A DNA stretch of 64,000 bases from Salinirubellus salinus (lineage in GTDB: Archaea > Halobacteriota > Halobacteria > Halobacteriales > Haloarculaceae): contig NZ_CP104003.1 in assembly GCF_025231485.1 (NCBI RefSeq), positions 1,612,001-1,676,000 on the forward strand. The letters run 5' to 3'. Below the pieces are notes generated by a model. That model had not been told where the DNA came from and did no database searches. It saw only the letters and a program-made list of their open reading frames with translations. The translations under genes and the position numbers were made by a program. Position 1 is the stretch's first letter. Each line of letters begins with the position of its first letter. Shown in pieces: positions 1 to 64,000 of the stretch.

Positions 1-1463
1 ACGGGCTCTACGAACCGACGAGCGGCCGCGTCCTCGTCGACGAGGTCGAACGGCAGTTCGACTCCCCCCGCGACGCCATCGACGCCGGAGTCGGGATGAT
101 ACACCAGCACTTCATGCTGGTCGACCCGATGACCGTCGCCGAGAACGTCACACTGGGCAACGAACCGTCGAAGGCCCTCGGCCTCTCCGTCGACCGCGAG
201 GGCGCCCGCGAGCAGGTCCGCGAGCTCTCCGACCGCTACGGCTTCGACGTCGACCCGGACGCCCGCATCGAGGACGTCTCGGTGGGCGTCCAGCAGCGCG
301 TCGAGATCCTGAAGGCGCTCTACCGGGGTGCGGACGTGCTCATCCTCGACGAGCCGACCGCGGTGCTCACTCCGCAGGAGGTCGAGGAGCTGTTCGGCGT
401 CCTCGAGGAGTTGACCGAGCAGGGCAAGACTATCATCTTCATCACGCACAAGTTGGGCGAGGCGATGACCGCCGCGGACGACGTGACCGTGCTCCGCGAC
501 GGGAAGAACGTCGGGAGCGTGAAGGCCGACGAGACCACCCGCGAGGAACTGGCCCGGATGATGGTCGGCCGCGAGGTGCTGCTCGAACTCGAGCGCGCCG
601 AGGCGGACCCCGGCGCCGAGGTACTGACCGTGGAGGGGCTGACGGTTCAGGACGAGCGTGGCGTCGTCGCCGTCGACGACGTCTCGCTCACCGTCCGGGC
701 TGGCGAGGTGTTCGGCATCGCCGGCGTCGACGGCAACGGCCAGTCCGAGCTCGTGGAGGCGGTGACGGGCCTCCGGAAGCCGGACGAGGGGCGCGTCACC
801 TTCGACGGGGAGGACGTGACCGACTGGTCGCGCGGCCGCCGCATCCGCGAGGGGATGGCGTTCGTCCCCGAGGACCGACAGGAGCGGGGACTGGTGATGG
901 AGTTCGACCTCGTCGAGAACGGCGTCCTCGGCAGTCAGCACGACGCCCCCTACGCGAAGGGCGGCCGCCTCGACTGGGACGCCATCGAGGGGCACGCCGG
1001 CGACGTGGTCGAGGAGTACGACGTCCGTCCGGCGAACGTGCGGGCGAAAGCAGAGGCACTCTCGGGCGGGAACCAGCAGAAGTTCGTCGTCGGCCGGGAG
1101 TTCGCCCGCGACCCGTCGCTGCTCGTGGCGATGCACCCCACCCGCGGCGTCGACATCGGCTCGACGGAGTTCATCCGCGAGGAACTGCTCCGACTGCGGT
1201 CGGAGGGGGTCGGCGTGCTGCTGGTCTCCTCGAAGTTGGAGGAGGCACAGGGACTGGCCGACCGCCTCGCCGTGATGTACGAGGGCGACCTGATGGCCGT
1301 CGTCGACCCGGACGAGGTGACGGAGTCCGACCTCGGCCTGCTGATGGCCGGTGAGTACCCCGACTGGATGGACGAGCGGTCGCCACCCGACGTCGGACCG
1401 GACGCCGTCTCGGAGACCGGTGCGGAGCGCGGGGTCGCGACCGATGGGGAGGGCGGTCGATGA
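1..1463 (+). CDS. Nucleoside ABC transporter, double ATPase subunit (5' end outside window)
   Basis: This is the cytoplasmic energy-coupling subunit of a BMP-type (YufO/NupO/RnsB-like) nucleoside importer. The frame is open from base 3, so the protein enters the window already running; 486 residues are visible and the first Walker A is missing. Domain 1 shows the QHFMLV Q-loop, the signature SVGVQQRVEILKA and Walker B LILDEPTAVLTP. Domain 2 has a degenerate Walker A (GVDGNGQSEL) but a good LSGGNQQK signature and the MHPTRGVDIG segment, the usual asymmetry of sugar/nucleoside tandem ATPases of the RbsA type. The stop overlaps the next start (ATGA), and two membrane subunits plus nucleoside salvage enzymes follow, which points to nucleoside rather than sugar transport. 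The substrate-binding lipoprotein is presumably just upstream. Confidence 0.93.
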   Translation, partial: GLYEPTSGRVLVDEVERQFDSPRDAIDAGVGMIHQHFMLVDPMTVAENVTLGNEPSKALGLSVDREGAREQVRELSDRYGFDVDPDARIEDVSVGVQQRVEILKALYRGADVLILDEPTAVLTPQEVEELFGVLEELTEQGKTIIFITHKLGEAMTAADDVTVLRDGKNVGSVKADETTREELARMMVGREVLLELERAEADPGAEVLTVEGLTVQDERGVVAVDDVSLTVRAGEVFGIAGVDGNGQSELVEAVTGLRKPDEGRVTFDGEDVTDWSRGRRIREGMAFVPEDRQERGLVMEFDLVENGVLGSQHDAPYAKGGRLDWDAIEGHAGDVVEEYDVRPANVRAKAEALSGGNQQKFVVGREFARDPSLLVAMHPTRGVDIGSTEFIREELLRLRSEGVGVLLVSSKLEEAQGLADRLAVMYEGDLMAVVDPDEVTESDLGLLMAGEYPDWMDERSPPDVGPDAVSETGAERGVATDGEGGR

Positions 1464-2878
1464 GCGGGGACGACTCGACCGTCGACGACCTCCGGACGCG
1501 GGTGCGAGCGGGACTGATCCGGCTCGGGCAGGCGTCGGCCACCGAACGCATCGCGCTCTCGCTCGCCGCGCTCGCGCTCTCCATCGCCGTCGGGACGCTG
1601 CTCATCCTCGTCGCCGGTCGGGCCACCACGTGTCAGACCGCGGCGTTCACGCTGACCCACCCGACTCCGTTCGGCCTCCCGCGGCTGTTCTCGATGGGGT
1701 TCTGTTTCGATCCGGTGCAGGTGTTCGACCGGCTGTTCCTCGGTGCGCTCGGCGATCCGATACAGGAGGACTGGCAGCTGCTGACCGTCGGCTTCGACCC
1801 GTTCGTGTTCTACTTCGACCTGAACCCGTTCGCGGCGGACTACTCGCCGCTGAACGCGCAGATGGCGGTCACGCTCCGCCAGACGACCGTGCTCGTGTTC
1901 ACTGGGCTCTCGGTCGCCATCGCGTTCAAGGCCGGCATCTTCAACATCGGGTCGCAGGGCCAGCTCGTCGTCGGGGGCCTCGCAACCGCGGTCACCCTGC
2001 TCGCCGCGGAGGGCGCTGTGACCGGCGCGCTCGGGCAGGGGCTGGGTGCCGTGCTCGTCCTGGTCCCGCTCGGCGTGCTCGTGGGTGCGCTGGTCGGGGG
2101 GTTCTACGGCGCCATCCCCGGCGCACTGAAGGCCTACGCCGAGGCGAACGAGGTCATCACGACCATCATGCTAAACTTCGTCGCCACGGGCGTCGTCTTC
2201 TTCCTCGTCTCGAACTACTTCCGCAACCCCGATTCGCAGGCCGTCGAGACCGCGCCGCTCGGGTCGGCCTCGACGTTCCCGCCGCTGCTGTTCGAGGCGC
2301 GCGACGACTTCTCGCTCGTCGCGCTCCTGTTCGGCGTCGCGCTGATGGGGGCGCTCTACTACCTGCTCGAGTACACCTCGTTCGGCTACGATGTCCGGAC
2401 ATCGGGCATCCAGCCCGAGGCCGCGGAGTACGGCGGCGTCGACGCCAAGCGGACCATCGTCTCCAGCATGACCATCTCGGGCGCGCTCGCCGGTATCGGC
2501 GGTGCCGTCTACGTGATGATGATCCTCGGCAAGTACCAGACCGGCGTGCCCGCGTTCGGGTTCGACGGCATCACCGTCTCCATCCTCGCGGGTAACAACC
2601 CGCTGGGCGTCGGCTTCGCCGCGTTCCTCTTCGGGACACTGAAATCCGGGTCGACGGTGGTCCAGTTCGCCACCGACGTCCCGCCACAGCTCGTGGCAGT
2701 CCTGCGTGGCCTCATCATCCTATTCGTGGCGATGCCGGAGTTCTTCCGGATGATCGGCCGGCGGCTCGCGTCCGTCGGCGGCCGTCGACAGGACTCGGGA
2801 GTGGCCGTCGCGACAGACGGGAGCGGCGTGACAGCCGGGGGCGAGCCGGGCGGGCCCGGAGGTGAGGCCGATGAGTAA
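1460..2878 (+). CDS. Nucleoside ABC transporter permease (NupP/YufP-like)
   Basis: Integral membrane subunit of the importer, BPD_transp_2 family, 472 residues with about ten hydrophobic segments. The first helix (residues about 32-52) is followed by a long presumably extracytoplasmic stretch (about 53-125) before the conserved core, which contains the family motif FKAGIFNIGSQGQL. The C-terminal tail is short, acidic and Gly-rich, as is common in halophiles. The start ATG overlaps the upstream stop by four bases, so translation is probably coupled to the ATPase. The pairing of a longer permease with a shorter one matches the YufP/YufQ order in bacterial nucleoside transporters. Confidence 0.92.
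   Translation: MSGDDSTVDDLRTRVRAGLIRLGQASATERIALSLAALALSIAVGTLLILVAGRATTCQTAAFTLTHPTPFGLPRLFSMGFCFDPVQVFDRLFLGALGDPIQEDWQLLTVGFDPFVFYFDLNPFAADYSPLNAQMAVTLRQTTVLVFTGLSVAIAFKAGIFNIGSQGQLVVGGLATAVTLLAAEGAVTGALGQGLGAVLVLVPLGVLVGALVGGFYGAIPGALKAYAEANEVITTIMLNFVATGVVFFLVSNYFRNPDSQAVETAPLGSASTFPPLLFEARDDFSLVALLFGVALMGALYYLLEYTSFGYDVRTSGIQPEAAEYGGVDAKRTIVSSMTISGALAGIGGAVYVMMILGKYQTGVPAFGFDGITVSILAGNNPLGVGFAAFLFGTLKSGSTVVQFATDVPPQLVAVLRGLIILFVAMPEFFRMIGRRLASVGGRRQDSGVAVATDGSGVTAGGEPGGPGGEADE
2858..2865 (+). promoter_or_regulatory. Shine-Dalgarno deciding the start of the second permease
   Basis: GGAGGTGA lies five bases before ATG 2871. A GTG in the same frame at 2862 falls inside this element, so ATG 2871 is the better start even though it sits eight bases inside the upstream gene. 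Confidence 0.6.
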
Positions 2879-4085
2879 CGTCGACGCCGACACCCTCCGC
2901 GAGCGGGTCGTGGACGGCCTGACCGGGATGGACCGCCGTCGCGCCATCGGCGTGACCGTCGGTGCCGCGGTGTTCGTCGCGCTCGTCCTGCTCGGCTTGC
3001 TCGCGCCAGACACCATCGCGGGCGACATCCTGGACATCGTCCTGACGGAGTCGGCGTGGGGCGCGGCCCTCCGCCTCTCCGCACCCATCGCGCTGGCCGC
3101 GCTCGGCGGTATCTACGCCGAGAAGAGCGGCGTCATCAACATCGGGCTGGAGGGACTGCTCATCATCTCGGCGTTCACCGCGGTCTGGATCACGGACGTC
3201 GTCGCCACCGGGACGGACCTTGGCGGCCTGAGCGTCCTGTTCGGCTTCTTCGCTGGCGTCGTCGCCAGCGCGCTGCTCTCGCTCGTGTTCGCGGTGGTCT
3301 GCATCGAGTTCCGTGCGGACCAGATCATCGCCGGCCTCGCCATCTGGCTGGTGGCGCTCGGCCTCGCGCCGTTCGCGTCCCAGCTGTTCTACGGCGGCCC
3401 CAACACCTCCTCGGTGGGGACGGTGCCGACGCTCCCGGACGTGCTCGGCTTCCTGCCCCGCGGGAGCGAACTCCCACAGTGGGTGAACCCGCCGGCACTC
3501 GGCGTCGGTCCCCTCGACACGCTACTCGACGTCGTGCTGTTCGTGCTCACGCGCCCGCTCCTGTTCGCCGCCGACGTGCTCCTGTCGTCGTCGCTCTCCG
3601 TCTACCTCATGTTCGCGATGGTCGTGCTGTCGTGGTACGGCCTGTTCCGCACCCGGTTCGGTCGCTGGGTCCGGGCCAGTGGGGAGAACCCGCGCGCGCT
3701 CGACACCGCCGGCGTCGACGTCTCGCGGGTGCGCTACGCGGCCGTCCTCGTCTCCGGGGTCCTCTCGGGGATGGGCGGGGCCGCGCTCTCGCTCGGCCTC
3801 GGGCAGTTCACCGGCAACGGCCCGACGATGGTCAACGGCAAGGGGTTCATCGCCATCGTCGCGTACCTGTTCGGGAACTACAACCCGGTCGGCGCGTTCC
3901 TCTCGACCTTCCTGTTCGCCGGACTCGACGCCCTGCAGTTGACGCTGCAGACTCGCGGGACAGGCATCCCGGACTCGCTAGTGCGCATCATCCCGTTCGT
4001 CACGGTCATCGTGGTGCTGGCGCTCGTCGGGAAGACCCGCATCCCGGAGGCCGCGGGCGAGCACTACGAGTCCGGCGAGGAGTGA
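2871..4085 (+). CDS. Nucleoside ABC transporter permease (NupQ/YufQ-like)
   Basis: Second membrane subunit of the importer, 404 residues, BPD_transp_2 family, with about nine to ten hydrophobic helices. The core motif SGVINIGLEGLLIISAF (residues about 83-99) is the counterpart of the FNIGSQGQL motif in the other permease. A central hydrophilic insert (about 185-215) separates two helix bundles. The gene overlaps the upstream permease by eight bases and has its own strong ribosome binding site, so the three transporter genes form one operon. It ends 120 bases before cytidine deaminase. Confidence 0.92.
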   Translation: MSNVDADTLRERVVDGLTGMDRRRAIGVTVGAAVFVALVLLGLLAPDTIAGDILDIVLTESAWGAALRLSAPIALAALGGIYAEKSGVINIGLEGLLIISAFTAVWITDVVATGTDLGGLSVLFGFFAGVVASALLSLVFAVVCIEFRADQIIAGLAIWLVALGLAPFASQLFYGGPNTSSVGTVPTLPDVLGFLPRGSELPQWVNPPALGVGPLDTLLDVVLFVLTRPLLFAADVLLSSSLSVYLMFAMVVLSWYGLFRTRFGRWVRASGENPRALDTAGVDVSRVRYAAVLVSGVLSGMGGAALSLGLGQFTGNGPTMVNGKGFIAIVAYLFGNYNPVGAFLSTFLFAGLDALQLTLQTRGTGIPDSLVRIIPFVTVIVVLALVGKTRIPEAAGEHYESGEE

Positions 4086-4134
4086 GTCGCCCAGCGTAGC
4101 GAGGCGACTGGACCGCGGGCGGGCGAAGCCCGCG
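4085..4134. repeat. Two adjacent intergenic hairpins
   Basis: AGTCGCC (4085-4091) pairs with GGCGACT (4103-4109) around the loop CAGCGTAGCGA; CGCGGGC (4114-4120) pairs with GCCCGCG (4128-4134). They start at the stop of the permease operon. The first belongs to a family of similar intergenic hairpins in this window (see findings). A role in mRNA 3' ends is possible, but no T-run follows. Confidence 0.6.
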
Positions 4135-4205
4135 ATACGTGCCCGACCGTGGCGGGTGAGGACTGGTCGGGACAGCTATTTGCCGGCCGTCGGCGAACCG
4201 CCGGC

Positions 4206-4607
4206 ATGGACCACTCCGCCGACGAACTCGTCGCCGCGGCCCGCGAGGCACTCGCGAATGCCTACGTCCCCTACTCGGAGTACGAGGTGGGTGCGGCCCT
4301 CCTCGCCGGGGACGGCACCGTCTACACGGGGGCGAACATCGAGAACGCGAACTACTCGAACAGCCTCCACGCGGAGGAGGTGGCCGTCTCGCGGGCGTGG
4401 ATGGACGGCGCCCGCGAGTTCGTCGCCATCGCCGTCTCCTCGGGCGTCAGGGACGGCGTCACCCCGTGTGGGATGTGCCGCCAGACGCTCGCCGAACTCT
4501 GCCCCGGCGACATGCCCGTCTACTGCGACGAGGGCGAGTCGGTGACCGAGTACAGCCTCGGTGAACTCATCCCGGCTACCATCTCGCGGGAGACGCTCGG
4601 GAAGTGA
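4206..4607 (+). CDS. cdd: Cytidine deaminase
   Basis: Converts cytidine and deoxycytidine to uridine and deoxyuridine with release of ammonia, feeding the phosphorylase encoded next. It has 133 residues, the usual length of the short form. YVPYSEYEVGAALL near the N-terminus is the substrate-loop motif, followed by N-A-N-Y and the zinc site HAEEVAV plus PCGMCRQ. Most short (tetrameric) enzymes use Cys in the first position (CAE); here it is His, as in long dimeric enzymes. The start at 4206 fits the family; an upstream in-frame GTG would add 19 residues without homology. The context (importer before, uridine phosphorylase after) supports pyrimidine nucleoside salvage. Confidence 0.93.
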   Translation: MDHSADELVAAAREALANAYVPYSEYEVGAALLAGDGTVYTGANIENANYSNSLHAEEVAVSRAWMDGAREFVAIAVSSGVRDGVTPCGMCRQTLAELCPGDMPVYCDEGESVTEYSLGELIPATISRETLGK

Positions 4608-4676
4608 GCGGTCGGCGGCGGGAGTCGCGGACGACGCGACGGCGGGGTTTTTCCCCGACCACGACGCACTCCCGCC

Positions 4677-5495
4677 ATGGACTCCGAGGACCCGAACGAC
4701 GAGGTACAGTACCACCTCGGGGTGGGCCCGAACGACGTGGCCGGTCCCGTGCTGTTGCCGGGCGACCCGGAGCGCGTCCCCAAGATCGCCGAGGCGTGGG
4801 ACGACAGCGAGCAGGTCGCCAGTCACCGCGAGTACCGGACGATGCGTGGTACCTACGAGGGCGCCCCCCTGACCTGCACGTCGACGGGGATCGGCTCGCC
4901 GTCGGCGGCCATCGCCGTCGAGGAACTCGCCCGCGTCGGGGCGGACACCTTCCTCCGGGTCGGCTCCTGTGGAGTCATCCAGCCCGGCATCGACGTGGGT
5001 GACCTCGTCATCACCACCGGCGCCGTGCGACAGGAGGGGACCAGCGGCGAGTACGTCCGCGAGGACTACCCCGCGGCCGCGAGTCACGAGGTCGTGAGCG
5101 CGCTCGTCGCCGCCGCCGAGGAACTCGGCTACGACTACCACCTCGGGGTCACCTGCTCGACCGACTCGTTCTACGCGGGCCAGTCCCGACCGGGCTTCGG
5201 CGGGTACCAGCGCCCCGACAGCGAGGCACGCATCGCCGAGTTACGGGAGGCGGGCGTGGTCAACTTCGAGATGGAGACGGCCGCCATCTGCACGCTCGCG
5301 GGGCTCTACGACCTCCGCGCGGGCGCGGTGTGTACGGTCTACGCGAACCGCGAGACGGGCGAGTTCGAACCGACGGGCGAGCGTCGCGCCGGGAGGTGTG
5401 CGAGTCGCGCGAGCGCCATCCTCGCGGAGATGGACGCCGAGGTGGAGGAGAGTGGCGCGAAGGCGTGGCACGCGGGACTCTCGCTGGATCGGTAA
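4677..5495 (+). CDS. udp: Uridine phosphorylase family nucleoside phosphorylase
   Basis: Splits a nucleoside with phosphate into base and ribose-1-phosphate; uridine is the likely substrate given the cytidine deaminase just upstream. It has 272 residues, slightly above the 250-residue norm. The N-terminal phosphate-binding LLPGDPERVPKIA, the GIGSPSAAIAVEEL and VGSCG segments and the catalytic NFEMETAAI motif (EMETA) are all present. The deaminase and phosphorylase are 69 bases apart and codirectional with the importer, so the set probably forms an uptake-and-salvage unit. Purine nucleoside specificity cannot be excluded from sequence alone. Confidence 0.9.
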   Translation: MDSEDPNDEVQYHLGVGPNDVAGPVLLPGDPERVPKIAEAWDDSEQVASHREYRTMRGTYEGAPLTCTSTGIGSPSAAIAVEELARVGADTFLRVGSCGVIQPGIDVGDLVITTGAVRQEGTSGEYVREDYPAAASHEVVSALVAAAEELGYDYHLGVTCSTDSFYAGQSRPGFGGYQRPDSEARIAELREAGVVNFEMETAAICTLAGLYDLRAGAVCTVYANRETGEFEPTGERRAGRCASRASAILAEMDAEVEESGAKAWHAGLSLDR

Positions 5496-5539
5496 CGCAC
5501 CTCGGGAACGCACGTTTCGGCGCGGGACGAACCCCCGGC

Positions 5540-5790
5540 GTGACCGAGCGTCTCTACACCGACCACCCCGACATCTACGACGCCATCCAGTCGGAGTCGG
5601 ACTACGACCGAGACGCGGCGTTCGTCGAGCGGGCGTGCGACCGGCACGGGACCGACGGCCGACGGGAGCCGATTCGTCCGCGTCGCCCACCACGTCCCGA
5701 CCGGGGACGGCCGACTCGACTGCCGGTCGGTGACGTTCCCGCCCGACGGGGAGTGCCTCGTCTCCTCGCGACGGATGACGCCGTTCGACG
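5540..5790 (+). pseudogene. Decayed class I methyltransferase (internal deletion, frameshift)
   Basis: A GTG start at 5540 opens a frame reading VTERLYTDHPDIYDAIQSES and on to about residue 42 (…CDRHGTDGR), which looks like the N-terminus of a haloarchaeal SAM-dependent methyltransferase. The expected glycine-rich SAM-binding region never comes. Instead, one frame over (from about 5661), a second conserved-looking stretch appears, RFVRVAHHVPTGDGRLD…CRSVTFPPDGE…MTPFDDEDG, resembling the distal part of such a methyltransferase. I infer an internal deletion with a frame change. No intact frame covers the region. Assignment to the family is from pattern memory and is moderate. Confidence 0.55.
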
Positions 5791-6006
5791 ACGAAGACGG
5801 CCCGGCTCTCGGTCGTCGTCGACGGCGCGACGGTGTACGACGGCGGCGACGTCGCGGGCGACGGCGTGACCACCACCGGCTGGGTCGGCGACGAGATACG
5901 CGCCGGCGACGCCCTCGCGGTAACGAGTGCCGGCTGGGTCGCCGGCGAGGAGTTCGCCGTCTACTACGAGTGGGACGGCAAGTCGTTCGTCCTGACCGGG
6001 GACTGA
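5791..6006 (+). pseudogene. 3' fragment of an unidentified secreted/pilin-like protein
   Basis: A third frame, with no credible start, reads ARLSVVVDGATVYDGGDVAG through TTTGWVGDEIRAGD to a tail with GWVAGEEFAVYYEWDG and ends at 6006. The alternating beta-strand pattern with Gly-Trp and Asp-Gly turns recalls the C-terminal beta domain of archaeal type IV pilin-like (DUF1628-type) proteins, but that is a weak resemblance. It follows directly on the methyltransferase remnant in another frame, so this is the broken end of a different gene joined to it by rearrangement. Confidence 0.4.
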
Positions 6007-6036
6007 AAGCGGAGACAGCGGGGCCCGGTACGCCAG

Positions 6037-6342
6037 TTACTCGACGTCGATTCGGAGCGCCTGCGGTCGCCCCTCGCCAATGATGGGGAGCGTGACCTCG
6101 AGGACGTCGTCCTCGTACGTCGCGGTGATGCCGTCCGGGTCGATCTCCTTCGGGAAGGAGAGCCGTCGGGTGACGACACGTCGGCGGTCGTCCGTGTTCA
6201 CCTCGGCCGCGATGTTGAGGTGGCCTTCGGTCCAGTCGACGTCGATGGCCTCGCGCTCGGCCTCGGGGAGTTCGGCGACGACGACGTAGGTGTCGTCTTC
6301 GCGGTACAGTTCCACCTCGTGTTGGGGGTGGTGAGTCGTCAT
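6037..6342 (-). CDS. Small heat shock protein, Hsp20/alpha-crystallin family
   Basis: ATP-independent holdase chaperone in the cytoplasm, 101 residues, which is short because the N-terminal arm is almost absent. The alpha-crystallin domain starts at once: HEVELYREDDTYVVVAELPE, then GHLNIAAEV and RRLSFPKEIDPDGITATYED, and the family hallmark DVLEVTLP. The C-terminal I-x-I type anchor is not obvious (ALRIDVE at the end may replace it). It lies near other proteostasis genes (a Cdc48 ATPase and a second alpha-crystallin-like protein within 3.5 kb). Confidence in family is high; the client range is unknown. Confidence 0.9.
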   Translation of the reverse strand: MTTHHPQHEVELYREDDTYVVVAELPEAEREAIDVDWTEGHLNIAAEVNTDDRRRVVTRRLSFPKEIDPDGITATYEDDVLEVTLPIIGEGRPQALRIDVE

Positions 6343-6640
6343 GGAGTAGTCACCGGGGAGAGGTACGCAGACGGGGGTGAAACCGGGCCACCGTGTGTCC
6401 CGCGAGTTGGGAATCGGCGGAAGGGGGAGTGTGGGTCGACGACGCGACCGATGCCCTCGTATCGACCAGCCACGGTGCGAACGAGAACGACGGGCAGCGT
6501 ACGAAGAGGCAGCTCTGTCGAAACCCCCTGGTGCCAGACACGGATGGCGTGCTGAACAGAGAGGGTGAGTTCAGCACACCAGCTTCGCGTGTTTCAGCTA
6601 GTCCTCATCGAATCAAGTGCTGGGCGTGTGTCCGGGACAA
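6343..6640. other. Gene-free stretch with inverted repeat
   Basis: I see no convincing gene. The stretch upstream of the Hsp20 gene presumably carries its promoter. Near its right end a perfect 9-bp inverted repeat GTGCTGAAC (6549-6557) / GTTCAGCAC (6569-6577) occurs, separated by 11 bases. Base composition becomes clearly more AT-rich from about 6580 onward. Confidence 0.6.
6549..6577. repeat. Inverted repeat with TGCTGAA core, left of the amphi-Trp gene
   Basis: GTGCTGAAC and GTTCAGCAC are perfect reverse complements with an 11-base spacer. The same TGCTGAA/TTCAGCA core recurs as an inverted repeat at 7027-7044 on the other side of the amphi-Trp gene. Confidence 0.7.
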
Positions 6641-6928
6641 CTACTCGATTTCTAGCTTACCACCTCCGCCACCCCTCTCACCGTCGTTCTCGTCCCACTC
6701 GATCTCGAATTCGATACTTCGCTCAGTCATGTTGCCAGCCGGGCCTTCGCGCTCAGCTTTGACTTCGAATGTCGGTCGGGCAGGGGGATTCAGCGTCACA
6801 GACTCGGAGCCTGCTTTCAGGGTGATCGCATCTCCACGTTCGAGATTATCCGCGACTTTTCGAAGGTACGCTGCGATCTCTTCTCGACTCTGGTCGCTCT
6901 CTGATTTGAACAGGACTTCTTCAGGCAT
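6641..6928 (-). CDS. Amphi-Trp domain-containing protein
   Basis: A 95-residue protein with one amphi-Trp domain, a small fold found alone in many haloarchaea; its molecular function is not established. The recognisable run is PEEVLFKSESDQSREEIAAY, then the helix LRKVADNLERGD and the strand segment ITLKAGSESVTLNPP, ending with SIEFEIEWDE. The tail is Gly-rich (GGGGG). Base composition is lower in GC than neighbouring genes and it sits alone between TGCTGAA-type inverted repeats, so it may have been acquired or sit in a remnant mobile region. No partner is evident. Confidence 0.8.
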   Translation of the reverse strand: MPEEVLFKSESDQSREEIAAYLRKVADNLERGDAITLKAGSESVTLNPPARPTFEVKAEREGPAGNMTERSIEFEIEWDENDGERGGGGGKLEIE

Positions 6929-7026
6929 ACAGGAGATAGTACACGGCCTGCATCAATAAATGCGGCAGTCCAACTGACCGATTTGATTGAATAGGCAGAT
7001 ATTCTGTGCGAGATGCGTGCCCTGTA

Positions 7027-7044
7027 TTCAGCACGACTGCTGAA
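7027..7044. repeat. Inverted repeat with TGCTGAA core, right of the amphi-Trp gene
   Basis: TTCAGCA (7027-7033), four bases CGAC, then TGCTGAA (7038-7044). It shares its core with the repeat at 6549-6577; together they bracket the amphi-Trp gene. Confidence 0.65.
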
Positions 7045-7182
7045 ACCTATCACGGTCAGAGCGCTTCAACGGAGCCGAAGAGACACGGACCGAGTTTGAA
7101 GTGGTACCGTCGCGGTGACGGTGCTCTACCACCAGCACACCCACCCGCCGCGAGCGCTAGAGCGGTGCCTTTTTCATGAACG

Positions 7183-7229
7183 TTTTTTGCGCGAGCGGGT
7201 CGGTTCGCCGACCCCGAGCGCAAAAAGGT
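7183..7229 (-). terminator. Probable terminator of the Cdc48 operon
   Basis: Directly after the Cdc48 stop the minus strand has a T5 run, as used by archaeal RNA polymerase. The same bases start a long hairpin: GGGTCGG and CCGACCC pair around the loop TTCG, extended by a CGC/GCG segment and by T5/A5 tails. The symmetry of T-runs would let it act in both directions. Confidence 0.5.
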
Positions 7230-7230
7230 T

Positions 7231-9498
7231 CTACTGGAACGTCCGGGACACGTCCCGGTCGTCGTAGGTCTCGCTCTCGTGCTGTTCGAACCGGCGCTCG
7301 ATCTCCTCGTAGCGCTGGCGGGTCTCGTCGGTCACGGAGGGGTTGACCTCCTCCAGTGCCTGCTCGAAGTGCTCCCGCGTGATGCGGACGTTGCCGACGC
7401 TGGAACCGATGTCCTCGGGGTCGACGCTCGTGATGAGTTCGCGCGAGGCGTTCATCGCGGCCTCGCGGCAGACGGCCTCGATGTCGGCGCCGACGTAGCC
7501 CTCCATGTCGGTGGCGAGGTCGTCGAGGTCGATGTCGTCGGCCAGCGGCTTCTCGCGGGTGTGGACCTCGAGGATGGCACGCCGGGCGTCCTCGTCCGGG
7601 ACGGGGACGTGGACGTGACGGTCCAGCCGGCCCGGTCGCAGGAGTGCGGCGTCGATGAGGTCCGGGCGGTTCGTCGTGGCGATGACGACGACGTCCTCCA
7701 GCTCCTCCAGGCCGTCGAGTTCCGTCAGGAGCTGTGAGACGACGCGCTCGCCGACGCCCGAGTCGCCCATGCGCTGGCCGCGCTCGCCCGCGATGGAGTC
7801 GATCTCGTCGAAGAAGATGACGGTAGGCGCGTTGGCACGGGCCTTCTCGAACACCTCACGGACGCCCTTCTCGGACTCACCGACGTACTTGTTCAGCAGT
7901 TCGGGCCCCTTGATGGAGATGAAGTTCGACTGGGCCTCGTTGGCGACGGCCTTCGCGAGCAGGGTCTTCCCGGTGCCCGGCGGGCCGTAGAGCAGGACGC
8001 CGCGTGCGGCGGCCATGTCCAGTTGCTCGAACACTTCGGGGTACTCGAGCGGCCACTGGATGGTCTCGCGGAGCCGCTCCTTGGTCGATTCGAGGCCGCC
8101 GACCTGCTCCCAGGTGACGTCCGGCACCTCGACGAACACCTCGCGGAGCGCCGAGGGCGTGATGCCCTTCAGCGCCTCCTTGAAGTCTGTCTCGGTGACG
8201 GTCATCGACTCGAGTACGTCGGCGTCGATCTGGTCCTGTTCGAGGTCGAGCTGCGGGCGGATGCGCCGCAGCGAGTTCATCGCGCCCTCCTTCGCCAGCG
8301 ACTCGAGGTCCGCACCCACGAACCCGTGGGTGGACTCGGCGTACTGCTGGAGGTTCACGTCGTCGGCCAGCGGCATCCCGCGGGTGTGGACCTGGAGGAT
8401 CTCGAGGCGGCCGTCGGCGTCCGGGACGCCGATCTCTATCTCGCGGTCGAAGCGGCCACCACGTCGCAGCGCGGGGTCGAGCGCGTCGAGGCGGTTCGTC
8501 GCGCCGATGACGACCACGTCGCTGCGCTCGTCCATGCCGTCCATCAGCGAGAGCAACTGGGCGACGACGCGGCGTTCGACGTCACCGCTCGTCTCGCCAC
8601 GTTTCGGGGCGATGGAGTCGATCTCGTCGATGAAGACGATGGCCGGGGCGTTCTCCTCGGCCTCCTCGAACACCTCGCGGAGCTGTTCCTCGCTCTCGCC
8701 GTAGTACTTCGACATGATCTCCGGGCCGGAGATGTCCGTGAAGTACGCGTCTATCTCGTTGGCGACGGCCTTCGCCATCAGGGTCTTCCCGGTGCCCGGC
8801 GGGCCGTGCAGGAGCACCCCCTTCGGCGGCTCGATGCCGAGCTGCTGGAACAGTTCGGGGTGGCGCATCGGGAGTTCGATCATCTCCCGGACCTTGTCGA
8901 GTTCGTCGTCCAGCCCACCGATGTCCTCGTAGGCGACGGACGGTCCCTCGCCAGTGGCCGGACGGCCACCCGTGATCTGCTCGGCGGGCTTCTCGCTGAC
9001 CTCGACCTCCGTCCCGTCGGTGACGACGACGGTGCCCTGCGGGTTGGTGTTGGCTATCTTGAGCGGAATCTGCTGGCCACTCATCGAGGAGAGCGGGCCG
9101 AGACCGAGCGAGAACGGCACCTGCTGGCCCTTCGTGACGGCCTGCCCGCTCAGTTTGTCACGGATGTGGGGACCGACGTTCCCGCGGATGCGGAGGTTCT
9201 GCGGGAGCGCGACGGTGATGGACTTCGCGGGCTTGACGTCGGCGGCCTCGACCTCCACCTTGTCGTCGATGCCGACGTTGGCCTCCTGTCGGAGCCGACC
9301 GTCGACGCGGACGACGCCCGCGCCCTCGTCCTCGGGGTAGCCGGGCCAGACGCGGGCCACCGCACGGCCTCCGCTGCGCCCGTCGATGACGATGTAGTCA
9401 CCGTTCTCCAGTTCCATCTCGCGCATCGCGGCGCGGTCTATCGCGGCCAGTCCACGGCCGGCGTCTTTCTGTTTCAGGGGTTTGACGGTGAGTTTCAT
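7231..9498 (-). CDS. AAA+ ATPase Cdc48/VAT (p97 family)
   Basis: Hexameric ATP-driven unfoldase that extracts and unfolds proteins for the proteasome. It has 755 residues, normal for the family. The N-terminal substrate/cofactor domain covers about residues 1-190. D1 follows with Walker A GPPGTGKT and Walker [18 protein letters not shown]2 repeats [18 protein letters not shown] and [15 protein letters not shown], with arginine-finger segments of the type [13 protein letters not shown] and [14 protein letters not shown]. Start ATG overlaps the stop of the upstream alpha-crystallin-like gene by four bases, so the two are cotranslated. The C-terminus ends [15 protein letters not shown] without a clear HbYX proteasome-docking motif. 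Confidence 0.96.
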
Positions 9499-9758
9499 GC
9501 GTCTACCTCGACGTCGACGTCCGTGTCGCCGTCCTCCGGTACCTCGACCGTGAGGACGCCGTTGTTGATAGAGGCTCTGGCGCCCGCGGGGACCTCGAAC
9601 TCGTACTGGTCGTCGCCCGCGACGACGATGACCGTCCCGTCGACCACGTCGACGGTGGCCTCACCGGGGCCGAAGTCCGCGGCCAGCACCGTCCCGTCCG
9701 CGTAGTCGTAGCGCCGGCCGAACACCGACCCGTCGACGAACCGCTGTTGGTCGTTCAT
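9495..9758 (-). CDS. Small alpha-crystallin-like protein coupled to Cdc48 (DUF7127-like)
   Basis: An 87-residue haloarchaeal protein without assigned function. Reading [20 protein letters not shown], then [23 protein letters not shown] and [14 protein letters not shown], it is almost all beta-strand, and the last segment matches the G-V-L-T-V/x-x-P hallmark of the alpha-crystallin domain. I infer an Hsp20-like sandwich of minimal length. Its stop overlaps the Cdc48 ATG (ATGA), and a leaderless promoter precedes it, so it is the first gene of the Cdc48 operon. A substrate adaptor or cochaperone role is plausible but unproven. Confidence 0.75.
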
Positions 9759-9783
9759 ACTAACCCCAAGTTAGGCGTTTGAG

Positions 9784-9791
9784 TATTTGAA
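9784..9791 (-). promoter_or_regulatory. TATA element of the Cdc48 operon
   Basis: On the minus strand TTCAAATA lies centred 29 bases before ATG 9758, the spacing expected for a leaderless haloarchaeal transcript. Confidence 0.5.
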
Positions 9792-9940
9792 CCTTTCGTC
9801 GACAAATCGCCCGACGTGAACGGGGTGCCAGAATCAACGGTGTGATTGCGGTTCAGGCCGTCGGGGACCGCGGGCCGGCCCCGGATTGCCGGCCGAAGCG
9901 TCACCCGAAGCGGTATCCCGGCGGGGGTGGAGGTGGGGGT

Positions 9941-10693
9941 ATGGAGACGGTCACACACGACGAACGGGAGACGGCGTACCGACGAGTTGGCGACCCCGAG
10001 GTCCTGTACGTCCACGGCAGCGGGGCCAGTCACAACGTCTGGGCGAACCAGTACGGCCGGGGGCGGGCCTCGGTGGCGCTCGATCTGAGCGGGCACGGCC
10101 GGAGCGAGGACGTGGACACGCCGTCCGGGATGGAGACGATGGACGCCTACGCCGACGACGTGGTCGCCGTCGCCGAGCGGACGGGCGCGGACGTGCTCTG
10201 CGGGAACTCACTGGGCGGCGCCGTCGCCCAGCACGTCGCGCTGGAGCGTGACCTCGACCTGTCGGGACTGGTCCTCGTCGGGACGGGACCGACCCTCGCG
10301 GTGGACGAGGGGCTCGACTCGCTGCTGGCCAGCGAGTTCGAGAAGGCTATCGACGTGCTCCACCGGCCGGACCTCCTGTTCCACGACCCGGACCCCGAGG
10401 ACGTCGAACGGTCGAAGGAGGCGATGCGCGAGTGTGGACAGGCGGTCACGCTCCGCGACTTCCGGAGCTGTGACACCTTCGACAGCCGTGACCGGCTGGG
10501 CGAGGTGGACGTGCCGACGCTCGTCGTCCACGGCGAACACGACGGGATGACGCCGCCGGAACTGCACGCGGAGCTGGCCGACGGGATCCCGGACGCGACG
10601 CTCGTGGAGATCGCCGACGCGGCACACCTCCCGTTCGTCGAGCGGCCCACGGCGTTCGACGACGCCGTCGACGCGTTCCTCGACGGCCGCTGA
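9941..10693 (+). CDS. Alpha/beta-fold hydrolase
   Basis: A 250-residue serine hydrolase; the substrate is unknown. The oxyanion segment VLYVHGSGASHNVW lies near residue 25, the nucleophile elbow is GNSLGG (about residue 88), the acid is probably the Asp in VVHGEHDGMTPP and the histidine is in AAHLPFVERP. The fold and residue order match small esterases and proline-iminopeptidase-like enzymes. ATG 9941 is preceded by GGAGGTGGGGGT and gives the normal length; an upstream GTG would add 33 unrelated residues. It stands alone. Confidence 0.88.
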   Translation: METVTHDERETAYRRVGDPEVLYVHGSGASHNVWANQYGRGRASVALDLSGHGRSEDVDTPSGMETMDAYADDVVAVAERTGADVLCGNSLGGAVAQHVALERDLDLSGLVLVGTGPTLAVDEGLDSLLASEFEKAIDVLHRPDLLFHDPDPEDVERSKEAMRECGQAVTLRDFRSCDTFDSRDRLGEVDVPTLVVHGEHDGMTPPELHAELADGIPDATLVEIADAAHLPFVERPTAFDDAVDAFLDGR

Positions 10694-10918
10694 ACCGCCG
10701 AGCGGCGCCCGCGGCTCCAGCACGTCGACCCGGTAGTCGTGGCGCTCGCGGCGTCGCTCGACGGCCTGGTCGTCCACCCCGAGGACGCCATCGACGCAGG
10801 CGGTGTCGTGCTCCAGCAGGGGACGACGGAGTCGTTCGTCAGCCGCCTCGGGCGTCGGCGGGCGACGGTCGGGACGGGGGAGCCGGACCTCCGTTCTGGA
10901 CGGCTCGGTCGGCCCGTG
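10694..10918 (-). pseudogene. Possible remnant of an unidentified gene
   Basis: On the minus strand a frame with strong G/C third positions runs from after a stop at 10919-10921 down to the hydrolase end. It reads TEVRLPRPDRRPP, then EAADERLRRPLLEHDTACVD and DDQAVERRRERHDYRVDVLE. It has no start codon near its beginning and runs into the antisense of the hydrolase, so if it was a gene it is truncated at both ends. I do not recognise it, and high GC alone can produce such frames. Confidence 0.3.
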
Positions 10919-10996
10919 TCACCACGGTGATATCGCGGCATCGGGCCGGAACGTCCCTCATCTCGAATAGCCGGAGATAGCCGGACATCACCGGGC

Positions 10997-11006
10997 TTTT
11001 ATTATT
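10997..11006 (+). promoter_or_regulatory. TATA element, leaderless promoter
   Basis: TTTTATTATT is centred 28 bases before ATG 11030. It rules out an in-frame GTG at 11009, which would lie upstream of the transcription start. Confidence 0.55.
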
Positions 11007-11029
11007 CAGTGGCCGTCAGGTACGAATCC

Positions 11030-11455
11030 ATGTCCCCACCCGAGGCGCGCATCGTCGGCCCGGCGGGCGAGGCGGCGATAGCCGCCGCCGAAGAGTGCCT
11101 CGGCGGCCGCCTCCGGACGGTCGTCGTCTACGACGAGGCCGACTACGAGGTCAGGTACGTCTCGGACGTGGTGCGTGCTCAGCTCGGCGAGGCGGGAGTC
11201 CGTGAGACGGCAGCCCAGCTCCACGGCTACGTCCACCTGGACTTCGTCGAGCGTGACCTCTTCGCTGACCTGACGCCGACGGCCGGCGACGTGCGGACCA
11301 CCATCACCCGGCTCGACCGGGTCACGTTCGTCCGGTACCTCGTCGAGGACGCCGGCGTGTTCCTCTCGGTCGCTCCCGACGCCGACCTGACTGCGCTCTG
11401 CGCGGCGATGGACGAAGCGGTGGAAGGAGCGCGCGATGACACTGGAGACGCCTAA
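11030..11455 (+). CDS. Haloarchaeal conserved protein (DUF7522-like)
   Basis: A soluble 141-residue acidic protein with no assigned function. Visible features are an alternating strand/helix pattern with RTVVVYDEADYEVRYVSDVV, AAQLHGYVHLDFVERDLF and DRVTFVRYLVEDAGVFLSVA. The YDxxDYEVRYV segment is typical of a protein family confined to haloarchaea, which I place near DUF7522 from memory. The start is set by the TATA element 28 bases upstream. The next gene begins 36 bases downstream in the same direction, so cotranscription is likely. Confidence 0.7.
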   Translation: MSPPEARIVGPAGEAAIAAAEECLGGRLRTVVVYDEADYEVRYVSDVVRAQLGEAGVRETAAQLHGYVHLDFVERDLFADLTPTAGDVRTTITRLDRVTFVRYLVEDAGVFLSVAPDADLTALCAAMDEAVEGARDDTGDA

Positions 11456-11491
11456 CGCCACGCTTATCGACGGCCCGGCCGGAGTCTGCCT

Positions 11492-11803
11492 GTGCCGACA
11501 CGCGTAGAGTCCACCGACCCGGACGGGGTCGACTTCGGCTGGGTGATGCAGACCACGTTCGTCCTGACCGTCACCGTCGGGGCCGTCGTCGTCACGGCGG
11601 TCGCCGTGTTCTGGGGCGTCGACCTGCCGACGTGGGGCGCCCGCGCCAGTTTCGCCATCCGCGTGGGTGCGGTGGTGTGGCTGTTCACGGCCACGTTCGT
11701 CTACCTCTACGCACGTCGTCGGGCCGAGGAGGGGAAGGGGACCGGGGACGGGAGCGAGGGGACGACTCAGTCCGAGGCCGACGGCGGCCACTCCGAGACG
11801 TAG
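11492..11803 (+). CDS. Two-helix membrane protein (DUF5822-like)
   Basis: A 103-residue membrane protein of unknown role. After a conserved N-terminal stretch (DPDGVDFGWVMQTTFVLTVT) it has two hydrophobic helices (about residues 20-43 and 55-73) joined by DLPTWGARASFAIRVGA, and a hydrophilic tail of charged and Ser/Thr residues. The GVDFGWVMQTTF motif identifies a family widespread in haloarchaea. Translation starts at GTG 11492. The 3' end overlaps the convergent HAD gene by 37 bases. Confidence 0.75.
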   Translation: MPTRVESTDPDGVDFGWVMQTTFVLTVTVGAVVVTAVAVFWGVDLPTWGARASFAIRVGAVVWLFTATFVYLYARRRAEEGKGTGDGSEGTTQSEADGGHSET

Positions 11804-12309
11804 CGGAAGGGGACGCCCGCTCGCTCGGCGGTCACCGCGTCGCGTTCGCCGTCTCCGACGAAGACGGCCGTCGCGGGGTCGACCCCGAGCGCCCGACAGG
11901 TCGCCAGCAACGGTTCCGGGTCCGGTTTCTCCGTCGCCACGGAGTCCCGGCCGACGACGGCGTCACCGACGACCTGCCCGGTCAGGTCGTGCGTCGTGAG
12001 CGCCTCCCGGGCGGCACGCTCGGCGTTCAGCGTACACACCCCGACCGGTCCCTCGGGGACGGTGTCCGCGCAGGGGAGTCGCGCCGACTCGCGTGCCCCC
12101 TCGGTCTCGTGGCCCGCGATGCACTCGTTGACCGCCACGCGGTGGCCCGTCTCCTTCCCGAGTTCCCAGAGCCCCCACAGGTCGTGGCCGTCGGTGGTCA
12201 CGCCCCGGTCAGCGAGGAGGCTCGCGACGTCGCGCTGGACCACAGCCCAGTCGACCGCCAGATCCACGAGCGTCCCGTCGAGGTCGAAGACGACCGCCTC
12301 GTACTCCAT
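11767..12309 (-). CDS. HAD superfamily phosphatase
   Basis: A 180-residue haloacid dehalogenase-type phosphatase, phosphoglycolate-phosphatase-like in size. Motif I is FDLDGTLVDLAVDW with the nucleophile Asp and acid/base Asp at residues 9 and 11; the helical cap follows (about 15-85). The motif III lysine is probably in SVATEKPDPEPLL, and motif IV is VFVGDGERDAVTAERAG. The start codon shares a base with the stop of the acyl-CoA dehydrogenase upstream (ATGA on the minus strand), so the two are translationally coupled; whether they share a pathway is unclear. The substrate is unknown. Confidence 0.88.
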   Translation of the reverse strand: MEYEAVVFDLDGTLVDLAVDWAVVQRDVASLLADRGVTTDGHDLWGLWELGKETGHRVAVNECIAGHETEGARESARLPCADTVPEGPVGVCTLNAERAAREALTTHDLTGQVVGDAVVGRDSVATEKPDPEPLLATCRALGVDPATAVFVGDGERDAVTAERAGVPFRYVSEWPPSASD

Positions 12310-13445
12310 CAGCGGCCGTCGCCCAGCAGTTCGCGGGCGATGATCTTCTTCTGTATCTCCGTGGTCCCCTCGTAGATCTCGGTGATCTTCGCGTCGCGGT
12401 ACATCCGCTCGACGGGGAAGTCGGTGGTGTAGCCGTAGCCGCCGTGGATCTGGATGGCCTCGTTGGTCACCTCCATGGCGTTGCGCGAGGCGTGGAGTTT
12501 CGCCATCGAGGCGGCCCGCGCTGGCGGTCGCCCCGAGTCGAGTTCGCGCCCCGCGTCGTAGGTCAGCAGGCGCGCGGCCTGCGTCCCGGTCGCCATGTCG
12601 GCCAGTTTGTGCCGGATGGTCTGGAACTCCGAGATGGGCTGGTCGAACTGCTCACGGTCCTGCGCGTACGATTTCGCCTCGTCGAGCGCCGACTGCGCGA
12701 GGCCGACCGCCTGCGCAGCGATGGCGACCCGCCCGCCGGTGAGCGAGTGCAGCGCGGCCGACAGCCCACGGCCCTCCTCCGTGAGGCGGTTCTCCTCGGG
12801 GACGCGCAGGCCGTCGAACATCAGCGTGGTGGTGTCGCTGGCCCGCAGGCCGAGTTTGGCCTCCTTCTTCCCCACCTCGACGCCCGACTGGTCCTTCTCG
12901 AAGAGGAACTGCGTGATGCTGCTGGGGTCCTCGGGGTCGGTCTTGGCGAAGACGACCCCGACCTCGCCACGCTCGCCGTTCGTGATCCACTGTTTCTTCC
13001 CGTCGATGACGTACTCGTCGCCCTCCTCGCGCGCGACCGTGGACATCCCCGCGGGGTTCGACCCGGCCTCGGGTTCAGAGAGACAGAACATCCCGACGGG
13101 CCGGCCGGTGGCCATCTCGGTGAGGTACCGCTCGTGGTGGGCCTCGGAGCCGAACTCGCGGATGCAGGAGGCCGCGAGCATGTGGACGCTCGCGGCGGTG
13201 GCGACGGCGAGCATGCCGTACGCGAGTTCCTCGTTGACGATGGCGTAGGTCAGGCCGTCGGCGTCGTAGCCCCCGTACGCCTCGGGGATGGTGAGCGAGA
13301 GCAGGTCGAGTTCGCCCAGTCGGTCCCAGATGCCCTCCGGGAACGTCTCCGTCTCGTCTGCCTCGGCGGCGACGGGACGTATCTCCTCGACGGCCAGTTC
13401 GCGGACCGTCTCCCTGACCGCCTCCTGTTCGGGCGTGAGTTCCAT
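12309..13445 (-). CDS. Acyl-CoA dehydrogenase
   Basis: FAD-dependent oxidation of an acyl-CoA to the enoyl-CoA, 378 residues, full length. FAD/substrate motifs [16 protein letters not shown] (about residue 120) and [15 protein letters not shown] are present, then the C-terminal [31 protein letters not shown]; the Glu in IYEGT is at the position of the catalytic base in short/medium-chain and branched-chain enzymes. Electrons would pass to electron-transfer flavoprotein, not encoded here. It is the first gene of a two-gene unit with the HAD phosphatase. Chain-length preference cannot be read from sequence. Confidence 0.93.
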
Positions 13446-13487
13446 ACCGTGGCGTGGGACGGGGGAGGCAAAAACTGCGTGGGAAGG

Positions 13488-13523
13488 GAGGCGTGAGCGA
13501 GCGCCAGCGAGCGAACGCCTCCA
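13488..13523. repeat. Intergenic hairpin with GAGCG/AGCGA core
   Basis: GGAGGCGT (13488-13495) and ACGCCTCC (13516-13523) are perfect 8-bp arms around a core made of repeated GAGCG/AGCGA units. It lies 43 bases before the acyl-CoA dehydrogenase start and is a member of the hairpin family discussed in the findings. Confidence 0.6.
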
Positions 13524-13624
13524 TCGGCGAACGGCGAGCGGAGGGAGCCGTGGGCCGGAACGCGCGAGCCTGCGGCACCTCGACGACCCACACGCGCGAC
13601 CCCGTCAGACGGCCACAGCCCGGT

Positions 13625-15043
13625 TCAGGCCTGCCGGACACCGTCCGGCGTCGTCCGCCCCGTGAGTTGCGGCCGGAACTCGAACCGCGCACCCCCGTCG
13701 GCTCCCTCGGTGAGCGAGACGGACCAGCCGTGGGCCGTGGCGATGTGTTCGACGACGACGAGCCCCCACCCGACGCCGTCGTCGGCGGTGGTGTAGCCCC
13801 GTCTGAACACCCGTTCGCGCTCGTCGGGCGGGACCCCGTGGCCGTCGTCCTCGACGTAGAACCCGCCACTCTGGAGCGGGCCGACGGTCACGCGGACGGC
13901 CTCGCCACCGTGGTCGACGGCGTTCGACAGGAGGTTCGCGAGCAGCTGGTGGAGCCGGTCCGGCGCGGCGTCGACGGTGCCGTCCTCGACCCCGAGCGTC
14001 CCGCCGGACGCGCCGAGTTCCGCCCAGACCGAGTCGGCGGCCGCGGCCAGTTCGACGGGTTCGGTCTCCTCGACGGCCGACCCGTGCCGGGAGAGTTCGA
14101 GCATGTCGGCGATGAGCGTCTCCATCCGGTCGAGCCCCACCGCCGCCCGGTCGAAGTCCGCGTCCCGACCGGTCTCGCGTGCCAGCGCGAGGCTCCCGGC
14201 GACGACGTTCAGTGGGCCGCGCAGGTCGTGGCTGAGGACCCCCGCGAACTCCTCGAGCCGGCGGTTCTGCGTCTCCAGTTCGCGCTGGCGGCGGCGCGCC
14301 GTCGTCACGTCCCGGGCGGCGACCAGTCCGGCAGGCTCCCCGTCGACCGGGATGCTCCGGTCGGTGGCCTCCAGTTCGCGGACCGTCCCGTCGGCGGTGA
14401 GGACGCGGAACTCGAACTCGGGGTCGAGGTACTCGCCGGCGATGCGGGCGGCGACCCGACGCTCGAACCGCCGGCGGTCGTCCGGGTGGACGAAACACCA
14501 CGGCTCGCTCCCGACCAGTGCCTCCCGGTCCCTGCCGGCGAGGTCGCAGGCCCGGTCGTTCGCGTAGAGCACCGACTCGCGGTAGAGCAGGATGGCGTCG
14601 CGACTCCCCTCGACCATCGCGCGGAACCGCTCCTCGCTCTCCTCCAGCGCCCGACGCGACCGGGCCGTCTCGATGGCGTTGTGCACCCGACGGGCGAGCA
14701 CCCGGAAGTGGTCCAGACCCTCCCCCTTCCGGAGGTAGTCGGTGACCCCAGCGGCGATGGCGCGCCCGGCAACCGCCTCGCTCCCGCGGGCCGTGTAGAG
14801 GACGAACGGGACGTCCTCGCCCGCCGCCCGGATGGCCTCGAGGAACTCGATACCGTCCGTATCCGGCATCTCGTAGTCGCTCACCACGCAGTCCACCCCA
14901 CCGATGGCGAGCCGTTCGACGCCCTCGGCGGCGGCCCCGACCGTCTCCACCCGCAGGTCGTCGTGGCGTCCGAGCGCCCGCGCCACCACCCGCGACATCG
15001 CAGCGTCGTCGTCGACGTACAGGACCGTCGCCTCACCCGTCAT
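13625..15043 (-). CDS. Receiver-PAS sensor histidine kinase (soluble)
   Basis: A cytoplasmic hybrid kinase of 472 residues with no membrane segment. Receiver domain: LYVDDDAAM, phospho-acceptor Asp in VVSDYEMPDTDG (about residue 53), and LYTARGSEAVAG. PAS domain about 135-255 (SEERFRAMVEGSRDAILLY through to LVAARDVT). HisKA box: FAGVLSHDLRGPLNVV with the phospho-His; N box LLANLLSNAVDHGG; G1 DDGHGVPP; G2 GVGWGLVVVEHIA. Having the receiver at the N-terminus suggests it takes phosphoryl groups from another kinase or modulates its own. No cognate regulator or DNA-binding output is adjacent, as is usual in haloarchaea. Confidence 0.92.
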   Translation of the reverse strand: MTGEATVLYVDDDAAMSRVVARALGRHDDLRVETVGAAAEGVERLAIGGVDCVVSDYEMPDTDGIEFLEAIRAAGEDVPFVLYTARGSEAVAGRAIAAGVTDYLRKGEGLDHFRVLARRVHNAIETARSRRALEESEERFRAMVEGSRDAILLYRESVLYANDRACDLAGRDREALVGSEPWCFVHPDDRRRFERRVAARIAGEYLDPEFEFRVLTADGTVRELEATDRSIPVDGEPAGLVAARDVTTARRRQRELETQNRRLEEFAGVLSHDLRGPLNVVAGSLALARETGRDADFDRAAVGLDRMETLIADMLELSRHGSAVEETEPVELAAAADSVWAELGASGGTLGVEDGTVDAAPDRLHQLLANLLSNAVDHGGEAVRVTVGPLQSGGFYVEDDGHGVPPDERERVFRRGYTTADDGVGWGLVVVEHIATAHGWSVSLTEGADGGARFEFRPQLTGRTTPDGVRQA

Positions 15044-15131
15044 AGCGTCGGGAAGGTCCCGTCAGCTATATAACACGGGCCCACCCCTCACGCCTCGACT
15101 GATAGGACTTCGTGAGTGTCTCGGCCGCGTC

Positions 15132-16367
15132 TCAGTCGCGCAGGAACGCGACCACCGTGTCTGGGTCGGCGTCGAACCCGCCCGCCTGCGCGGCCGTCGG
15201 TGACCCGCCACCGCCACCTCCGAACTCGTCGGTCACCCTGTCGGCCACGTCGCCGGCGTCCACCACGCCGTCAGTGGCCACCGCGAGGCTCCCGTCGCCC
15301 ACGAGCGCTACGACGTTCGCGGCGTCACCGGCGAGTGACCGGGCCTGTTCCATCAGCGCGTTCGCGTCCAGTGCGACGTGGCCGACGAGCCACTCGGCGC
15401 CGTCGCGTGCCACCGTCTCCGAGCGCAGCGCCGCCACGCGGGCCGCGACGAGGCGTGACTCGAGGTCCGCCACCTCCGTCTCGAGTGCCTCGCGCCGCTC
15501 GCGCGCACGCTCGACGGCCTCGGGCAGGTCCGTCACCGCCACGCCGAGGCCGCGGGCCGCGTCGTAGGCCGCCCGCCGCTCGGACGCTCGCCGCTCGATG
15601 CCCGCCGGGCCGACGGCGAACTCGACGCGGGTCCGTCCCTCGCCGGGGTTCGACCGCCCGAGGACCGTCACCGGGCCGATCTCGCGGGTGTTCGCGACGT
15701 GCGTGCCGCCACAGGCCGCCCGATCCCACGGGTCGTCGCCCCCGGTCGCCGGACCGATCTCGACCACCCGGACGCTGTCGGCGCCGGCGACACCCTCCTC
15801 GGTCTTGGTGTTGAAAGCCACCGACGCGTCGGCGAGGGCGTCCTCCCGGGGGACCGCGCCCCACGTCACCTCGCGACCCTCCCAGACCACGCGATTGACG
15901 AGCCGCTCCAGCTCCACCAGCGCCGCGTCGTCCACCTCGCTCGACGTCTCGAAGTCCACCCTGACCTTCTCCCGGGCCGGGTCGGGGGTGGCGTGGTCCC
16001 GGTCGGGGTCGGCCTCGATACCGAACCCGGCGTATCCGAGGTCGTCGAACAGGCGCCGGCCCGCCCCGTAGAGCGCGTGGCTGGCGGTGTGAGCGCGCTG
16101 GCAGTACCGGCGGAACTCGGGGTCGACCCGGCAGGCCACCTCGCGCCCCTCGGCGACCGGTTCGGCGAGCGTGTGGACCACCTCGCCGTCACGCGACTGT
16201 ACGTCGAGGACCTCGACACCGGCGACGGTACCGCGGTCGGCTGGCTGGCCACCACCTTCCGGGTAAAAGTACGTCTCCGAGAGGACGACCGACTCGCCGC
16301 CCGACTCGACGCGGGCGTCGAAATCGAGCGTGTACGGTTCGGCGGAGGCTCGCGACTCCATCGACAT
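15132..16367 (-). CDS. Alanyl-tRNA editing protein (AlaX-L type with DHHA1)
   Basis: Free-standing hydrolase that removes mis-charged serine or glycine from tRNA-Ala. It has 411 residues, the long AlaX form. The N-terminal part carries TYFYPEGGGQPADRG as in AlaRS editing domains; the zinc ligands are in AHTASHALYG (HTASH) and in AACGGTHVANT. Residues about 255-310 are a charged coiled coil, and the C-terminal DHHA1 domain ends with the Gly-rich EFGGGGGG and AAQAGG segments. A start six bases downstream (second Met, position 3) is also possible. It is alone between two unrelated genes. Confidence 0.92.
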   Translation of the reverse strand: MSMESRASAEPYTLDFDARVESGGESVVLSETYFYPEGGGQPADRGTVAGVEVLDVQSRDGEVVHTLAEPVAEGREVACRVDPEFRRYCQRAHTASHALYGAGRRLFDDLGYAGFGIEADPDRDHATPDPAREKVRVDFETSSEVDDAALVELERLVNRVVWEGREVTWGAVPREDALADASVAFNTKTEEGVAGADSVRVVEIGPATGGDDPWDRAACGGTHVANTREIGPVTVLGRSNPGEGRTRVEFAVGPAGIERRASERRAAYDAARGLGVAVTDLPEAVERARERREALETEVADLESRLVAARVAALRSETVARDGAEWLVGHVALDANALMEQARSLAGDAANVVALVGDGSLAVATDGVVDAGDVADRVTDEFGGGGGGSPTAAQAGGFDADPDTVVAFLRD

Positions 16368-16424
16368 GGTCGGGGTGACGAGCGCCTGGAGAAAAGGGTT
16401 ACCGCCGGGAACCGTCGTCGGGCC

Positions 16425-16934
16425 TCACGCTTCCTCGGCCAGCTGGACGCTCAGTCGCTCCTCGAGCGCGCTGATGAGCGACCCGCCGATGCCGGCCCGG
16501 TTCGCCCGGCCCTGCTCGACGGCGAGGATGTCGGCCTCGTCGACGCCCATCTCGCCGGCGAGTTCGTCCGCCTGCAGCCCCGCCTCCTGCCGGGCCGCCT
16601 CCAGTCGCTCGCCGTAGCCACGGACGAGGTACGGGAGCGGGTCGTCGTCGTAGTCGGTACCGTGTTCCTCCCAGTGCTTGGAGTCACCCTTCTGGGCGTC
16701 GCTGAGCTTCGCGATGTTCTGGGCGGCGCGCTTCTTCCGGTTCGGTTCGCTCTCGTCGCGGCTCCCGCTGCTCCGCGAGCGCTCCTCCTCGTCGCCGTGC
16801 CGCGCACACTCCGCACAGACCTGGAGTTTCGCGCCGGCGACGTTCGCCGTCCGCAGGTCGCGTCCCTCCGCGCCGCAGAGTTCGCAGGCACCGCCGGAGT
16901 CGCCACCGATACCCCCGGTCGAGTACTTCGCCAT
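16425..16934 (-). CDS. MBF1-like multiprotein bridging factor (Zn ribbon plus HTH)
   Basis: A 169-residue transcription-associated protein. It starts MAKYSTGGIGGDSGG and then has a zinc ribbon, CELC…CAEC (about residues 17-45), a charged linker, and a C-terminal Cro/XRE helix-turn-helix (RLEAARQEAGLQADELAGEM and DEADILAVEQGRA). That order is the archaeal MBF1 architecture, although the linker here is long and the start motif differs somewhat from the classic form. ATG 16934 is chosen because the in-frame upstream ATG adds ten residues without homology. It probably acts as a coactivator or stress-linked regulator; targets are unknown. Confidence 0.85.
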   Translation of the reverse strand: MAKYSTGGIGGDSGGACELCGAEGRDLRTANVAGAKLQVCAECARHGDEEERSRSSGSRDESEPNRKKRAAQNIAKLSDAQKGDSKHWEEHGTDYDDDPLPYLVRGYGERLEAARQEAGLQADELAGEMGVDEADILAVEQGRANRAGIGGSLISALEERLSVQLAEEA

Positions 16935-17021
16935 GCCACGCAAGAGTCGGTACTGACACTTCAACCCCGCGTTCGTCCGAGAAACCGCACCCGCGCCGGG
17001 AGCGAGGTCTAGTCGGCCCTG

Positions 17022-18092
17022 TCAGATGCCAGCCGTGAACGGCTCGAACTCGTCGATACGCGCGGCGAGCGTGCCCTTCAACTGCGCCACCTCGTCGAGG
17101 TCGGTCCAGTCGATCACCTCGACGGGCGTGTGCATGTAGCGGTTCGGCAGCCCGATGTCGAGCGTCGGCGTACCGCCACGTGAGGTGTAGAACGCGACGG
17201 CGTCCGTCCCGCCGGGGCCGCCCGAGGCGGCGAGCTGGACGTCGATGCCCTCGTCGCCGGCGACCTGCCGACCTGCCGCGACCAGTTGCGGGTGGTTCTG
17301 GGTGCCGCGGGCGATGACCGGGCCGCCCCCGAGGTCGTGCGGCGTCGTCTTGTCCTGCGGCGCGCCGGGGTAGTCGAGCGCGTGACACACGTCCGTCGCG
17401 ATCATCACGTCCGGGTCGAGGTCGAACCCGACCATCGTCGCCCCGCGCAGGCCGACCTCCTCCTGCACCGTCGAGACGGCGTAGACGGTGGCCTCGGCGC
17501 CAGCCTCCACCGCTCGGCGGAACCCCTCGGCGGCGGCCCACGTCCCGGTCCGGTTGTCCATCCCGCGGGCGGCCACCCGGTCGCCCTCAAGTTCCTGCAC
17601 GTCCGAACTGAAGGTGATCGGGTCACCCACCTCGACGAGTTCCTCGGCGGCCTCGCCGTCCGCAGCGCCAACGTCGACGAACATGTCGGTCACCTCGGGC
17701 TGTTTCCCGTTCTCGTCGTCCGGGTCCCGGAGGTGGATGGCGTCCTGCCCGACGACGCCGGGGAGCGGGCCGTCGCTCGTGTGGACGGTGACGTGCTGGC
17801 CCCGCGTCACCGTCTTGTCGGCCCCGCCGATACGAGAGAGCTTGAGGAAGCCCTCCTCGGTCACGTCGCGGACCATCAGCCCGATCTCGTCGCCGTGGCC
17901 GGCCAGCGCCACCTCGGTGTCGCTGTCGCCGCCCTCGTAGACGGCGACGGCGTTGCCGTAGGCGTCGGTGTGGACCTCGTCGGCGTACGGTTCGACGTAC
18001 TCGAGCCACACCTTCTGGCCCGGCGCCTCGAACCCCGACGGCGATGGCGTCGTCAACAGGTCGTAGAGGAACTGTCGTTGCGCGTCGTCCAT
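17022..18092 (-). CDS. M42 family aminopeptidase / endoglucanase-like metallopeptidase
   Basis: Dinuclear-metal aminopeptidase (TET-type assembly likely), 356 residues. Metal ligands and catalytic residues are in AGHGDEIGLMV (His, plus following Asp/Glu), ARGMDNRTGTW (bridging Asp), VQEEVGLRGA (Glu pair: base and ligand), IATDVCHA (Asp) and NRYMHTPVEV (His). It begins MDDAQRQFLYDLLTTPSPSG, the usual N-terminus; upstream in-frame sequence up to 18341 is antisense to the next gene and not part of it. Likely role: trimming peptides released by the proteasome. Confidence 0.92.
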   Translation of the reverse strand: MDDAQRQFLYDLLTTPSPSGFEAPGQKVWLEYVEPYADEVHTDAYGNAVAVYEGGDSDTEVALAGHGDEIGLMVRDVTEEGFLKLSRIGGADKTVTRGQHVTVHTSDGPLPGVVGQDAIHLRDPDDENGKQPEVTDMFVDVGAADGEAAEELVEVGDPITFSSDVQELEGDRVAARGMDNRTGTWAAAEGFRRAVEAGAEATVYAVSTVQEEVGLRGATMVGFDLDPDVMIATDVCHALDYPGAPQDKTTPHDLGGGPVIARGTQNHPQLVAAGRQVAGDEGIDVQLAASGGPGGTDAVAFYTSRGGTPTLDIGLPNRYMHTPVEVIDWTDLDEVAQLKGTLAARIDEFEPFTAGI

Positions 18093-18186
18093 ATCTCGGT
18101 TCACGGTTGCGACGCCTTTCAATACCGCGGAATGCCCGCCCCTCGGCGCCCGAACCGATAAGCCCCCGGCCGTCGACTGCCCGGAT

Positions 18187-18486
18187 ATGGAACTCACCCT
18201 GCTGAAACTGAACGTGGACGGGTCGACGTTCACCGCGAACGCCCCCTTCTCGGGGGAGGACAGCGATGCCGACGCGACCGACGAGACCGACGTCACGGTC
18301 GGCGAGGACGTGCGCGAGGGCGACGAGGAGGGCCGGGGCAAGGCACCGTTCGTCGCCGCCGTCGTCGGTCTCCTGTTCCTGCTCGGGGCAGCCGTCGTCG
18401 CCCGGCGCTACCTCGCGGAGGACGGCCTCGACGGCGCCGACGTGGAGATAACGGAGGCGGTGGCGGGCGAACTCGGCGAGGAGTAG
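18187..18486 (+). CDS. Small single-helix membrane protein
   Basis: A 99-residue protein of unknown function. It starts MELTLLKLNVDGSTFTANAP, a conserved-looking N-terminus, then a very acidic stretch (about residues 24-50), one hydrophobic helix (about 53-75, APFVAAVVGLLFLLGAAVVA) and a short acidic tail. I recognise the N-terminus as recurrent in haloarchaea without a known role. Its last 79 bases overlap the end of a gene on the other strand. Confidence 0.65.
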   Translation: MELTLLKLNVDGSTFTANAPFSGEDSDADATDETDVTVGEDVREGDEEGRGKAPFVAAVVGLLFLLGAAVVARRYLAEDGLDGADVEITEAVAGELGEE

Positions 18487-18713
18487 CCGCCCGCACACGC
18501 CGCACAGACCCGGCGGGTGGTGTAGCCCTCCTCGGGGGTGAACGTCGTCACCCGGGTCGTCCCGGCCGACCCGCCGCGGGAACCACACGACGAACAGGTC
18601 CCGGTATCGACCACGCCACGGCGACTCACCACGAGCGGCAACAGCCCAACGGTGATGCAGACGAACACCAGCAGCGCCGAGGCGGTCGCCACGGCCCGAG
18701 CGTGCGATCTCAT
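18408..18713 (-). CDS. Membrane-anchored zinc-ribbon-like protein, overlapping
   Basis: A 101-residue protein with an N-terminal hydrophobic helix (ASALLVFVCITVGLLPLVVS, about residues 11-30) followed by two CxxC pairs, CSSCGSRGG and VCAACAGG, about 30 residues apart with RVTTFTPEEGYTTRR between them. This is a plausible membrane-tethered zinc ribbon. The last 25 or so residues are Ser/Pro-rich and are antisense to the coding part of the neighbouring gene, so the true 3' end may have been lost and the tail may be read-through. An AT-rich promoter-like region precedes the start. Confidence 0.55.
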   Translation of the reverse strand: MRSHARAVATASALLVFVCITVGLLPLVVSRRGVVDTGTCSSCGSRGGSAGTTRVTTFTPEEGYTTRRVCAACAGGYSSPSSPATASVISTSAPSRPSSAR

Positions 18714-18750
18714 ACCACAGACGAGTGAGTCGCACCACCAAATAATTGCG

Positions 18751-18780
18751 TGCTAGTACTAAACAGTAATAAAAGACTAA
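18751..18780 (-). terminator. T-rich 3' end of the esterase gene
   Basis: About 15 bases after the stop of the gene ending at 18794 the minus strand has the pyrimidine/AT run TCTTTTATTACTGTTTAG, in an otherwise GC-rich area. This is typical for archaeal termination, and the same AT-rich stretch probably serves the promoter of the downstream zinc-ribbon gene. Confidence 0.4.
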
Positions 18781-18793
18781 CAGTCGGGAGTGG

Positions 18794-19450
18794 TCAGCCG
18801 ACCAGCGCCGCGACCAGGTCCCGCACCGCCGCGAGTTCGTCGTCGTTGACCGTGTGGCCCATCCCCTCGTAGATGCGCTCGTCCACCTCGCAGCCGAGCG
18901 ACTCGAACACTTGCCGGGTCTCGTGGACGCGCTCCTCCGGGATGTGCGGGTCGCGGTCGGAGCAGCCGAGGAAGACGGGGGTGCCGTCCATCTCGCCCTC
19001 GTACGCGTCCTCGTCGATATCGCTCCCGATGAGGCCACCAGAGAGCGCCGCGACCCCGCCGTAGCGCTGGGGGTTTCGAGCGGCGAACTCGGTGGCGAGA
19101 CAGCCACCCTGCGAGAACCCCATCAGGACCGTCCGCTCGGCCGGGACGCCGGCGTCCCGCAGGTCCTCGAGGATGGCCGCGAGTACCCCGAGCCCGGACG
19201 AGCGGCCGGGCTCGTTCTGCTCGACGGGTGCGAGGAACGAGTTGGGGTACCAGGTGCGGGCGGCCGCCTGCGGGGCGACGTAGACGACGTCCTCGATACC
19301 GATGTCGCTCGACATCGCGAGGATGCTCTGGGCGGTGGCGCCGCGGCCGTGGACCATCACCACGGCCGCCTCGGCCTCCGCGGGTGGTACGCCAGCCATC
19401 GGTCGGTCCTGCCCAGCGTGTGGGTCGTCCCCGGCGTGGCCGAGGCTCAT
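18794..19450 (-). CDS. Phospholipase/carboxylesterase family hydrolase
   Basis: An alpha/beta hydrolase of the acyl-protein-thioesterase/carboxylesterase group, 218 residues. The first strand is AVVMVHGRGATAQS, the nucleophile elbow is GFSQGG (about residue 112), the acid is probably the Asp in LGCSDRDPHIPEERV, and the base is the His in EGMGHTV. Start ATG 19450 gives MSLGHAGDDPHAGQD; an earlier in-frame start adds 37 low-complexity residues. The gene stands alone and the natural substrate is unknown. Confidence 0.87.
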   Translation of the reverse strand: MSLGHAGDDPHAGQDRPMAGVPPAEAEAAVVMVHGRGATAQSILAMSSDIGIEDVVYVAPQAAARTWYPNSFLAPVEQNEPGRSSGLGVLAAILEDLRDAGVPAERTVLMGFSQGGCLATEFAARNPQRYGGVAALSGGLIGSDIDEDAYEGEMDGTPVFLGCSDRDPHIPEERVHETRQVFESLGCEVDERIYEGMGHTVNDDELAAVRDLVAALVG

Positions 19451-19632
19451 CGGCCCACCCGGGTGCGGACGGTGGGCGCGCGGTCCGGATGGCGGTGGGC
19501 GTCGGTGTTTCGGGTCACTGTCCGACGTAGGGCGCGCCGCCGGATGAACGTTCGCGGGCACGGCCGTCAGCGGGTGACACCGGCGTCACTGGGAGACGGA
19601 AGGGCTTTGCACACGCCTCCGCTATTCGTGGT

Positions 19633-20583
19633 GTGAGTCTCTTTCGCGTGGTCCGTGCGGTCGCCGACGCCTCCGGCGAGGGCGCCGTCGACTGGCGTGC
19701 CGTCTCGGAGGCTGCCAAGGCCGCCACCAGTCCGGGGTCGCTCGCGCTGACCGACGAGCAGCGGGCGGGGTACGCCCGCGACGTCGAGGACGCCCGTGAC
19801 CGGGTCCGGACGGTCACGGGCATCGGCTTCGACCTCCCCGAGACCGTCGAGGTACAGCACCGCCACCACTGGATCGACGCCAACGTCGCCACGTTCGAAC
19901 GAGTGATGGAGCCCCTCGCCGACGAGGTCGGTCCGCTCCCCGGTCTCGCGCGGTCGATGAACAGCGGGACGATGGCCATCTCACTGGCCTTCCTCGCGAA
20001 CAACGTCCTCGGGCAGTACGACCCCCTCCTGCTGGCGGAGGGTGAGCCACACAAGCTCTACTTCGTGCACCCGAACATCGAGAAGGTGGCCCGGAGCTTG
20101 CGGGTCGACGCGCCCCGGTTTCGCCGCTGGATCGCCTTCCACGAGGTGACCCACGCGGCCGAGTTCGGTGCGGCGCCGTGGCTCCCCGGCAGACTGGAGG
20201 CCGCGATGCAGGAGGCCATCGAGGGACTCGGCGAGGGCAAACTGGACCGCGAGGCGATGCGCGAACTCGACACCACCATGACCGCCGTGGAGGGCTACGC
20301 CGAACTCGTGATGGACCGCGCGTTCGACGGCGAGTACGCCGACCTCCGCGCGAAGCTCGAGGCACGACGCCGTGGCCGCGGCCCCATCGCCCGCCTGATG
20401 CGCCGGTTCCTCGGCCTCGGCATGAAGCGCCAGCAGTACGAGCGCGGCAAGGCCTTCTTCGACGCCGTCGCCGACGCGCGCGGCGTCGAGGCCGCGAGCG
20501 TCGTCTGGTCGGACCCGGAGTTCCTGCCGACGAGCGAGGAACTGGACGACCCGTCGCGGTGGCTGGCGCGGGTCCCGGTGTAG
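19633..20583 (+). CDS. Zinc-dependent metalloprotease-like protein (DUF2342, F420-associated)
   Basis: A 316-residue protein of the zincin-like DUF2342 family, often annotated as coenzyme F420 biosynthesis-associated. The zinc motif is FHEVTHAAEFGAAPWLPGR (HExxH, about residue 170), followed by the conserved EGYAELVMD segment, whose Glu would be the third ligand. The N-terminal half has the family signature QHRHHWIDANVATFERVMEP and MNSGTMAISLAFLANNVLGQ. The start is GTG 19633. No F420 biosynthesis gene is nearby, so the link to F420 rests on family annotation only; proteolytic activity is inferred from the HExxH motif. Confidence 0.88.
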   Translation: MSLFRVVRAVADASGEGAVDWRAVSEAAKAATSPGSLALTDEQRAGYARDVEDARDRVRTVTGIGFDLPETVEVQHRHHWIDANVATFERVMEPLADEVGPLPGLARSMNSGTMAISLAFLANNVLGQYDPLLLAEGEPHKLYFVHPNIEKVARSLRVDAPRFRRWIAFHEVTHAAEFGAAPWLPGRLEAAMQEAIEGLGEGKLDREAMRELDTTMTAVEGYAELVMDRAFDGEYADLRAKLEARRRGRGPIARLMRRFLGLGMKRQQYERGKAFFDAVADARGVEAASVVWSDPEFLPTSEELDDPSRWLARVPV

Positions 20584-20743
20584 ACGCGACGACACCGTTC
20601 TCGGCGTGCTCGACCGCCGAGCGACGGCCCCAGCCCTCGTCGGCGGCTCCCGGTTCCGTATCGCCACATACGGTTCATGTCGCTGTGACCTCCGGACCGA
20701 GCGAAACGGGGGTTTCATGCCCGAGGGTCTCTCACTCCCGCGC

Positions 20744-20911
20744 ATGAGCCTCGAACTCGAGCACGAGTGCCCCGAGTGCGGCGAGACGCGCACGTTCTGG
20801 AAGGTGGCCAGCATGGAGGTCCACCTCGGGACCAAGATGAAGTGGGACTGCCCGGAGTGCGACTACGGCTTCGTCCAGATCGACGGCAACGTCGACTCCT
20901 CTGCGGTCTGA
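20744..20911 (+). CDS. Small zinc beta-ribbon protein (DUF7838-like)
   Basis: A 55-residue protein of the short haloarchaeal zinc ribbon type: MSLELEHECPECGETRTFWK, then HLGTKMKWDCPECDYGFVQI, giving two CPEC knuckles 29 residues apart. The function of such proteins is unknown; single-ribbon proteins often bind nucleic acid or other proteins. ATG 20744 is chosen because relatives start MSLELEH; an ATG nine codons earlier is possible. Confidence 0.8.
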   Translation: MSLELEHECPECGETRTFWKVASMEVHLGTKMKWDCPECDYGFVQIDGNVDSSAV

Positions 20912-21000
20912 CCCCCGCATCGGACCTTCCTCACGTGGTGACAGCGGCACCCCTCGCCGCTTCGCCCAGGCCTACCCCTCGGCCAGTCCAACGACCCCCG

Positions 21001-22017
21001 ATGACCGACCAGATGCGCGCGGTCGAAGTTGCAGCGGCCGGCGAACCGTTCGAACTCGTCGAGCGTCCCGTCCCGGAACCCGACGAGGACGAGGTCAGAG
21101 TGGCGGTCGAGGCCTGCGGAATCTGTCACAGCGACGCCTTCGTCAAGGAGGGGACCTACCCGGGCGTCTCGTACCCCCGGACCCCCGGCCACGAGATCGC
21201 AGGGCGCGTGGACGCCGTCGGCGCGGACGTCGACCACTGGGACGAGGGCGACCGCGTCGGCGTCGGCTGGCACGGCGGGCACTGCTTCACCTGCGATGCC
21301 TGTCGCCGTGGCGACTTCCAGGGGTGTGAGAACGCCGGTATCACCGGCCTCACGTTCGACGGCGGCTACGCGGAGTACGCGACGGTCCCCGCCGAAGCGG
21401 TCGGCGCCATCCCCGAGGGGCTCGACGCCGTGGACGCGGCCCCGCTACTCTGTGCCGGCATCACGACGTTCAACGCGCTGCGGAACACCGACGCCCGCCC
21501 GGGTGACCTCGTCGCGGTACAGGGCGTGGGGGGCCTCGGTCACCTCGCCATTCAGTACGCCCACGCGGCCGGGTTCGAGACGGTGGCGCTCTCACGCTCT
21601 CCGGACAAGGAGGAGCTGGCCCTCGACCTCGGCGCCGACCACTTCGTCGACACGAGCGAGACGGATGCCGGCGAGGCACTGCAGTCGATGGGTGGCGCGC
21701 GGGTGGTGCTGGCCACCGCTCCCGCGGCGGACGCCATCGCCAGCGCGGTCGGTGGGCTGGGCCGCGACGGTGAGGTCGTGGTCGTCGGCGTCCCGGGCGA
21801 CGAAGTACCCGTCGACGCCGGCCACCTCGTCGGGACCCGCGGCGCCGTGAAGGGGTGGTCCTCCGGCCACGCGAAGGACTGGGAGGATACCCTCGAGTTC
21901 AGCGACCTCCGGGACGTGACCCCCGAGGTCGAGACCTATCCGCTGGCGGAGGTCGACGTGGCGTACGACCGGATGATGCAGAACGAAGCGCGGTTCCGGG
22001 TCGTCCTGGAGCCGTAA
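21001..22017 (+). CDS. Zinc-dependent alcohol dehydrogenase (MDR family)
   Basis: NAD(P)-dependent medium-chain dehydrogenase, 338 residues. The catalytic zinc site includes CGICHSDAF and the GHE of TPGHEIAGRV; the structural zinc is bound by CFTCDACRRGDFQGCEN. The Rossmann fold begins at QGVGGLGHLAIQYA (about residue 170). The structure matches the AdhA/AdhP group acting on primary alcohols. ATG 21001 is the first start giving the family N-terminus. It stands alone; cofactor preference is not clear, although SRSPDKEELA after beta-2 lacks a conserved Asp and may favour NADP. Confidence 0.92.
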   Translation: MTDQMRAVEVAAAGEPFELVERPVPEPDEDEVRVAVEACGICHSDAFVKEGTYPGVSYPRTPGHEIAGRVDAVGADVDHWDEGDRVGVGWHGGHCFTCDACRRGDFQGCENAGITGLTFDGGYAEYATVPAEAVGAIPEGLDAVDAAPLLCAGITTFNALRNTDARPGDLVAVQGVGGLGHLAIQYAHAAGFETVALSRSPDKEELALDLGADHFVDTSETDAGEALQSMGGARVVLATAPAADAIASAVGGLGRDGEVVVVGVPGDEVPVDAGHLVGTRGAVKGWSSGHAKDWEDTLEFSDLRDVTPEVETYPLAEVDVAYDRMMQNEARFRVVLEP

Positions 22018-22240
22018 CGCGACCCGTCGGCTCGGGCCGATTCTCCCGACTCTCCCCCGCTCGTGAGCGCTGGGCCCCCGAGCAGGGGCGCTCGTACTCG
22101 ACTGATAAATCGCATGGCGCGATAGGAAATCGGCGTCTCCGGCGAGTCGGTCGCTCGGAGTAGACCGGCGCGAGCGTGCCGCTCGCGTCCGAAACCGTGG
22201 GCCGGGCGATTCGGTCCGACTCCGTCGACCAGCCCAACGG

Positions 22241-22831
22241 CTACGCGGGCGTGTCGAGAGCCGAGGCGGTCGAGTCTGCCGTCGTCTCCGTCGTGTTGTC
22301 GGTTGTCGAGGGACTCGTCTCCGGAGTCTTCCCCGCACTCGCGCAGAGGACCGTCACGGTGTAGTCGATGGTCCCGTGGAAACCACCGTCCGTCCCGTCG
22401 ACCACGACGGTCAGGTCGACTTCGTGGTGACTCCGCCCCGACCGCTGCCCGCAGTCGACGGTACCGCTCACCAGCCCCGTCCGCCGGGGTGCTACGTGCG
22501 TCGTGCTCACGGCGGACACGTCTGGCGACGTCCCGTCCGGGACCCTCGCCGTCACGCGCAGCGTCGTGTCGCCGAAGCGGTTGTAGACGCCGAACAGTGC
22601 GACGCGCTGGTTCTCGACCGTGACCGGTTCCTCGCGGGGACTCCACTCGGCGGGCCAGTCGGGTCGCGTCCCCTGCGAGCCGGGGTCGGCGAGGCCGACG
22701 AACGCGTCCTCGTGGTCGACGACGGCCACCGACACCCCACGGTCTAGCTCCGCCGCGCTGAACCCGCCGGTCCCGAACGCCAGCGCGAGCGCCGCGAACG
22801 TCGCCACCAGGAGCCAGACGCGCCGGTCCAT
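22241..22831 (-). CDS. Predicted secreted/anchored protein, coupled to the regulator
   Basis: A 196-residue protein with an N-terminal signal or anchor helix (MDRRVWLLVATFAALALAFG) followed by an exported-looking beta-rich domain (VSVAVVDHEDAFVGL, VTVENQRVALFGVYNRFGDT and DLTVVVDGTDG segments) with two cysteines that could form a disulfide, and a Ser/Thr-rich low-complexity C-terminus. VALFGVYNRF followed by strand-rich text resembles small envelope proteins found beside TasA/DUF1102-type genes, but I cannot assign a family. It begins immediately after the stop of the DUF7344-like regulator, so the two form an operon. Confidence 0.7.
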   Translation of the reverse strand: MDRRVWLLVATFAALALAFGTGGFSAAELDRGVSVAVVDHEDAFVGLADPGSQGTRPDWPAEWSPREEPVTVENQRVALFGVYNRFGDTTLRVTARVPDGTSPDVSAVSTTHVAPRRTGLVSGTVDCGQRSGRSHHEVDLTVVVDGTDGGFHGTIDYTVTVLCASAGKTPETSPSTTDNTTETTADSTASALDTPA

Positions 22832-23425
22832 CTACTCACCTCGCAGTTCGGGTGGTCGTTCGTGGCCGCCGAGCAGGCTCTCGTGCTGGTAGTAGTAGTT
22901 CGCGGCCGCGCTCACGAGGAACGCGACGACGGCGAAGATGCCCACTCCGACGCCCGAGAGCGCACCGAACGGTGTCACGCCGAGCGCGACGGCCACGAGC
23001 ACGGCCAGCGACACCCCACCGAGCGCGAGGTAGTACTCGCTCCACGGGATGTCCGCGCCGGGGACGACCTCGAGGTAGATATCGAGTTCGTCCGCGCGGT
23101 CGGTCAGTTCGACCTCTCGGCGCTCTACCTCCACGACGCCCGTCTCCTCCAGTTCGGGGACGTGCGTCTGCTGGAGCGCGTTGTACACCCGGCGGCGCTG
23201 TTTCGAGGTCACCTCCTCGACCGACACCTCGTTCTCCCACGCGGCGACCTGCGTCGCGAGGTTCCCCACGTCCACCGCCCCCTCGCGGTGCTTGAGGTGG
23301 TGGAGGGCGAACCGGCGCCGCCGGTTGCGCAGGATGTGGAACAGCTCGTCACGGTCGATCCCGTCCGGTTCCTCCGGCTGACTGTCCGGCTTCGGGCCGA
23401 CCGACTGTGATTTCGTCGTACTCAA
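22832..23425 (-). CDS. Membrane-bound winged-helix regulator (DUF7344-like)
   Basis: A 197-residue protein: an N-terminal ArsR-like/DUF7344 winged helix (about residues 25-110; DELFHILRNRRRRFALHHLK, EEVTSKQRRRVYNALQQTHV and PELEETGVVEVERREVELT) followed by two hydrophobic helices (about 133-178) and an acidic end. Such haloarchaeal proteins are thought to be DNA-binding regulators anchored in the membrane. It starts with TTG, supported by a strong Shine-Dalgarno. A perfect palindrome lies 26 bases upstream of the start, the likely operator. The coupled downstream gene is exported. Its natural target may be the divergent secretion-related cluster to the right. Confidence 0.82.
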   Translation of the reverse strand: MSTTKSQSVGPKPDSQPEEPDGIDRDELFHILRNRRRRFALHHLKHREGAVDVGNLATQVAAWENEVSVEEVTSKQRRRVYNALQQTHVPELEETGVVEVERREVELTDRADELDIYLEVVPGADIPWSEYYLALGGVSLAVLVAVALGVTPFGALSGVGVGIFAVVAFLVSAAANYYYQHESLLGGHERPPELRGE

Positions 23426-23430
23426 TCTAC

Positions 23431-23439
23431 TCTCCCCCC
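23431..23439 (-). promoter_or_regulatory. Shine-Dalgarno supporting a TTG start
   Basis: GGGGGGAGA on the minus strand lies five bases before TTG 23425. No ATG or GTG is near, so this element decides the start of the regulator. Confidence 0.5.
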
Positions 23440-23450
23440 TTTCGGGCCGC

Positions 23451-23471
23451 GTCAGACAATCATTGTCTGAC
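23451..23471. promoter_or_regulatory. Perfect 21-bp palindrome, probable operator
   Basis: The arm GTCAGACAAT is followed by one central C and then its exact reverse complement. It lies 26-46 bases upstream of the regulator start, overlapping the position expected for its promoter. A winged-helix dimer would bind such a site, so autoregulation is a reasonable inference. Confidence 0.65.
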
Positions 23472-23753
23472 TTACACCTTGAATCTACGGTTGGCTTTCA
23501 CGGGGCAAAGAAAGTAACAAACGATTATCACTCGCATAACGGACAGTAAGTCGGTCCTTGTGGGGGATTCAGGGTCGCGTTGTGGTGCCGATTCGGGTAT
23601 CACAACCGGGGCATGAGGCCCCAGCACTCGGGCTCAATCGGGGGCAGTGGGCCCCTCAATCTGCTCATGTAAACGGGGGTAGGGTGGAATGGATGGGATG
23701 TCGCGTGCCTCCCGGCGTGGGAGGTGTGGGATGCAACCAAGGTGAAATCGACA

Positions 23754-24371
23754 ATGGTGAAACGACGCAAGGTTCTGATCGGTGCGGGAGCATTGTTCGC
23801 TGGAAGTTCGGCTGCGGTTGGGACGGGCGCTCTGTCTCAGGCGTCTGTCGACAGAGGGATTAGTGGCCGTATCGCGAACGACACGAACGGCTACGTCAGC
23901 CTCAAGAAGGGATTCGACAACGGTGATCACGTCAGCTTCGGCGAGGGGGGCGAGCTGTCGCTCAACTTCGGCAACCTAGGTGCCGACGGGGCTGGCCTGA
24001 ATGCCGACTCAATCAACTACTTCGACTCGGTCTTCCGCGTGGAGATCAACGACGACGACGAGGGGCCCACTGGGGAGTACCAGAGCGAAGACGGTGAACC
24101 GACAATGAACGAGCCAGAGAACTACTACTTCTGGGTCACCGAGAACCTCGGACAGTACAACGATAACATCGACTTCTATCGCGCGGGGGGACGACAGAGC
24201 TCTATCGTCGGACCAGAGAACGCTCAGCAGCCGAACTCAGACAACGCGGGCTTCTGGGTCGGAGTCTGTATCGATCTCGACGACGAGGGCTTCGATGCTG
24301 GGGATGCGTTCGATATAGAGGACGCCTTCACGGTCCACGTCTCTGACAAGCCACCCGAGACCGATAGCTGA
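23754..24371 (+). CDS. Secreted DUF1102-type protein (TasA/CalY-like candidate)
   Basis: A 205-residue exported protein. The N-terminus MVKRRKVLIGAGALFAGSSA is a signal sequence with GTGALSQASVDRG near the cleavage region, the hallmark order of haloarchaeal DUF1102 proteins, followed by a beta-rich acidic domain (RIANDTNGYVSLKKGFDN and ELSLNFGNLGADGAGL) with ENYYFWVTENL and FWVGVCIDLDD segments. It is followed by a dedicated signal peptidase gene, as TasA is next to SipW in Bacillus. The start at 23754 is the MVKRRK Met; the in-frame ATG ten codons earlier is less likely. GC content is lower than in neighbours. Function is not established; matrix fibre subunit is an inference. Confidence 0.75.
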   Translation: MVKRRKVLIGAGALFAGSSAAVGTGALSQASVDRGISGRIANDTNGYVSLKKGFDNGDHVSFGEGGELSLNFGNLGADGAGLNADSINYFDSVFRVEINDDDEGPTGEYQSEDGEPTMNEPENYYFWVTENLGQYNDNIDFYRAGGRQSSIVGPENAQQPNSDNAGFWVGVCIDLDDEGFDAGDAFDIEDAFTVHVSDKPPETDS

Positions 24372-24404
24372 CCCATCCAGAAAGAGTCGGGAGCATCGCC
24401 GCAG

Positions 24405-24416
24405 TTTTTAATATAT
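24405..24416 (+). promoter_or_regulatory. TATA element before the signal peptidase gene
   Basis: TTTTTAATATAT, an unusually AT-rich run in this genome, lies about 65 bases before ATG 24480. Transcription would start near 24437, leaving a leader of about 40 bases. The run may also terminate the DUF1102 transcript. Confidence 0.5.
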
Positions 24417-24479
24417 GAGTAGTGATACTAGACATCAAGTAGACGACGCTCGTGTCTTAGACAATACGAGGACTTCCTG

Positions 24480-25622
24480 ATGGGCGGAACAGAGCGTATC
24501 GGGAGCATGTTGGAGACTGGGGGACTCATGCTCGTCGCCGTGCTATTCGTTGGTCAGCTATTCGGCGTCCCGTTCGGAATCGGCTTCGTCGAGACCGGGA
24601 GCATGGCGCCCACGTTACAGCCAGGTGATGGGTTCGTAGCCCTCCCCCCCGCGCTGCTCGGGGGCGTCGACAGTGGGGATGTGGTGACGTTCCGGGCCGA
24701 AGTGATAGAAGACGGACGCCTCACGACACACCGGGTCGTGAGCGAACGCTCAGGAGGGTATATTACTGGTGGTGATGCAAACCCGTTTACCGACCAGCAG
24801 GCTGGTGAACCGCTCGTAAGTCGGCAGGAGATAGCTGCAGAGGCTGTCCAGATAGGTGGGAGTGTATTGGTGATTCCGTTCGTCGGTAGGGTCGCCGCCG
24901 AGTCCACATCTTTATTGTTGTCTGTCGGTCGTCCGCTCGGTCTGAGTGACCAACAGGTCGCCGTGTTCATCCTCGTCGCTGCCATCGCCGCGTACTTTCT
25001 TGACGAGTCCGAGGCCACGGGCGAGAAGCGGACTGACCGCTCGACCGGACGCGCGACTGGCTTCTCCGGCCTCCTGCTCGTCGGCGGTGCAGTCGCGCTC
25101 GTGCTCGCTACGGCCACGATGAGTATGACAGCTGCGACCGGCGCGATTGCCCTCCCGTACGACAGCGTGGCCCCGGCAGAGGCAGGACAGGGCGGCATCC
25201 CGGCCGGCACGACGGCAAACGCCTCGGTGGAGCTCCAGAACGGCGGGCTCGTCCCGATGACGGCCGTACTCAGCACGTCGAACCCGAACGTCGAACTCGC
25301 ACAGGAGCGCGTCTCACTATCCCCGCGCGGGAACGCGTCCGTGAACGTGAGCATCACCGCTCCGAGCGAACCCGGGAGTTACGAGGTGACCGTCGAGCGA
25401 AAGCAGTACCTCGCGATCCTCCCCGTCGGTGTGCTCGGCGAACTCTCCGCGGTGAGCCACTGGCTCGCGGTCGCGGCCGTGGACCTCCTGCTCGCACTCG
25501 GCGTGGCTGCTATCGGTGCGAAGCTCGTCGGTGGGGGGCGGCTCCGACTGCGGCCGACGCGCTCGCTCCCGGTCGAAGTGGGGACCGCTCGCTGGGTTCG
25601 GTCGTTCTATCGGGACCGATGA
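24480..25622 (+). CDS. Archaeal/ER-type signal peptidase I with beta-sandwich extension
   Basis: Membrane signal peptidase of the Ser-His type (Sec11/SipW), 380 residues, over twice the usual size. N-terminal helix about residues 14-36; catalytic Ser41 in VETGSMAPTLQPGD, His84 in LTTHRVV (a Lys in bacterial enzymes), and aspartates in GGDANPFTDQ. Hydrophobic segments follow at about 155-172 and 195-218, then an extracytoplasmic beta-sandwich (about 225-300, SVELQNGGLVPMTAVLSTSN and SVNVSITAPSEPGSYEVTV) like NEW3/invasin-type domains, and a last helix (about 318-345). Neighbours suggest it serves the DUF1102 protein rather than bulk secretion. Confidence 0.88.
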   Translation: MGGTERIGSMLETGGLMLVAVLFVGQLFGVPFGIGFVETGSMAPTLQPGDGFVALPPALLGGVDSGDVVTFRAEVIEDGRLTTHRVVSERSGGYITGGDANPFTDQQAGEPLVSRQEIAAEAVQIGGSVLVIPFVGRVAAESTSLLLSVGRPLGLSDQQVAVFILVAAIAAYFLDESEATGEKRTDRSTGRATGFSGLLLVGGAVALVLATATMSMTAATGAIALPYDSVAPAEAGQGGIPAGTTANASVELQNGGLVPMTAVLSTSNPNVELAQERVSLSPRGNASVNVSITAPSEPGSYEVTVERKQYLAILPVGVLGELSAVSHWLAVAAVDLLLALGVAAIGAKLVGGGRLRLRPTRSLPVEVGTARWVRSFYRDR

Positions 25623-25671
25623 GTGTCTCCACGACCACAGAGTCATATAGCTCGACTTACAACTCCGTGCC

Positions 25672-27123
25672 ATGACCGGGGGGTTGCGGGCACGGGCACT
25701 ACTGAACAGCCAGTTCGAACTCGTCGTCGCCGTCCTCGTCGTCCTCGCCGCCGTCGGCGGGTTCCTCGCCTACGGCGCGTACGCGCAGCCGAACACGACG
25801 ACGGAGACGAACGAGGTGACCGTCTGGGCGCCGAACGGCACGTTCACGCACGGGTCGACGGTCACCGACAACGAGAGCAAGCTCGCGGGGGTGTTCGAGC
25901 CCGGCCAGTCGGTGGCGAACCGAAGCGTCTACTACGGGTCGATAATGCCCGAACTGTCTGGCGAGTTCGGGTTCCAGTACGCGGCCGAGTCGGGGGAACT
26001 GAACGCCACCATCGAGCGGACGCTGGTGATACGGAGCGTCGGGCAGGCCCGCGAGGGGAGTACGGAGTACTGGCGCGAGACCGAGCGGCTCGGCCGCGGG
26101 AGTGCGACCCTCTCGCCCGACGAGGCCGCGCGCGTCCCGTACGCGGTGAACGTGAGCGCGGCGCGGGAACGGGCCGACACGATACACGAGCGGCTGGGCG
26201 ACCCCGGCCAGACGCGGGTGAGCGTCAACGTCACGGTCGCGCTCTCGGGGACCGCGGGCGGGGAGGAGGTGGACCGGACGCTGGAGTACGCGCTCCCGCT
26301 CGCCCTCGAGGGGCAGGTCTACCGCGTCGGGCCGGTGACCGAGGTCGCACCCGTCACCCGCACCGAACGCGTGACCGTCACGCAAGAGCCCGGTCCGCTC
26401 GGTGCCTACGGGGGACCGGGACTCCTCGCGCTGTCGCTCGTGGGGCTGGTCGGGCTCGCCTACGCGCGGTACGACGGTCGACTCGGACTCGACGAAGCGG
26501 AGCGGACGTGGCTGGCCTACCGCGACGACCGAAGTGACTTCGACGAGTGGATCTCCACCATCCGTCTGCCCGAGGAGGCCCGCGAACTCCCGGTCGCGGA
26601 GGCCGACGCGCTCTCGGACCTCGTGGACTTCGCCATCGACACGGACAACTCGGTGCTGGAGGCACCCGGCAGCGGGAGTTACCACGTCGTCCACGACGGC
26701 TACCGCTACACGTTCGAGGCGCCGCGGGACCCGACGCTGACGACGACGGACACGACGGACGCGGCGAGCGCGACCGAGCCCGCGCCGAACCCGAACCCTG
26801 GCGGGGCGGGGATGCTCCGAGGTGGCGCCGCCGCGGACGCCGACGCCGGAACGGGTCCGACCTCGACCGACGCGGCCGAGTCGAGCGGTGGCGGTGGGGT
26901 GGACGACCTCCGGTCGCTCAGGGGGGTCGGCCCGACGTACGCGGCGCGGTTGCGCGAGGCTGGTATCGACGGGCCGGCGGACCTCCTCGAGGCCGACCCG
27001 GACCGGGTCGCCGAGGAGGCCGGCATCCCGACAGAGGGGGTCGAGACCCTCGTCGAGCGAGCGAGGAACCTCGTGGAGCGCGACCCCTCGGCCGACGGAG
27101 GAGACGGCGGGACGACCGAGTGA
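25672..27123 (+). CDS. DUF5305 membrane protein with helix-hairpin-helix tail
   Basis: A 483-residue protein of unknown function. A membrane helix near the N-terminus (about 16-38) is followed by a large extracytoplasmic DUF5305 domain (about 40-235; EVTVWAPNGTFTHGSTVTDN and PELSGEFGFQYAAESGELN), a second helix (about 243-263) and a cytoplasmic part with a Ser/Thr/Pro/Gly-rich linker. The C-terminus has an unexpected helix-hairpin-helix (LRSLRGVGPTYAARLREAGI and ADLLEADPDRVAEEAGI), normally seen in DNA-repair or rRNA-binding proteins. It follows the signal peptidase by 49 bases. In archaea DUF5305 genes recur next to such peptidases, so a joint role in the surface structure is likely. Confidence 0.83.
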   Translation: MTGGLRARALLNSQFELVVAVLVVLAAVGGFLAYGAYAQPNTTTETNEVTVWAPNGTFTHGSTVTDNESKLAGVFEPGQSVANRSVYYGSIMPELSGEFGFQYAAESGELNATIERTLVIRSVGQAREGSTEYWRETERLGRGSATLSPDEAARVPYAVNVSAARERADTIHERLGDPGQTRVSVNVTVALSGTAGGEEVDRTLEYALPLALEGQVYRVGPVTEVAPVTRTERVTVTQEPGPLGAYGGPGLLALSLVGLVGLAYARYDGRLGLDEAERTWLAYRDDRSDFDEWISTIRLPEEARELPVAEADALSDLVDFAIDTDNSVLEAPGSGSYHVVHDGYRYTFEAPRDPTLTTTDTTDAASATEPAPNPNPGGAGMLRGGAAADADAGTGPTSTDAAESSGGGGVDDLRSLRGVGPTYAARLREAGIDGPADLLEADPDRVAEEAGIPTEGVETLVERARNLVERDPSADGGDGGTTE

Positions 27124-27169
27124 GGCGCTCGCCAGCCGATTATCAGCCCTGAGTATCGGGCACGAACCC

Positions 27170-27176
27170 TTTTGAG
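27170..27176 (+). promoter_or_regulatory. TATA-like element of the transducer gene
   Basis: TTTTGAG is centred about 26 bases before ATG 27199, consistent with a leaderless transcript separate from the DUF5305 operon. Confidence 0.4.
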
Positions 27177-27198
27177 AAGATAGCGGAAACGCGGTGAC

Positions 27199-28884
27199 AT
27201 GTTCGGACAGTTCCGTCGGCGGGCACGGGCGGCCCTGGACGCGTGGCGGACGGCCGAGAGGGCGGTGGGAGACACGCGGGGCGGGCGCGAATCGGTCGCC
27301 CGTTCCGACGGTGGCGTCGACGTGAAGACGGGAGACCCGACCGACCACTCCACGCCGGGCCCCGACGCGACGCCGGGAGACGACGAGCACGCCGGCAACC
27401 CGGCCGACGGTTCGACCGCCGGTGGGAAGCAGTCGGACCTCCTCGACACGGAGACGCTGCTGGACGCCGTCCCCGTCTGCGTGTTCGTCCTCTCGCCGGA
27501 GCGGGAGGTCCGGCACTGGAACCGGGCCGCCGAGGAGCTCTGTGGGACGCCACGCGACCAGGTGGTCGGCACCGACGAGGTGAGCGTCGCGTTCTACCAG
27601 GACGGCCGTCGGGCGATGACGCTCGCGGACAAGGTGGTGGAGGCACCCGAGTCGGCCGACACCGAGTACGGCGTCGCTCGTTCCAGCGACGTCTCCTACA
27701 CCCGCTACGAGGACACGAGCACGATGGTGGACGCGCGGGGCCACGAGGTGGAGATCTGGTTCACCGCCCAACCGGTCTACCGCGGTGGCGAGTTCGCGGG
27801 CGTGGTCGAGATGGTCCACGACCGGAGCGACGACGTGCGCGAACGGGAGGCCGTCGAGGAGCTGGTCGGGGAGGTGACCGACACGCTGGCGGCACTGGGC
27901 GACGGCGACCTCTCGGCGCGGGCGAGTGCGACGGGCGTCGACACGGGCGCGCTCGACGCGGACCTGCTGACGGTCCTCGAACAGGTGAACGAGACGGCGG
28001 CGGGGCTGGAGCGCATCGCCGAGAGCGTGGAGACGACCACCGAGCGACTCGCCGACCGTATCGACGCGGCCGTCGAGCGGGCCGGCGCTATCGACGAGCG
28101 GACGGGGGACCAGCACGCCGCGCTGACGGCGACGCTGGAGGAGGTGGGCTCGTTCGAGCGACGGATGTCGTCGATGGCCGACGCGGCCGAGCGGGTGGCC
28201 GCCAGCGCCGAGGCGGTCCGCGAGTCCGCCGCCTCGGGGAGTCTCGCCGGCGAGGAGGCCCGCGAGGCGACCGACCGCATCGTCGAGTCCGGCGAGCGAG
28301 TCGCCGACCGGATGGCCGAACTCGAGGAGCACGTCGAGAACGTCGTCGAGGTGGTCGAGGTCATCTCGGACGTGGCCGAGCGGACGAACCTGCTCGCGCT
28401 GAACGCGAGCATCGAGGCGGCCCGCGCCGGCGGCGAGGGCACCGGGTTCGAGGTGGTCGCCCGCGAGGTGAAGACGCTGGCCGAGGAGACCCGGACCCGC
28501 ACGACGGAGATACGCGACGAGGTCGAGACCATCCGCGAGCACACCGACGAGACGGTGGCGGCCGTTGAGGACTCGAACGACCGCATCGACGGGGCCGGCG
28601 AACACATCGAGGCGGCGCTCGACGGCCTCGAGGCCGTGACCCACGAGGCGAAGGGTGCCGCCGCCGGCATCGAGGAGGTGGCCGAGGACACCGAGGCGAA
28701 CGCCGAGCGCGTCGTCGAGGTGCGCGAGGAACTGGAGACGGCGGCCGACCGGAGCGACGAGGTGGCCGCCGAGTCCGCCGAGATCGCCACCGTCGCCAGC
28801 CAGCAGGCGGCCGCCGTGGAGGAACTGGCGGCGGCCGTCGCCGAACTCACCGAGGCCGACGCCGACGCCGACCGCGCGGACTGA
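27199..28884 (+). CDS. Soluble methyl-accepting transducer (Htr family, PAS sensor)
   Basis: A 561-residue chemotaxis/phototaxis-type transducer with no membrane helix, so it senses a cytoplasmic signal. Layout: low-complexity N-terminus (1-80), a PAS domain (about 85-205, [20 protein letters not shown] with VVGTDEVSV and [20 protein letters not shown]), a helical linker, and the coiled-coil signalling domain with the conserved hairpin tip [20 protein letters not shown] followed by [20 protein letters not shown], where CheA and CheW bind. Methylation helices flank the tip. No che genes are nearby; it presumably works with a remote cluster. Confidence 0.92.
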
Positions 28885-28893
28885 GCCGCTCGG

Positions 28894-30312
28894 TCACTCC
28901 TCGGGCTCGAGTGCCTGCCACGAGAGTCGCGGGTTCCGCGCGGCGCTCGCCTGATCGATGCGCCCGGCCGCGGTCCGTTTCGGCGCCTCGGCGAGTGATT
29001 CCTCGCTCTCGCCGACGACGGCGTTGAACGCCTCCGCGAGCTGGTCGAGCGACCGCTTGCTCTCGACCTCGGTCGGTTCGGTCATCAGCGCCTCGTGGAC
29101 CGTCTCGGGCCACTTCGTCGTCGGCGGGTGGACGCCGTGGTCCAGCATCTTCTTCGCCACGTCCGCGGCGTCCTGGTCACCAGCGCTGGCGACGAACTCG
29201 TGGTGGAACGGGCCGTACGGCACCTCGTACTCCACCTGCGAGGCGAGGTAGTTCGCGTTGAGGACGGCCTTCGCGGAGGCGTCCGCCAGCCCCTCGTCGC
29301 CCAGCCGTCGGATGTAGGCGTACGTCTTGACGAGGACGAGCCAGTTGCCCAGATAGCCGTGGACCTTCCCGATGGAGCGCTCGGGGTCGTAGAGTTCGTA
29401 GCCGCCGTCAGTGGCCCTGACGTGCGGCCGCGGCAGGAACTCCGCGAGTTCCGAGACGACGCCGACCGGCCCCGCGCCCGGCCCACCGCCGCCGTGCGGG
29501 GTGGCGAACGTCTTGTGGACGTTGTAGTGCATCACGTCGAACCCCATGTCGCCCGGTCGAGCGCGGCCGAGCAGGGCGTTCAAGTTCGCCCCGTCGTAGT
29601 AGAGCAGGCCACCGACGTCGTGGACCATCTCCGCGATGCGCTCGATGTCGCGCTCGAACAGGCCGAGCGTGTTCGGGTTCGTCAGCATGAGCGCGGCCGT
29701 CTCCTCGGAGAGGGCGGCCTCGAGCGCCTCGAGGTCGACCCGGCCGTCCTCGGCGGCCGGGATGGAGACCACGTCGTAGCCGGCCATCGCCGCGCTGGCG
29801 AAGTTGGTCCCGTGGGCGCTGTCGGGGACGATGACCTCACTGCGCTCGTCGTCGCGCGACTCGTGGTACCGCTTGGCGACGAGGATGCCCGTCAGTTCGC
29901 CGGCCGCGCCGGCCGGGGGCTGGAGCGTCACCGCGTCCATCCCGCCGATGGCCGCGAGCTGCTCCTGCAGCCCGTGCATCACCGCGAGGGTGCCCTGCAC
30001 CGTCGACGGGTCACGGTCCGGGTGGACCGACGCGGCCGGGTGCGCCGCGAGGTCCTCCGTGAACTTCGGGTTGTACTTCATCGTACAGGAGCCGAGCGGG
30101 AACGGCCCGGACTCGACGCCGTAGTTCATCTGGGAGAGCCGAGTGTAGTGCCGCGCGAGCTCGGGTTCGCTCGGGCCCGGCAGGGTGAGTTCGTCGCGGG
30201 TCAGGTCGGCGGGGAGCGGCGAGTCCGTCTCGACGGTCTCCGCCTCCTTCTCCGAGAGCAGCGGTTCGTACCGCTCGTCGTCCTCGGTCCATCGTGCCTG
30301 GTCGTATATCAT
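28894..30312 (-). CDS. gcvPB: Glycine dehydrogenase (decarboxylating) subunit 2, P-protein
   Basis: The PLP-bearing half of the split P-protein of the glycine cleavage system, 472 residues. Glycine is decarboxylated and the aminomethyl group passed to the lipoyl arm of GcvH. The PLP-binding lysine is in [20 protein letters not shown]; the tyrosine and neighbouring stretch [13 protein letters not shown] and the [14 protein letters not shown] motif are typical. The start ATG ([14 protein letters not shown]) overlaps the stop of gcvPA by four bases, so the two halves are coupled. An upstream in-frame start would add 22 residues antisense-like in composition. Confidence 0.95.
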
Positions 30313-31631
30313 CGGGCTGCCTCCTCGAACGCCGCGACGAACGCGTCGACGGCGTCGTAGTTGGTCTCGGTCACACACACCTGCAGGAGGTGCTCGTCGA
30401 GCGTGTGGACGGCGAAGCCGGCGTCACGCAGGTCGTCGGCCACCGCCTTCGCGGGCTGGTCCGTCCGGACCGGGAACTCCCGCAGGTGGTGTCGCGAGTC
30501 GGTCGGTGCCTGTACCCCGGCGATGTCGTCGAGCCGAGCGGCGAGTTCGTCGGCGTACCGGACACAGTCGTTCGCCAGTCCTTGCAGACCGTCGGGGCCG
30601 AGCGAGAACGCGTGCATCGCGGCACGGAGCGCCACCCACGCCTGGTTCGTACAGATGTTCGAGGTGGCTCGTTCGCGGCGGATGTGCTGTTCGCGGGTCT
30701 GGAGCGTGAGCGTGTAGGCGCGCCGGCCGGTGGCGTCCTCGCTGGCGCCGACGAGTCGGCCGGGGACCTGCCGGAGGTACCGCTCCCGACAGGCGAACAG
30801 GCCTAGTCCCATCCCGTAGGCGGTGGGCAGGCCGAGCGACGCGTCGCCGACCACCACGTCGGCACCCACGTCGCTGGGGCGCTGGAGCACCGACAGCGAG
30901 ACGACGTCGGACCCGAGGACGAACAGCGCCTCGTGGTCGTGGGCGAGGCCACCGATGGCGGCGGGCGACTCCTCGATCGCCCCGCGGACCGTCGGCGACT
31001 CGGCGTACACCATCACGGTGTCCTCGTCGACCAGCTCGGCGAGCGCCTCGGTGTCGACGTTGCCGTCGGCCATCGGGTAGGACTCGACGGCGAGGTCACT
31101 CCCGACGACGTAGTTCTCGAGGACGGCCCGGCGGCCCTCCTGTATCTCCTCGGGCACCAGCACGCGGTGGCCCGACGTCTCCCGGACCCGGAGGGCGAGC
31201 GTGGCGGCCTCGCCCAGCGCCGTGGCCGCGTCGTACATCGAGCAGTTGGCGATCGGTAGCCCCGTCAACTCGACGAGCAGCGACTGGTACTCGAACAGCG
31301 ACTGCAGGAACCCCTGCGCGACCTCCGGCTGGTACTGCGTGTAGCTCGTCAGGAACTCGGAGCGGTCCGAGAGGTGGTCGACCACGCTCGGGACGTAGTG
31401 GCTGTGCTGTCCACGCCCGAGGAACTCGGTCAGGTCCTCGTTCCGGTCGAGCATCCGGCCGACGGCCTCGCGCAGTTCGCGCTCCCCGGTCGCCTCGATG
31501 CCGAACGTACCCTCGAAGCGGACGGCGTCGGGGATGTCGAACAGGTCCTCCTCGCTCTCGACCCCGATGGCCGAGAGCATCGCCGCCGTCTCGGCCGACG
31601 TGTGCGGGGCGTACGGGCTCCCCCTACGCAT
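30309..31631 (-). CDS. gcvPA: Glycine dehydrogenase (decarboxylating) subunit 1, P-protein
   Basis: The non-PLP half of the split P-protein, 440 residues. It begins [20 protein letters not shown] as in other archaeal and bacterial split enzymes and carries [40 protein letters not shown] and [20 protein letters not shown], all strongly conserved motifs. It is the first gene of the gcvPA-gcvPB operon. The other two components, GcvT and GcvH, lie 2 kb away in a separate operon. Confidence 0.95.
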
Positions 31632-31809
31632 GGATACCTCCCTGTGGACGCATTGGCGAATCTTGCGAGTGGCCGAACCTCAAACCGTCGATTGTCCGGT
31701 GACCGCGGGTTCGGGACGCTCACGCGGCGAGCGAGCCGGGGCGGGACCGGACACAGCCGGGTGACGATATCCCTCGCGCGCATCACAGTTTGATTTCACC
31801 GAAACCGCT

Positions 31810-33357
31810 ATGCAATTCGTTTCCGAGCGCTCGGACATGAGAACGGCCACCTCCGACCGACTCGACGGCGCCGTCGCCGCGACAGCGCTCGTCGTCCTCG
31901 GGGTGGCGCTCGTCGCGGCGGCCATCGCCCACGGCATCCGCTACGGTACGCCGCAGGCACAGCTCGCGCTGGCTGCCACGCCGGGCGTGATGCTGCTACT
32001 CGGGATGGTCTACGTGCTCTGGTCGAGCCTCCACGCGACCACCTACCGGACCGTCGCCCGGTGGGTGTTCGGCGGCCTCGCCGTGTTCGGCGGCGTCGTC
32101 GGCGCCGTACTGCAGTACGCCCCCAGTTCCACGCTCCCCACCTCCGAGGTGGTCCTCCAGTCGGTGTTCTTCGGCGGCATCGGCGCCGTCGGCGGCCTGC
32201 TCGTCGGCGTGAAGTCCGTCCAGGCGGTCGACGAGGCCCGCCGCGCCGAGGAGGCCCGGACCTCCGCGCTCCTGTTCGCCGCCGAGCGCGACCGGCTCGG
32301 GAACCTCTCCGAGGTGAGCTACGACCTCATCACGGTCGAGGACCGCGAGGACGCCGTCGCCCGGCTCGCACGCGGGCTGGAGTCGGCGTTCACGGAGGCG
32401 ACCTGCACCGTCTGGCTCGTCGACCGCATCGGCGACCTCGCACCCGCCGACGAGGAGACCCCGGCCAGCCCCGGCCGCGCCGGCAAGGAGGCGTTCGAGA
32501 CGGGTGAGGAGCGCGTCGTCACCGCTCCCGACGGTGGTGGCCGGCTCTACGTCCCGCTCGCCGAGCACGGCCTGCTCGCGGTCACGCTCCCCTCGGAGCG
32601 TGGGTTCGACCAGCGGACCCGCGACCTCGTGCGCGTCTACGCCCGGACGGGACAGTCGGCGCTCGACCGGGTGACCCAGCAGCGCGAACTCGAGCGACAG
32701 AACGAGCGGCTCGAGGAGTTCGCGAGCGTCGTCAGCCACGACCTGCGCAACCCCCTGTCGGTCATCGAGGGGCGTGCGGAACTCGCACTCCAGACCGGCG
32801 AGACGGACCAGCTGGAGCCGGTACTTCGCAACGTCGACCGGATGGATCGACTCATCGACGACCTGCTGACCCTCGCGCGGGAGGGGGAGGAGGCCACCGA
32901 GCGCCGGCCTATCAACGTCGGGCGCATCGTCGAGGACGCGTGGGGGAGCGTCGACACGGCACGGGCGACGCTGGACCAGCCCGAGCGCCTGCCGGTCGTC
33001 GAGGTCGACCCGGAGCAGTTCCAGCGCGTGTTCGAGAACCTGTTCCGCAACGCCGTCGAACACGGCGGGGGCGACGTGACCGTGACCGTCTCGCCGCTGG
33101 CCGGCGACGACGGCGAGGTGAGTGGGTTCGCCGTCACCGACGACGGCCCCGGCATCCCCGAGGGTGAACACGACGCCGTGTTCGAGCGTGGCTACACGAC
33201 GGGCGGCAACGGTCTCGGCCTCGCCATCGTCGACGATATCGTCCGCAACCACGGCGGCACCGTCGTCGCCCGCGAGGCCGAGACGGGGGGCGCGCGCTTC
33301 GAGATCCGCGACGTCGAACCGGAGGAACCGGTCGACCGGGTCGAGACGGTCGCCTGA
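31810..33357 (+). CDS. Membrane sensor histidine kinase
   Basis: A 515-residue kinase. The N-terminus has about four hydrophobic helices (about residues 22-130), in the style of the haloarchaeal 7TM/4TM sensor modules, then a GAF-like region (about 155-285, including EVSYDLITVEDREDAVARLA and ATCTVWLVDRIGDLA), HisKA with FASVVSHDLRNPLSVIEGRA (phospho-His), N box FENLFRNAVEHGG, G1 DDGPGIPEG and G2 GLGLAIVDDIVRNHGG. No response regulator is adjacent. A second in-frame ATG at 31837 gives a form nine residues shorter. It is inserted between the two glycine cleavage operons, divergent from gcvPA. Confidence 0.9.
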   Translation: MQFVSERSDMRTATSDRLDGAVAATALVVLGVALVAAAIAHGIRYGTPQAQLALAATPGVMLLLGMVYVLWSSLHATTYRTVARWVFGGLAVFGGVVGAVLQYAPSSTLPTSEVVLQSVFFGGIGAVGGLLVGVKSVQAVDEARRAEEARTSALLFAAERDRLGNLSEVSYDLITVEDREDAVARLARGLESAFTEATCTVWLVDRIGDLAPADEETPASPGRAGKEAFETGEERVVTAPDGGGRLYVPLAEHGLLAVTLPSERGFDQRTRDLVRVYARTGQSALDRVTQQRELERQNERLEEFASVVSHDLRNPLSVIEGRAELALQTGETDQLEPVLRNVDRMDRLIDDLLTLAREGEEATERRPINVGRIVEDAWGSVDTARATLDQPERLPVVEVDPEQFQRVFENLFRNAVEHGGGDVTVTVSPLAGDDGEVSGFAVTDDGPGIPEGEHDAVFERGYTTGGNGLGLAIVDDIVRNHGGTVVAREAETGGARFEIRDVEPEEPVDRVETVA

Positions 33358-33392
33358 CGGGACCGGGAGCGACCGGGGACTCGCCGACCGAC

Positions 33393-33772
33393 TCACCCGG
33401 TCTGTTCGCGGTACGCCTCCGGCGAGAGCAGGTCCTCCATCTCACCCAGATCCGCGGGGTCGAGTTCGAGCATCCACCCGTCGCCGAACGGGTCCTCGTT
33501 GACGAGCTCCGGCCGGTCGAACAGTTCCTCGTTCACCGCGGTGACGGTGCCCGAGACCGGACTGTAGAGGTCGGAGACGGCCTTGATGGACTCGACGACG
33601 CCAAACGTCGCGTCGGCGTCGAGGTCGTCGCCCTCGTCGGGGAGTTCGACGAACACCACGTCGCCGAGTTCGTCCTGTGCGAAGTCGGTGATGCCGACCC
33701 GCACGAGGCCGTCCTGTTCGCGTGCCCACTCGTGTGTCTCGAGGTAGCCGCAGTCGTCTGGTACGTCGAATG

Positions 33773-33776
<4 letters not shown>
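33393..33776 (-). CDS. gcvH: Glycine cleavage system H protein
   Basis: The lipoyl carrier of the system, 127 residues, shuttling the aminomethyl group between P, T and L proteins. The lipoyl-accepting lysine is in [19 protein letters not shown]. The N-terminal [20 protein letters not shown] and middle [16 protein letters not shown] motifs are standard. Its start overlaps the gcvT stop (ATGA on the minus strand), so it is translated together with gcvT. Charged residues are dense, as expected for a haloarchaeal cytosolic protein. Confidence 0.96.
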
Positions 33777-34879
<1,103 letters not shown>

Positions 34880-34901
34880 ATCCCCCCGTCGACGAGGCGA
34901 G

Positions 34902-34909
34902 AATTGAAA
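34902..34909 (-). promoter_or_regulatory. TATA element of gcvT-gcvH
   Basis: TTTCAATT on the minus strand is centred about 26 bases before ATG 34879, indicating a leaderless transcript and excluding the longer in-frame start at 34975. Confidence 0.55.
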
Positions 34910-35023
34910 CTTTGGTTCTGTGTGACCCTCACCGACGCGCGAGCGTCGGGCCACGCCCGTACCGCCCGGTAACACTCGCGTCAGCGCGAACTCAAGTGGC
35001 TCGCTGCCCTACTGGCTGGCACG

Positions 35024-36007
35024 ATGAGTACGGTCACACCCGGCATCCACCACGTCACCTGCATCGCGGGCGACCCACAGCGGAACATGGACTTCTGGGT
35101 CGAGGCGCTGGGCCTGCGACTGGTCAAGCGCTCCATCAACCAGGACGACCCCGGCACCTACCACTTCTTCTTCGCCGACGCGGAGGGGAGTCCCGGCACG
35201 TCGATGACGTTCTTCCCGTGGGCCGACCTCCCCCAGGGGACGGTCGGGTCCGGACAGGTCTCCCGGACCGCGTTCCGCGTCCCCGAGGGGAGCCTCGACT
35301 TCTGGGAGTCCCGTTTCGACGAGTACGGCGTCGAGTACGACGAGCGCGTCGAGCGCTTCGGCGAGACCGTCCTCCCGTTCCGGGACCCCGACGGCCTCCC
35401 GGTCGAACTCGTCGAGGTCGAGATCCCCGACGACGACCCGACGGTCCCGTGGACCGAGTGGGTCCCGGCGGAGCACGCCATCCGCGGGTTCCACTCGGTG
35501 ACGCTCTGGCTCGCGGACCCGCAGCCGACGATGGAGCTGCTAGAGACGATGGGGATGGAACGACAGGGGACCGAGCAGGCACAGGGTGACACACCCGGCG
35601 ACGAGCGGACCCGGTTCGCCGCGAGCGGGCCGGTCGGGAAGTACGTCGACGTCCTGCCCACCATCGAGGCGAGTCGACAGGGCCACGGTACGGTCCACCA
35701 CGTCGCGTTCCAGACACCGACCGACGAGGACCAGGAGGCGATGCGCGAGGCCGTCCAGGGTGAAGGGCTGCGCCCCACCGCGCAGATAGACCGCCACTGG
35801 TTCCGGTCCGTCTACTTCCGCGAGCACGGCGGGGTCCTGTTCGAGCTGGCGACGAGCGGTCCGGGCTACGACAGCGACGAACCCCTCGACGAACTGGGCG
35901 AGCGGCTGGTCCTGCCCGGCCAGTTCGAGGCGCGTCGTGAGGAGATAGAGGCGCAACTGCCGGACGTGACGATCCCGCGGCCCAATGCGGCCGAGGCTGA
36001 CGACTGA
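35024..36007 (+). CDS. Two-domain VOC protein, ring-cleaving dioxygenase-like (MhqO type)
   Basis: Metal-dependent VOC-fold protein of 327 residues built from two glyoxalase-like halves (about 1-135 and 150-285). Candidate metal ligands are the His of GIHHVTCIAGD at the N-terminus, the His pair in HGTVHHVAFQTPT, and the Glu in GVLFELATSGPGY. The family is annotated as ring-cleaving dioxygenase (MhqO/MhqE-like), linked in bacteria to quinone detoxification; activity on a specific substrate is not shown by sequence. The C-terminal LPGQFEARREEIEAQLP segment is a family signature. It stands alone. Confidence 0.88.
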   Translation: MSTVTPGIHHVTCIAGDPQRNMDFWVEALGLRLVKRSINQDDPGTYHFFFADAEGSPGTSMTFFPWADLPQGTVGSGQVSRTAFRVPEGSLDFWESRFDEYGVEYDERVERFGETVLPFRDPDGLPVELVEVEIPDDDPTVPWTEWVPAEHAIRGFHSVTLWLADPQPTMELLETMGMERQGTEQAQGDTPGDERTRFAASGPVGKYVDVLPTIEASRQGHGTVHHVAFQTPTDEDQEAMREAVQGEGLRPTAQIDRHWFRSVYFREHGGVLFELATSGPGYDSDEPLDELGERLVLPGQFEARREEIEAQLPDVTIPRPNAAEADD

Positions 36008-36124
36008 TCTGTCTCGCGGGCGCGGTGCTGTAACGGTGCAGTAGCGGTCCAGCACACCGACCCGGCACGAGGCGCGCGAAGCGCGCCGAGTGGCGCCGTC
36101 GTTCTCCGCGTCTTTGCGAGGCGT

Positions 36125-36149
36125 GGTACGCGAGCGCAGCGAGCGTACC
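36125..36149. repeat. Intergenic hairpin with GAGCGCAGCGA core
   Basis: GGTACGC (36125-36131) and GCGTACC (36143-36149) pair around GAGCGCAGCGA. A second hairpin, GGCGCGC-GAA-GCGCGCC, lies about 50 bases upstream. Both are between convergent genes. Confidence 0.6.
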
Positions 36150-36166
36150 CGACGACGAGGAAGTGG

Positions 36167-36370
36167 CTATGTCTCGTGAGGGTGTTCGTCCCGGTGGTCG
36201 TCGGGGTTCTCCTGCTCCTCGGCGTCGGACACCCGTTCCTGCTCCTCGGCGCCGGTCGGGGTCTCCTCGGCACGTTCCTCGTGGCGTGCCTGCTCCGCCT
36301 CGACCGTCTCCTCGTCCGGGTCCTCCTCGTCGACGGTCGCCTCGGCCGTGGAGTCGTGGTCGTCAGACAT
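36167..36370 (-). CDS. Very acidic small protein of unknown function
   Basis: A 67-residue protein, MSDDHDSTAEATVDEEDPDE to a His-rich end (EHPHET). More than 40 percent of residues are Asp or Glu and there is no hydrophobic core, so it is likely disordered. Such proteins occur often in haloarchaea next to unrelated genes. It reads opposite to its neighbours and is not in an operon. Because the composition is simple, a chance open frame cannot be excluded. Confidence 0.45.
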   Translation of the reverse strand: MSDDHDSTAEATVDEEDPDEETVEAEQARHEERAEETPTGAEEQERVSDAEEQENPDDHRDEHPHET

Positions 36371-36478
36371 CGGCCGGGCTAGTGCAGTCCCACTGAAAGG
36401 CGTGGTGCCCGGAGTGGAACTGGACCCGGCCGGCCCCGGACCGACGGGGCTTTCACCCGTCTCGGTGAACCCGGCGGC

Positions 36479-36931
36479 ATGTTGCGGGAACTGCTGGGGC
36501 TCGCCGACGGCCAGGGAGCGTCACGTGTCGGCCTGTTCGTCGACGGGCCGAACGTGCTCCGCGACGAGTTCGACGTTGACCTGGACGACGTTCGAGCGGC
36601 CGCGACGGCCGTCGGCCGGCTCGTGGTGACGCGGCTCTACCTCGACGAGAACGCCCCCTCCGGACTCGTGAAGGCCGCCGAGGCGCACGGCTACGAGGTC
36701 GTGGTGACGAGCGGCGACGTGGACGTCAAGCTCGCCGTCGACGCGGCCGAACTCGTCACCGACGGCGCCATCGACACCCTCGCGGTGGCCTCGCGGGACA
36801 CGGACTTCAAGCCCGTCCTCGAGCTGGCGGCCCGACGTGGGGTGCGGACGCTGGCCATCGCCCCCGGTACGCACGGTCGGTCGGACGCGCTGCGGTCGGC
36901 GGCGCACGACGCCGTGACGCTGGGGGAGTAA
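36479..36931 (+). CDS. NYN domain (PIN-like) protein, TIGR00288 family
   Basis: A 150-residue PIN-like protein of the TIGR00288/NYN group, a fold of metal-dependent ribonucleases. Conserved acidic positions are in VGLFVDGPNVLRDEF, EVVVTSGDVDVKLAVDAAEL and LAVASRDTDFKPVLELAARR. The protein is shorter than many relatives and appears to consist of the NYN domain only. The next gene, a cation exchanger, starts two bases after the stop, so they are likely cotranscribed, though a functional tie is not evident. RNA target unknown. Confidence 0.87.
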   Translation: MLRELLGLADGQGASRVGLFVDGPNVLRDEFDVDLDDVRAAATAVGRLVVTRLYLDENAPSGLVKAAEAHGYEVVVTSGDVDVKLAVDAAELVTDGAIDTLAVASRDTDFKPVLELAARRGVRTLAIAPGTHGRSDALRSAAHDAVTLGE

Positions 36932-36933
36932 CG

Positions 36934-37962
36934 ATGGTACTCGGACTCGTCCCCGATTCGCCCGCCTTCGCCGTCCTCGTCGTGGTGCTCACGACTGGCC
37001 TCATCTGGGTGGGGAGCGGGTGGCTGGAGAGTTCGGCCGAGGCGCTGTCGGGGTACTACGGCCTGCCGGCGGTCGTGCAGGGATCCATCGTCGTCGCCGT
37101 CGGCTCCAGTTTCCCCGAACTCGTCAGCGTCCTCGTCACCGCGCTCTCCGGGTCGTTCTCCATGGGCGTCGGAGCCATCGTCGGCTCGGCCATCTTCAAC
37201 ATCCTCGTCATCCCGGCGGTCTCCGGCCTCGCGGCCGACGGTGCCGTGGGAGCGGACCGGACCATCGTGTACAAGGAGGCACAGTTCTACATGATCGCCG
37301 TCTCGGCGCTGGTCCTGACGTTCGCGCTCGCGGTCATCTACTACCCGAGTGGCGAGCGCCTCGGCGGGGCTGTGACCCGACCGCTCGCGCTCATCCCACT
37401 CCTGCTGTACGGGCTCTACCTGTTCATCCAGTGGCAGGACGTGAGCGACTACGAGCACGACGGGACGGGGCACGACGTGGACGTGCGCCGGAACTGGCTG
37501 TTTCTGGCGGGGGGACTGGCCGTGATACTCGTGGGCGTCGAACAGCTCGTCGGCGCCGTCGAGGTGCTCAACGCGGCGTTCGGCATCCCGGAGTTCCTCG
37601 CCGGGGTGACCATCATCGCGGCCGCGACGAGCCTCCCCGACGCGCTCGTGAGCGTCCGGACCGCCAGAGAGGGGCGCGGGGTCACCAGCCTCGGCAACGT
37701 ACTCGGGTCGAACACGTTCGACCTGCTCGTCGCCATCCCGCTCGGCGTGATGATCGTCGGGAGCGCCACGGTCTCGTTCGCCGTCGCCGCACCGATGTTC
37801 GGCGTCCTGACGCTGGCGACGGTCCTGCTGTTCACCGTCCTCCGGACGGACCTCGAACTGACCGACCCCGAGTCGTACCTGCTGCTCGTCTCCTACCTCG
37901 TGTTCGTCGCGTGGGTCGTCGGCGAGACAGTGGGCGTGTTCGACCTCGTCGTCGGGACGTAG
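36934..37962 (+). CDS. Na+/Ca2+-type cation exchanger (CaCA family)
   Basis: Membrane cation antiporter of 342 residues with about ten helices in two inverted halves. The alpha-1 repeat is VGSSFPELVSVLVTALSGSF followed by GAIVGSAIFNILV; alpha-2 is AAATSLPDALVSVRTAREGR followed by LGNVLGSNTFDLL. These hold the ion-coordinating Glu/Asp and Asn residues. A Ca2+ or other divalent export role is inferred from family; the substitution of Asp for Glu in alpha-2 may alter selectivity. Directly downstream of the NYN gene. Confidence 0.91.
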   Translation: MVLGLVPDSPAFAVLVVVLTTGLIWVGSGWLESSAEALSGYYGLPAVVQGSIVVAVGSSFPELVSVLVTALSGSFSMGVGAIVGSAIFNILVIPAVSGLAADGAVGADRTIVYKEAQFYMIAVSALVLTFALAVIYYPSGERLGGAVTRPLALIPLLLYGLYLFIQWQDVSDYEHDGTGHDVDVRRNWLFLAGGLAVILVGVEQLVGAVEVLNAAFGIPEFLAGVTIIAAATSLPDALVSVRTAREGRGVTSLGNVLGSNTFDLLVAIPLGVMIVGSATVSFAVAAPMFGVLTLATVLLFTVLRTDLELTDPESYLLLVSYLVFVAWVVGETVGVFDLVVGT

Positions 37963-37984
37963 CCGGCACCGGGCGGGGCTCGTC

Positions 37985-38072
37985 GGCGGTTGCCACGACG
38001 CCGACCGACGCTCGCCGGCGGTTGCCACGACGCCGACCGACGCTCGCCGGCGGTTGCCACGACGCCGACCGA
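37985..38072. repeat. 32-bp direct tandem repeat, 2.75 copies
   Basis: Two identical 32-bp units (37985-38016, 38017-38048) and a third copy keeping the first 24 bases (38049-38072). Each starts GGCGGTTGCCACGACGCCGA. They follow one another without spacers, so this is a tandem array rather than CRISPR. It fills the gap between the exchanger stop and the TatD-type start. Confidence 0.85.
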
Positions 38073-38123
38073 AGAGGCGACCACAGGCGGGAGCGTTTTG
38101 CCCCGGACCCTCGAACCACCAGT

Positions 38124-38978
38124 ATGACCGACCCCGCCGCGACGCTCGACGGGCCCGTCCTCGACGACCACCTCCACCTCGACCCGGTCAACGGCCGCAA
38201 CACCGACGCAGTCAGGGAGTTCGCCCGCCTCGGCGGCACCCACCTGCTCGTGCTGAACAAGCCCTCGTGGAGCCTCGGGGTCGAGGTGTCCGAGCCGGAT
38301 GACTTCCGCGACCCGCTCGAACTCACCTGCGAGGCGGTCGCGGACGCCACCGCGGTGCTGCCGGGGCGCGCGTGGCCCGTCCTCGGGGTCCACCCAGCGC
38401 TGATATCGCGGCTGGTCGACCGGGGATTCTCGCCCGAAGCGGCCCGTGACCTGATGATGGGCGGCATCGACGTGGCCGCCGAGTTCGTCGCCGACGGCCC
38501 GGCGCTCGCCATCAAGTCGGGGCGTCCCCACTACGACGTGCGCGACGCGGTCTGGGACGCCTCGAACGCGGTGATGTGCCACGCGTTCGAGCGGGCCGCC
38601 GAGGTGGGGTGTGCCGTCCAGCTCCACACCGAGGGTGGGAGCGACTTCACCGAGGTGACCGAGTGGGCCGAGGACCGCGGCCTCCCCGCCGAGCGGGTCG
38701 TGAAACACTACGCCGGCCCCCGCACCGAGGGGCCGGTCCCCTCGGTCCTCGCCAGCGAGGAGAACATAGAGGGGGCCATGGAACACGGCCGGCCGTTCAT
38801 GCTCGAGACGGACTTCATCGACGACCCGGACCGACCGGGGGCGGTGCTCGGACCGAAGACGGTGCCCAAGCGGACGGCGTGGCTGGTCGAGGAGGGCCAC
38901 GACGACGTGGTCCGCGAGGCGCACGTCGAGACGCCCACGCGGGTCTACGGTATCGACACCGAGGCGACGCTGGAATGA
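38124..38978 (+). CDS. TatD-related metal-dependent hydrolase
   Basis: A 284-residue amidohydrolase-fold protein. Metal-binding motifs are DDHLHLDPVNGRNT near the N-terminus (HxH), AVQLHTEGGSDFTE (His), VVKHYAGPRTEGP (His) and MLETDFIDDPDRPGAVLGP (Asp), in the order expected for TatD-like phosphodiesterases. Inserts make it longer than bacterial TatD (about 260). GLDNA-processing nuclease activity is not certain; haloarchaeal members form their own branch. ATG 38124 follows the tandem repeats. The gene is alone. Confidence 0.87.
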   Translation: MTDPAATLDGPVLDDHLHLDPVNGRNTDAVREFARLGGTHLLVLNKPSWSLGVEVSEPDDFRDPLELTCEAVADATAVLPGRAWPVLGVHPALISRLVDRGFSPEAARDLMMGGIDVAAEFVADGPALAIKSGRPHYDVRDAVWDASNAVMCHAFERAAEVGCAVQLHTEGGSDFTEVTEWAEDRGLPAERVVKHYAGPRTEGPVPSVLASEENIEGAMEHGRPFMLETDFIDDPDRPGAVLGPKTVPKRTAWLVEEGHDDVVREAHVETPTRVYGIDTEATLE

Positions 38979-38994
38979 CCGAGGCGGTGCCGGC

Positions 38995-39267
38995 TCAGGC
39001 CCGCGCGAGTACCCGGACCCCGTCGGTCTCGTCCACCTGCACCTCGCGCACGCCGAAGCCGGCCGCCGCGAGTTGCTCGCGGAACGCACCGGGCGCCCAG
39101 TGGACGAAGTAGCGGCCCGTCTCGGTGCGGTAGCGGTACGTCGTCTCGCTCCCGTCGCCGTGCTCGCCCGAGACGAACAGCGGCGCGGCGGGGCGGAGTA
39201 CGCGACGTATCTCTGCGAGCGTCCTCGGCACGTCCTGCCGGGGGAAGGGCGCTCGTCCATCGGTTCG
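38995..39267 (-). pseudogene. C-terminal remnant of a SAM-dependent methyltransferase
   Basis: The open segment starts right after an in-frame stop (39268-39270) and reads FPRQDVPRTLAEIRRVLRP, then APLFVSGEHGDGSETTYRY and FVHWAPGAFREQLAAAGFGV to the end. AEIRRVLRPxxPLFVS and AxFREQLAAAGF are the distal motifs of class I methyltransferases. The N-terminal SAM-binding half (E/DxGxGxG) is absent, with the GMC oxidoreductase end immediately upstream. A short GTG-started product would not fold as a methyltransferase. Confidence 0.6.
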
Positions 39268-39305
39268 TCAGGCTCGGGGACCGGTGAAGGCGGTCGGGTC
39301 GTCGC

Positions 39306-40928
39306 TCACAGTCCGGCGTCGATGTCCTCGGCCGCCCGGAGCGCCAGCGCCGAGATGGTGAGGACGGGGTTCGCCGCGGCTCCGGTCGGGAAGACGCTCG
39401 CGCCGACCACCGAGAGGTTCGGGTGGTCGTGCGTGCGGAGGCTCGCGTCGACGACGCTCTCGTCGGGGTCGGTGCCCATCCGCGCGGTCCCCATCAGGTG
39501 GTGTGCCCACGCGGGCGTGTCGGGGTCCGTCCGCCGGACCGGCGTCGCCCCCATCTCGGACAGGATGTCGGCCTGCACCTCGAAGGCGAACTCGAACGCC
39601 TCGTACTCGTGGTCGGAGAGCGAGAGCGAGACGTCCGGGACGGGGTTGCCGAGGTCGTCGGTCCGGGAGTGGTCCAGCGTCACCCGGTTCTCGGCGCGGG
39701 GGAGCATCTCCACCTGGGCGTTGACGCTCACCTCGCGGTTGGTGAAGTCACCAGCGACGAGGTCGTCACCCCAGACCGCCGGCTGGCGGACGTCACCGAT
39801 GGCGTCACCGCCGAGCGCGCTATCCAGTACCGAGGGCGGGTCCGAGCGGAACTCGAGGACGAAGCTCCCGGGACCGCGCTCGTAGCCGTAGAACGCCTCG
39901 CTGGTCGTCGTCAGGAACCCGATGGGTTCGGGGTCCAGCGGGCCGTCGGTCCGACCCACCGTGCCGACGACGGGGTGCTCCATCAGGTAGCGACCCACGG
40001 TGCCGGAGGAGTTGGCGAGGCCGTCGGGGTAGGCGTCCGAGGCAGACAGCAGGAGCAGCCGCGGCGTCTCCACCGCGCCGGCCGCGAGGACGAAGTGCCG
40101 GGCTTCCTGCCGGTGCTCGACGCCGTCCGGCGTGACGTAGCGGGCGGCGACGATGGCCCCATCGTCGTCGTGTTCGAGGCCGACCACGCGGGCGCGGTCT
40201 ATCACGCGAGCGCCGGCTGCCTCGGCCTTCCGGACGGTCACGTCGGCGCTGTACTTCGCGCCGGAGGGACAGACCGGGAGACACGTCGAGAAGCCGATAC
40301 ACGGGCTCCGGCCGTCGTACGGTTCTGAGTTGCGCGCCTGTGGGGCGTCCCGCGTGGAGATGCCGAGTCGCTCGCAGGCCTCCACCAGCAGGCCGTCGGA
40401 GTAACGCTTCGGGAACGCCGGGAGCGGGTAGTCGGCCTCGCGCGGCGGCCCCTCGTCACCGGCGCTCCCGGCGACGCCGAGTTCCGCCTCCGCCGTCGTG
40501 TAGTACGGCGAGAGGTCGGCGTACGAGATGGGCCAGTCGACCCCGAGGCCGTGTTCGCTGGCGAGCTCGAAGTCCACCTCGTGGAACCGCGGGGTGTTGC
40601 CCTGCCAGTGGAGCGTCGTGCCGCCGACACCCTTCACGCGGGCGTTGTTCAGCGGGTAGTCGAGCGTCCCGGACGTGCTGTAGCGGTCGCGCTTGCCGCC
40701 CATGTCCCAGACGCGCGTGTCGGGCGTGTCCGGCCGGATGGCGAACTCCATCCGCTCGATGCGGCTGGCGGGGTCGAACCACTCGCCGGCCTCGAGGAAG
40801 ACGACCGAGCGGCCGGCCTCGGCGAGGCGGTGGCCGACCAGCGCCCCCGCGACGCCCGTGCCGACGATGCAGACGTCGGCCCGCGGCGAAGGGGACCGTT
40901 CGACGCCGTCCCCGTCGGCGGCGCTCAC
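39306..40928 (-). CDS. GMC family oxidoreductase (gluconate dehydrogenase large subunit-like)
   Basis: FAD-dependent oxidoreductase of 540 residues. FAD-binding DVCIVGTGVAGALVGHRLAE lies at about residue 18, the conserved GGTTLHWQGNTPRF follows, CIGFSTCLPVCPSGAKYSAD lies in the middle, and the C-terminal GMC signature is HHLMGTARMGTDP with AANPVLTISALALRAAEDI. The CxxxCPxGAK-type segment is typical of membrane-linked gluconate/sorbitol dehydrogenase-like enzymes. It overlaps the subunit 3 gene by four bases, and a membrane protein is coupled in turn, so a three-part membrane-associated dehydrogenase is likely. Sugar or alcohol substrate not determinable. Confidence 0.91.
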   Translation of the reverse strand: MSAADGDGVERSPSPRADVCIVGTGVAGALVGHRLAEAGRSVVFLEAGEWFDPASRIERMEFAIRPDTPDTRVWDMGGKRDRYSTSGTLDYPLNNARVKGVGGTTLHWQGNTPRFHEVDFELASEHGLGVDWPISYADLSPYYTTAEAELGVAGSAGDEGPPREADYPLPAFPKRYSDGLLVEACERLGISTRDAPQARNSEPYDGRSPCIGFSTCLPVCPSGAKYSADVTVRKAEAAGARVIDRARVVGLEHDDDGAIVAARYVTPDGVEHRQEARHFVLAAGAVETPRLLLLSASDAYPDGLANSSGTVGRYLMEHPVVGTVGRTDGPLDPEPIGFLTTTSEAFYGYERGPGSFVLEFRSDPPSVLDSALGGDAIGDVRQPAVWGDDLVAGDFTNREVSVNAQVEMLPRAENRVTLDHSRTDDLGNPVPDVSLSLSDHEYEAFEFAFEVQADILSEMGATPVRRTDPDTPAWAHHLMGTARMGTDPDESVVDASLRTHDHPNLSVVGASVFPTGAAANPVLTISALALRAAEDIDAGL

Positions 40929-41500
40929 GTCGAGTCACCCCCGTCGGCCGCCTCGGCACCCTCGGGCGGGCGCACCAGCGACTCGTAGCCGCCGGGGTAG
41001 CCCACCGGGTTCGTGATGCCGACGAGTTCGCTCCCGCGTGGCGTGCTGAACAGCGCGTACAGCAGCGTGTTGACGAGGTGATAGCGGACGCGCTCGGTGT
41101 CGGTCCCGTCCGGCCGCGGGTGGACCCGGTCGACGCCGAGTTCGCGCAGTGTCGCCTCGCGAGCCGACGGCGGGAGCGCGGCGAACGATCGTCCGCGGAC
41201 CCGTCGAGTCTGCGTGTCGAGCGCGGCCATCGCGTCGCGCATCGCGGCCCGCCGCTCGCGGGAGAGCCGGTGCGTGTACGCCTCGACGAACGAGGGGTCC
41301 GTCGAGACGGCAGTGGGGTAGACGGCGGCCGCGACGGCCACCAGCGTCCCGATCTCGTGCTCGTCGAACCGCTCGCCCGCCGCCTCGTTCGCGTCGGGTC
41401 GCTCGCCGACGGCGATCTCCGAGGCGACGAGCGACCCGCCGACGAGTCCGCCCGCGGCGATGGCCGCCAGCGCGTCTCGCCGGGTGAGGCGGAGGCTCAT
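40925..41500 (-). CDS. Gluconate 2-dehydrogenase subunit 3 family protein
   Basis: The small partner of GMC dehydrogenases, 191 residues, thought to help assembly or export. It starts with a twin-arginine-like signal, SLRLTRRDALAAIAAGGLVG, then the DUF/PF13618 domain with FDEHEIGTLVAVAAAVYPTA and a C-terminal YHLVNTLLYALFSTPRGSEL plus VGYPGGYESL. The TRRD motif suggests the complex is exported folded by Tat, carrying the FAD subunit with it. It sits between the GMC subunit and a membrane protein with four-base overlaps on both sides. Confidence 0.9.
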   Translation of the reverse strand: MSLRLTRRDALAAIAAGGLVGGSLVASEIAVGERPDANEAAGERFDEHEIGTLVAVAAAVYPTAVSTDPSFVEAYTHRLSRERRAAMRDAMAALDTQTRRVRGRSFAALPPSAREATLRELGVDRVHPRPDGTDTERVRYHLVNTLLYALFSTPRGSELVGITNPVGYPGGYESLVRPPEGAEAADGGDST

Positions 41501-42375
41501 CGGTCGGTCACCCCCCGCCGCGCCGTCTTCTCGGTCTCGGTGCCGGCGCTCGTCTCGCGCTCCGCCGGTCGCTCAGCGCCCGGTCGGGTCACGAGCACCG
41601 TCACGAGACAGAGCGCCACCGCGCCGAGGAGGACCTGGACGCGACGACCGCCGTGGCCGACCAGCGCCGGGTCCAGCATCGGCACGAGCCAGTCGAGACC
41701 GCGGGAGGTGAACGTCGTCGTCGCCAGCGCCTGCGCGACGCGGAACCCGAGGCTGACGACGACGCCGGCGACGAACCAGAGCGGCACCAGCACCGTCCCA
41801 AGTGCGACGGCTCGGGAGGGGTCGCGAGCGGGAGGCCTGCGGAGGGGGAGCCGGTCGGCGAACCGGGCGCCGCCGAGGAGTGTAGGTGGCCCCACGACGA
41901 GCGTGGTGGCCGCGAGCGTGAGGGCCGTCGGGAGCGCGACGACGTGGAAGGGGGCGGCCCCGAGCAGTTCGTACCCCCACCCGACGACCGCGGTGGCGGT
42001 GGCGACGGCCACGACCGCGACGACGGCGTACTCGAGGAGCACCCGGGCCGAGCGGTCGGTCGGCGGGCGGCCGCTCGACAGGCGGGGGACGGCCCCCCAC
42101 AGCCGTGGACCGAGTGTGGCGAGGACGAGCACCGAGGCCGCGACGGCGAGGGTGGTGGGGGCGAGCGACCCCCGGAGGACCGCGGTGGCGACGACGCCGG
42201 CGGCGGCGCCCCAGCCGACGCTCGGGCCGAACAGCAGTGCCAGCGGGAGGACCACTCCCGCGGCGACCGAGAGGAATCCGGGGACGGGGAGGGTGTCGCC
42301 CGCGAGTGCGAGGCCGGCGTACCCCACGGCCGTCACGACAGCGACCCACACCATCTCTCGGGAGGGATAGTTCAT
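41497..42375 (-). CDS. Multi-pass membrane protein coupled to the GMC dehydrogenase
   Basis: A 292-residue protein with about seven or eight hydrophobic helices. The first half (AAGVVLPLALLFGPSVGWGA and AVLRGSLAPTTLAVA) resembles MASE1-like sensory or ECF-transporter S-component modules, but I cannot assign a family. The C-terminal tail is cytoplasmic, short and charged. No heme-binding histidine pattern is evident, so it is probably not the cytochrome acceptor. It is the first gene of the operon and its stop overlaps the subunit 3 start. Possible roles are membrane anchor, sensor or transporter for the dehydrogenase substrate. Confidence 0.65.
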   Translation of the reverse strand: MNYPSREMVWVAVVTAVGYAGLALAGDTLPVPGFLSVAAGVVLPLALLFGPSVGWGAAAGVVATAVLRGSLAPTTLAVAASVLVLATLGPRLWGAVPRLSSGRPPTDRSARVLLEYAVVAVVAVATATAVVGWGYELLGAAPFHVVALPTALTLAATTLVVGPPTLLGGARFADRLPLRRPPARDPSRAVALGTVLVPLWFVAGVVVSLGFRVAQALATTTFTSRGLDWLVPMLDPALVGHGGRRVQVLLGAVALCLVTVLVTRPGAERPAERETSAGTETEKTARRGVTDR

Positions 42376-42503
42376 CGATACGGAGGGGGCAGTCTAGACA
42401 CTTCACTCTAGTGTCGTCCAGCGGCAACTCCGGCCCGCTCTGTGTCGGTTCGGGACGGGGGTGGTTCGGTGGTTCCGGCCACTTCGGCCAGAGTATACAG
42501 ACC

Positions 42504-42509
42504 TTTAGT
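42504..42509 (+). promoter_or_regulatory. TATA-like element of the adenylate kinase gene
   Basis: TTTAGT is centred about 26 bases before ATG 42532, consistent with a leaderless transcript and excluding the in-frame start 30 codons upstream. Confidence 0.45.
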
Positions 42510-42531
42510 CGGGCCTGTAGAACGCCCGGGC

Positions 42532-43179
42532 ATGAGCCAGCCGAAACTGCTGTTGCTCGGGCCGCCGGGCGCAGGCAAGGGAACCCAGTCCAGCAACCTC
42601 GTCGAGCGGTTCGGCGTCGAACACGTGACGACCGGCGACGCGCTCCGGTCGAACAAGGGGATGGACATCTCCGACCTCGGGCTGGAGTACGACACGCCGG
42701 GCGAGTACATGGACGCCGGCGAGCTCGTCCCGGACGCGGTGGTCAACGAGATCGTCAAGACCGCGCTGGAGGAGGCCGACGGGTTCGTCCTCGACGGCTA
42801 CCCCCGGAACCTCGACCAGGCCGAGTACCTCGACTCCATCACGGACCTCGACGTGGTCGCCTCGCTCTCGGTCTCCCGCGACGAACTCGTCGGCCGGCTG
42901 ACCGGGCGCCGCGTCTGCTCCGATTGCGGGACGAACTACCACGTCGAGTTCGACCAGCCCGAGGAAGAGGGCGTCTGCGACGAGTGTGGTAGCGACCTCG
43001 TCCAGCGCGACGACGACACCGAGGAGACCGTTCGCGAGCGCCTGCGCGTCTTCGACGAGAACACCCAGCCCGTCATCGACTTCTACGACGAGCAGGGCGA
43101 ACTCGTCGAGATCGACGGCGAGGGGACCCCGGACGAGGTCTGGGCGAACCTCGAGGCGGCCGTCGAGGAACGGCTGTAA
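42532..43179 (+). CDS. adk: Adenylate kinase
   Basis: Interconverts ATP plus AMP and two ADP; 215 residues, the long form with LID domain. P-loop [23 protein letters not shown]-binding [11 protein letters not shown]-like [14 protein letters not shown] and [21 protein letters not shown] zinc knuckle [12 protein letters not shown]…[10 protein letters not shown] (four Cys); [16 protein letters not shown] follows. A bacterial-type rather than archaeal-type (AdkA) enzyme, as usual in haloarchaea. In many archaea this gene sits in the secY neighbourhood; here it stands alone, 3.4 kb from a DUF106 gene that commonly neighbours it elsewhere. Confidence 0.96.
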
Positions 43180-43197
43180 CGCCCGCGAGACGCCGCT

Positions 43198-44523
43198 TCA
43201 GACCACGTCACCGAGTCGGGCGCACAGCCCGTCGGTGAACCGTGTGGCGGCGGCCGGGTCGAACTGCTCGCGAGCGTAGCGCAGCGTCAGGCTCACGCGG
43301 CCGTCGAGCGTCGCCACGCCCAGTCCGGCCCCCATCGGCATCACGGTCGGCGGGGAGAACCAGAGTCCGGCCGGCCGCTCGGCGTCGAAGCCGGGGAACG
43401 CGGGGACCCGCCCGAGGTTCGAGCAGACGGCGGTGTCGAGGAGGGCCCGGTCGGTCCGGTCGAGGAGCCACGGGACCCCGCGGGCCGCCACCGACGGGAG
43501 GACGGGGCCGAACAGGCCCAGTGCGTCGGCCACCCACGCCGCGCTGTCGCGTTCCCGGTGCCGGTCGGTGCGCCGCGCCACCGCCCGGAGCGTGCGCCGC
43601 GGCGTGGCCCGTGCCGCCCGGTCGGTCGAGACGCTGACGAACGGGGTGTACATCGCCACCGTCTCGTAGAACCGGTCGGCCGGCCGGGCGTTGACCGGAA
43701 CCATCAGCCCGACGCGGTCGGTGGGCCGGTCGTGGGCGGCGTTCCAGTCGTCGACGGCCAGTGAGAGCGCCGCGAGCAACGCGTCGTTGACGGAGACACC
43801 CGACGGCCGACTCCCGAGGAGGCGGTCCGTCAGCGCCGGCCCGAGCGTGCGGTGGTGGAACCCCCACCCCGCGTCGTCGGTGCCGGCTGGCGCCAGCCGG
43901 CTCGGCGGGTCGGTGAGCGCCGTCCAGAGGCGAGAAGCCGTCTCGCCAGCGCGGACGAGGCGGGGGCGGACGCCCCGCGAGCCGAACCGCTCGACGGTCC
44001 CCCGCGTGGCCGCCAGCGGGACACTCGGCGTGTCGAGCGACGCTCCGCGGTAGGCCCGACAGACCGACCGGACGAGCGCGAGCGTCCCGACGCCGTCCAT
44101 CGGGACGTGGCTGGTGCAGAACAGCACCCGGTCGCCGTCGCCGGGGCCGGCGCCACGGGCGAGCGCCACACGGAAGGGAGGGGCCGTCGAGAGGTCGAGA
44201 CGCTCGCCGTAGAACGCCCCGCGGAACTCCTCGAGGGCACCCGCCGTCGTCGTCCGGAGGTCGACGGCCGGGTCGTCGACGACGACCCACGCGTGGCCGG
44301 TGGGGCTGTCGGAGTCGCGACGGTGGACGGCGCCGGCCAGCGGGTGGTGGGCGATGGCAGTACGGACCGCCGCCCGGAGTCGGTCGGGGTCCAGCGGCCC
44401 ACGCGAGGCGAGTTCGAACTGGATGTTCCACGGCGCGGTCGTCCGCTCGACGTGAGCGACGACCAGTTCGGTCGGGGTGAACGGGACACGTGCCTCGCTG
44501 GTCGGGGCCGTGCGTCCACTCAT
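43198..44523 (-). CDS. Condensation-fold acyltransferase of unknown substrate
   Basis: A 441-residue protein of the CoA-dependent acyltransferase/condensation superfamily. The active-site motif HxxxD(G) appears as FCTSHVPMDGVGTL (about residue 145), and a second conserved block reads LMVPVNARPADRFYETVAMY. The rest follows the two-lobed condensation pattern with the downstream DTAVCSNLGRVPAF segment as in WS/DGAT or alcohol acetyltransferase-like enzymes. There is no adenylation or carrier domain anywhere near, so it is not part of a peptide synthetase here. It may acylate a lipid, alcohol or polyketide. Gene stands alone. Confidence 0.75.
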   Translation of the reverse strand: MSGRTAPTSEARVPFTPTELVVAHVERTTAPWNIQFELASRGPLDPDRLRAAVRTAIAHHPLAGAVHRRDSDSPTGHAWVVVDDPAVDLRTTTAGALEEFRGAFYGERLDLSTAPPFRVALARGAGPGDGDRVLFCTSHVPMDGVGTLALVRSVCRAYRGASLDTPSVPLAATRGTVERFGSRGVRPRLVRAGETASRLWTALTDPPSRLAPAGTDDAGWGFHHRTLGPALTDRLLGSRPSGVSVNDALLAALSLAVDDWNAAHDRPTDRVGLMVPVNARPADRFYETVAMYTPFVSVSTDRAARATPRRTLRAVARRTDRHRERDSAAWVADALGLFGPVLPSVAARGVPWLLDRTDRALLDTAVCSNLGRVPAFPGFDAERPAGLWFSPPTVMPMGAGLGVATLDGRVSLTLRYAREQFDPAAATRFTDGLCARLGDVV

Positions 44524-44610
44524 CTACCCAGTCAGACGCGCGGGCGACACTTCAACGCACCCGTCGCCGGCGGGCGAAAGACACCTGCCCGCGGCCCTCC
44601 AAGGGTGGGT

Positions 44611-45039
44611 GTGAGTCGACTCGCGAGGCTACGGGCCGTGTTGCTCGCCGGCGAGCAGCCGTCGTTCTACTGGCAACTCTGGCTGACGACGGTGAACGCC
44701 GTGGGCCTGCTCGTCGTGGTGGGCGCGCTGTTCGACCTCCGGGTCGTGCTCGGGCCGGACGGGCCGGCGGGTATCTACCAGCGGTCGCTCTACCCGCTGG
44801 TACCGGCGGCGGCCACGCTGGGCGTGGCGGTGGCCGAACGGTCGCTCGAACGGGCCGCCGTCTCGGGTGGGGCGCTCGTGGGCTACGTGGCCCTCCTCGG
44901 CCTCGTCGGCGTCCTCGGCGGGATGCTGGTCGACGGCCGGGCGTTCGCGCTGGGGGGCGCACTCGCCGTCCTGACGTTCGTGACGCTGGGCGTGGTGCTC
45001 GGGCGTCGCGCCGAGCGCGTCGCCGCCACCCCCGCGTAA
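44611..45039 (+). CDS. Four-helix membrane protein of unknown function
   Basis: A 142-residue membrane protein starting GTG 44611 (MSRLARLRAVLLAGEQPSFY). After a basic, amphipathic N-terminus it has hydrophobic helices at about residues 22-45, 60-78, 85-110 and 115-134, joined by very short loops. I recognise no family. It lies between the divergent acyltransferase and the hotdog protein, 36 bases before the latter, so those two may share a transcript. Confidence 0.6.
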   Translation: MSRLARLRAVLLAGEQPSFYWQLWLTTVNAVGLLVVVGALFDLRVVLGPDGPAGIYQRSLYPLVPAAATLGVAVAERSLERAAVSGGALVGYVALLGLVGVLGGMLVDGRAFALGGALAVLTFVTLGVVLGRRAERVAATPA

Positions 45040-45075
45040 CGTCACGCACTTGCCTGCCGCCCGAGGAGCGGCCGT

Positions 45076-45486
45076 ATGACCGACCCGAGCGATACACCAC
45101 TCGAGGAGGGGCGGACCGTGACGTTCGAGCGGACGTTCGACCACGCGGACGTCGAGCGGTTCGTCGAGGTGTCCGAGGACCGCGGCGAGCACCACCTCGA
45201 GCCGGACGCGGAGGGGCGACTGCTCGTCCACGGCCTGTTGACGGCGACGCTCCCGACGAAGGTGGGCGGGGCCTACGACGTGCTCGCCTCGCGGATGGAG
45301 TTCGAGTTCCGCCGCCCGGTCTGGACCGGTGAGACCGTCCAGTGTGCGGTGACGTTCACGCGCGTCGAGCGCGACGAGGCGCGAGAGCGGCGGCACGTGG
45401 AGGCGACGTTCGACTGCACCCGCGCGGGCGAGACCGTCCTGACCGGCGGGTTCGAGGGGGTCGTCAGGGACGGCCCCGACGGGTGA
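45076..45486 (+). CDS. Hotdog-fold (MaoC-like) protein
   Basis: A 136-residue hotdog-fold protein, probably an acyl-CoA hydratase or thioesterase. The order is EGRTVTFERTFDHADVERFV, SEDRGEHHLEPDAEGRLLVH and GLLTATLPTKVGG, followed by FEFRRPVWTGETVQCAVTFT as in MaoC-like dehydratases. The canonical catalytic D-x-N-x-x-H is replaced by SEDRGEHH, so the His is present but the Asp context is altered; activity is uncertain. Possibly cotranscribed with the membrane protein just upstream. Confidence 0.8.
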   Translation: MTDPSDTPLEEGRTVTFERTFDHADVERFVEVSEDRGEHHLEPDAEGRLLVHGLLTATLPTKVGGAYDVLASRMEFEFRRPVWTGETVQCAVTFTRVERDEARERRHVEATFDCTRAGETVLTGGFEGVVRDGPDG

Positions 45487-45676
45487 GTTGGTCCAACGGC
45501 TGGACCTGTCGGCCGAAAGTGGCTGGCGTGGCCCGCGTCGGTCACCCGACCATTCCTCTCACCGAGGCGGCCGACGAGAACTGCGCGAGTGGGGGCCGTC
45601 GGTACCGCGAACCGGACCGTCGTGTGACCGGAATGGAGGGCCTGTAACGCCGCTGGACGCTCTCGACGAGTCCATG

Positions 45677-45684
45677 TATATTAA
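45677..45684 (+). promoter_or_regulatory. TATA element of the channel gene
   Basis: TATATTAA lies about 48 bases before ATG 45728. Transcription would begin near 45706. An in-frame ATG at 45674 coincides with this element and is therefore not the start. Confidence 0.6.
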
Positions 45685-45727
45685 TCGTGGAATAACCATC
45701 CGAGTTGACGCCCACCTCTCTCCTGCG

Positions 45728-46477
45728 ATGCAACCAGGACTGCTACAGACCGGACTGGGACCGTTCACGGAACAGCTGATAAGCGACATCGTCGCCATCG
45801 CGCCGCGGGTCGCCGGGGCGATACTCGTCCTGCTCATCGGCTACGTCGTCGGCCGGGTGCTCGGTGGGGTCATCAGCCGCGTGGTCGACCGGCTCGAGAT
45901 CGACCGACAGGTGTTGAAGACGCCCCTCGGCGGCGCGCTCGGCGGGACGGAGAAGGCCGTCTCGCGGTCGCTGGGGAAGGTCGGCGCGTACTTCGTCTAC
46001 GCGCTGGCCATCCTCGCGGCGGCGGACACGCTCGCCATCGACCTGCTGTCGGCGTGGATCGCCGACGCGGTGTCGTACCTGCCCGCGTTCGTCGCAGGGG
46101 CACTCATCATCGTCCTCGGGTTCGTACTGGCGGACTTCTTCGGTGACGTCGTCGCCAACACGGAGTCGCTGACCGACACCGCCTACACCGACCTGTTCGC
46201 CAACTCCATCCGCCTGTTCCTCTACTTCGTCGTCACCGTCATCGGCCTCGGAACGATGGGCGTGGACGTGCAGATACTCAACACGTTCGCGACGGCGCTG
46301 GCCATCGGGCTGGCGGTCGGCCTCGCGCTGGCCATCGGGCTGAGTGTCGGTCTCGGGGGCCGCGACTACGTCTCCGAGAACATCGGCCGCTGGGTCAGCC
46401 GCGGGACGGACATCGACATCGAGCCGACCACGGTCGAGCGCAGCGAGGACGTGGACGTCTCGCCGGGCGACGACTGA
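45728..46477 (+). CDS. Mechanosensitive-channel-type TM-helix protein
   Basis: A 249-residue membrane protein with repeated conserved TM-helix segments (PF05552 style) as in MscS-like proteins: GAILVLLIGYVVGRVLGGVI, YLPAFVAGALIIVLGFVLAD and ALAIGLAVGLALAIGLSVGL, each followed by a polar turn. The MscS beta domain is lacking, so it ends soon after the last helix with an acidic tail. Such proteins are annotated as mechanosensitive ion channel family but lack proof of channel activity. Start chosen at ATG 45728 after a TATA element; the longer frame would include 80 residues of antisense-like composition. Confidence 0.84.
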   Translation: MQPGLLQTGLGPFTEQLISDIVAIAPRVAGAILVLLIGYVVGRVLGGVISRVVDRLEIDRQVLKTPLGGALGGTEKAVSRSLGKVGAYFVYALAILAAADTLAIDLLSAWIADAVSYLPAFVAGALIIVLGFVLADFFGDVVANTESLTDTAYTDLFANSIRLFLYFVVTVIGLGTMGVDVQILNTFATALAIGLAVGLALAIGLSVGLGGRDYVSENIGRWVSRGTDIDIEPTTVERSEDVDVSPGDD

Positions 46478-46572
46478 GGGCGCTCTGGTCCCGCCGACCC
46501 ACCCGCGGGACCCACGATTCTGCCGGCCGCGGAGTAAAAGGTTGATTAGCGGTGCTGGCTTAACGTAGCGTA

Positions 46573-47529
46573 ATGGCACAGACAGCCGAGAAGGTGGAGT
46601 CACTCGTCGGCTCCGACGGGCGGATGGAGGAGGTGCTGCGCCACGTGCTCGACCGGGCCGAGGACGGCGCCGTCTCCTTCGCTGACGTCTCCGACGAGGT
46701 GGACTCGGGGGAGTGGGGCCGGGTCATCGAGCGTGGCCTCCTCGTCGAGGACGGCGACGAGTACGTGGTCCGCGACCCCGCGGGGGTCCGCGAGGCGCTG
46801 GACGCCGCCGTCTGGAAGGACCGTCCCAGTGGGTCCGGGGCCACGGACCTCGAACCACCCGAGGACGACTCCTCGTGGTCGACGTACGACAAGGCGGCGG
46901 CGCTGGGTGCGGTGGGCCTGTTCGCGGGCTACTCCATCACCCCGGTCCGCAACGCCATCGGGAACGTGATGGACGTCGGACTGGGGTTCCTCGACGCGGC
47001 GCTCCCGTTCTACGTGGTCATCCTGGTGCTGGCACTGTTCACCGGGCTCTACTCGACGCTCCTCCAGTCGAACCTGATGAACACGGAGAAGATGGCCTAC
47101 TACCAGCAGAAGATGAAGGACCTGCAGAACCGCCGGAAGGAGGCGCAGGAGTCCGGCGACGAGGCCGAGCTCGACCGCATCCAGGAGGAGCAGATGGAGG
47201 CGATGGGCGAGAACCTCGGGATGTTCAAGGAGCAGTTCCGCCCGATGGTCTGGATCATGCTGCTGACCATCCCGGTCTTCCTCTGGATGTACTGGATGAT
47301 CCTCTCGCCGGAGCAGGCGGTCACCCCGGCACAGATCACGATGCCCCTCATCGGCGAACTCAACGCCGTCCCCGACGGCGTGCAGGGGCTCAAGCCCGAC
47401 CAGGGCTGGCGGACGCAGGTCATCGGACCGCTGGAGGCGTGGATCGTCTGGTACTTCGTCTGCTCGATGGGGTTCAACCAGATCATCCGGAAGTCGCTGA
47501 ACATCCAGACGACGCCGGATACCAGCTAG
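46573..47529 (+). CDS. DUF106 membrane protein (Oxa1/EMC3 superfamily) with winged N-terminus
   Basis: A 318-residue member of the archaeal DUF106 group, related to YidC/Oxa1 and eukaryotic EMC3 and TMCO1, presumed to help insert membrane proteins. Membrane helices lie at about residues 105-125, 130-160, 225-247 and 290-308; between the second and third is the coiled-coil hairpin MAYYQQKMKDLQNRRKEAQE typical for the family. The first 80 residues (MEEVLRHVLDRAEDGAVSFA and WGRVIERGLLVEDGDEY) look like a winged-helix domain added to the usual core. In archaea the gene often neighbours adk and secY. Confidence 0.88.
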   Translation: MAQTAEKVESLVGSDGRMEEVLRHVLDRAEDGAVSFADVSDEVDSGEWGRVIERGLLVEDGDEYVVRDPAGVREALDAAVWKDRPSGSGATDLEPPEDDSSWSTYDKAAALGAVGLFAGYSITPVRNAIGNVMDVGLGFLDAALPFYVVILVLALFTGLYSTLLQSNLMNTEKMAYYQQKMKDLQNRRKEAQESGDEAELDRIQEEQMEAMGENLGMFKEQFRPMVWIMLLTIPVFLWMYWMILSPEQAVTPAQITMPLIGELNAVPDGVQGLKPDQGWRTQVIGPLEAWIVWYFVCSMGFNQIIRKSLNIQTTPDTS

Positions 47530-48023
47530 GACGCACCACACTTTTCTCGTCGGGTTCGCGCCGCAGGCGCGAACCACCCCTCGGATTCGAACGGCGCCAC
47601 TCGCTTCGTCGACGGCGTTCGGAAGACGCGCCGCGTCCTCCGCAGCCCGTCGGAGGCCGGAGATCTCCGAGGACGGCGGAGCCGCCGTCTGCAAGCGGGA
47701 CCCTCGGTCCTACCCTGCTCGCGGCGGGTGACTGTTCGAGCCCGACCACACCGGATTCCCCTGTCGCTCACCATCCCGCCGACCGCTCACGGAGACAGCA
47801 TCACTCTCTCGCCGGCAGGAGACAGCGAGAAGGACGAGTCACTCTCCTCCGTCGTCTCGTCGAAGCCGGCCGCGAGAGAGACCCTCGACCCGGTCGAAAT
47901 CCCTCGGTGTCGGGCAGTTTGTCGGGACCGCGCTGGATAGAGAGCGCGTATCCCTCACGGGTAGCGCCGAACGGGGGGTCAACCCGCCTCCATCCGGCTC
48001 GCCAAAGGCAGCTCTCTATCGGC
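47530..48023. other. 494-base gene-free, hairpin-rich intergenic region
   Basis: I see no gene with credible composition on either strand. It contains a perfect hairpin GGTTCGCGCC (47553-47562) / GGCGCGAACC (47566-47575), another GACGGCGG (47672-47679) / CCGCCGTC (47682-47689) and several imperfect ones between 47590 and 47665, with T-runs near 47541. It may be a decayed element, a structured RNA or simply a terminator-rich gap between two genes. Confidence 0.55.
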
Positions 48024-48437
48024 TCAGTCGAGCGTGACGCTGAGTCCGGTCTCGCCCGTGATGTTGTCGCTGACCGGACACCGCTCCTCGACGGCCGAGA
48101 GCCAGGCGTCGAGGTCGGCGTCGCCCGCTGTCTCGACCGAGAGAGTCACATCTACTCCCTGGAGCCCTGGACGGTCCTCGGTCTCCTTGCCCAGATACGT
48201 CGCGTAGTTCACGTCTCCCTCGATCGTCGCCTCGAGAGACTCGATGTCGATATCCATGTCGCGGGCGACCATCGTCCCGGTCGAGTTGAGACAGGCCAGG
48301 ACGGAGCCGAGGAGATACTCGACGGGATTCACGTCGTGTCCGACGACGAACTCTCCGTCCTCGGTCGTCACCTGGGTCCGCTGCGGACTGACACGCGATG
48401 CACTGACCTCGTAGTGGGTTAGTCTGGAGTCACCCAT
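48024..48437 (-). CDS. OsmC family protein
   Basis: A 137-residue OsmC-like peroxidase/stress protein. It begins MGDSRLTHYEVSASRVSPQR, has the FVVGHDVNPVEYLLGSVLAC and LNSTGTMVARDMDI helices with the first conserved cysteine, and the second cysteine in SAVEERCPVSDNITGETG. The two cysteines are in the positions of the catalytic dithiol of OsmC/Ohr hydroperoxide reductases, although the sequence is closer to the YhfA/OsmC-like branch. ATG 48437 is chosen over an upstream start that adds 26 unrelated residues. Stands alone. Confidence 0.87.
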   Translation of the reverse strand: MGDSRLTHYEVSASRVSPQRTQVTTEDGEFVVGHDVNPVEYLLGSVLACLNSTGTMVARDMDIDIESLEATIEGDVNYATYLGKETEDRPGLQGVDVTLSVETAGDADLDAWLSAVEERCPVSDNITGETGLSVTLD

Positions 48438-48734
48438 AGACGAGTGTTCAGCGGTGAAGGCAGTATAGCTTGGGTCCGTTCGGTCCCCCCTTCGAGCGAA
48501 CCACTCGGACGACACGTCCGTAACGAGAGCTGCGTGAGTCCACTGGATGCGGCGTGCCGAGACCGTCGTGCGGCGTCCCTCTGCCGAACGCCGAACCCAC
48601 GCTCCGTATCGGTCGTACCGTTCCCGACGGGGACCGAGTAGGGATCGGAGACCCTGCTGGATAGCGGACGCGAGTCGGCCGTTGCGGTCGTCGGTCCTGC
48701 AGGGCCGGGTGCGTTGCGACGACCGCCCGTCGCC
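48438..48734. other. Gene-free stretch downstream of the small zinc-ribbon gene
   Basis: I see no gene here. It holds the upstream region of the OsmC gene, which probably contains its promoter; no clear TATA element or repeat stands out. Confidence 0.5.
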
Positions 48735-48869
48735 TCACCCTCGGAGGTCGAATCGGTTCATCCGGCAGATCGGACAGCACACGGGGCGCTCCTGTTCACT
48801 CACGAGAAACGTCCCTCCACAAGCCTTGCAGTCGTACCGATTCAGTTTGCCGCGGGATAGTCGGCTCAT
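48735..48869 (-). CDS. 44-residue zinc-ribbon protein
   Basis: A very short gene reading MSRLSRGKLNRYDCKACGGT, then FLVSEQERPVCCPICRMNRF and DLRG. The two metal knuckles CKACG and CCPIC sit 18 residues apart, a complete zinc ribbon. It is close to small haloarchaeal ribbon proteins annotated as rubrerythrin-like or DUF-type, with unknown roles. The gene is flanked by noncoding sequence and is well below the length usually called, but the frame, start ATG and Cys spacing all support it. Confidence 0.65.
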   Translation of the reverse strand: MSRLSRGKLNRYDCKACGGTFLVSEQERPVCCPICRMNRFDLRG

Positions 48870-49098
48870 CGGACCTCGCCTTCATGTAATACATCCAGAG
48901 TATGTTAAGGCCACTCACTAGAAGGAAGACGGTCGGCGAGCCTCGCTATCCGGCACCCCGTCTCTATCAGGTTCTGGGGACTGCACCGGAGCCGGGCTGT
49001 ATCGCCGCGGAGCGGGCGTGGCCAGCGTACGGCGAGCGAAGCGAGCCGTTTCACCCGCCCCGAGCGCAGCGAGCGCACCCGACCAGTGAGAAGTGGGA
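48870..49098. other. Intergenic, AT-rich promoter zone and two GAGCG hairpins
   Basis: The first 50 bases are AT-rich and would carry the promoter of the zinc-ribbon gene. Further right there is ACGGC-GAGCGAAGCGA-GCCGT at 49029-49049 and the related CGAGCGCAGCGAGCG at about 49061-49075. No gene seen. Confidence 0.5.
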
Positions 49099-49530
49099 CT
49101 ACATACGAGCGCCGCGCTCCGTCGACCGCACGACGACCGTCTCCGCCGCGAGGTCACCGATGCGCTGGCCGCCGTCGGTCAGCAGGATGGACGCGAGGCC
49201 GACGACGAAGAACGACGGGAGCGCGTCGACGACGCCCACGAGCGTTCGGACGGCGGCCGCCCGGTAGCTACAGGGGTAGCCGCGGTGGTTGACGACGACG
49301 ACGTTCATCAGTCGCTTGCCGACCGTCTGGCCGTAGGTCCCCTCGAAGTAGGTGAGGTAACCGAAGGCGACGACGGCGGCGACGGCGACGAGCGGTAGCC
49401 CCGCCCCGAGGACGAACCCGGCGGCAGCGACGAGGATGCCGAGTAGTAGGACGTCGATACCGAGTGCGGCGGCACGCTGGGGGAGCACGTCTCGCTGCGT
49501 CCCCATCTGTGGGTTCGGACGGGCGAACAT
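49099..49530 (-). CDS. RDD family membrane protein
   Basis: A 143-residue membrane protein with an RDD domain. It reads VLPQRAAALGIDVLLLGILV (the Arg/Asp motif RxxAxxxD) then FGYLTYFEGTYGQTVGKRLM and DALPSFFVVGLASILLTDGG followed by QRIGDLAAETVVV. The function of RDD proteins is generally unknown; some act as ion antiporters or transport regulators. A TATA element 28 bases before ATG 49530 supports that start over ATG 49506. The gene is divergent from the thioredoxin-like lipoprotein. Confidence 0.85.
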   Translation of the reverse strand: MFARPNPQMGTQRDVLPQRAAALGIDVLLLGILVAAAGFVLGAGLPLVAVAAVVAFGYLTYFEGTYGQTVGKRLMNVVVVNHRGYPCSYRAAAVRTLVGVVDALPSFFVVGLASILLTDGGQRIGDLAAETVVVRSTERGARM

Positions 49531-49555
49531 TGAGACCGGCCAGCGTCCGGGCGGG

Positions 49556-49561
49556 CTTAAA
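49556..49561 (-). promoter_or_regulatory. TATA element of the RDD gene
   Basis: TTTAAG on the minus strand centred about 28 bases before ATG 49530, within a GC-rich surround; consistent with a leaderless start. Confidence 0.5.
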
Positions 49562-49677
49562 CCCTCCAGCCGCGTCGGACGGGCGTCGTACCGGTGGCGT
49601 GCGGGCCGCTCGACTGGTCGCGCGATTCTAGAACGATTCCGGACAACGGCTTTACCCCGACGTGTCGTCCTGACGGT

Positions 49678-50403
49678 ATGGACACACGGCGTGCGTTCCT
49701 CGCGGCCGGCGCGGGCACCTTGGCGGTACTCGCCGGGTGTACGAGCGGACCGAACGGGGGTGGCGACGGGAGCGGTGGCGGGGACGGCAGCGACGGGACC
49801 ACGGCCGGGACGCCGACGCCCGAGGCCGCCGAGACGCTGGCGACCCACCCTGCGGCACGGGACCTCGACGCCCAGCCACGCCTCGGGCCGCCGGTCGACG
49901 AGGCGGCCGGCGTCGTCGTCGCGTTCGAGGACCCCTCCTGTACGCTCTGCCGGCGGTTCGAGGAGAACACGCTCCCCGACCTCCGGTCGAACCTCGTCGA
50001 CACGGGGGACGCGGCGTTCGTCTACCGCGGCTACCCGGTCATCTACCCGTGGGGGAAGCCGGCGTCGCAGGCGCTCGAGTCGACGTTCGCGGCCGACGCC
50101 GACGCGTTCTGGGCGCTGAAGGACCACTACTTCGCGGAACAGGGGACGTTCACCACGGACAACGTCCTCGAGGAGACGGAGGCGTTCCTCGCCAGCGAGA
50201 CGAGCGTCGACGCCGCGGCCGTCGTGGACGACGCCCGGAACGAGCGCCACGACGCAGCCGTGCAGGCCGACATCGAGGCAGCGCAGGCCGCCGGCGCGGG
50301 GAGCCAGACGCCCATCTTCTACCTGTTCCGCGACGGCGAGTTCCAGACACGTGTCTCGGGACCGCAGGGCTACGACGTGTTCGCCGCGGCGATGGGGTTC
50401 TGA
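49678..50403 (+). CDS. DsbA-like thioredoxin-fold lipoprotein
   Basis: An exported 241-residue protein. The N-terminus MDTRRAFLAAGAGTLAVLAG is a Tat-type signal (TRRAF) ending in the lipobox LAGC, so it is attached to the membrane outside the cell, followed by a Gly/Ser/Thr-rich linker (about 24-50). The thioredoxin-fold core (DsbA/DSBA-like group) has CxxC in EDPSCTLCRRFEENTLPDLR, the cis-Pro region near GSQTPIFYLFRDGEFQ, and an inserted helical part. It is preceded by a TATA-like GCTTTACC 26 bases upstream and overlaps the downstream membrane gene by one base. Confidence 0.87.
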   Translation: MDTRRAFLAAGAGTLAVLAGCTSGPNGGGDGSGGGDGSDGTTAGTPTPEAAETLATHPAARDLDAQPRLGPPVDEAAGVVVAFEDPSCTLCRRFEENTLPDLRSNLVDTGDAAFVYRGYPVIYPWGKPASQALESTFAADADAFWALKDHYFAEQGTFTTDNVLEETEAFLASETSVDAAAVVDDARNERHDAAVQADIEAAQAAGAGSQTPIFYLFRDGEFQTRVSGPQGYDVFAAAMGF

Positions 50404-51014
50404 TGGCACAGACGAGTGGTCTCCGCCGGCGGCTCCCCGACCTCCCGACCGGGAGCGACGACTGGCGGCTGATGGGTCGGACGGCGCGCCTCGTCCTCGG
50501 TATCCCCACCTACGCCGTCGTCGCCCTCGTCGCGGCGGTCGCCGGCCTGACGCTGTTCGTCACCTCGCTGAACCTCCCGCTGGCCGGGTTCGCCCTCACC
50601 GGCGACCTCACGCTGGACGGACGCCTGCGCATCCTCCGGGGGCTCTACCCCTTCGTCGGGAGCGCCTACGACCCGTTCCAGGGGACCCTCCTCGTGTTCG
50701 TCGCCGCGCTCGTCGGCGTGAACGTCGCGATGGCCGTCTACCACTTCCGGGAACACGCCGTCAGCGTGGAGTCCGGGGGGGCGAGTCTCGCCGCGGTCCT
50801 CCTCGCGACGCTCGGTGCCGGCTGTGCGGCCTGTGGCGTGCCCATCCTGCTCGCCATCCTCTCCATCTTCGGCGTCTCCTCGGCGGCGCTGTTGCTCCCC
50901 CTCGACGGCCTCGAGTTCGCGTTGCTCGCGGTGGTGGCACTCGTCCTCTCGACCCACTGGCTGGCCGAAGGGATGCGCGGTGGGGAGATACGGGGCTGTC
51001 CGGTGGACCTGTAG
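50403..51014 (+). CDS. Membrane protein with CAAC motif, coupled to the DsbA-like protein
   Basis: A 203-residue membrane protein with about four helices (about residues 32-55, 92-112, 126-150 and 160-185). Between or at the edge of the helices it has the dithiol ATLGAGCAACGVPILLAILS. It shares one base with the stop of the CxxC lipoprotein gene, so the two are coupled. A membrane dithiol next to an exported thioredoxin-like protein suggests a redox partner role (DsbB/VKOR/CcdA-like function), but sequence similarity to those families is not evident. Confidence 0.65.
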   Translation: MAQTSGLRRRLPDLPTGSDDWRLMGRTARLVLGIPTYAVVALVAAVAGLTLFVTSLNLPLAGFALTGDLTLDGRLRILRGLYPFVGSAYDPFQGTLLVFVAALVGVNVAMAVYHFREHAVSVESGGASLAAVLLATLGAGCAACGVPILLAILSIFGVSSAALLLPLDGLEFALLAVVALVLSTHWLAEGMRGGEIRGCPVDL

Positions 51015-51083
51015 GCAGGGCCGTCGGCGGCCCCCGGCCGCGAGTTTATGCGTGATGACGACCAAACCCCGGCCACAGTCCGT

Positions 51084-51560
51084 ATGAACGACGAGGAACC
51101 GGGGTTCGTGACCGCCGCCGACCTCCGCGACGCCGAGGCGGAGGCCGCCCAGTCGCCAGCCTCGGGTGGCACCGGGGGCGACGGTGCCGGCGGCCAGTTC
51201 CACATCCCCGAACGGCCGAGCCGGACCTACCCGCGCGACGGCGGCGTCGAGTACGTCGGCGGGACGGTGTTCTCACTCTCGCCGGCGACCGACCGGGGCG
51301 ACGAGGCGCTGGCGGACGTGGTCGAGTCGGTGCTCTCGGCCGGGGCGTACCGCTGGGGGGACTGGTTCGACCTGCCGATGCCGCTCTACCTCGTCCACGA
51401 CGACACCACCCACGACACGTTCCGCGTGAGCGTGCGCGACGGCCGGGTGCGACTCCACGTCCTCCCGGAGACGGAGTCGGCGGGGTTGCGGGCCTTCTTC
51501 GAGCGACTCGGCGAGCACGGCGAGTGGGCCGTCGAGCGACGGGTCGAGGACGCACTCTGA
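51084..51560 (+). CDS. Conserved hypothetical protein, haloarchaeal
   Basis: A 158-residue soluble protein. The first half is acidic and low in complexity (up to about residue 55), and the second half has a compact fold beginning FSLSPATDRGDEALADVVES, then GAYRWGDWFDLPMPLYLVHD and TFRVSVRDGRVRLHVLPETE. No family recognised; I see a small alpha/beta domain with a Trp-rich strand. ATG 51084 follows TTTATG, a TATA-like element 36 bases upstream. It is not in an operon. Confidence 0.6.
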   Translation: MNDEEPGFVTAADLRDAEAEAAQSPASGGTGGDGAGGQFHIPERPSRTYPRDGGVEYVGGTVFSLSPATDRGDEALADVVESVLSAGAYRWGDWFDLPMPLYLVHDDTTHDTFRVSVRDGRVRLHVLPETESAGLRAFFERLGEHGEWAVERRVEDAL

Positions 51561-51626
51561 GTCGGGGGCGGGCCCGCCGGCCTCGGACCCACAACCCACA
51601 AGAGCGCCCCCCGCGTCGCCGTGAGT

Positions 51627-52889
51627 ATGACCGTCTCTCGCGTGGTCGAACTCGAGGGCCACATCATCGACTCCGGGATGATGCAGGCCGCGTTCGGCAT
51701 CGTCATGGACATGGGTGGGTCGTTCGACGTCGAGGAGTTCGACGTCGGCCGGACCAAGACCTCCACCTCCTACGCCCGGATGACTGTCAGTGCCGACACG
51801 CCCGAGGAACTCCAGAGCATCGTCCACGAACTCCACCAGAACGGCGCGAACCCGGTCGACCCGCAGGACGTCGACCTCGACCCCGCGCCCCGCGACCAGG
51901 TGGTCCCACAGGGGTTCTACTCCACGACGAACCACCCGACGGACGTCCGCGTGGACGGCGAGTGGATCGCGGTGGAGGACGTCGAGATGGACTGTGCCGT
52001 CGTCGTGGAGCGCGACGGCAACGGCGACCCGGTCCGGGCGTACACGAAGGTGCTGAACGCCATCGAGGCCGGTGACCTCGTCGTCACGGGCGAGGCGGGC
52101 ATCAGGGTCCGGCCACCCGAACGCCCCCGCGACAAGGGCGGGGCGTTCGGTTTCATGCAGGGCGGGGTCTCCGCCGAGCGTCCGTCCGAGTCGACCATCG
52201 CGCAGATCGCCGACGCCATCGTCGAGACCCGGGAGGCCGGCGGCGACGTCCTCGCCGTCTGTGGCCCGGCGCTCATCCACTCGGGGGCGCGGGGAGCCCT
52301 CGCCGAACTCGTCCGCGAGGGGTACGTGACGATGCTCTCGGCGGGCAACGGCTTCGCCGTCCACGACCTCGAACACGACCTCTACGGCACCTCGCTCGGG
52401 ATGGACACCGAGAGCCTCGACCACCCGCGAAAGGGCCACAAGCACCACATCTACACCATCAGCGAGATCATCCGGGAGGGCGGCATCGAGGCGGCCGTCG
52501 AGTCGGGAACCATCGACTCCGGCGTGATGTACGAGTGCGTACGGAACGACCGGCCGTTCGTCCTCGCCGGGTCCATCCGCGACGACGGCCCGCTACCGGA
52601 CACCATCACCGACGCCGTCGAGGCGCAGAACGCCATCCGCGAGCAGGCCCACGAGGCCGACCTCGTGTTGATGCTCTCGACGCTGCTGCACTCGGTCGCC
52701 GTCGGTAACTGTCTCCCGTCGACGACGAAGGTGGTCTGTGTCGACATCAACCCCGCGACGGTGACGCAGTTGCTGGACCGCGGCAGCGCGCAGGCGGTCG
52801 GGATGGTCACCGACATCGGGACGTTCGTCCCCATCCTCACGGAGAAGGTGCTCGCGGCCGAGGCGGAGGCGGCCGCCGGCGACGACTAG
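51627..52889 (+). CDS. TIGR00300 family protein (LOR/SDH-like, putative ornithine cyclodeaminase)
   Basis: A 420-residue protein of the archaeal TIGR00300 family. It begins VSRVVELEGHIIDSGMMQAA and contains the conserved VVPQGFYSTTNHPTDVRVDG stretch (about residue 95), GEAGIRVRPPERPRDKGGAF, the nucleotide-binding region around DVLAVCGPALIHSGARGALA and the C-terminal VDINPATVTQLLDRGSAQAV. Family members are annotated as alternative ornithine cyclodeaminases, converting ornithine to proline, but the exact function in haloarchaea is not proven. ATG 51627 is favoured over GTG 51621 by two codons. Confidence 0.86.
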   Translation: MTVSRVVELEGHIIDSGMMQAAFGIVMDMGGSFDVEEFDVGRTKTSTSYARMTVSADTPEELQSIVHELHQNGANPVDPQDVDLDPAPRDQVVPQGFYSTTNHPTDVRVDGEWIAVEDVEMDCAVVVERDGNGDPVRAYTKVLNAIEAGDLVVTGEAGIRVRPPERPRDKGGAFGFMQGGVSAERPSESTIAQIADAIVETREAGGDVLAVCGPALIHSGARGALAELVREGYVTMLSAGNGFAVHDLEHDLYGTSLGMDTESLDHPRKGHKHHIYTISEIIREGGIEAAVESGTIDSGVMYECVRNDRPFVLAGSIRDDGPLPDTITDAVEAQNAIREQAHEADLVLMLSTLLHSVAVGNCLPSTTKVVCVDINPATVTQLLDRGSAQAVGMVTDIGTFVPILTEKVLAAEAEAAAGDD

Positions 52890-52891
52890 CC

Positions 52892-53161
52892 TCAGACGCC
52901 CGGGACGGTCTCGCGGAACGCCGTTATCTCCTCGCGTGCGGACTGGACCCTCGCGGCCTGTTCCTCGTCCAGCCCCGCGGCGATCTCGTCGAGTTTCAGG
53001 AGGACCGACGCCAGTTTGCCGTGGTCCGGGTCGCGGTCGGCCTCGGCCATCCGGTCGAGGCGGTCGGCGAACCCCCGGAGACGCTCGGCGGCGGTGTCGT
53101 CGCTTGCCTCGGCGGCCTCTCGCAGGTGCTCGCTCGCGGTGGTGAGTCTGGTGCGGCTCAT
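52892..53161 (-). CDS. Small helical protein (DUF7553-like)
   Basis: An 89-residue alpha-helical acidic protein, MSRTRLTTASEHLREAAEAS through GFADRLDRMAEADRDPDHGK and LDEIAAGLDEEQAARVQSAR. The order of heptads suggests a helical bundle or coiled coil. It belongs to a haloarchaeal group without known function, close to DUF7553 from memory. Its convergent neighbour ends two bases after its own stop, so it shares the downstream boundary. Confidence 0.7.
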   Translation of the reverse strand: MSRTRLTTASEHLREAAEASDDTAAERLRGFADRLDRMAEADRDPDHGKLASVLLKLDEIAAGLDEEQAARVQSAREEITAFRETVPGV

Positions 53162-53210
53162 GTCCGGAGCCACACGGTGCCGGGAGAAAACCCTACCGCC
53201 GAGAGGCGGC

Positions 53211-53606
53211 CTACTTGCCCTCGGTCAGCGGCACACAGACGACCGGCATCTCGGTCGTGAGGAGCAGGTCCTGCGCGGTGGAGCCGAACATCAGTTTCCC
53301 CGTCGGCGAGCGCTTGCGGATACCGATGATCAGTTCGTCCACGTCGTTCTTCTCGGCGAACTCGAGCATGTCCTCCTGCGGGCTGTTGCCGCGGACGAGC
53401 TGGTGTGGGTCCACGTTCGGGAGCGCCTCCTCGACCGCGTCGATGGCGTCGCGGCCCTCGAGGACGTCCTCGTCGGAGGTGCCGTCGCCGCCGCGGAGGG
53501 AGTTCACCACGTAGATGGAGTCGTCGTCGGTGGCGCGCCCCTCGAGATACTCGACCAGTCGTTCGCTCGTCGCCACGCTATCCGTACCGACCAGGAAGGT
53601 CGTCAT
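53211..53606 (-). CDS. Universal stress protein
   Basis: A 131-residue UspA-fold protein. The first strand MTTFLVGTDSVATSERLVEY is typical, and the C-terminal part has the ATP-binding glycine pattern in LIIGIRKRSPTGKLMFGSTA followed by TTEMPVVCVP. The first half is short, as in several haloarchaeal members. ATP binding is likely but not certain because the glycine spacing is not perfect. ATG 53606; an upstream extension is low-complexity. Confidence 0.88.
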   Translation of the reverse strand: MTTFLVGTDSVATSERLVEYLEGRATDDDSIYVVNSLRGGDGTSDEDVLEGRDAIDAVEEALPNVDPHQLVRGNSPQEDMLEFAEKNDVDELIIGIRKRSPTGKLMFGSTAQDLLLTTEMPVVCVPLTEGK

Positions 53607-53792
53607 GGTACGACGGGACACGGGGGAGGCTCTTAAAACCGGCCGGTGGTTCCGGTGGCACGGGAGCGCGCGCCGGTGCGTGTTTCGCCGGTACTCCCCG
53701 GCTGTCGGGGTGGGCGGAGCGACTCCGCGGCTCGACCCCGGCAGAGCGTATCGGTACACTTATTACACGATGCCCCCGACAGCAGGGATTGG

Positions 53793-53828
53793 CTCTCGCG
53801 GTACAAACACCTAAGAGTCGTGCGAGAG
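53793..53828. promoter_or_regulatory. Inverted repeat at the crtB promoter
   Basis: CTCTCGC (53793-53799) and GCGAGAG (53822-53828) bracket the stretch where the crtB promoter must lie (crtB starts at 53845). It could be an operator for the carotenoid regulator encoded downstream, but no known Bat consensus could be confirmed. Confidence 0.35.
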
Positions 53829-53844
53829 TACTGTCAACCAGCGA

Positions 53845-54813
53845 ATGGTAGACAGTTCTCAGCTCGCCGAGAGCAAGGAGATACACCGGAAGACGGGTCG
53901 CACGTTCTACTACGCGACCCGTCTGCTCCCCGAGCGGGTGCGGCACGCGACGTACGTCCTCTACGCGTTCTTCAGGGTCGCCGACGAGGTGGTCGACGAC
54001 GTGGAGGCGGACACCTCCCCCGCCGAGCAGCGCCGCCGTCTGGAGGCGATCCGGGAGGCCGCCCTCGGCCGCGAGCCCGACGGCAGCGTCCCCGACGCCG
54101 AGGTGCTGGCCGCCTTCTCCGAACTCCGAGAGCGCTACGGCATCCCCGACCGGGAGGTCGAGGTGTTCGTGGAGGCGATGCTCACCGACATCGAGAAGGC
54201 CCGCTACGAGACCTACGAGGAGCTGGAGACCTACATGCGCGGGTCGGCCTCCGCCGTCGGCGTGATGATGACGTACGTGATGGAACCCGACGAGCCAGAG
54301 GCCGCGATGTCCCACGCCCAGCGCCTCGGCGAAGCCTTCCAGTTGACGAACTTCGTCCGCGACGTGGGCGAGGACATCGTCGAACGCGACCGCATCTACC
54401 TCCCCCGCGAGACGCTCGAGACGTACGGCGTCACCGAGGCACAGATTCGGCGCCGTGAGTACGACGAGGCGTTCGCCGGGGCCGTCGAACACGAACTCCG
54501 GCGCGCGGAGTCCCTCTATCGGGAGGGCGTCGCCGGCATCAAGTACCTCCCCGAGGACTGCCAGCTCCCCGTGCTCACGGCCGCGGTCCTCTACGCGGAC
54601 CACCACCGCCTCGTCCGCCGACTCGACGGCGACACGCTCACCCGGACCCCGGAGCTGTCGCCCCTCCGGAAGGCGCTCCTCGTCGCCAAGACGTGGGCCT
54701 ACTGGCGTTGGCATCGAGACCCCGAGGCCGTGTTCGCCCGCGTCTCCGCGGTGCCGACGACGGCCGAGACGCGTCGCGAACCCGGTCCCGGCGAACCGCT
54801 CGTCGCGCGCTGA
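53845..54813 (+). CDS. crtB: Phytoene synthase
   Basis: Condenses two geranylgeranyl diphosphates to phytoene, the first step of the C40/C50 carotenoid route; 322 residues. The two aspartate-rich motifs are present: RVADEVVDDVEAD (about residue 47) and FVRDVGEDIVERDRIYLPRE; also the family YATRLLPERVRHATYVLYAF and QRLGEAFQLTNF. The next gene, bat, is a light/oxygen-responsive regulator; the other side of the cluster carries cruF, lyeJ and crtD. The C-terminal end is acidic and short. Confidence 0.95.
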   Translation: MVDSSQLAESKEIHRKTGRTFYYATRLLPERVRHATYVLYAFFRVADEVVDDVEADTSPAEQRRRLEAIREAALGREPDGSVPDAEVLAAFSELRERYGIPDREVEVFVEAMLTDIEKARYETYEELETYMRGSASAVGVMMTYVMEPDEPEAAMSHAQRLGEAFQLTNFVRDVGEDIVERDRIYLPRETLETYGVTEAQIRRREYDEAFAGAVEHELRRAESLYREGVAGIKYLPEDCQLPVLTAAVLYADHHRLVRRLDGDTLTRTPELSPLRKALLVAKTWAYWRWHRDPEAVFARVSAVPTTAETRREPGPGEPLVAR

Positions 54814-54940
54814 GCCTCCTCTCACCCACCCGTCCGCTCCGCCATTCGTCGGCCGGGTCACTCGCTCGACACCCGCCGAGTCGGCGGTTTCTGCCCTCCG
54901 CGTACCAACAGTTATCCGTCCGGCGGCCGTCGATTCTACC

Positions 54941-56782
54941 ATGAGAGACGCCCGAGTCCTCGTGGTCGGACGAGACGCCGACTGCGCCGTGGACTCGGGG
55001 AGACGGACGCTCGACGTGGTCAAGGTACGCCGGCCGCGAGCGGCACTCGAACGACTGGACGAGGGGTTCGACTACGTGGTCTGTCACGACTGCACGCCCG
55101 AGGAGGTGGCGGGGTTCGAGACGGCCGCCACCTGTCCCGTACTCGAAGGACTCCCGGAGACGGAGCGCACGCTCGCCGAGCGGGTCGACGCGCTCGTGGG
55201 GGCACTCGAGACGGACGGCGGCGTCTCGCTGGGTCCCCACGCCGAACTCTCGGCGGCGGTGAAGCGGCGCGCGATCGACGCCGCGCCGGTGGGCGTGACC
55301 ATCGCCGACGCCCGCCTCGAGGACTACCCCCTCGTCTACGTCAACGACGGGTTCGAGACGATGACGGGGTACACCGCGTCCGAGGTGCTCGGGCGGAACT
55401 GCCGGTTCCTCCAGGGTGAGGGGACGGACCCGCTCTCGGTCACCCGGTTCCGGGAGGCGCTCGATCGGGCCGAACCGCGGGTCGTCGAGTTGCGGAACTA
55501 CCGGAAGGACGGCAGCCCGTTCTGGAACCGCGTCGAACTCGCACCGGTGGAGGACGAGGCCGGTGCGGTCACGCACTTCGTCGGCTTCCAGATGGACGTT
55601 ACCGCCCGGCGCGAGGCCGAGGCCGAGGTGGAGCGCGAGCGTGCGGACCTGGAGGCGCTGCTCGACCGGGTGAACGGGTTGCTCGGTGACGTGACGGCGG
55701 GGCTGATGGAGGCCTCCAGCAGACGGGCGGTCGAGCGGGCGCTCACGGAGCGTCTCGCCGGGAGCGGCGCCTACCGCGGGGCGTGGGTGGCGACGCCCGA
55801 CCTCGGGAGCGGTCGCCTCGAACCCGGCGCGAGCGTGGGCGTCGAGGACCCGCCGACCGTGTCGCTCGACGGCGACACGCTGGTCGCCCGCGCCCACGGG
55901 ACGGGGGAGCTCGTCTTCGGGACGGGGCGCACGGCCGACGGCGACGAGGAGCCGGTGGCCGCCGTCCCCCTCCAGTACCGGGGGACGACCTACGGCGTCT
56001 GCTGTGTCCACGGGGGCGCGGGGACCACCTTCGGCCAGCACGACCGGGCGGTCTTCCGGGTGCTGGGGCGGGCGGCCGCGACGGCGATCCACGCCATCGA
56101 GGGGCGGCGACTGCTCGGGAGCGACGCCGTCACCGAACTGGAGTTGCGGCTGCCCGAGTCGTTCCCCGCGGCCCTCGCGGCGCGACTGGAAGCGACGCTC
56201 ACCTACGAGGGGGCGGTCTTCGGCGACGACCACGTCCGCACGTTCTACACCGTGGCGGGGGCGGACGCGGCCACGGTGACGGCCGAGGCGGCCCGCGAAT
56301 CCGCCGTGGAAGGCTGTCGAGCCGTCACCGGTGACCCGGACCCGCTGCTGGAGTTCGTCGTCGGCACCGAGTCGCTCGTCTCGGCCATCGCGGACCGGGG
56401 GGCCGAGCTCCGGACCGCGGCGGCCGACGCCGACGGGGTGACGCTCACGCTCTCGCTCCCGGTCGGTGCCGAGACGCGGTCGGTGGTCGAGTCGTTGCGG
56501 GGACGCTTCGGCCCGGTGGAACTCCTCGCCACGCGCGAACGCGACCGCCCGACGCGGACGCGCCCGGAGTTCCGCGAGGAACTGGAGTCGCGGCTCACCG
56601 ACCGGCAGTTGACCGCGCTCAGACTCGCCCACGTCGGCGGCTACTTCGCGCCCACCCGTCGCGCCTCGGGCGACGAACTCGCCGCCGCGATGGGCGTCTC
56701 GCGGTCGACGTTCCACCAGCACCTCCGGGCTGCCCAGCGGAAACTGGTGGACGGCTTCTTCGACCCGGAGAGCGATACCTGA
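54941..56782 (+). CDS. bat: Bacterioopsin-activator-like regulator (Bat) with LOV domain
   Basis: A 613-residue transcription regulator of the Bat family. Layout: a degenerate receiver-like N-terminus (about 1-95), a PAS domain of LOV type (about 105-230) with the flavin-cysteine motif GRNCRFLQGEGTDPLS followed by ELRNYRKDGSPFWNRVELAP, a GAF-like middle (about 245-400), and a C-terminal HTH-10 domain (about 555-605, LTDRQLTALRLAHVGGYFAP and ELAAAMGVSRSTFHQHLRAA). In Halobacterium, Bat drives bop and crtB in low oxygen and light. Here it follows crtB directly, supporting control of carotenoid genes. A TATA-like GTTATCC lies 28 bases before ATG 54941. Confidence 0.9.
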   Translation: MRDARVLVVGRDADCAVDSGRRTLDVVKVRRPRAALERLDEGFDYVVCHDCTPEEVAGFETAATCPVLEGLPETERTLAERVDALVGALETDGGVSLGPHAELSAAVKRRAIDAAPVGVTIADARLEDYPLVYVNDGFETMTGYTASEVLGRNCRFLQGEGTDPLSVTRFREALDRAEPRVVELRNYRKDGSPFWNRVELAPVEDEAGAVTHFVGFQMDVTARREAEAEVERERADLEALLDRVNGLLGDVTAGLMEASSRRAVERALTERLAGSGAYRGAWVATPDLGSGRLEPGASVGVEDPPTVSLDGDTLVARAHGTGELVFGTGRTADGDEEPVAAVPLQYRGTTYGVCCVHGGAGTTFGQHDRAVFRVLGRAAATAIHAIEGRRLLGSDAVTELELRLPESFPAALAARLEATLTYEGAVFGDDHVRTFYTVAGADAATVTAEAARESAVEGCRAVTGDPDPLLEFVVGTESLVSAIADRGAELRTAAADADGVTLTLSLPVGAETRSVVESLRGRFGPVELLATRERDRPTRTRPEFREELESRLTDRQLTALRLAHVGGYFAPTRRASGDELAAAMGVSRSTFHQHLRAAQRKLVDGFFDPESDT

Positions 56783-56959
56783 CTAGTCGGGTGACCCGTT
56801 CATCACCCGAGGGTGAGTCCTACGATACGGGGACGGAGAGACGACTCGAATCGGCGTCAACTTGCGCGCACGTGACGCGCGAGGGCACCCCTGACAGTCG
56901 CCGTTCGCGTCCTCCGTCCCGCTTCTACCGACCACGAGTGACGACGCCGGGCGGTGGGG

Positions 56960-57838
56960 CTACCGGCCGAGCGGCCGGACCGCGCTCCGCACGTCGAAGT
57001 CGAAGCGGTCCGTGTAGAGCAACCCGGCGCCCAGTGCCGCGGCGATGGCGACGGGGACCCACTGCCCGAAGTAGGCGTTGACGACCCCCCAGAGGATGAC
57101 GAACGAGACGAGGTCGTCGAGCATGAACGGGGTCTCCTCGAGGCGGCGACGCAGGCCGGCCCTGTCGAAGCCGAGGTCGAACGCGAGGACGGCCACCGTG
57201 GCCGAGAGCACCCAGCCCGCGTAGTTCGTCCACGGCACCTCGTAGTACGTCACCGCGACGCCGGCGAGGTCGTACTGCCAGAAGCCGAGTGCCACCGCGC
57301 CGGGGTCGAGGACGAGGTCCATCGCGAGGACGGTCCCGATGGTCGCGCCCAGCCTGAGCGGGGTGCTCGCGGCCCGGTCGCCCAGCAGGAGCGAGACCAG
57401 CAGGTAGCTGTTGAGGACGAGGGGGAAGAAGAACACGGGCAGGCCGAGCGGCACCTTCCCGAACAGCATCGGTCCGAGTTCGACGCCGTACTCGAAGGAG
57501 CCGTACGGCCACCCGGTCGTCACCCCGAGCAGTTCGATACCGAACGCGTAGCACGTCAGCAGTCCGAGTGCGATGGCCGCCCGGCGGTCCGTGAGCGGCG
57601 CCACGCCCGCGACCAGCGGGAGGCGCATCACGATGGTCCCGAACAGCACGAGGTACGGGTTGAAGTTCAGCGGGCCGAGCAGCGCCTCGGCCGAGGCCAG
57701 CAGCATCAGCGCGCCGACGGCGGGGAACACGACGGCGATGGTGAACCGGTTCTCGAGGACGAGCGTGTCGAGCGCCCGTTCCACCTCCGCGCGGCTCTCC
57801 GGGAACGACCAGTTCGGCACCGAGAGCGTCCTATCCAT
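56960..57838 (-). CDS. cruF: Bisanhydrobacterioruberin hydratase
   Basis: Membrane enzyme that adds the last hydroxyl groups to make bacterioruberin, 292 residues with about seven helices (DUF422/CruF family). Signatures include FGIELLGVTTGWPYGSFEYG followed by ELGPMLFGKVPLGLPVFFFP, DLVLDPGAVALGFWQYDLAG and VPWTNYAGWVLSATVAVLAF. The start overlaps the end of lyeJ by eight bases and the order crtD-lyeJ-cruF is the classical haloarchaeal C50 operon. Convergent with bat, whose stop lies 178 bases away. Confidence 0.93.
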   Translation of the reverse strand: MDRTLSVPNWSFPESRAEVERALDTLVLENRFTIAVVFPAVGALMLLASAEALLGPLNFNPYLVLFGTIVMRLPLVAGVAPLTDRRAAIALGLLTCYAFGIELLGVTTGWPYGSFEYGVELGPMLFGKVPLGLPVFFFPLVLNSYLLVSLLLGDRAASTPLRLGATIGTVLAMDLVLDPGAVALGFWQYDLAGVAVTYYEVPWTNYAGWVLSATVAVLAFDLGFDRAGLRRRLEETPFMLDDLVSFVILWGVVNAYFGQWVPVAIAAALGAGLLYTDRFDFDVRSAVRPLGR

Positions 57839-58715
57839 ACACGAGCACCCACAGCCCCGCGAGCGTGATGACCATCCCCGTGAGCGTGTTGATGAGCGGG
57901 TACCACCAGTACGCCTCGTCCGGGTCCACGTCCGCGAAGACGATGCCGAAGACGAGCAGGGGATAGAGCAACAGGACCACCGTGAAGAACGGGTGGACGG
58001 TGACGAACGCCGCCGCGGCCAGCAGCCACGCCATCGCGCAGTAGAGGAACGTGTTGAACTCGCCGAGTTCGGTCGCCGTCGTCCGGATGCCGGCGGCCCG
58101 GTCCGGTTCGATGTCCGGGATGGCGCTGAAGGTGTGCATCCCCATCGTCCAGAGCCACCCGCCGGCGATGGCGCCGAGCGGGGGGAGCGTCCCCTCGATG
58201 GCCGTCCACGCCAGCACGCCCGGCAGGATGTAGAGCCCGTTCGAGATGGAGTCGAAGAACGGCACCGTCTTGAACCGGAGCGGCGGGGCCGAGTACTCCG
58301 TCGCGAGGAACAGGTACGCGACCATCACGACGGCCGCCGCCGGCTGGCCGACCCAGAGGAAGTACGGGACGAACGCGAGGCCGGCGAGGCCGGTGACGGC
58401 GACGGCCGCCACCGTGAGCCGCGAGCCGTCGTAGCGAACCTCCTTGTCGTCCTTCTTGGGGTTCTCGGCGTCTACCTCCCGGTCGAAGATGTCGTTGATG
58501 CCGTAGAGGTAGACGTTCGCCGGGACGGCGAAGTACGCGAACAGTACGAGCGAGAGTGGGCTGAACAGTTCGGCCACGCTGTCCGCCGCGAACGCGACGG
58601 CGACGACGACGGGGCCGGCGAGGTAAAGCCAGAACCGGGGGCGCGAGAGGCGCAGGAGGTAGCCGTAGCTGGTGTCCTCCGGCGGCAGCACGCGGTCCAG
58701 CCCGAACTCCGTCAT
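57831..58715 (-). CDS. lyeJ: Lycopene elongase/hydratase (UbiA-type prenyltransferase)
   Basis: Adds C5 units and water to both ends of lycopene on the way to bacterioruberin. It has 294 residues and about eight helices, with the aspartate-rich prenyl-binding motif YLYGINDIFDREVDAENPKK (NDxxDxxxD) and a second motif in SAIPDIEPDRAAGIRTTATE. Such proteins share the UbiA fold, but in this operon context the elongase role is near certain. ATG 58715 gives MTEFGLDRVLPPEDTSYGYL; an upstream in-frame start would overlap crtD. It overlaps cruF by eight bases and is two bases after the crtD stop. Confidence 0.94.
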   Translation of the reverse strand: MTEFGLDRVLPPEDTSYGYLLRLSRPRFWLYLAGPVVVAVAFAADSVAELFSPLSLVLFAYFAVPANVYLYGINDIFDREVDAENPKKDDKEVRYDGSRLTVAAVAVTGLAGLAFVPYFLWVGQPAAAVVMVAYLFLATEYSAPPLRFKTVPFFDSISNGLYILPGVLAWTAIEGTLPPLGAIAGGWLWTMGMHTFSAIPDIEPDRAAGIRTTATELGEFNTFLYCAMAWLLAAAAFVTVHPFFTVVLLLYPLLVFGIVFADVDPDEAYWWYPLINTLTGMVITLAGLWVLVYG

Positions 58716-58717
58716 GC

Positions 58718-60283
58718 TCACCGAACGTCCTCGAGCACGGCGTCGGCGGTGTGTTGCCCACTGATGAGACACATCGGGACGCCGATACCAGGCGTAGTGT
58801 ACGACCCCGTGAAGTAGAGGCCGGGCACCTTCTTGGAGCGGCGGTCAGGGCGGAACAGCGCCGTCTGCCGGAGCGTGTGGGCCATCCCGAGCGCCGTCCC
58901 GGCCATCGAGTTGTACCGCTCGGCGAACTCGCTCACCGTGAACTGCTCCTCGAAGAGGATACGGTCGCGCAGTTCGACACCGGTGTTCTCGGCGATGTCG
59001 TCCAGCACGAGTTCGCGGTACCGCTGTCGGGTCGCCTCGCTGTCTTCGAGGCCGGGCGCGATGGGGACCAGCGCGAACAGGTTCGAGTGGCCCTCCGGCG
59101 CGACGGTGTCGTCCGTCTCACTCGGCACACAGAGGTAGTACGCGGGGTCCTCGGGCCACTCGGGGTCGTCGAATATCTGCTCGAAGTGCGGGTCCCAGTC
59201 CGTCGGCAGGACGAGCGTGTGGTGCGCCAGCGGGTCCACGTCGCCCTCCACACCCATGTACATCAGGAACGCGCTCGGGGCGTAGGTCCGGGACTCCCAG
59301 TAGTCGGCGTCGTACGTCCGCAGGTGTTCGGGCAGGAGTTCCTGTTCGGTGTGTGCGTAGTCGGCGTCGCTGACGACGTAGTCGAACGCGAGTCGCTCAC
59401 CACCCTGTGCAGTGGTCGCGCCGCCGTCCGGCACCGTCGCCGCCTCCGGCGTCTCGTACTCGGGGTCCACGGCGGGTGCGAGTTCGAGTTCGAAGCCGTC
59501 CTTCCGCGAGATGATCTCCGTCACCTCGGCGTTCGTTCGGTAGGAGACGCCGAGTTCCTCGCCGAGTTCGACCAGGGCGTCCACCACTGCCCCGATGCCG
59601 CCGTCGGGGTAGTAGACGCCCATGTTGAAGTCGACGTGGCTCATCATGTTGTAGAGCGCCGGCGTGTTCTTCGGCGAGCCACCGAGGAACACCAGCGTGT
59701 ACTGCATGATCTGCTGGAGTTTGGGGTTCTCGAAGTAGCCCGAGACGTAGTCGTCCATCTTGCCGACGAGTTTCAGGCCGATGGGGGCGGCCTTCATCAC
59801 GTCGAGGTCCACCCAGTCACGGAGGCGGGGCCGGTCCTCGTAGACGAACTGGTTCATCGCCACGTCGTAGTGCGTCTCGGAGGTGTCGAGGTACTCCCGG
59901 AGCTTCTCGCCCGCGCCCTCCTCGTACGCCTCGAACGTCGCGACGTTCTCCTCGACCTCGGGGACGATGTCGACCCGGTCGCCATCCTTGAAGAAGATGC
60001 GGTAGTGGGGGTCGAGCCGCGAGAGCGTGTAGTAGTCGCTCGGCTCCTTGCCGAAGTGTGCGAAGAACCGCTCGAACACGTCGGGCATCAGGTACCAGGA
60101 GGGACCCATGTCGAAGCGGAAGCCGTCGGCCTCCAGTCGGGAGGCACGCCCCCCGAGCTGTTCGTTCTTCTCGAGGACCGTGACGTCGGCACCGGCGTCG
60201 GCGAGGTAACACGCGGTGGAGAGGCCGCCGAAACCACTACCGACGACGCCGACCGAGCGACCGGCCAGCGGGCTGTCTTGCAT
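58718..60283 (-). CDS. crtD: Carotenoid 3,4-desaturase / phytoene desaturase family
   Basis: FAD-dependent carotenoid desaturase of 521 residues. The N-terminal dinucleotide fold is VGVVGSGFGGLSTACYLADA, with NEQLGGRASRLEADGFRFDM and MGPSWYLMPDVFERFF, and the C-terminal family motif GLYFTGSYTTPGIGVPMCLI. Its place at the head of the lyeJ-cruF operon supports the 3,4-desaturase of bacterioruberin synthesis (CrtD) rather than the phytoene desaturase CrtI, although sequence alone does not separate them. The TATA element 27 bases before ATG 60283 shows a leaderless operon start. Confidence 0.92.
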   Translation of the reverse strand: MQDSPLAGRSVGVVGSGFGGLSTACYLADAGADVTVLEKNEQLGGRASRLEADGFRFDMGPSWYLMPDVFERFFAHFGKEPSDYYTLSRLDPHYRIFFKDGDRVDIVPEVEENVATFEAYEEGAGEKLREYLDTSETHYDVAMNQFVYEDRPRLRDWVDLDVMKAAPIGLKLVGKMDDYVSGYFENPKLQQIMQYTLVFLGGSPKNTPALYNMMSHVDFNMGVYYPDGGIGAVVDALVELGEELGVSYRTNAEVTEIISRKDGFELELAPAVDPEYETPEAATVPDGGATTAQGGERLAFDYVVSDADYAHTEQELLPEHLRTYDADYWESRTYAPSAFLMYMGVEGDVDPLAHHTLVLPTDWDPHFEQIFDDPEWPEDPAYYLCVPSETDDTVAPEGHSNLFALVPIAPGLEDSEATRQRYRELVLDDIAENTGVELRDRILFEEQFTVSEFAERYNSMAGTALGMAHTLRQTALFRPDRRSKKVPGLYFTGSYTTPGIGVPMCLISGQHTADAVLEDVR

Positions 60284-60306
60284 ACCTACCTGTTCGTCGT
60301 CCGACG

Positions 60307-60313
60307 TACTAAA
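60307..60313 (-). promoter_or_regulatory. TATA element of the crtD-lyeJ-cruF operon
   Basis: TTTAGTA on the minus strand is centred 27 bases before ATG 60283 and fits a leaderless transcript. Confidence 0.55.
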
Positions 60314-60409
60314 CCGATTGGTCGCGGCGGAGGCCGTGGGCGGTCACCGTGTGCCACGCACGGCCACGGTCCCCCGAAGGCTCATGTCTCCCGCCCGAGG
60401 CGTCGCCGT

Positions 60410-60868
60410 ATGGTCCCTCCACGCCCGTCCGCCCGAACCCTCCTGCTCGGTCCCGACCGGTTCCAGCGTCGGCTCGACGTCCTGCTGGCCGTCACGCTCG
60501 GCGTTCTCACCGCTGTCGCCTACGCCGTCGGCGTGTTCGAACTCGGCGGGGGTGTCGTGCTGGTCCCGTTCCACGCGGCCCTCGTCGGCCTCGTCGCGGC
60601 CGCGGGCGTCGGCTACCGCCGCGGCGGTCTCGTGCCCGCGTGGCTCGTCGCGTTCACTCCCCACGTCGGGCTGAGCGTCACGTGGGCGTTCCTGTGGCTC
60701 TCGACCGGGCGGCCGCTCGGTGACCGCCTCGCGTTCGTCTTCGACCCGGCCGGGCTGACCGTGGCGGCCGTCACCGCCGCCGTGGTCGCGGGGTTCGGGT
60801 ACGCGTGGGGCCGTCTGTTCGCGCTCGCTGCCGCCCGACTCCGCCCGGAGCCGAACGGAAACGCCTAA
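60410..60868 (+). CDS. Membrane protein of unknown function
   Basis: A 152-residue membrane protein with four hydrophobic helices: about residues 22-42 (LLAVTLGVLTAVAYAVGVFE), 45-68, 73-96 and 112-138. The first ten residues are basic. Nothing identifies a family. It lies divergent from the crtD operon and 25 bases before the FAH-family gene, so it may be cotranscribed with that gene. A carotenoid or envelope function is possible from position only. Confidence 0.55.
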   Translation: MVPPRPSARTLLLGPDRFQRRLDVLLAVTLGVLTAVAYAVGVFELGGGVVLVPFHAALVGLVAAAGVGYRRGGLVPAWLVAFTPHVGLSVTWAFLWLSTGRPLGDRLAFVFDPAGLTVAAVTAAVVAGFGYAWGRLFALAAARLRPEPNGNA

Positions 60869-60893
60869 CCACGCCCCGTCCGCCGACCCGGAT

Positions 60894-61613
60894 ATGAAGG
60901 TCGCACGTATCGACGTCGACGGGGACGTGCTGGAGGGCGAGTACGACGACGGCGTCGTCACGACGGACGTGGGAACGTTCGACACGAACACCGACGAGGC
61001 CGCCCTGCTCGCGCCGTGCGAGCCCAGCGCGATGTACTGCGTGGGTCGCAACTTCGGCGAGAAGGTCGACCAGATGGGCTACGACGTGCCCGACGAACCG
61101 GACTTCTTCATCAAGCCGCCGGTGGCGCTACACGACCCGGAGACGCCCATCGAGTACCCCTCGTTCACCGAGGAGCTCACCTACGCGGGCGAGCTCGCGG
61201 CCGTGATCGGCCGGACGACCCACGACATCTCGCCCGACGAGGTGGACGCCCACGTCCGCGGCTACACCATCCTGAACGACCTCGACTGTCTGGACCAAGA
61301 GCGCCGCACGGCCCGCAAGGCGTTCGACGGGAGCGGCCCGCTCGGCCCCTGTATCGACACCGAGGTCGACCCGGTCGGTCTGGAGATGGAGACGCACATC
61401 GACGGCGAGCGCCGCCAGCACGACAACACCGAGAACATGTTCGTGAAGCCGCGCGACGTCGTCTCGTTCCTCTCCGAGCGCTTCACGCTGCAGCGGAACG
61501 ACGTGATCTCGTTCGGGAGTCCGGCCAACCCCGGCCTGCTCGACCCCGGAAGCGAGATCGAGATCCTCTACGAGGGCATCGGGACCCTCCGGAACAGCGT
61601 CACTCTACCGTAG
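60894..61613 (+). CDS. Fumarylacetoacetate hydrolase family protein
   Basis: A 239-residue FAH-fold hydrolase. Acidic metal ligands are expected in EELTYAGELAAVIGRTTHDI and the downstream LNDLDCLDQERRTARKAFDG segment; the PDFFIKPPVALHDPETPIEY strand and FVKPRDVVSFLSERFTLQRN stretch match the short FAH family (5-oxopent-3-ene-tricarboxylate or oxaloacetate decarboxylase-like). The substrate is not determined; members act in aromatic catabolism or as oxaloacetate decarboxylases. Short 25-base gap to the membrane protein upstream. Confidence 0.88.
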   Translation: MKVARIDVDGDVLEGEYDDGVVTTDVGTFDTNTDEAALLAPCEPSAMYCVGRNFGEKVDQMGYDVPDEPDFFIKPPVALHDPETPIEYPSFTEELTYAGELAAVIGRTTHDISPDEVDAHVRGYTILNDLDCLDQERRTARKAFDGSGPLGPCIDTEVDPVGLEMETHIDGERRQHDNTENMFVKPRDVVSFLSERFTLQRNDVISFGSPANPGLLDPGSEIEILYEGIGTLRNSVTLP

Positions 61614-61678
61614 TCCCGTCGGCCCGTCGATACCAGCGGACAGGTTCTTGTGCGCGGCCTCACGAGGGAAATCAACGG

Positions 61679-63586
61679 ATGAGTGAGAACGACGAGACAC
61701 CGGGGCCGGGGGGCCCGAGCGGGGAGGGGACGGCCGACGGTGAGGGGGGCGAGACGCTCGCGGACGTCCTCTCGGGGGGCGACGACGGCTCGACGCCGGG
61801 AGTCGCGAGTGCCTCGGCGACGGCGGAGGCGAGCGTCGAGGAGACCGACGCGGGTGAGGTGGGGCCACGGGTCGACACCGAGGCGGACGACGCCACCTCC
61901 ACCGCCCGCGCGGTCCGACTGCTGGAGCAGGGACGTGAGCAGCAGTCGCCCGAGCGCGAGTCACCCCTCGACCAGTCAGCGGTGCGCGAGGCGGTCCTCG
62001 CGGACCTGCGCGAGTACCTCGACGAACACGGCGACGAACTCGCCGTCGACACGCCGGAGCGGACGTTCCTCGAGGAGAACTTCTTCGACTTCTCGTACCT
62101 CGACGCGTACCAGGAGGTCGAGCGTCGGTGGGTGAACAAGCCGTTCGCATACGTCTCGGTGCTGTACGACCCCCGCGAGAGAGAGTACCGCTACCACGTC
62201 AGCCAGCCGGCGCTCGACGAGTTCGAGCGGTACGTCCGTGCCGACCTCGTCGAGTACCTCCGCAACAGCCTGATGTACCGCGACCTCGGCGGTGGCCGCG
62301 AGAAGGGCGAGGTGTTCGAGGAGGACGTGGTCGAACTGGTCCGGGAACACGCCCGGAGCGTCGACGACGGGACGATGCTCAAGTTGCTCTACTACCTGCG
62401 TCGTGACTTCATCCAGTTCGGGCCCATCGACGCTATCATGCGTGACCCGGCCATCGAGGACGTCTCCTGTGACGGTGCGAACGTCCCCGTCTTCGTCTAC
62501 CACCGGGCGTACCGCGACCTCGAGACGAACGTGGAGTTCAGCGCCGAGCGGCTCTCCTCGTTCACCGTCCGACTGGCCCAGCGGGCCGGCAAGACCATCT
62601 CCGTCTCCGACCCGCTGCTGGACGCCACGCTGCCCGACGGGTCGCGGCTGCAGTTGACGCTGGGTGGCGAGATCGCCACCCGCGGGGCGAACTTCACCAT
62701 CCGGAAGTTCTCGGACGTGCCGTTCTCGCCCATCGACCTCACGAACTGGGGCACCTTCTCCATCGAGGAGATGGCGTACTTCTGGCTGGCCATCGAGAAC
62801 AACAAGTCGCTCATCTTCGCCGGGGGGACGGGGTCGGGCAAGACCTCCTCGTTGAACGCCATCTCCTTCTTCATCCCACCCAGTGCGAAGGTCATCTCCA
62901 TCGAGGACACCCGCGAGGTGGACCTCCCGCACAAGAACTGGATCCAGAGCGTGACACGCTCGTCGGCCTCCGAGGGGGGCCGCGGCGAGGTGTCGATGTA
63001 CCGGCTGTTGCAGGCCGCGCTCCGCCAGCGCCCCGAGTACCTGCTGGTGGGAGAGATCCGGACCGAGGAGCGGGTCGCCCTGACGTTCTTCCAGGCGATG
63101 GGCACGGGCCACACGGCCTACACGACGATGCACGCGGACTCCATCGACACGGTCGTCAACCGGCTCCAGAACCCGCCGCTGAACGTCCCGACCGCGATGA
63201 TACAGGACCTCGACGTCATCGCCATCCAGAAACAGACGTTCGTCGGCGAGGACCGCGTCCGCCGGAACCAGCAGGTCACGGAGGTGCTGAGCCCCGAGGA
63301 CGACCCGCTGTCCATCCGGACCCGCGACGTGTTCCGCTGGGACGCCTCGAGCGACACCCACCGACGGGTGGGCGAGTCGGGGGTACTCGGCGAGGTGGCG
63401 GACGAGCGGGGGTGGTCCCGCGAGCGGCTGGCGGCAGAGGTCGAACGCCGTGAGGGGCTGTTGCAGTTCCTCGTCGAGGAGTCGGTCACCGACTACCGCG
63501 ACGTGGCCGCGCTCGTCAAGCTCTACCACAAGGACCCGGAGTACGTGCTAGAGCGGGTCCGCGACCGGGGGTACGACCTCCCGTGA
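61679..63586 (+). CDS. Type IV pilus/archaellum-like secretion ATPase (PilB/FlaI family)
   Basis: Cytoplasmic hexameric ATPase that drives assembly or secretion in type IV pilus-like systems; 635 residues. The first 95 residues are a very acidic, Gly/Ser-rich tail. The core carries Walker A GGTGSGKTSSLNAISFF, the Asp box ISIEDTREVDLPHKNWIQ, Walker B LLVGEIRTEERVALTFFQ and the His box MGTGHTAYTTMHADSID. The last 120 residues form an extra C-terminal domain. The next gene, a TadC-like membrane protein, starts inside the stop codon, giving the ATPase-platform pair of a haloarchaeal Pil/secretion operon. Confidence 0.93.
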   Translation: MSENDETPGPGGPSGEGTADGEGGETLADVLSGGDDGSTPGVASASATAEASVEETDAGEVGPRVDTEADDATSTARAVRLLEQGREQQSPERESPLDQSAVREAVLADLREYLDEHGDELAVDTPERTFLEENFFDFSYLDAYQEVERRWVNKPFAYVSVLYDPREREYRYHVSQPALDEFERYVRADLVEYLRNSLMYRDLGGGREKGEVFEEDVVELVREHARSVDDGTMLKLLYYLRRDFIQFGPIDAIMRDPAIEDVSCDGANVPVFVYHRAYRDLETNVEFSAERLSSFTVRLAQRAGKTISVSDPLLDATLPDGSRLQLTLGGEIATRGANFTIRKFSDVPFSPIDLTNWGTFSIEEMAYFWLAIENNKSLIFAGGTGSGKTSSLNAISFFIPPSAKVISIEDTREVDLPHKNWIQSVTRSSASEGGRGEVSMYRLLQAALRQRPEYLLVGEIRTEERVALTFFQAMGTGHTAYTTMHADSIDTVVNRLQNPPLNVPTAMIQDLDVIAIQKQTFVGEDRVRRNQQVTEVLSPEDDPLSIRTRDVFRWDASSDTHRRVGESGVLGEVADERGWSRERLAAEVERREGLLQFLVEESVTDYRDVAALVKLYHKDPEYVLERVRDRGYDLP

Positions 63587-64000
63587 GCGACGGGGGGACG
63601 CCCGAGCGCTCGGGGGACGGCCACGAAGACGGTGACGGGCCCGCCGGGGACGCCACGAACGGTCACCGGGGCGACGGTGTCGACGCCGGGGCCGCCGGAC
63701 CGGGGGACGTCGACGCCAGCGACCTCCCCGCGGACAGCCCGGCGCCGCCGGACCGACCCGACGAGACGGGTCGCGACAACGTCCGCTCGATGGGGACACA
63801 GGGCGAGGCGCAGGCCCGCGAGGAGCTGGCGAGCTTCGACCCGGACGCCGACGGCCCGACCCCGGACCTCGGTCCGGACGCCGACCCGGAGGGCGCCCCG
63901 CCGCCCGAGTACGCCATCGAAGGGCTCTCGGGGATGGGCGCCCCGCCGGTCGAGGAGCAGATCGAGGCCTACCGGCGCCAGTACGGCTTCGTCCGGACGT
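63583..64000 (+). CDS. TadC/GspF-like secretion platform protein (3' end outside window)
   Basis: Only the first 139 residues are visible, from GTG 63583, which overlaps the stop of the ATPase gene (GTGA). The visible part is a long acidic, Gly/Pro-rich region (GDGPAGDATNGHRGDGVDAG and similar) followed by a short conserved-looking segment EEQIEAYRRQYGFVRT at the end; the membrane T2SF domains must lie beyond the window. I call it a TadC-like platform protein from position behind the ATPase, which is the invariant partner in such operons; the sequence seen does not prove it. The start could also be further in. Confidence 0.6.
   Translation, partial: MSDGGTPERSGDGHEDGDGPAGDATNGHRGDGVDAGAAGPGDVDASDLPADSPAPPDRPDETGRDNVRSMGTQGEAQAREELASFDPDADGPTPDLGPDADPEGAPPPEYAIEGLSGMGAPPVEEQIEAYRRQYGFVRT

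Follow-up and report, generated by a model that had tools for sequence, protein, structure and literature searches.

The window, that is, the whole 64-kb stretch of Salinirubellus salinus DNA analyzed here, contains a gene of the DUF7344 family and a fibre-type gene that diverge from a 328-bp intergenic gap. Within this gap lies GTCAGACAATCATTGTCTGAC, a 21-bp palindrome made up of two 10-bp arms around a single C. The preliminary description had reported it as perfect, and this is confirmed; the flanking bases do not pair. It is located 25 bp upstream of the TTG start codon (23425) of the DUF7344 gene and 282 bp from the ATG (23754) of the fibre-type gene. Read on the minus strand, which is that of the regulator, the palindrome is followed by GGGGGGAG and then by the TTG. 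The features of the locus are the following:

22241 to 22831, minus strand: next gene after the DUF7344 gene, with weak likeness to the TafC fimbrial protein (NCBIfam, below cut-off)
22832 to 23425, minus strand: DUF7344 gene with TTG start (profile match; predicted winged-helix at residues 22 to 117, approximately, and two C-terminal helices)
23432 to 23439, minus strand: GGGGGGAG, a stretch resembling a Shine-Dalgarno sequence, 6 nt upstream of the TTG, its role being presumed from sequence
23451 to 23471, no strand assigned: 21-bp palindrome, putative operator (sequence, uniqueness and shuffle tests)
23451 to 23458, no strand assigned: box 1, GTCAGACA, fitting GTCWGACR (sequence and box scoring)
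23464 to 23471, no strand assigned: box 2, TGTCTGAC, fitting YGTCWGAC (sequence and box scoring)
23655 to 23675, plus strand: CTCAATCTGCTCATGTAAACG, probable core promoter of the fibre-type gene (from comparison)
23754 to 24371, plus strand: divergent fibre-type gene with weak TafE likeness (NCBIfam, below cut-off)
24480 to 25622, plus strand: signal peptidase I-like gene (NCBIfam, just under cut-off)
25672 to 27123, plus strand: DUF5305 protein with a helix-hairpin-helix end (profile match)

The DUF7344 gene matches PF24035 with an E-value of 4.7e-26 and 91.4 bits, well above the gathering score of 27.8, and thus belongs to the family. Its neighbours score below the NCBIfam cut-offs for Taf fimbriae (30.7 bits against 410 for TafC, and 34.2 against 155 for TafE). 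In the papers searched, nothing was found on TafA/TafE and haloarchaeal fimbriae, and there was no mention of DUF7344. The S. salinus genome contains seven DUF7344 matches at E ≤ 0.001 (L001 and L035 to L040), and at least two of them (L035 and L036) lie opposite divergent genes resembling exported proteins.

The predicted model of the DUF7344 protein consists of a confident winged-helix domain and two C-terminal helices that probably form a membrane hairpin, suggesting that the gene probably encodes a DNA-binding regulator bound to the membrane. The top structural match of the N-terminal domain is RosR of Halobacterium salinarum, a winged-helix protein whose structures include DNA (PDB 6qfd and 6qua), with a Z of 10.3 and an rmsd of 1.8 over 79 residues for 6qfd, all Foldseek E-values for the model being above 0.05. 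Sequence identity with RosR is low (15%) and the DUF7344 protein adds the two C-terminal helices; the likeness is one of predicted fold. A search of PDB sequences with the DUF7344 profile returned no match, and no relative of the protein was found in viral contigs. Family members show good conservation of the presumed recognition helix. A similar layout, with a DNA-binding domain, a membrane part and a connection to surface-filament genes, is seen in ArnR and ArnR1 of Sulfolobus, described as membrane-located, with a helix-turn-helix at the N-terminus, and as acting on the promoter of the archaellum (PMC13286277), and it is the layout alone that is compared here. From its neighbourhood, the DUF7344 product presumably acts on the adjoining fibre genes.

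The expectation that so perfect a repeat would be rare by chance was upheld inside the intergenic gap, but not across the window. With arms of at least 10 bp and spacers of 0 to 1, the window contains two perfect palindromes; the mean over 30 dinucleotide shuffles was 0.7, and half of the shuffles (15) contained at least one. With spacers of 0 to 8, the window contains six against a shuffle mean of 3.9. For the 328-bp gap, in contrast, a perfect palindrome appeared in only 0.067% of 3000 shuffles (approximately 7e-4). At spacers of 0 to 8, no perfect inverted repeat in the window is longer than one within the Zincin_2 gene (19792 to 19821), which has 11-bp arms and an 8-bp loop.

According to the preliminary description, an operator role would be refuted if the palindrome occurred many times at unrelated sites or was absent from close relatives with the same gene. 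Multiple occurrence was not observed, as GTCAGACAATCATTGTCTGAC is the sole match at up to three mismatches in both the window and the whole 4.38-Mb genome. Absence from relatives was observed, since neither the palindrome nor an exact box is present at the nearest orthologues (L046, L047, L048 and L156 to L159), although these all belong to other genera (67% identity for Salinigranum, 54 to 63% for L156 to L159). Among 146 family genomes, four contain the palindrome at up to three mismatches, S. salinus included, and the remaining three (L032, L033 and L034) each show three mismatches. A search of plasmids yielded 21 records with partial matches alone, mostly covering the DUF7344 coding part. 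The exact pattern, with W allowed in the arms, was not found in viral contigs; for this reason and because the palindrome is unique in the genome, a mobile element or repeated site was rejected.

The identity of the arms is a better argument than the rarity of the palindrome. Each arm holds TGTCWGAC, a word that recurs upstream of DUF7344 homologues, in agreement with the earlier suggestion that the palindrome sits at the promoter of the regulator. The homologue set comprises 116 loci in all, taken from the genome collection and GTDB contigs. With the S. salinus loci left out, TGTCTGAC ranked first among all 8-mers upstream of DUF7344 genes, occurring at 30 of 108 loci and in 1 of 629 background windows; TGTCAGAC ranked fifth, with 23 of 108 loci and again 1 of 629 windows. 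These counts refer to loci that are not independent, as some represent the same genome twice through the two genome sources and the Halorubrum-type rows are closely related. After removal of the Halorubrum-type loci as well, TGTCTGAC remained the top 8-mer (10 of 79). Since TGTCTGACA and TGTCAGACA are mutual reverse complements, the word can simply be read as a symmetrical box, TGTC-W-GACA. In the site columns (n = 29) the centre is T in 17 cases and A in 12, whereas the invariance of the other bases arises by construction and is not evidence, the sites having been chosen by TGTC[AT]GAC.

The word also has a characteristic position. In 26 of 30 cases, TGTCWGAC lies exactly 16 nt downstream of a TATA-like hexamer, a spacing that would place it at about the transcription start. 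When occurrences were counted in 100-base bins up to 5 kb on either side of DUF7344 (80 loci, 802,410 bases), 25 of 49 fell into the bins from -200 to +99 around the start of the DUF7344 match, that is, within 3% of the sequence. The pattern TTTATG-N14..17-TGTCWGAC had 34 matches in 293 genomes, against 26 for the backwards control; of the 33 matches whose context was read, all but that in G065, 19 precede DUF7344 (18 loci and a second match in G246) and 14 do not. In a Halorubrum-type genus (g25), the pattern marks DUF7344 in every match. A trivial source of the word is the sequence ATGTCWGAC, which can encode a start codon followed by Ser-Asp; such starts may explain L024 and several scattered matches, but not the sites at 16 nt from a TATA-like hexamer. 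In two genomes of one genus (L183 in G240 and L184 in G326), a TATA-N16-TGTCTGAC arrangement precedes archaellin-like genes, which could be due to chance. At another locus (L185, G246), tandem DUF7344 copies, one of them apparently frame-shifted, have identical promoter boxes.

The distribution of the word over the family is uneven. In a tree of 115 DUF7344 rows, 113 of them distinct and some pairs near-identical, the word was present in 33 rows, including the gene of the window, and 32 of these 33 fall inside one group of 65. It was absent from all 34 members of one large clade and from the remaining members of the small clade to which the window gene belongs. The window site itself departs from the common arrangement, as neither box has a TATA-like hexamer 16 nt upstream and no clear TATA box is found near the palindrome. 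Most DUF7344 promoters carry a single box, and a fixed second box, sought across them, was not found in general; the promoter of Halobaculum L062 is one with a pair separated by two bases (N2), its second box matching at 7 of 8 positions.

Paired boxes are a regular feature of ftsZ1 promoters. Among 55 genomes with an ftsZ1 match, 50 promoters from the family (L228 to L277) were examined, and 48 of them, including that of S. salinus (L258), carry GTCWGACR-N2-YGTCWGAC 62 to 66 nt before the ATG, the centre of the first box being A in 26, T in 20 and C in 2. Both promoters without the pair (L261 and L263) belong to genus g19, which also has 21-bp N5 palindromes before an etfA-like gene (L198 and L199). 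Exact pairs of the GTCAGACA-N-TGTCTGAC type with spacers of 0 to 12 were found in 20 of 392 genomes, compared with 7 in the control, and comprise 15 N2, three N5, one N3 and one N9 pairs. The three N5 pairs are that of S. salinus and two in one other genus, before an electron-transfer flavoprotein-like gene. Several of the N2 pairs sit in ftsZ1 promoters, FtsZ having been read directly in L195, L206, L207 and L209 and recognized through the same neighbour or flank in L205, L208, L210 and L211. Other N2 pairs were seen in two distant genomes beside the same small helix-turn-helix-like protein, for which no NCBIfam family was found (L212 and L214), and N2-type pairs lie approximately 200 bp downstream of a NOB1-like gene in two genera (L200 and L221). 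The S. salinus genome contains 18 N2 pairs at up to three mismatches, against 3 in the control. One of them (L215) is located 55 bp before cdrL, at the head of cdrL-cdrS-ftsZ2, and another (L225) 156 bp before a threonine ammonia-lyase gene (TIGR01127). As in the CdrS system, genes for CdrL, CdrS and FtsZ2 are present, CdrS being recognized by NF058555 above its cut-off and CdrL by its CdrL_M and RHH_1 domains.

CdrS is a small ribbon-helix-helix protein for which ChIP-seq in Haloferax volcanii identified 18 sites with a symmetrical motif, among them the ftsZ1 promoter, dacZ, proteasome genes and threonine ammonia-lyase (PMC8406309). Most of the published sites lie 41 to 110 nt upstream of the transcription start and two overlap it, and, as far as the published target table goes, no DUF7344 gene is named (PMC8406309). 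From these common promoters, rather than from the letters of the published motif, we infer that the word is a CdrS-type box. The palindrome resembles the H. volcanii CdrS site at ftsZ1 and its counterparts in having two inverted YGTCWGACR boxes in a promoter, each box scoring 8 of 8 against this word. It differs from them in its spacer of 5 bp (box centres 14 bp apart) instead of 2 bp (11 bp), and in its place before a DUF7344 gene. Because the 2-bp spacer is absent, the palindrome is classified as a variant and not as a member of the CdrS-type operators, an assignment made with moderate confidence and with binding being putative. Semi-palindromic operators by the TATA boxes of surface-filament genes are also described for CsmR of H. 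volcanii, with which the window site may be compared in this respect; however, CsmR is a different protein and its motif, which was compared with Lrp/AsnC motifs, is TATCA(N4)TGATA (PMC13286277).

The reading that we favour, and to which we would give an even chance, is that the palindrome serves the DUF7344 gene as a promoter-proximal operator, composed of two inverted CdrS-type boxes and bound by a CdrS/CdrL-type ribbon-helix-helix protein. What can be read directly from the DNA is the boxes themselves, the further copies upstream of DUF7344 and ftsZ1 genes, and the cdrL-cdrS-ftsZ2 genes. Several observations speak against a CdrS-type operator, namely the 5-bp spacer, the single boxes in most DUF7344 promoters, the lack of the TATA-N16 arrangement at this site, and the nearest orthologues without the box. 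Its main rival is autoregulation, in which a winged-helix dimer of the DUF7344 protein would sit on the palindrome with one monomer per arm and repress its own gene. The predicted fold, closest to winged-helix regulators and above all to DNA-bound RosR, is consistent with it, as are the 21-bp dyad, which suits such a dimer, the presence of the box before the gene in the wider family and, in genus g25, its constant association with DUF7344, as expected of a gene-specific site. Single boxes located after the TATA element mainly before DUF7344 genes would fit self-regulation equally. Nevertheless, the recognition helix is conserved and yet the box is missing from the entire 34-member clade and from the nearest relatives; a single 9-bp box, which is what most DUF7344 sites offer, is small for a winged-helix dimer; the Foldseek E-values all exceed 0.05; and it would take a coincidence to explain why ftsZ1 promoters have the same box. 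It is this shared word in ftsZ1 promoters that leads us to prefer CdrS over a self-operator, and we consider autoregulation unlikely.

The preliminary description had further proposed that the palindrome may be an operator shared with the surface genes; in this reading, a single protein on it would control the divergent fibre gene together with the DUF7344 gene. The divergent layout around a short gap would allow this, and isolated boxes do occur before genes for fibre-type or exported proteins elsewhere (L054, L111 and L114). The positional counts do not support it: the boxes cluster at the DUF7344 start and none was found in the bins from -300 to -1600, the usual place of the divergent fibre promoter. 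At this locus, the likely fibre promoter (23655 to 23675) lies approximately 200 bp away, and its core, CTGCTCATGTAAACG, is common to Salinigranum salinum, which itself lacks the palindrome. The fibre side also has repeated words of its own, the region 120 to 500 bp upstream of DUF7344 genes being rich in CYTGAA (GCCTGAA in 37 of 115 loci compared with 16 of 646 background windows), and these words are likely to form a second, distinct candidate operator, one for the fibre genes. By eye, GCTTGAA and GCCTGAA are often approximately 21 bp apart or arranged as TTCAAG-N5-CTTGAA near the divergent fibre gene (e.g., L018, L027, L109, L119, L124 and L125). Given the distant fibre promoter and the separate CYTGAA words, the palindrome most likely serves the regulator gene alone, and a shared operator is very improbable. 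A palindrome arisen by chance and devoid of function is somewhat less improbable, considering the number expected per 64 kb and its absence from the nearest orthologues, but still hard to reconcile with its position in so short a gap and with arms that correspond to the word ranking first in other DUF7344 promoters when S. salinus is left out of the count. Least probable of all, and by our estimate very unlikely, is that the 5' leader of the DUF7344 mRNA forms a hairpin affecting its translation or stability. The minus strand can form a 9-bp stem with a 3-nt loop, the 81-nt stretch has a folding energy of -20.3 kcal/mol (z -2.11), and the Shine-Dalgarno-like sequence follows; however, any DNA palindrome folds likewise, and the element found repeatedly upstream of other DUF7344 genes, a single short box, forms no such hairpin.

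If the palindrome is a variant CdrS-type operator, a ribbon-helix-helix protein of the CdrS/CdrL kind would bind it with one dimer per box, the 5-bp spacer would be functional, and the bound protein, close to the start codon, would repress the DUF7344 gene. The DUF7344 product may in turn control the neighbouring fibre genes, and division control could thereby reach the fibres. A broader proposal, which we advance tentatively and hold to be somewhat short of an even chance, is that across Halobacteria CdrS or a close ribbon-helix-helix relative acts via YGTCWGACR at the transcription start of genes encoding membrane-anchored DUF7344 regulators, coupling surface fibre production to growth and division, and that the S. 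salinus version is strengthened by its two boxes, whose centres are an unusual 14 bp apart. The comparison provides, in GTCWGACR-NN-YGTCWGAC, a letter-by-letter candidate for the haloarchaeal cell-division operator. As DUF7344 is a Pfam family without known function, the boxes, if confirmed, would be the first handle on the control of DUF7344 genes and would represent a direct, testable link of division control to surface filaments in archaea.
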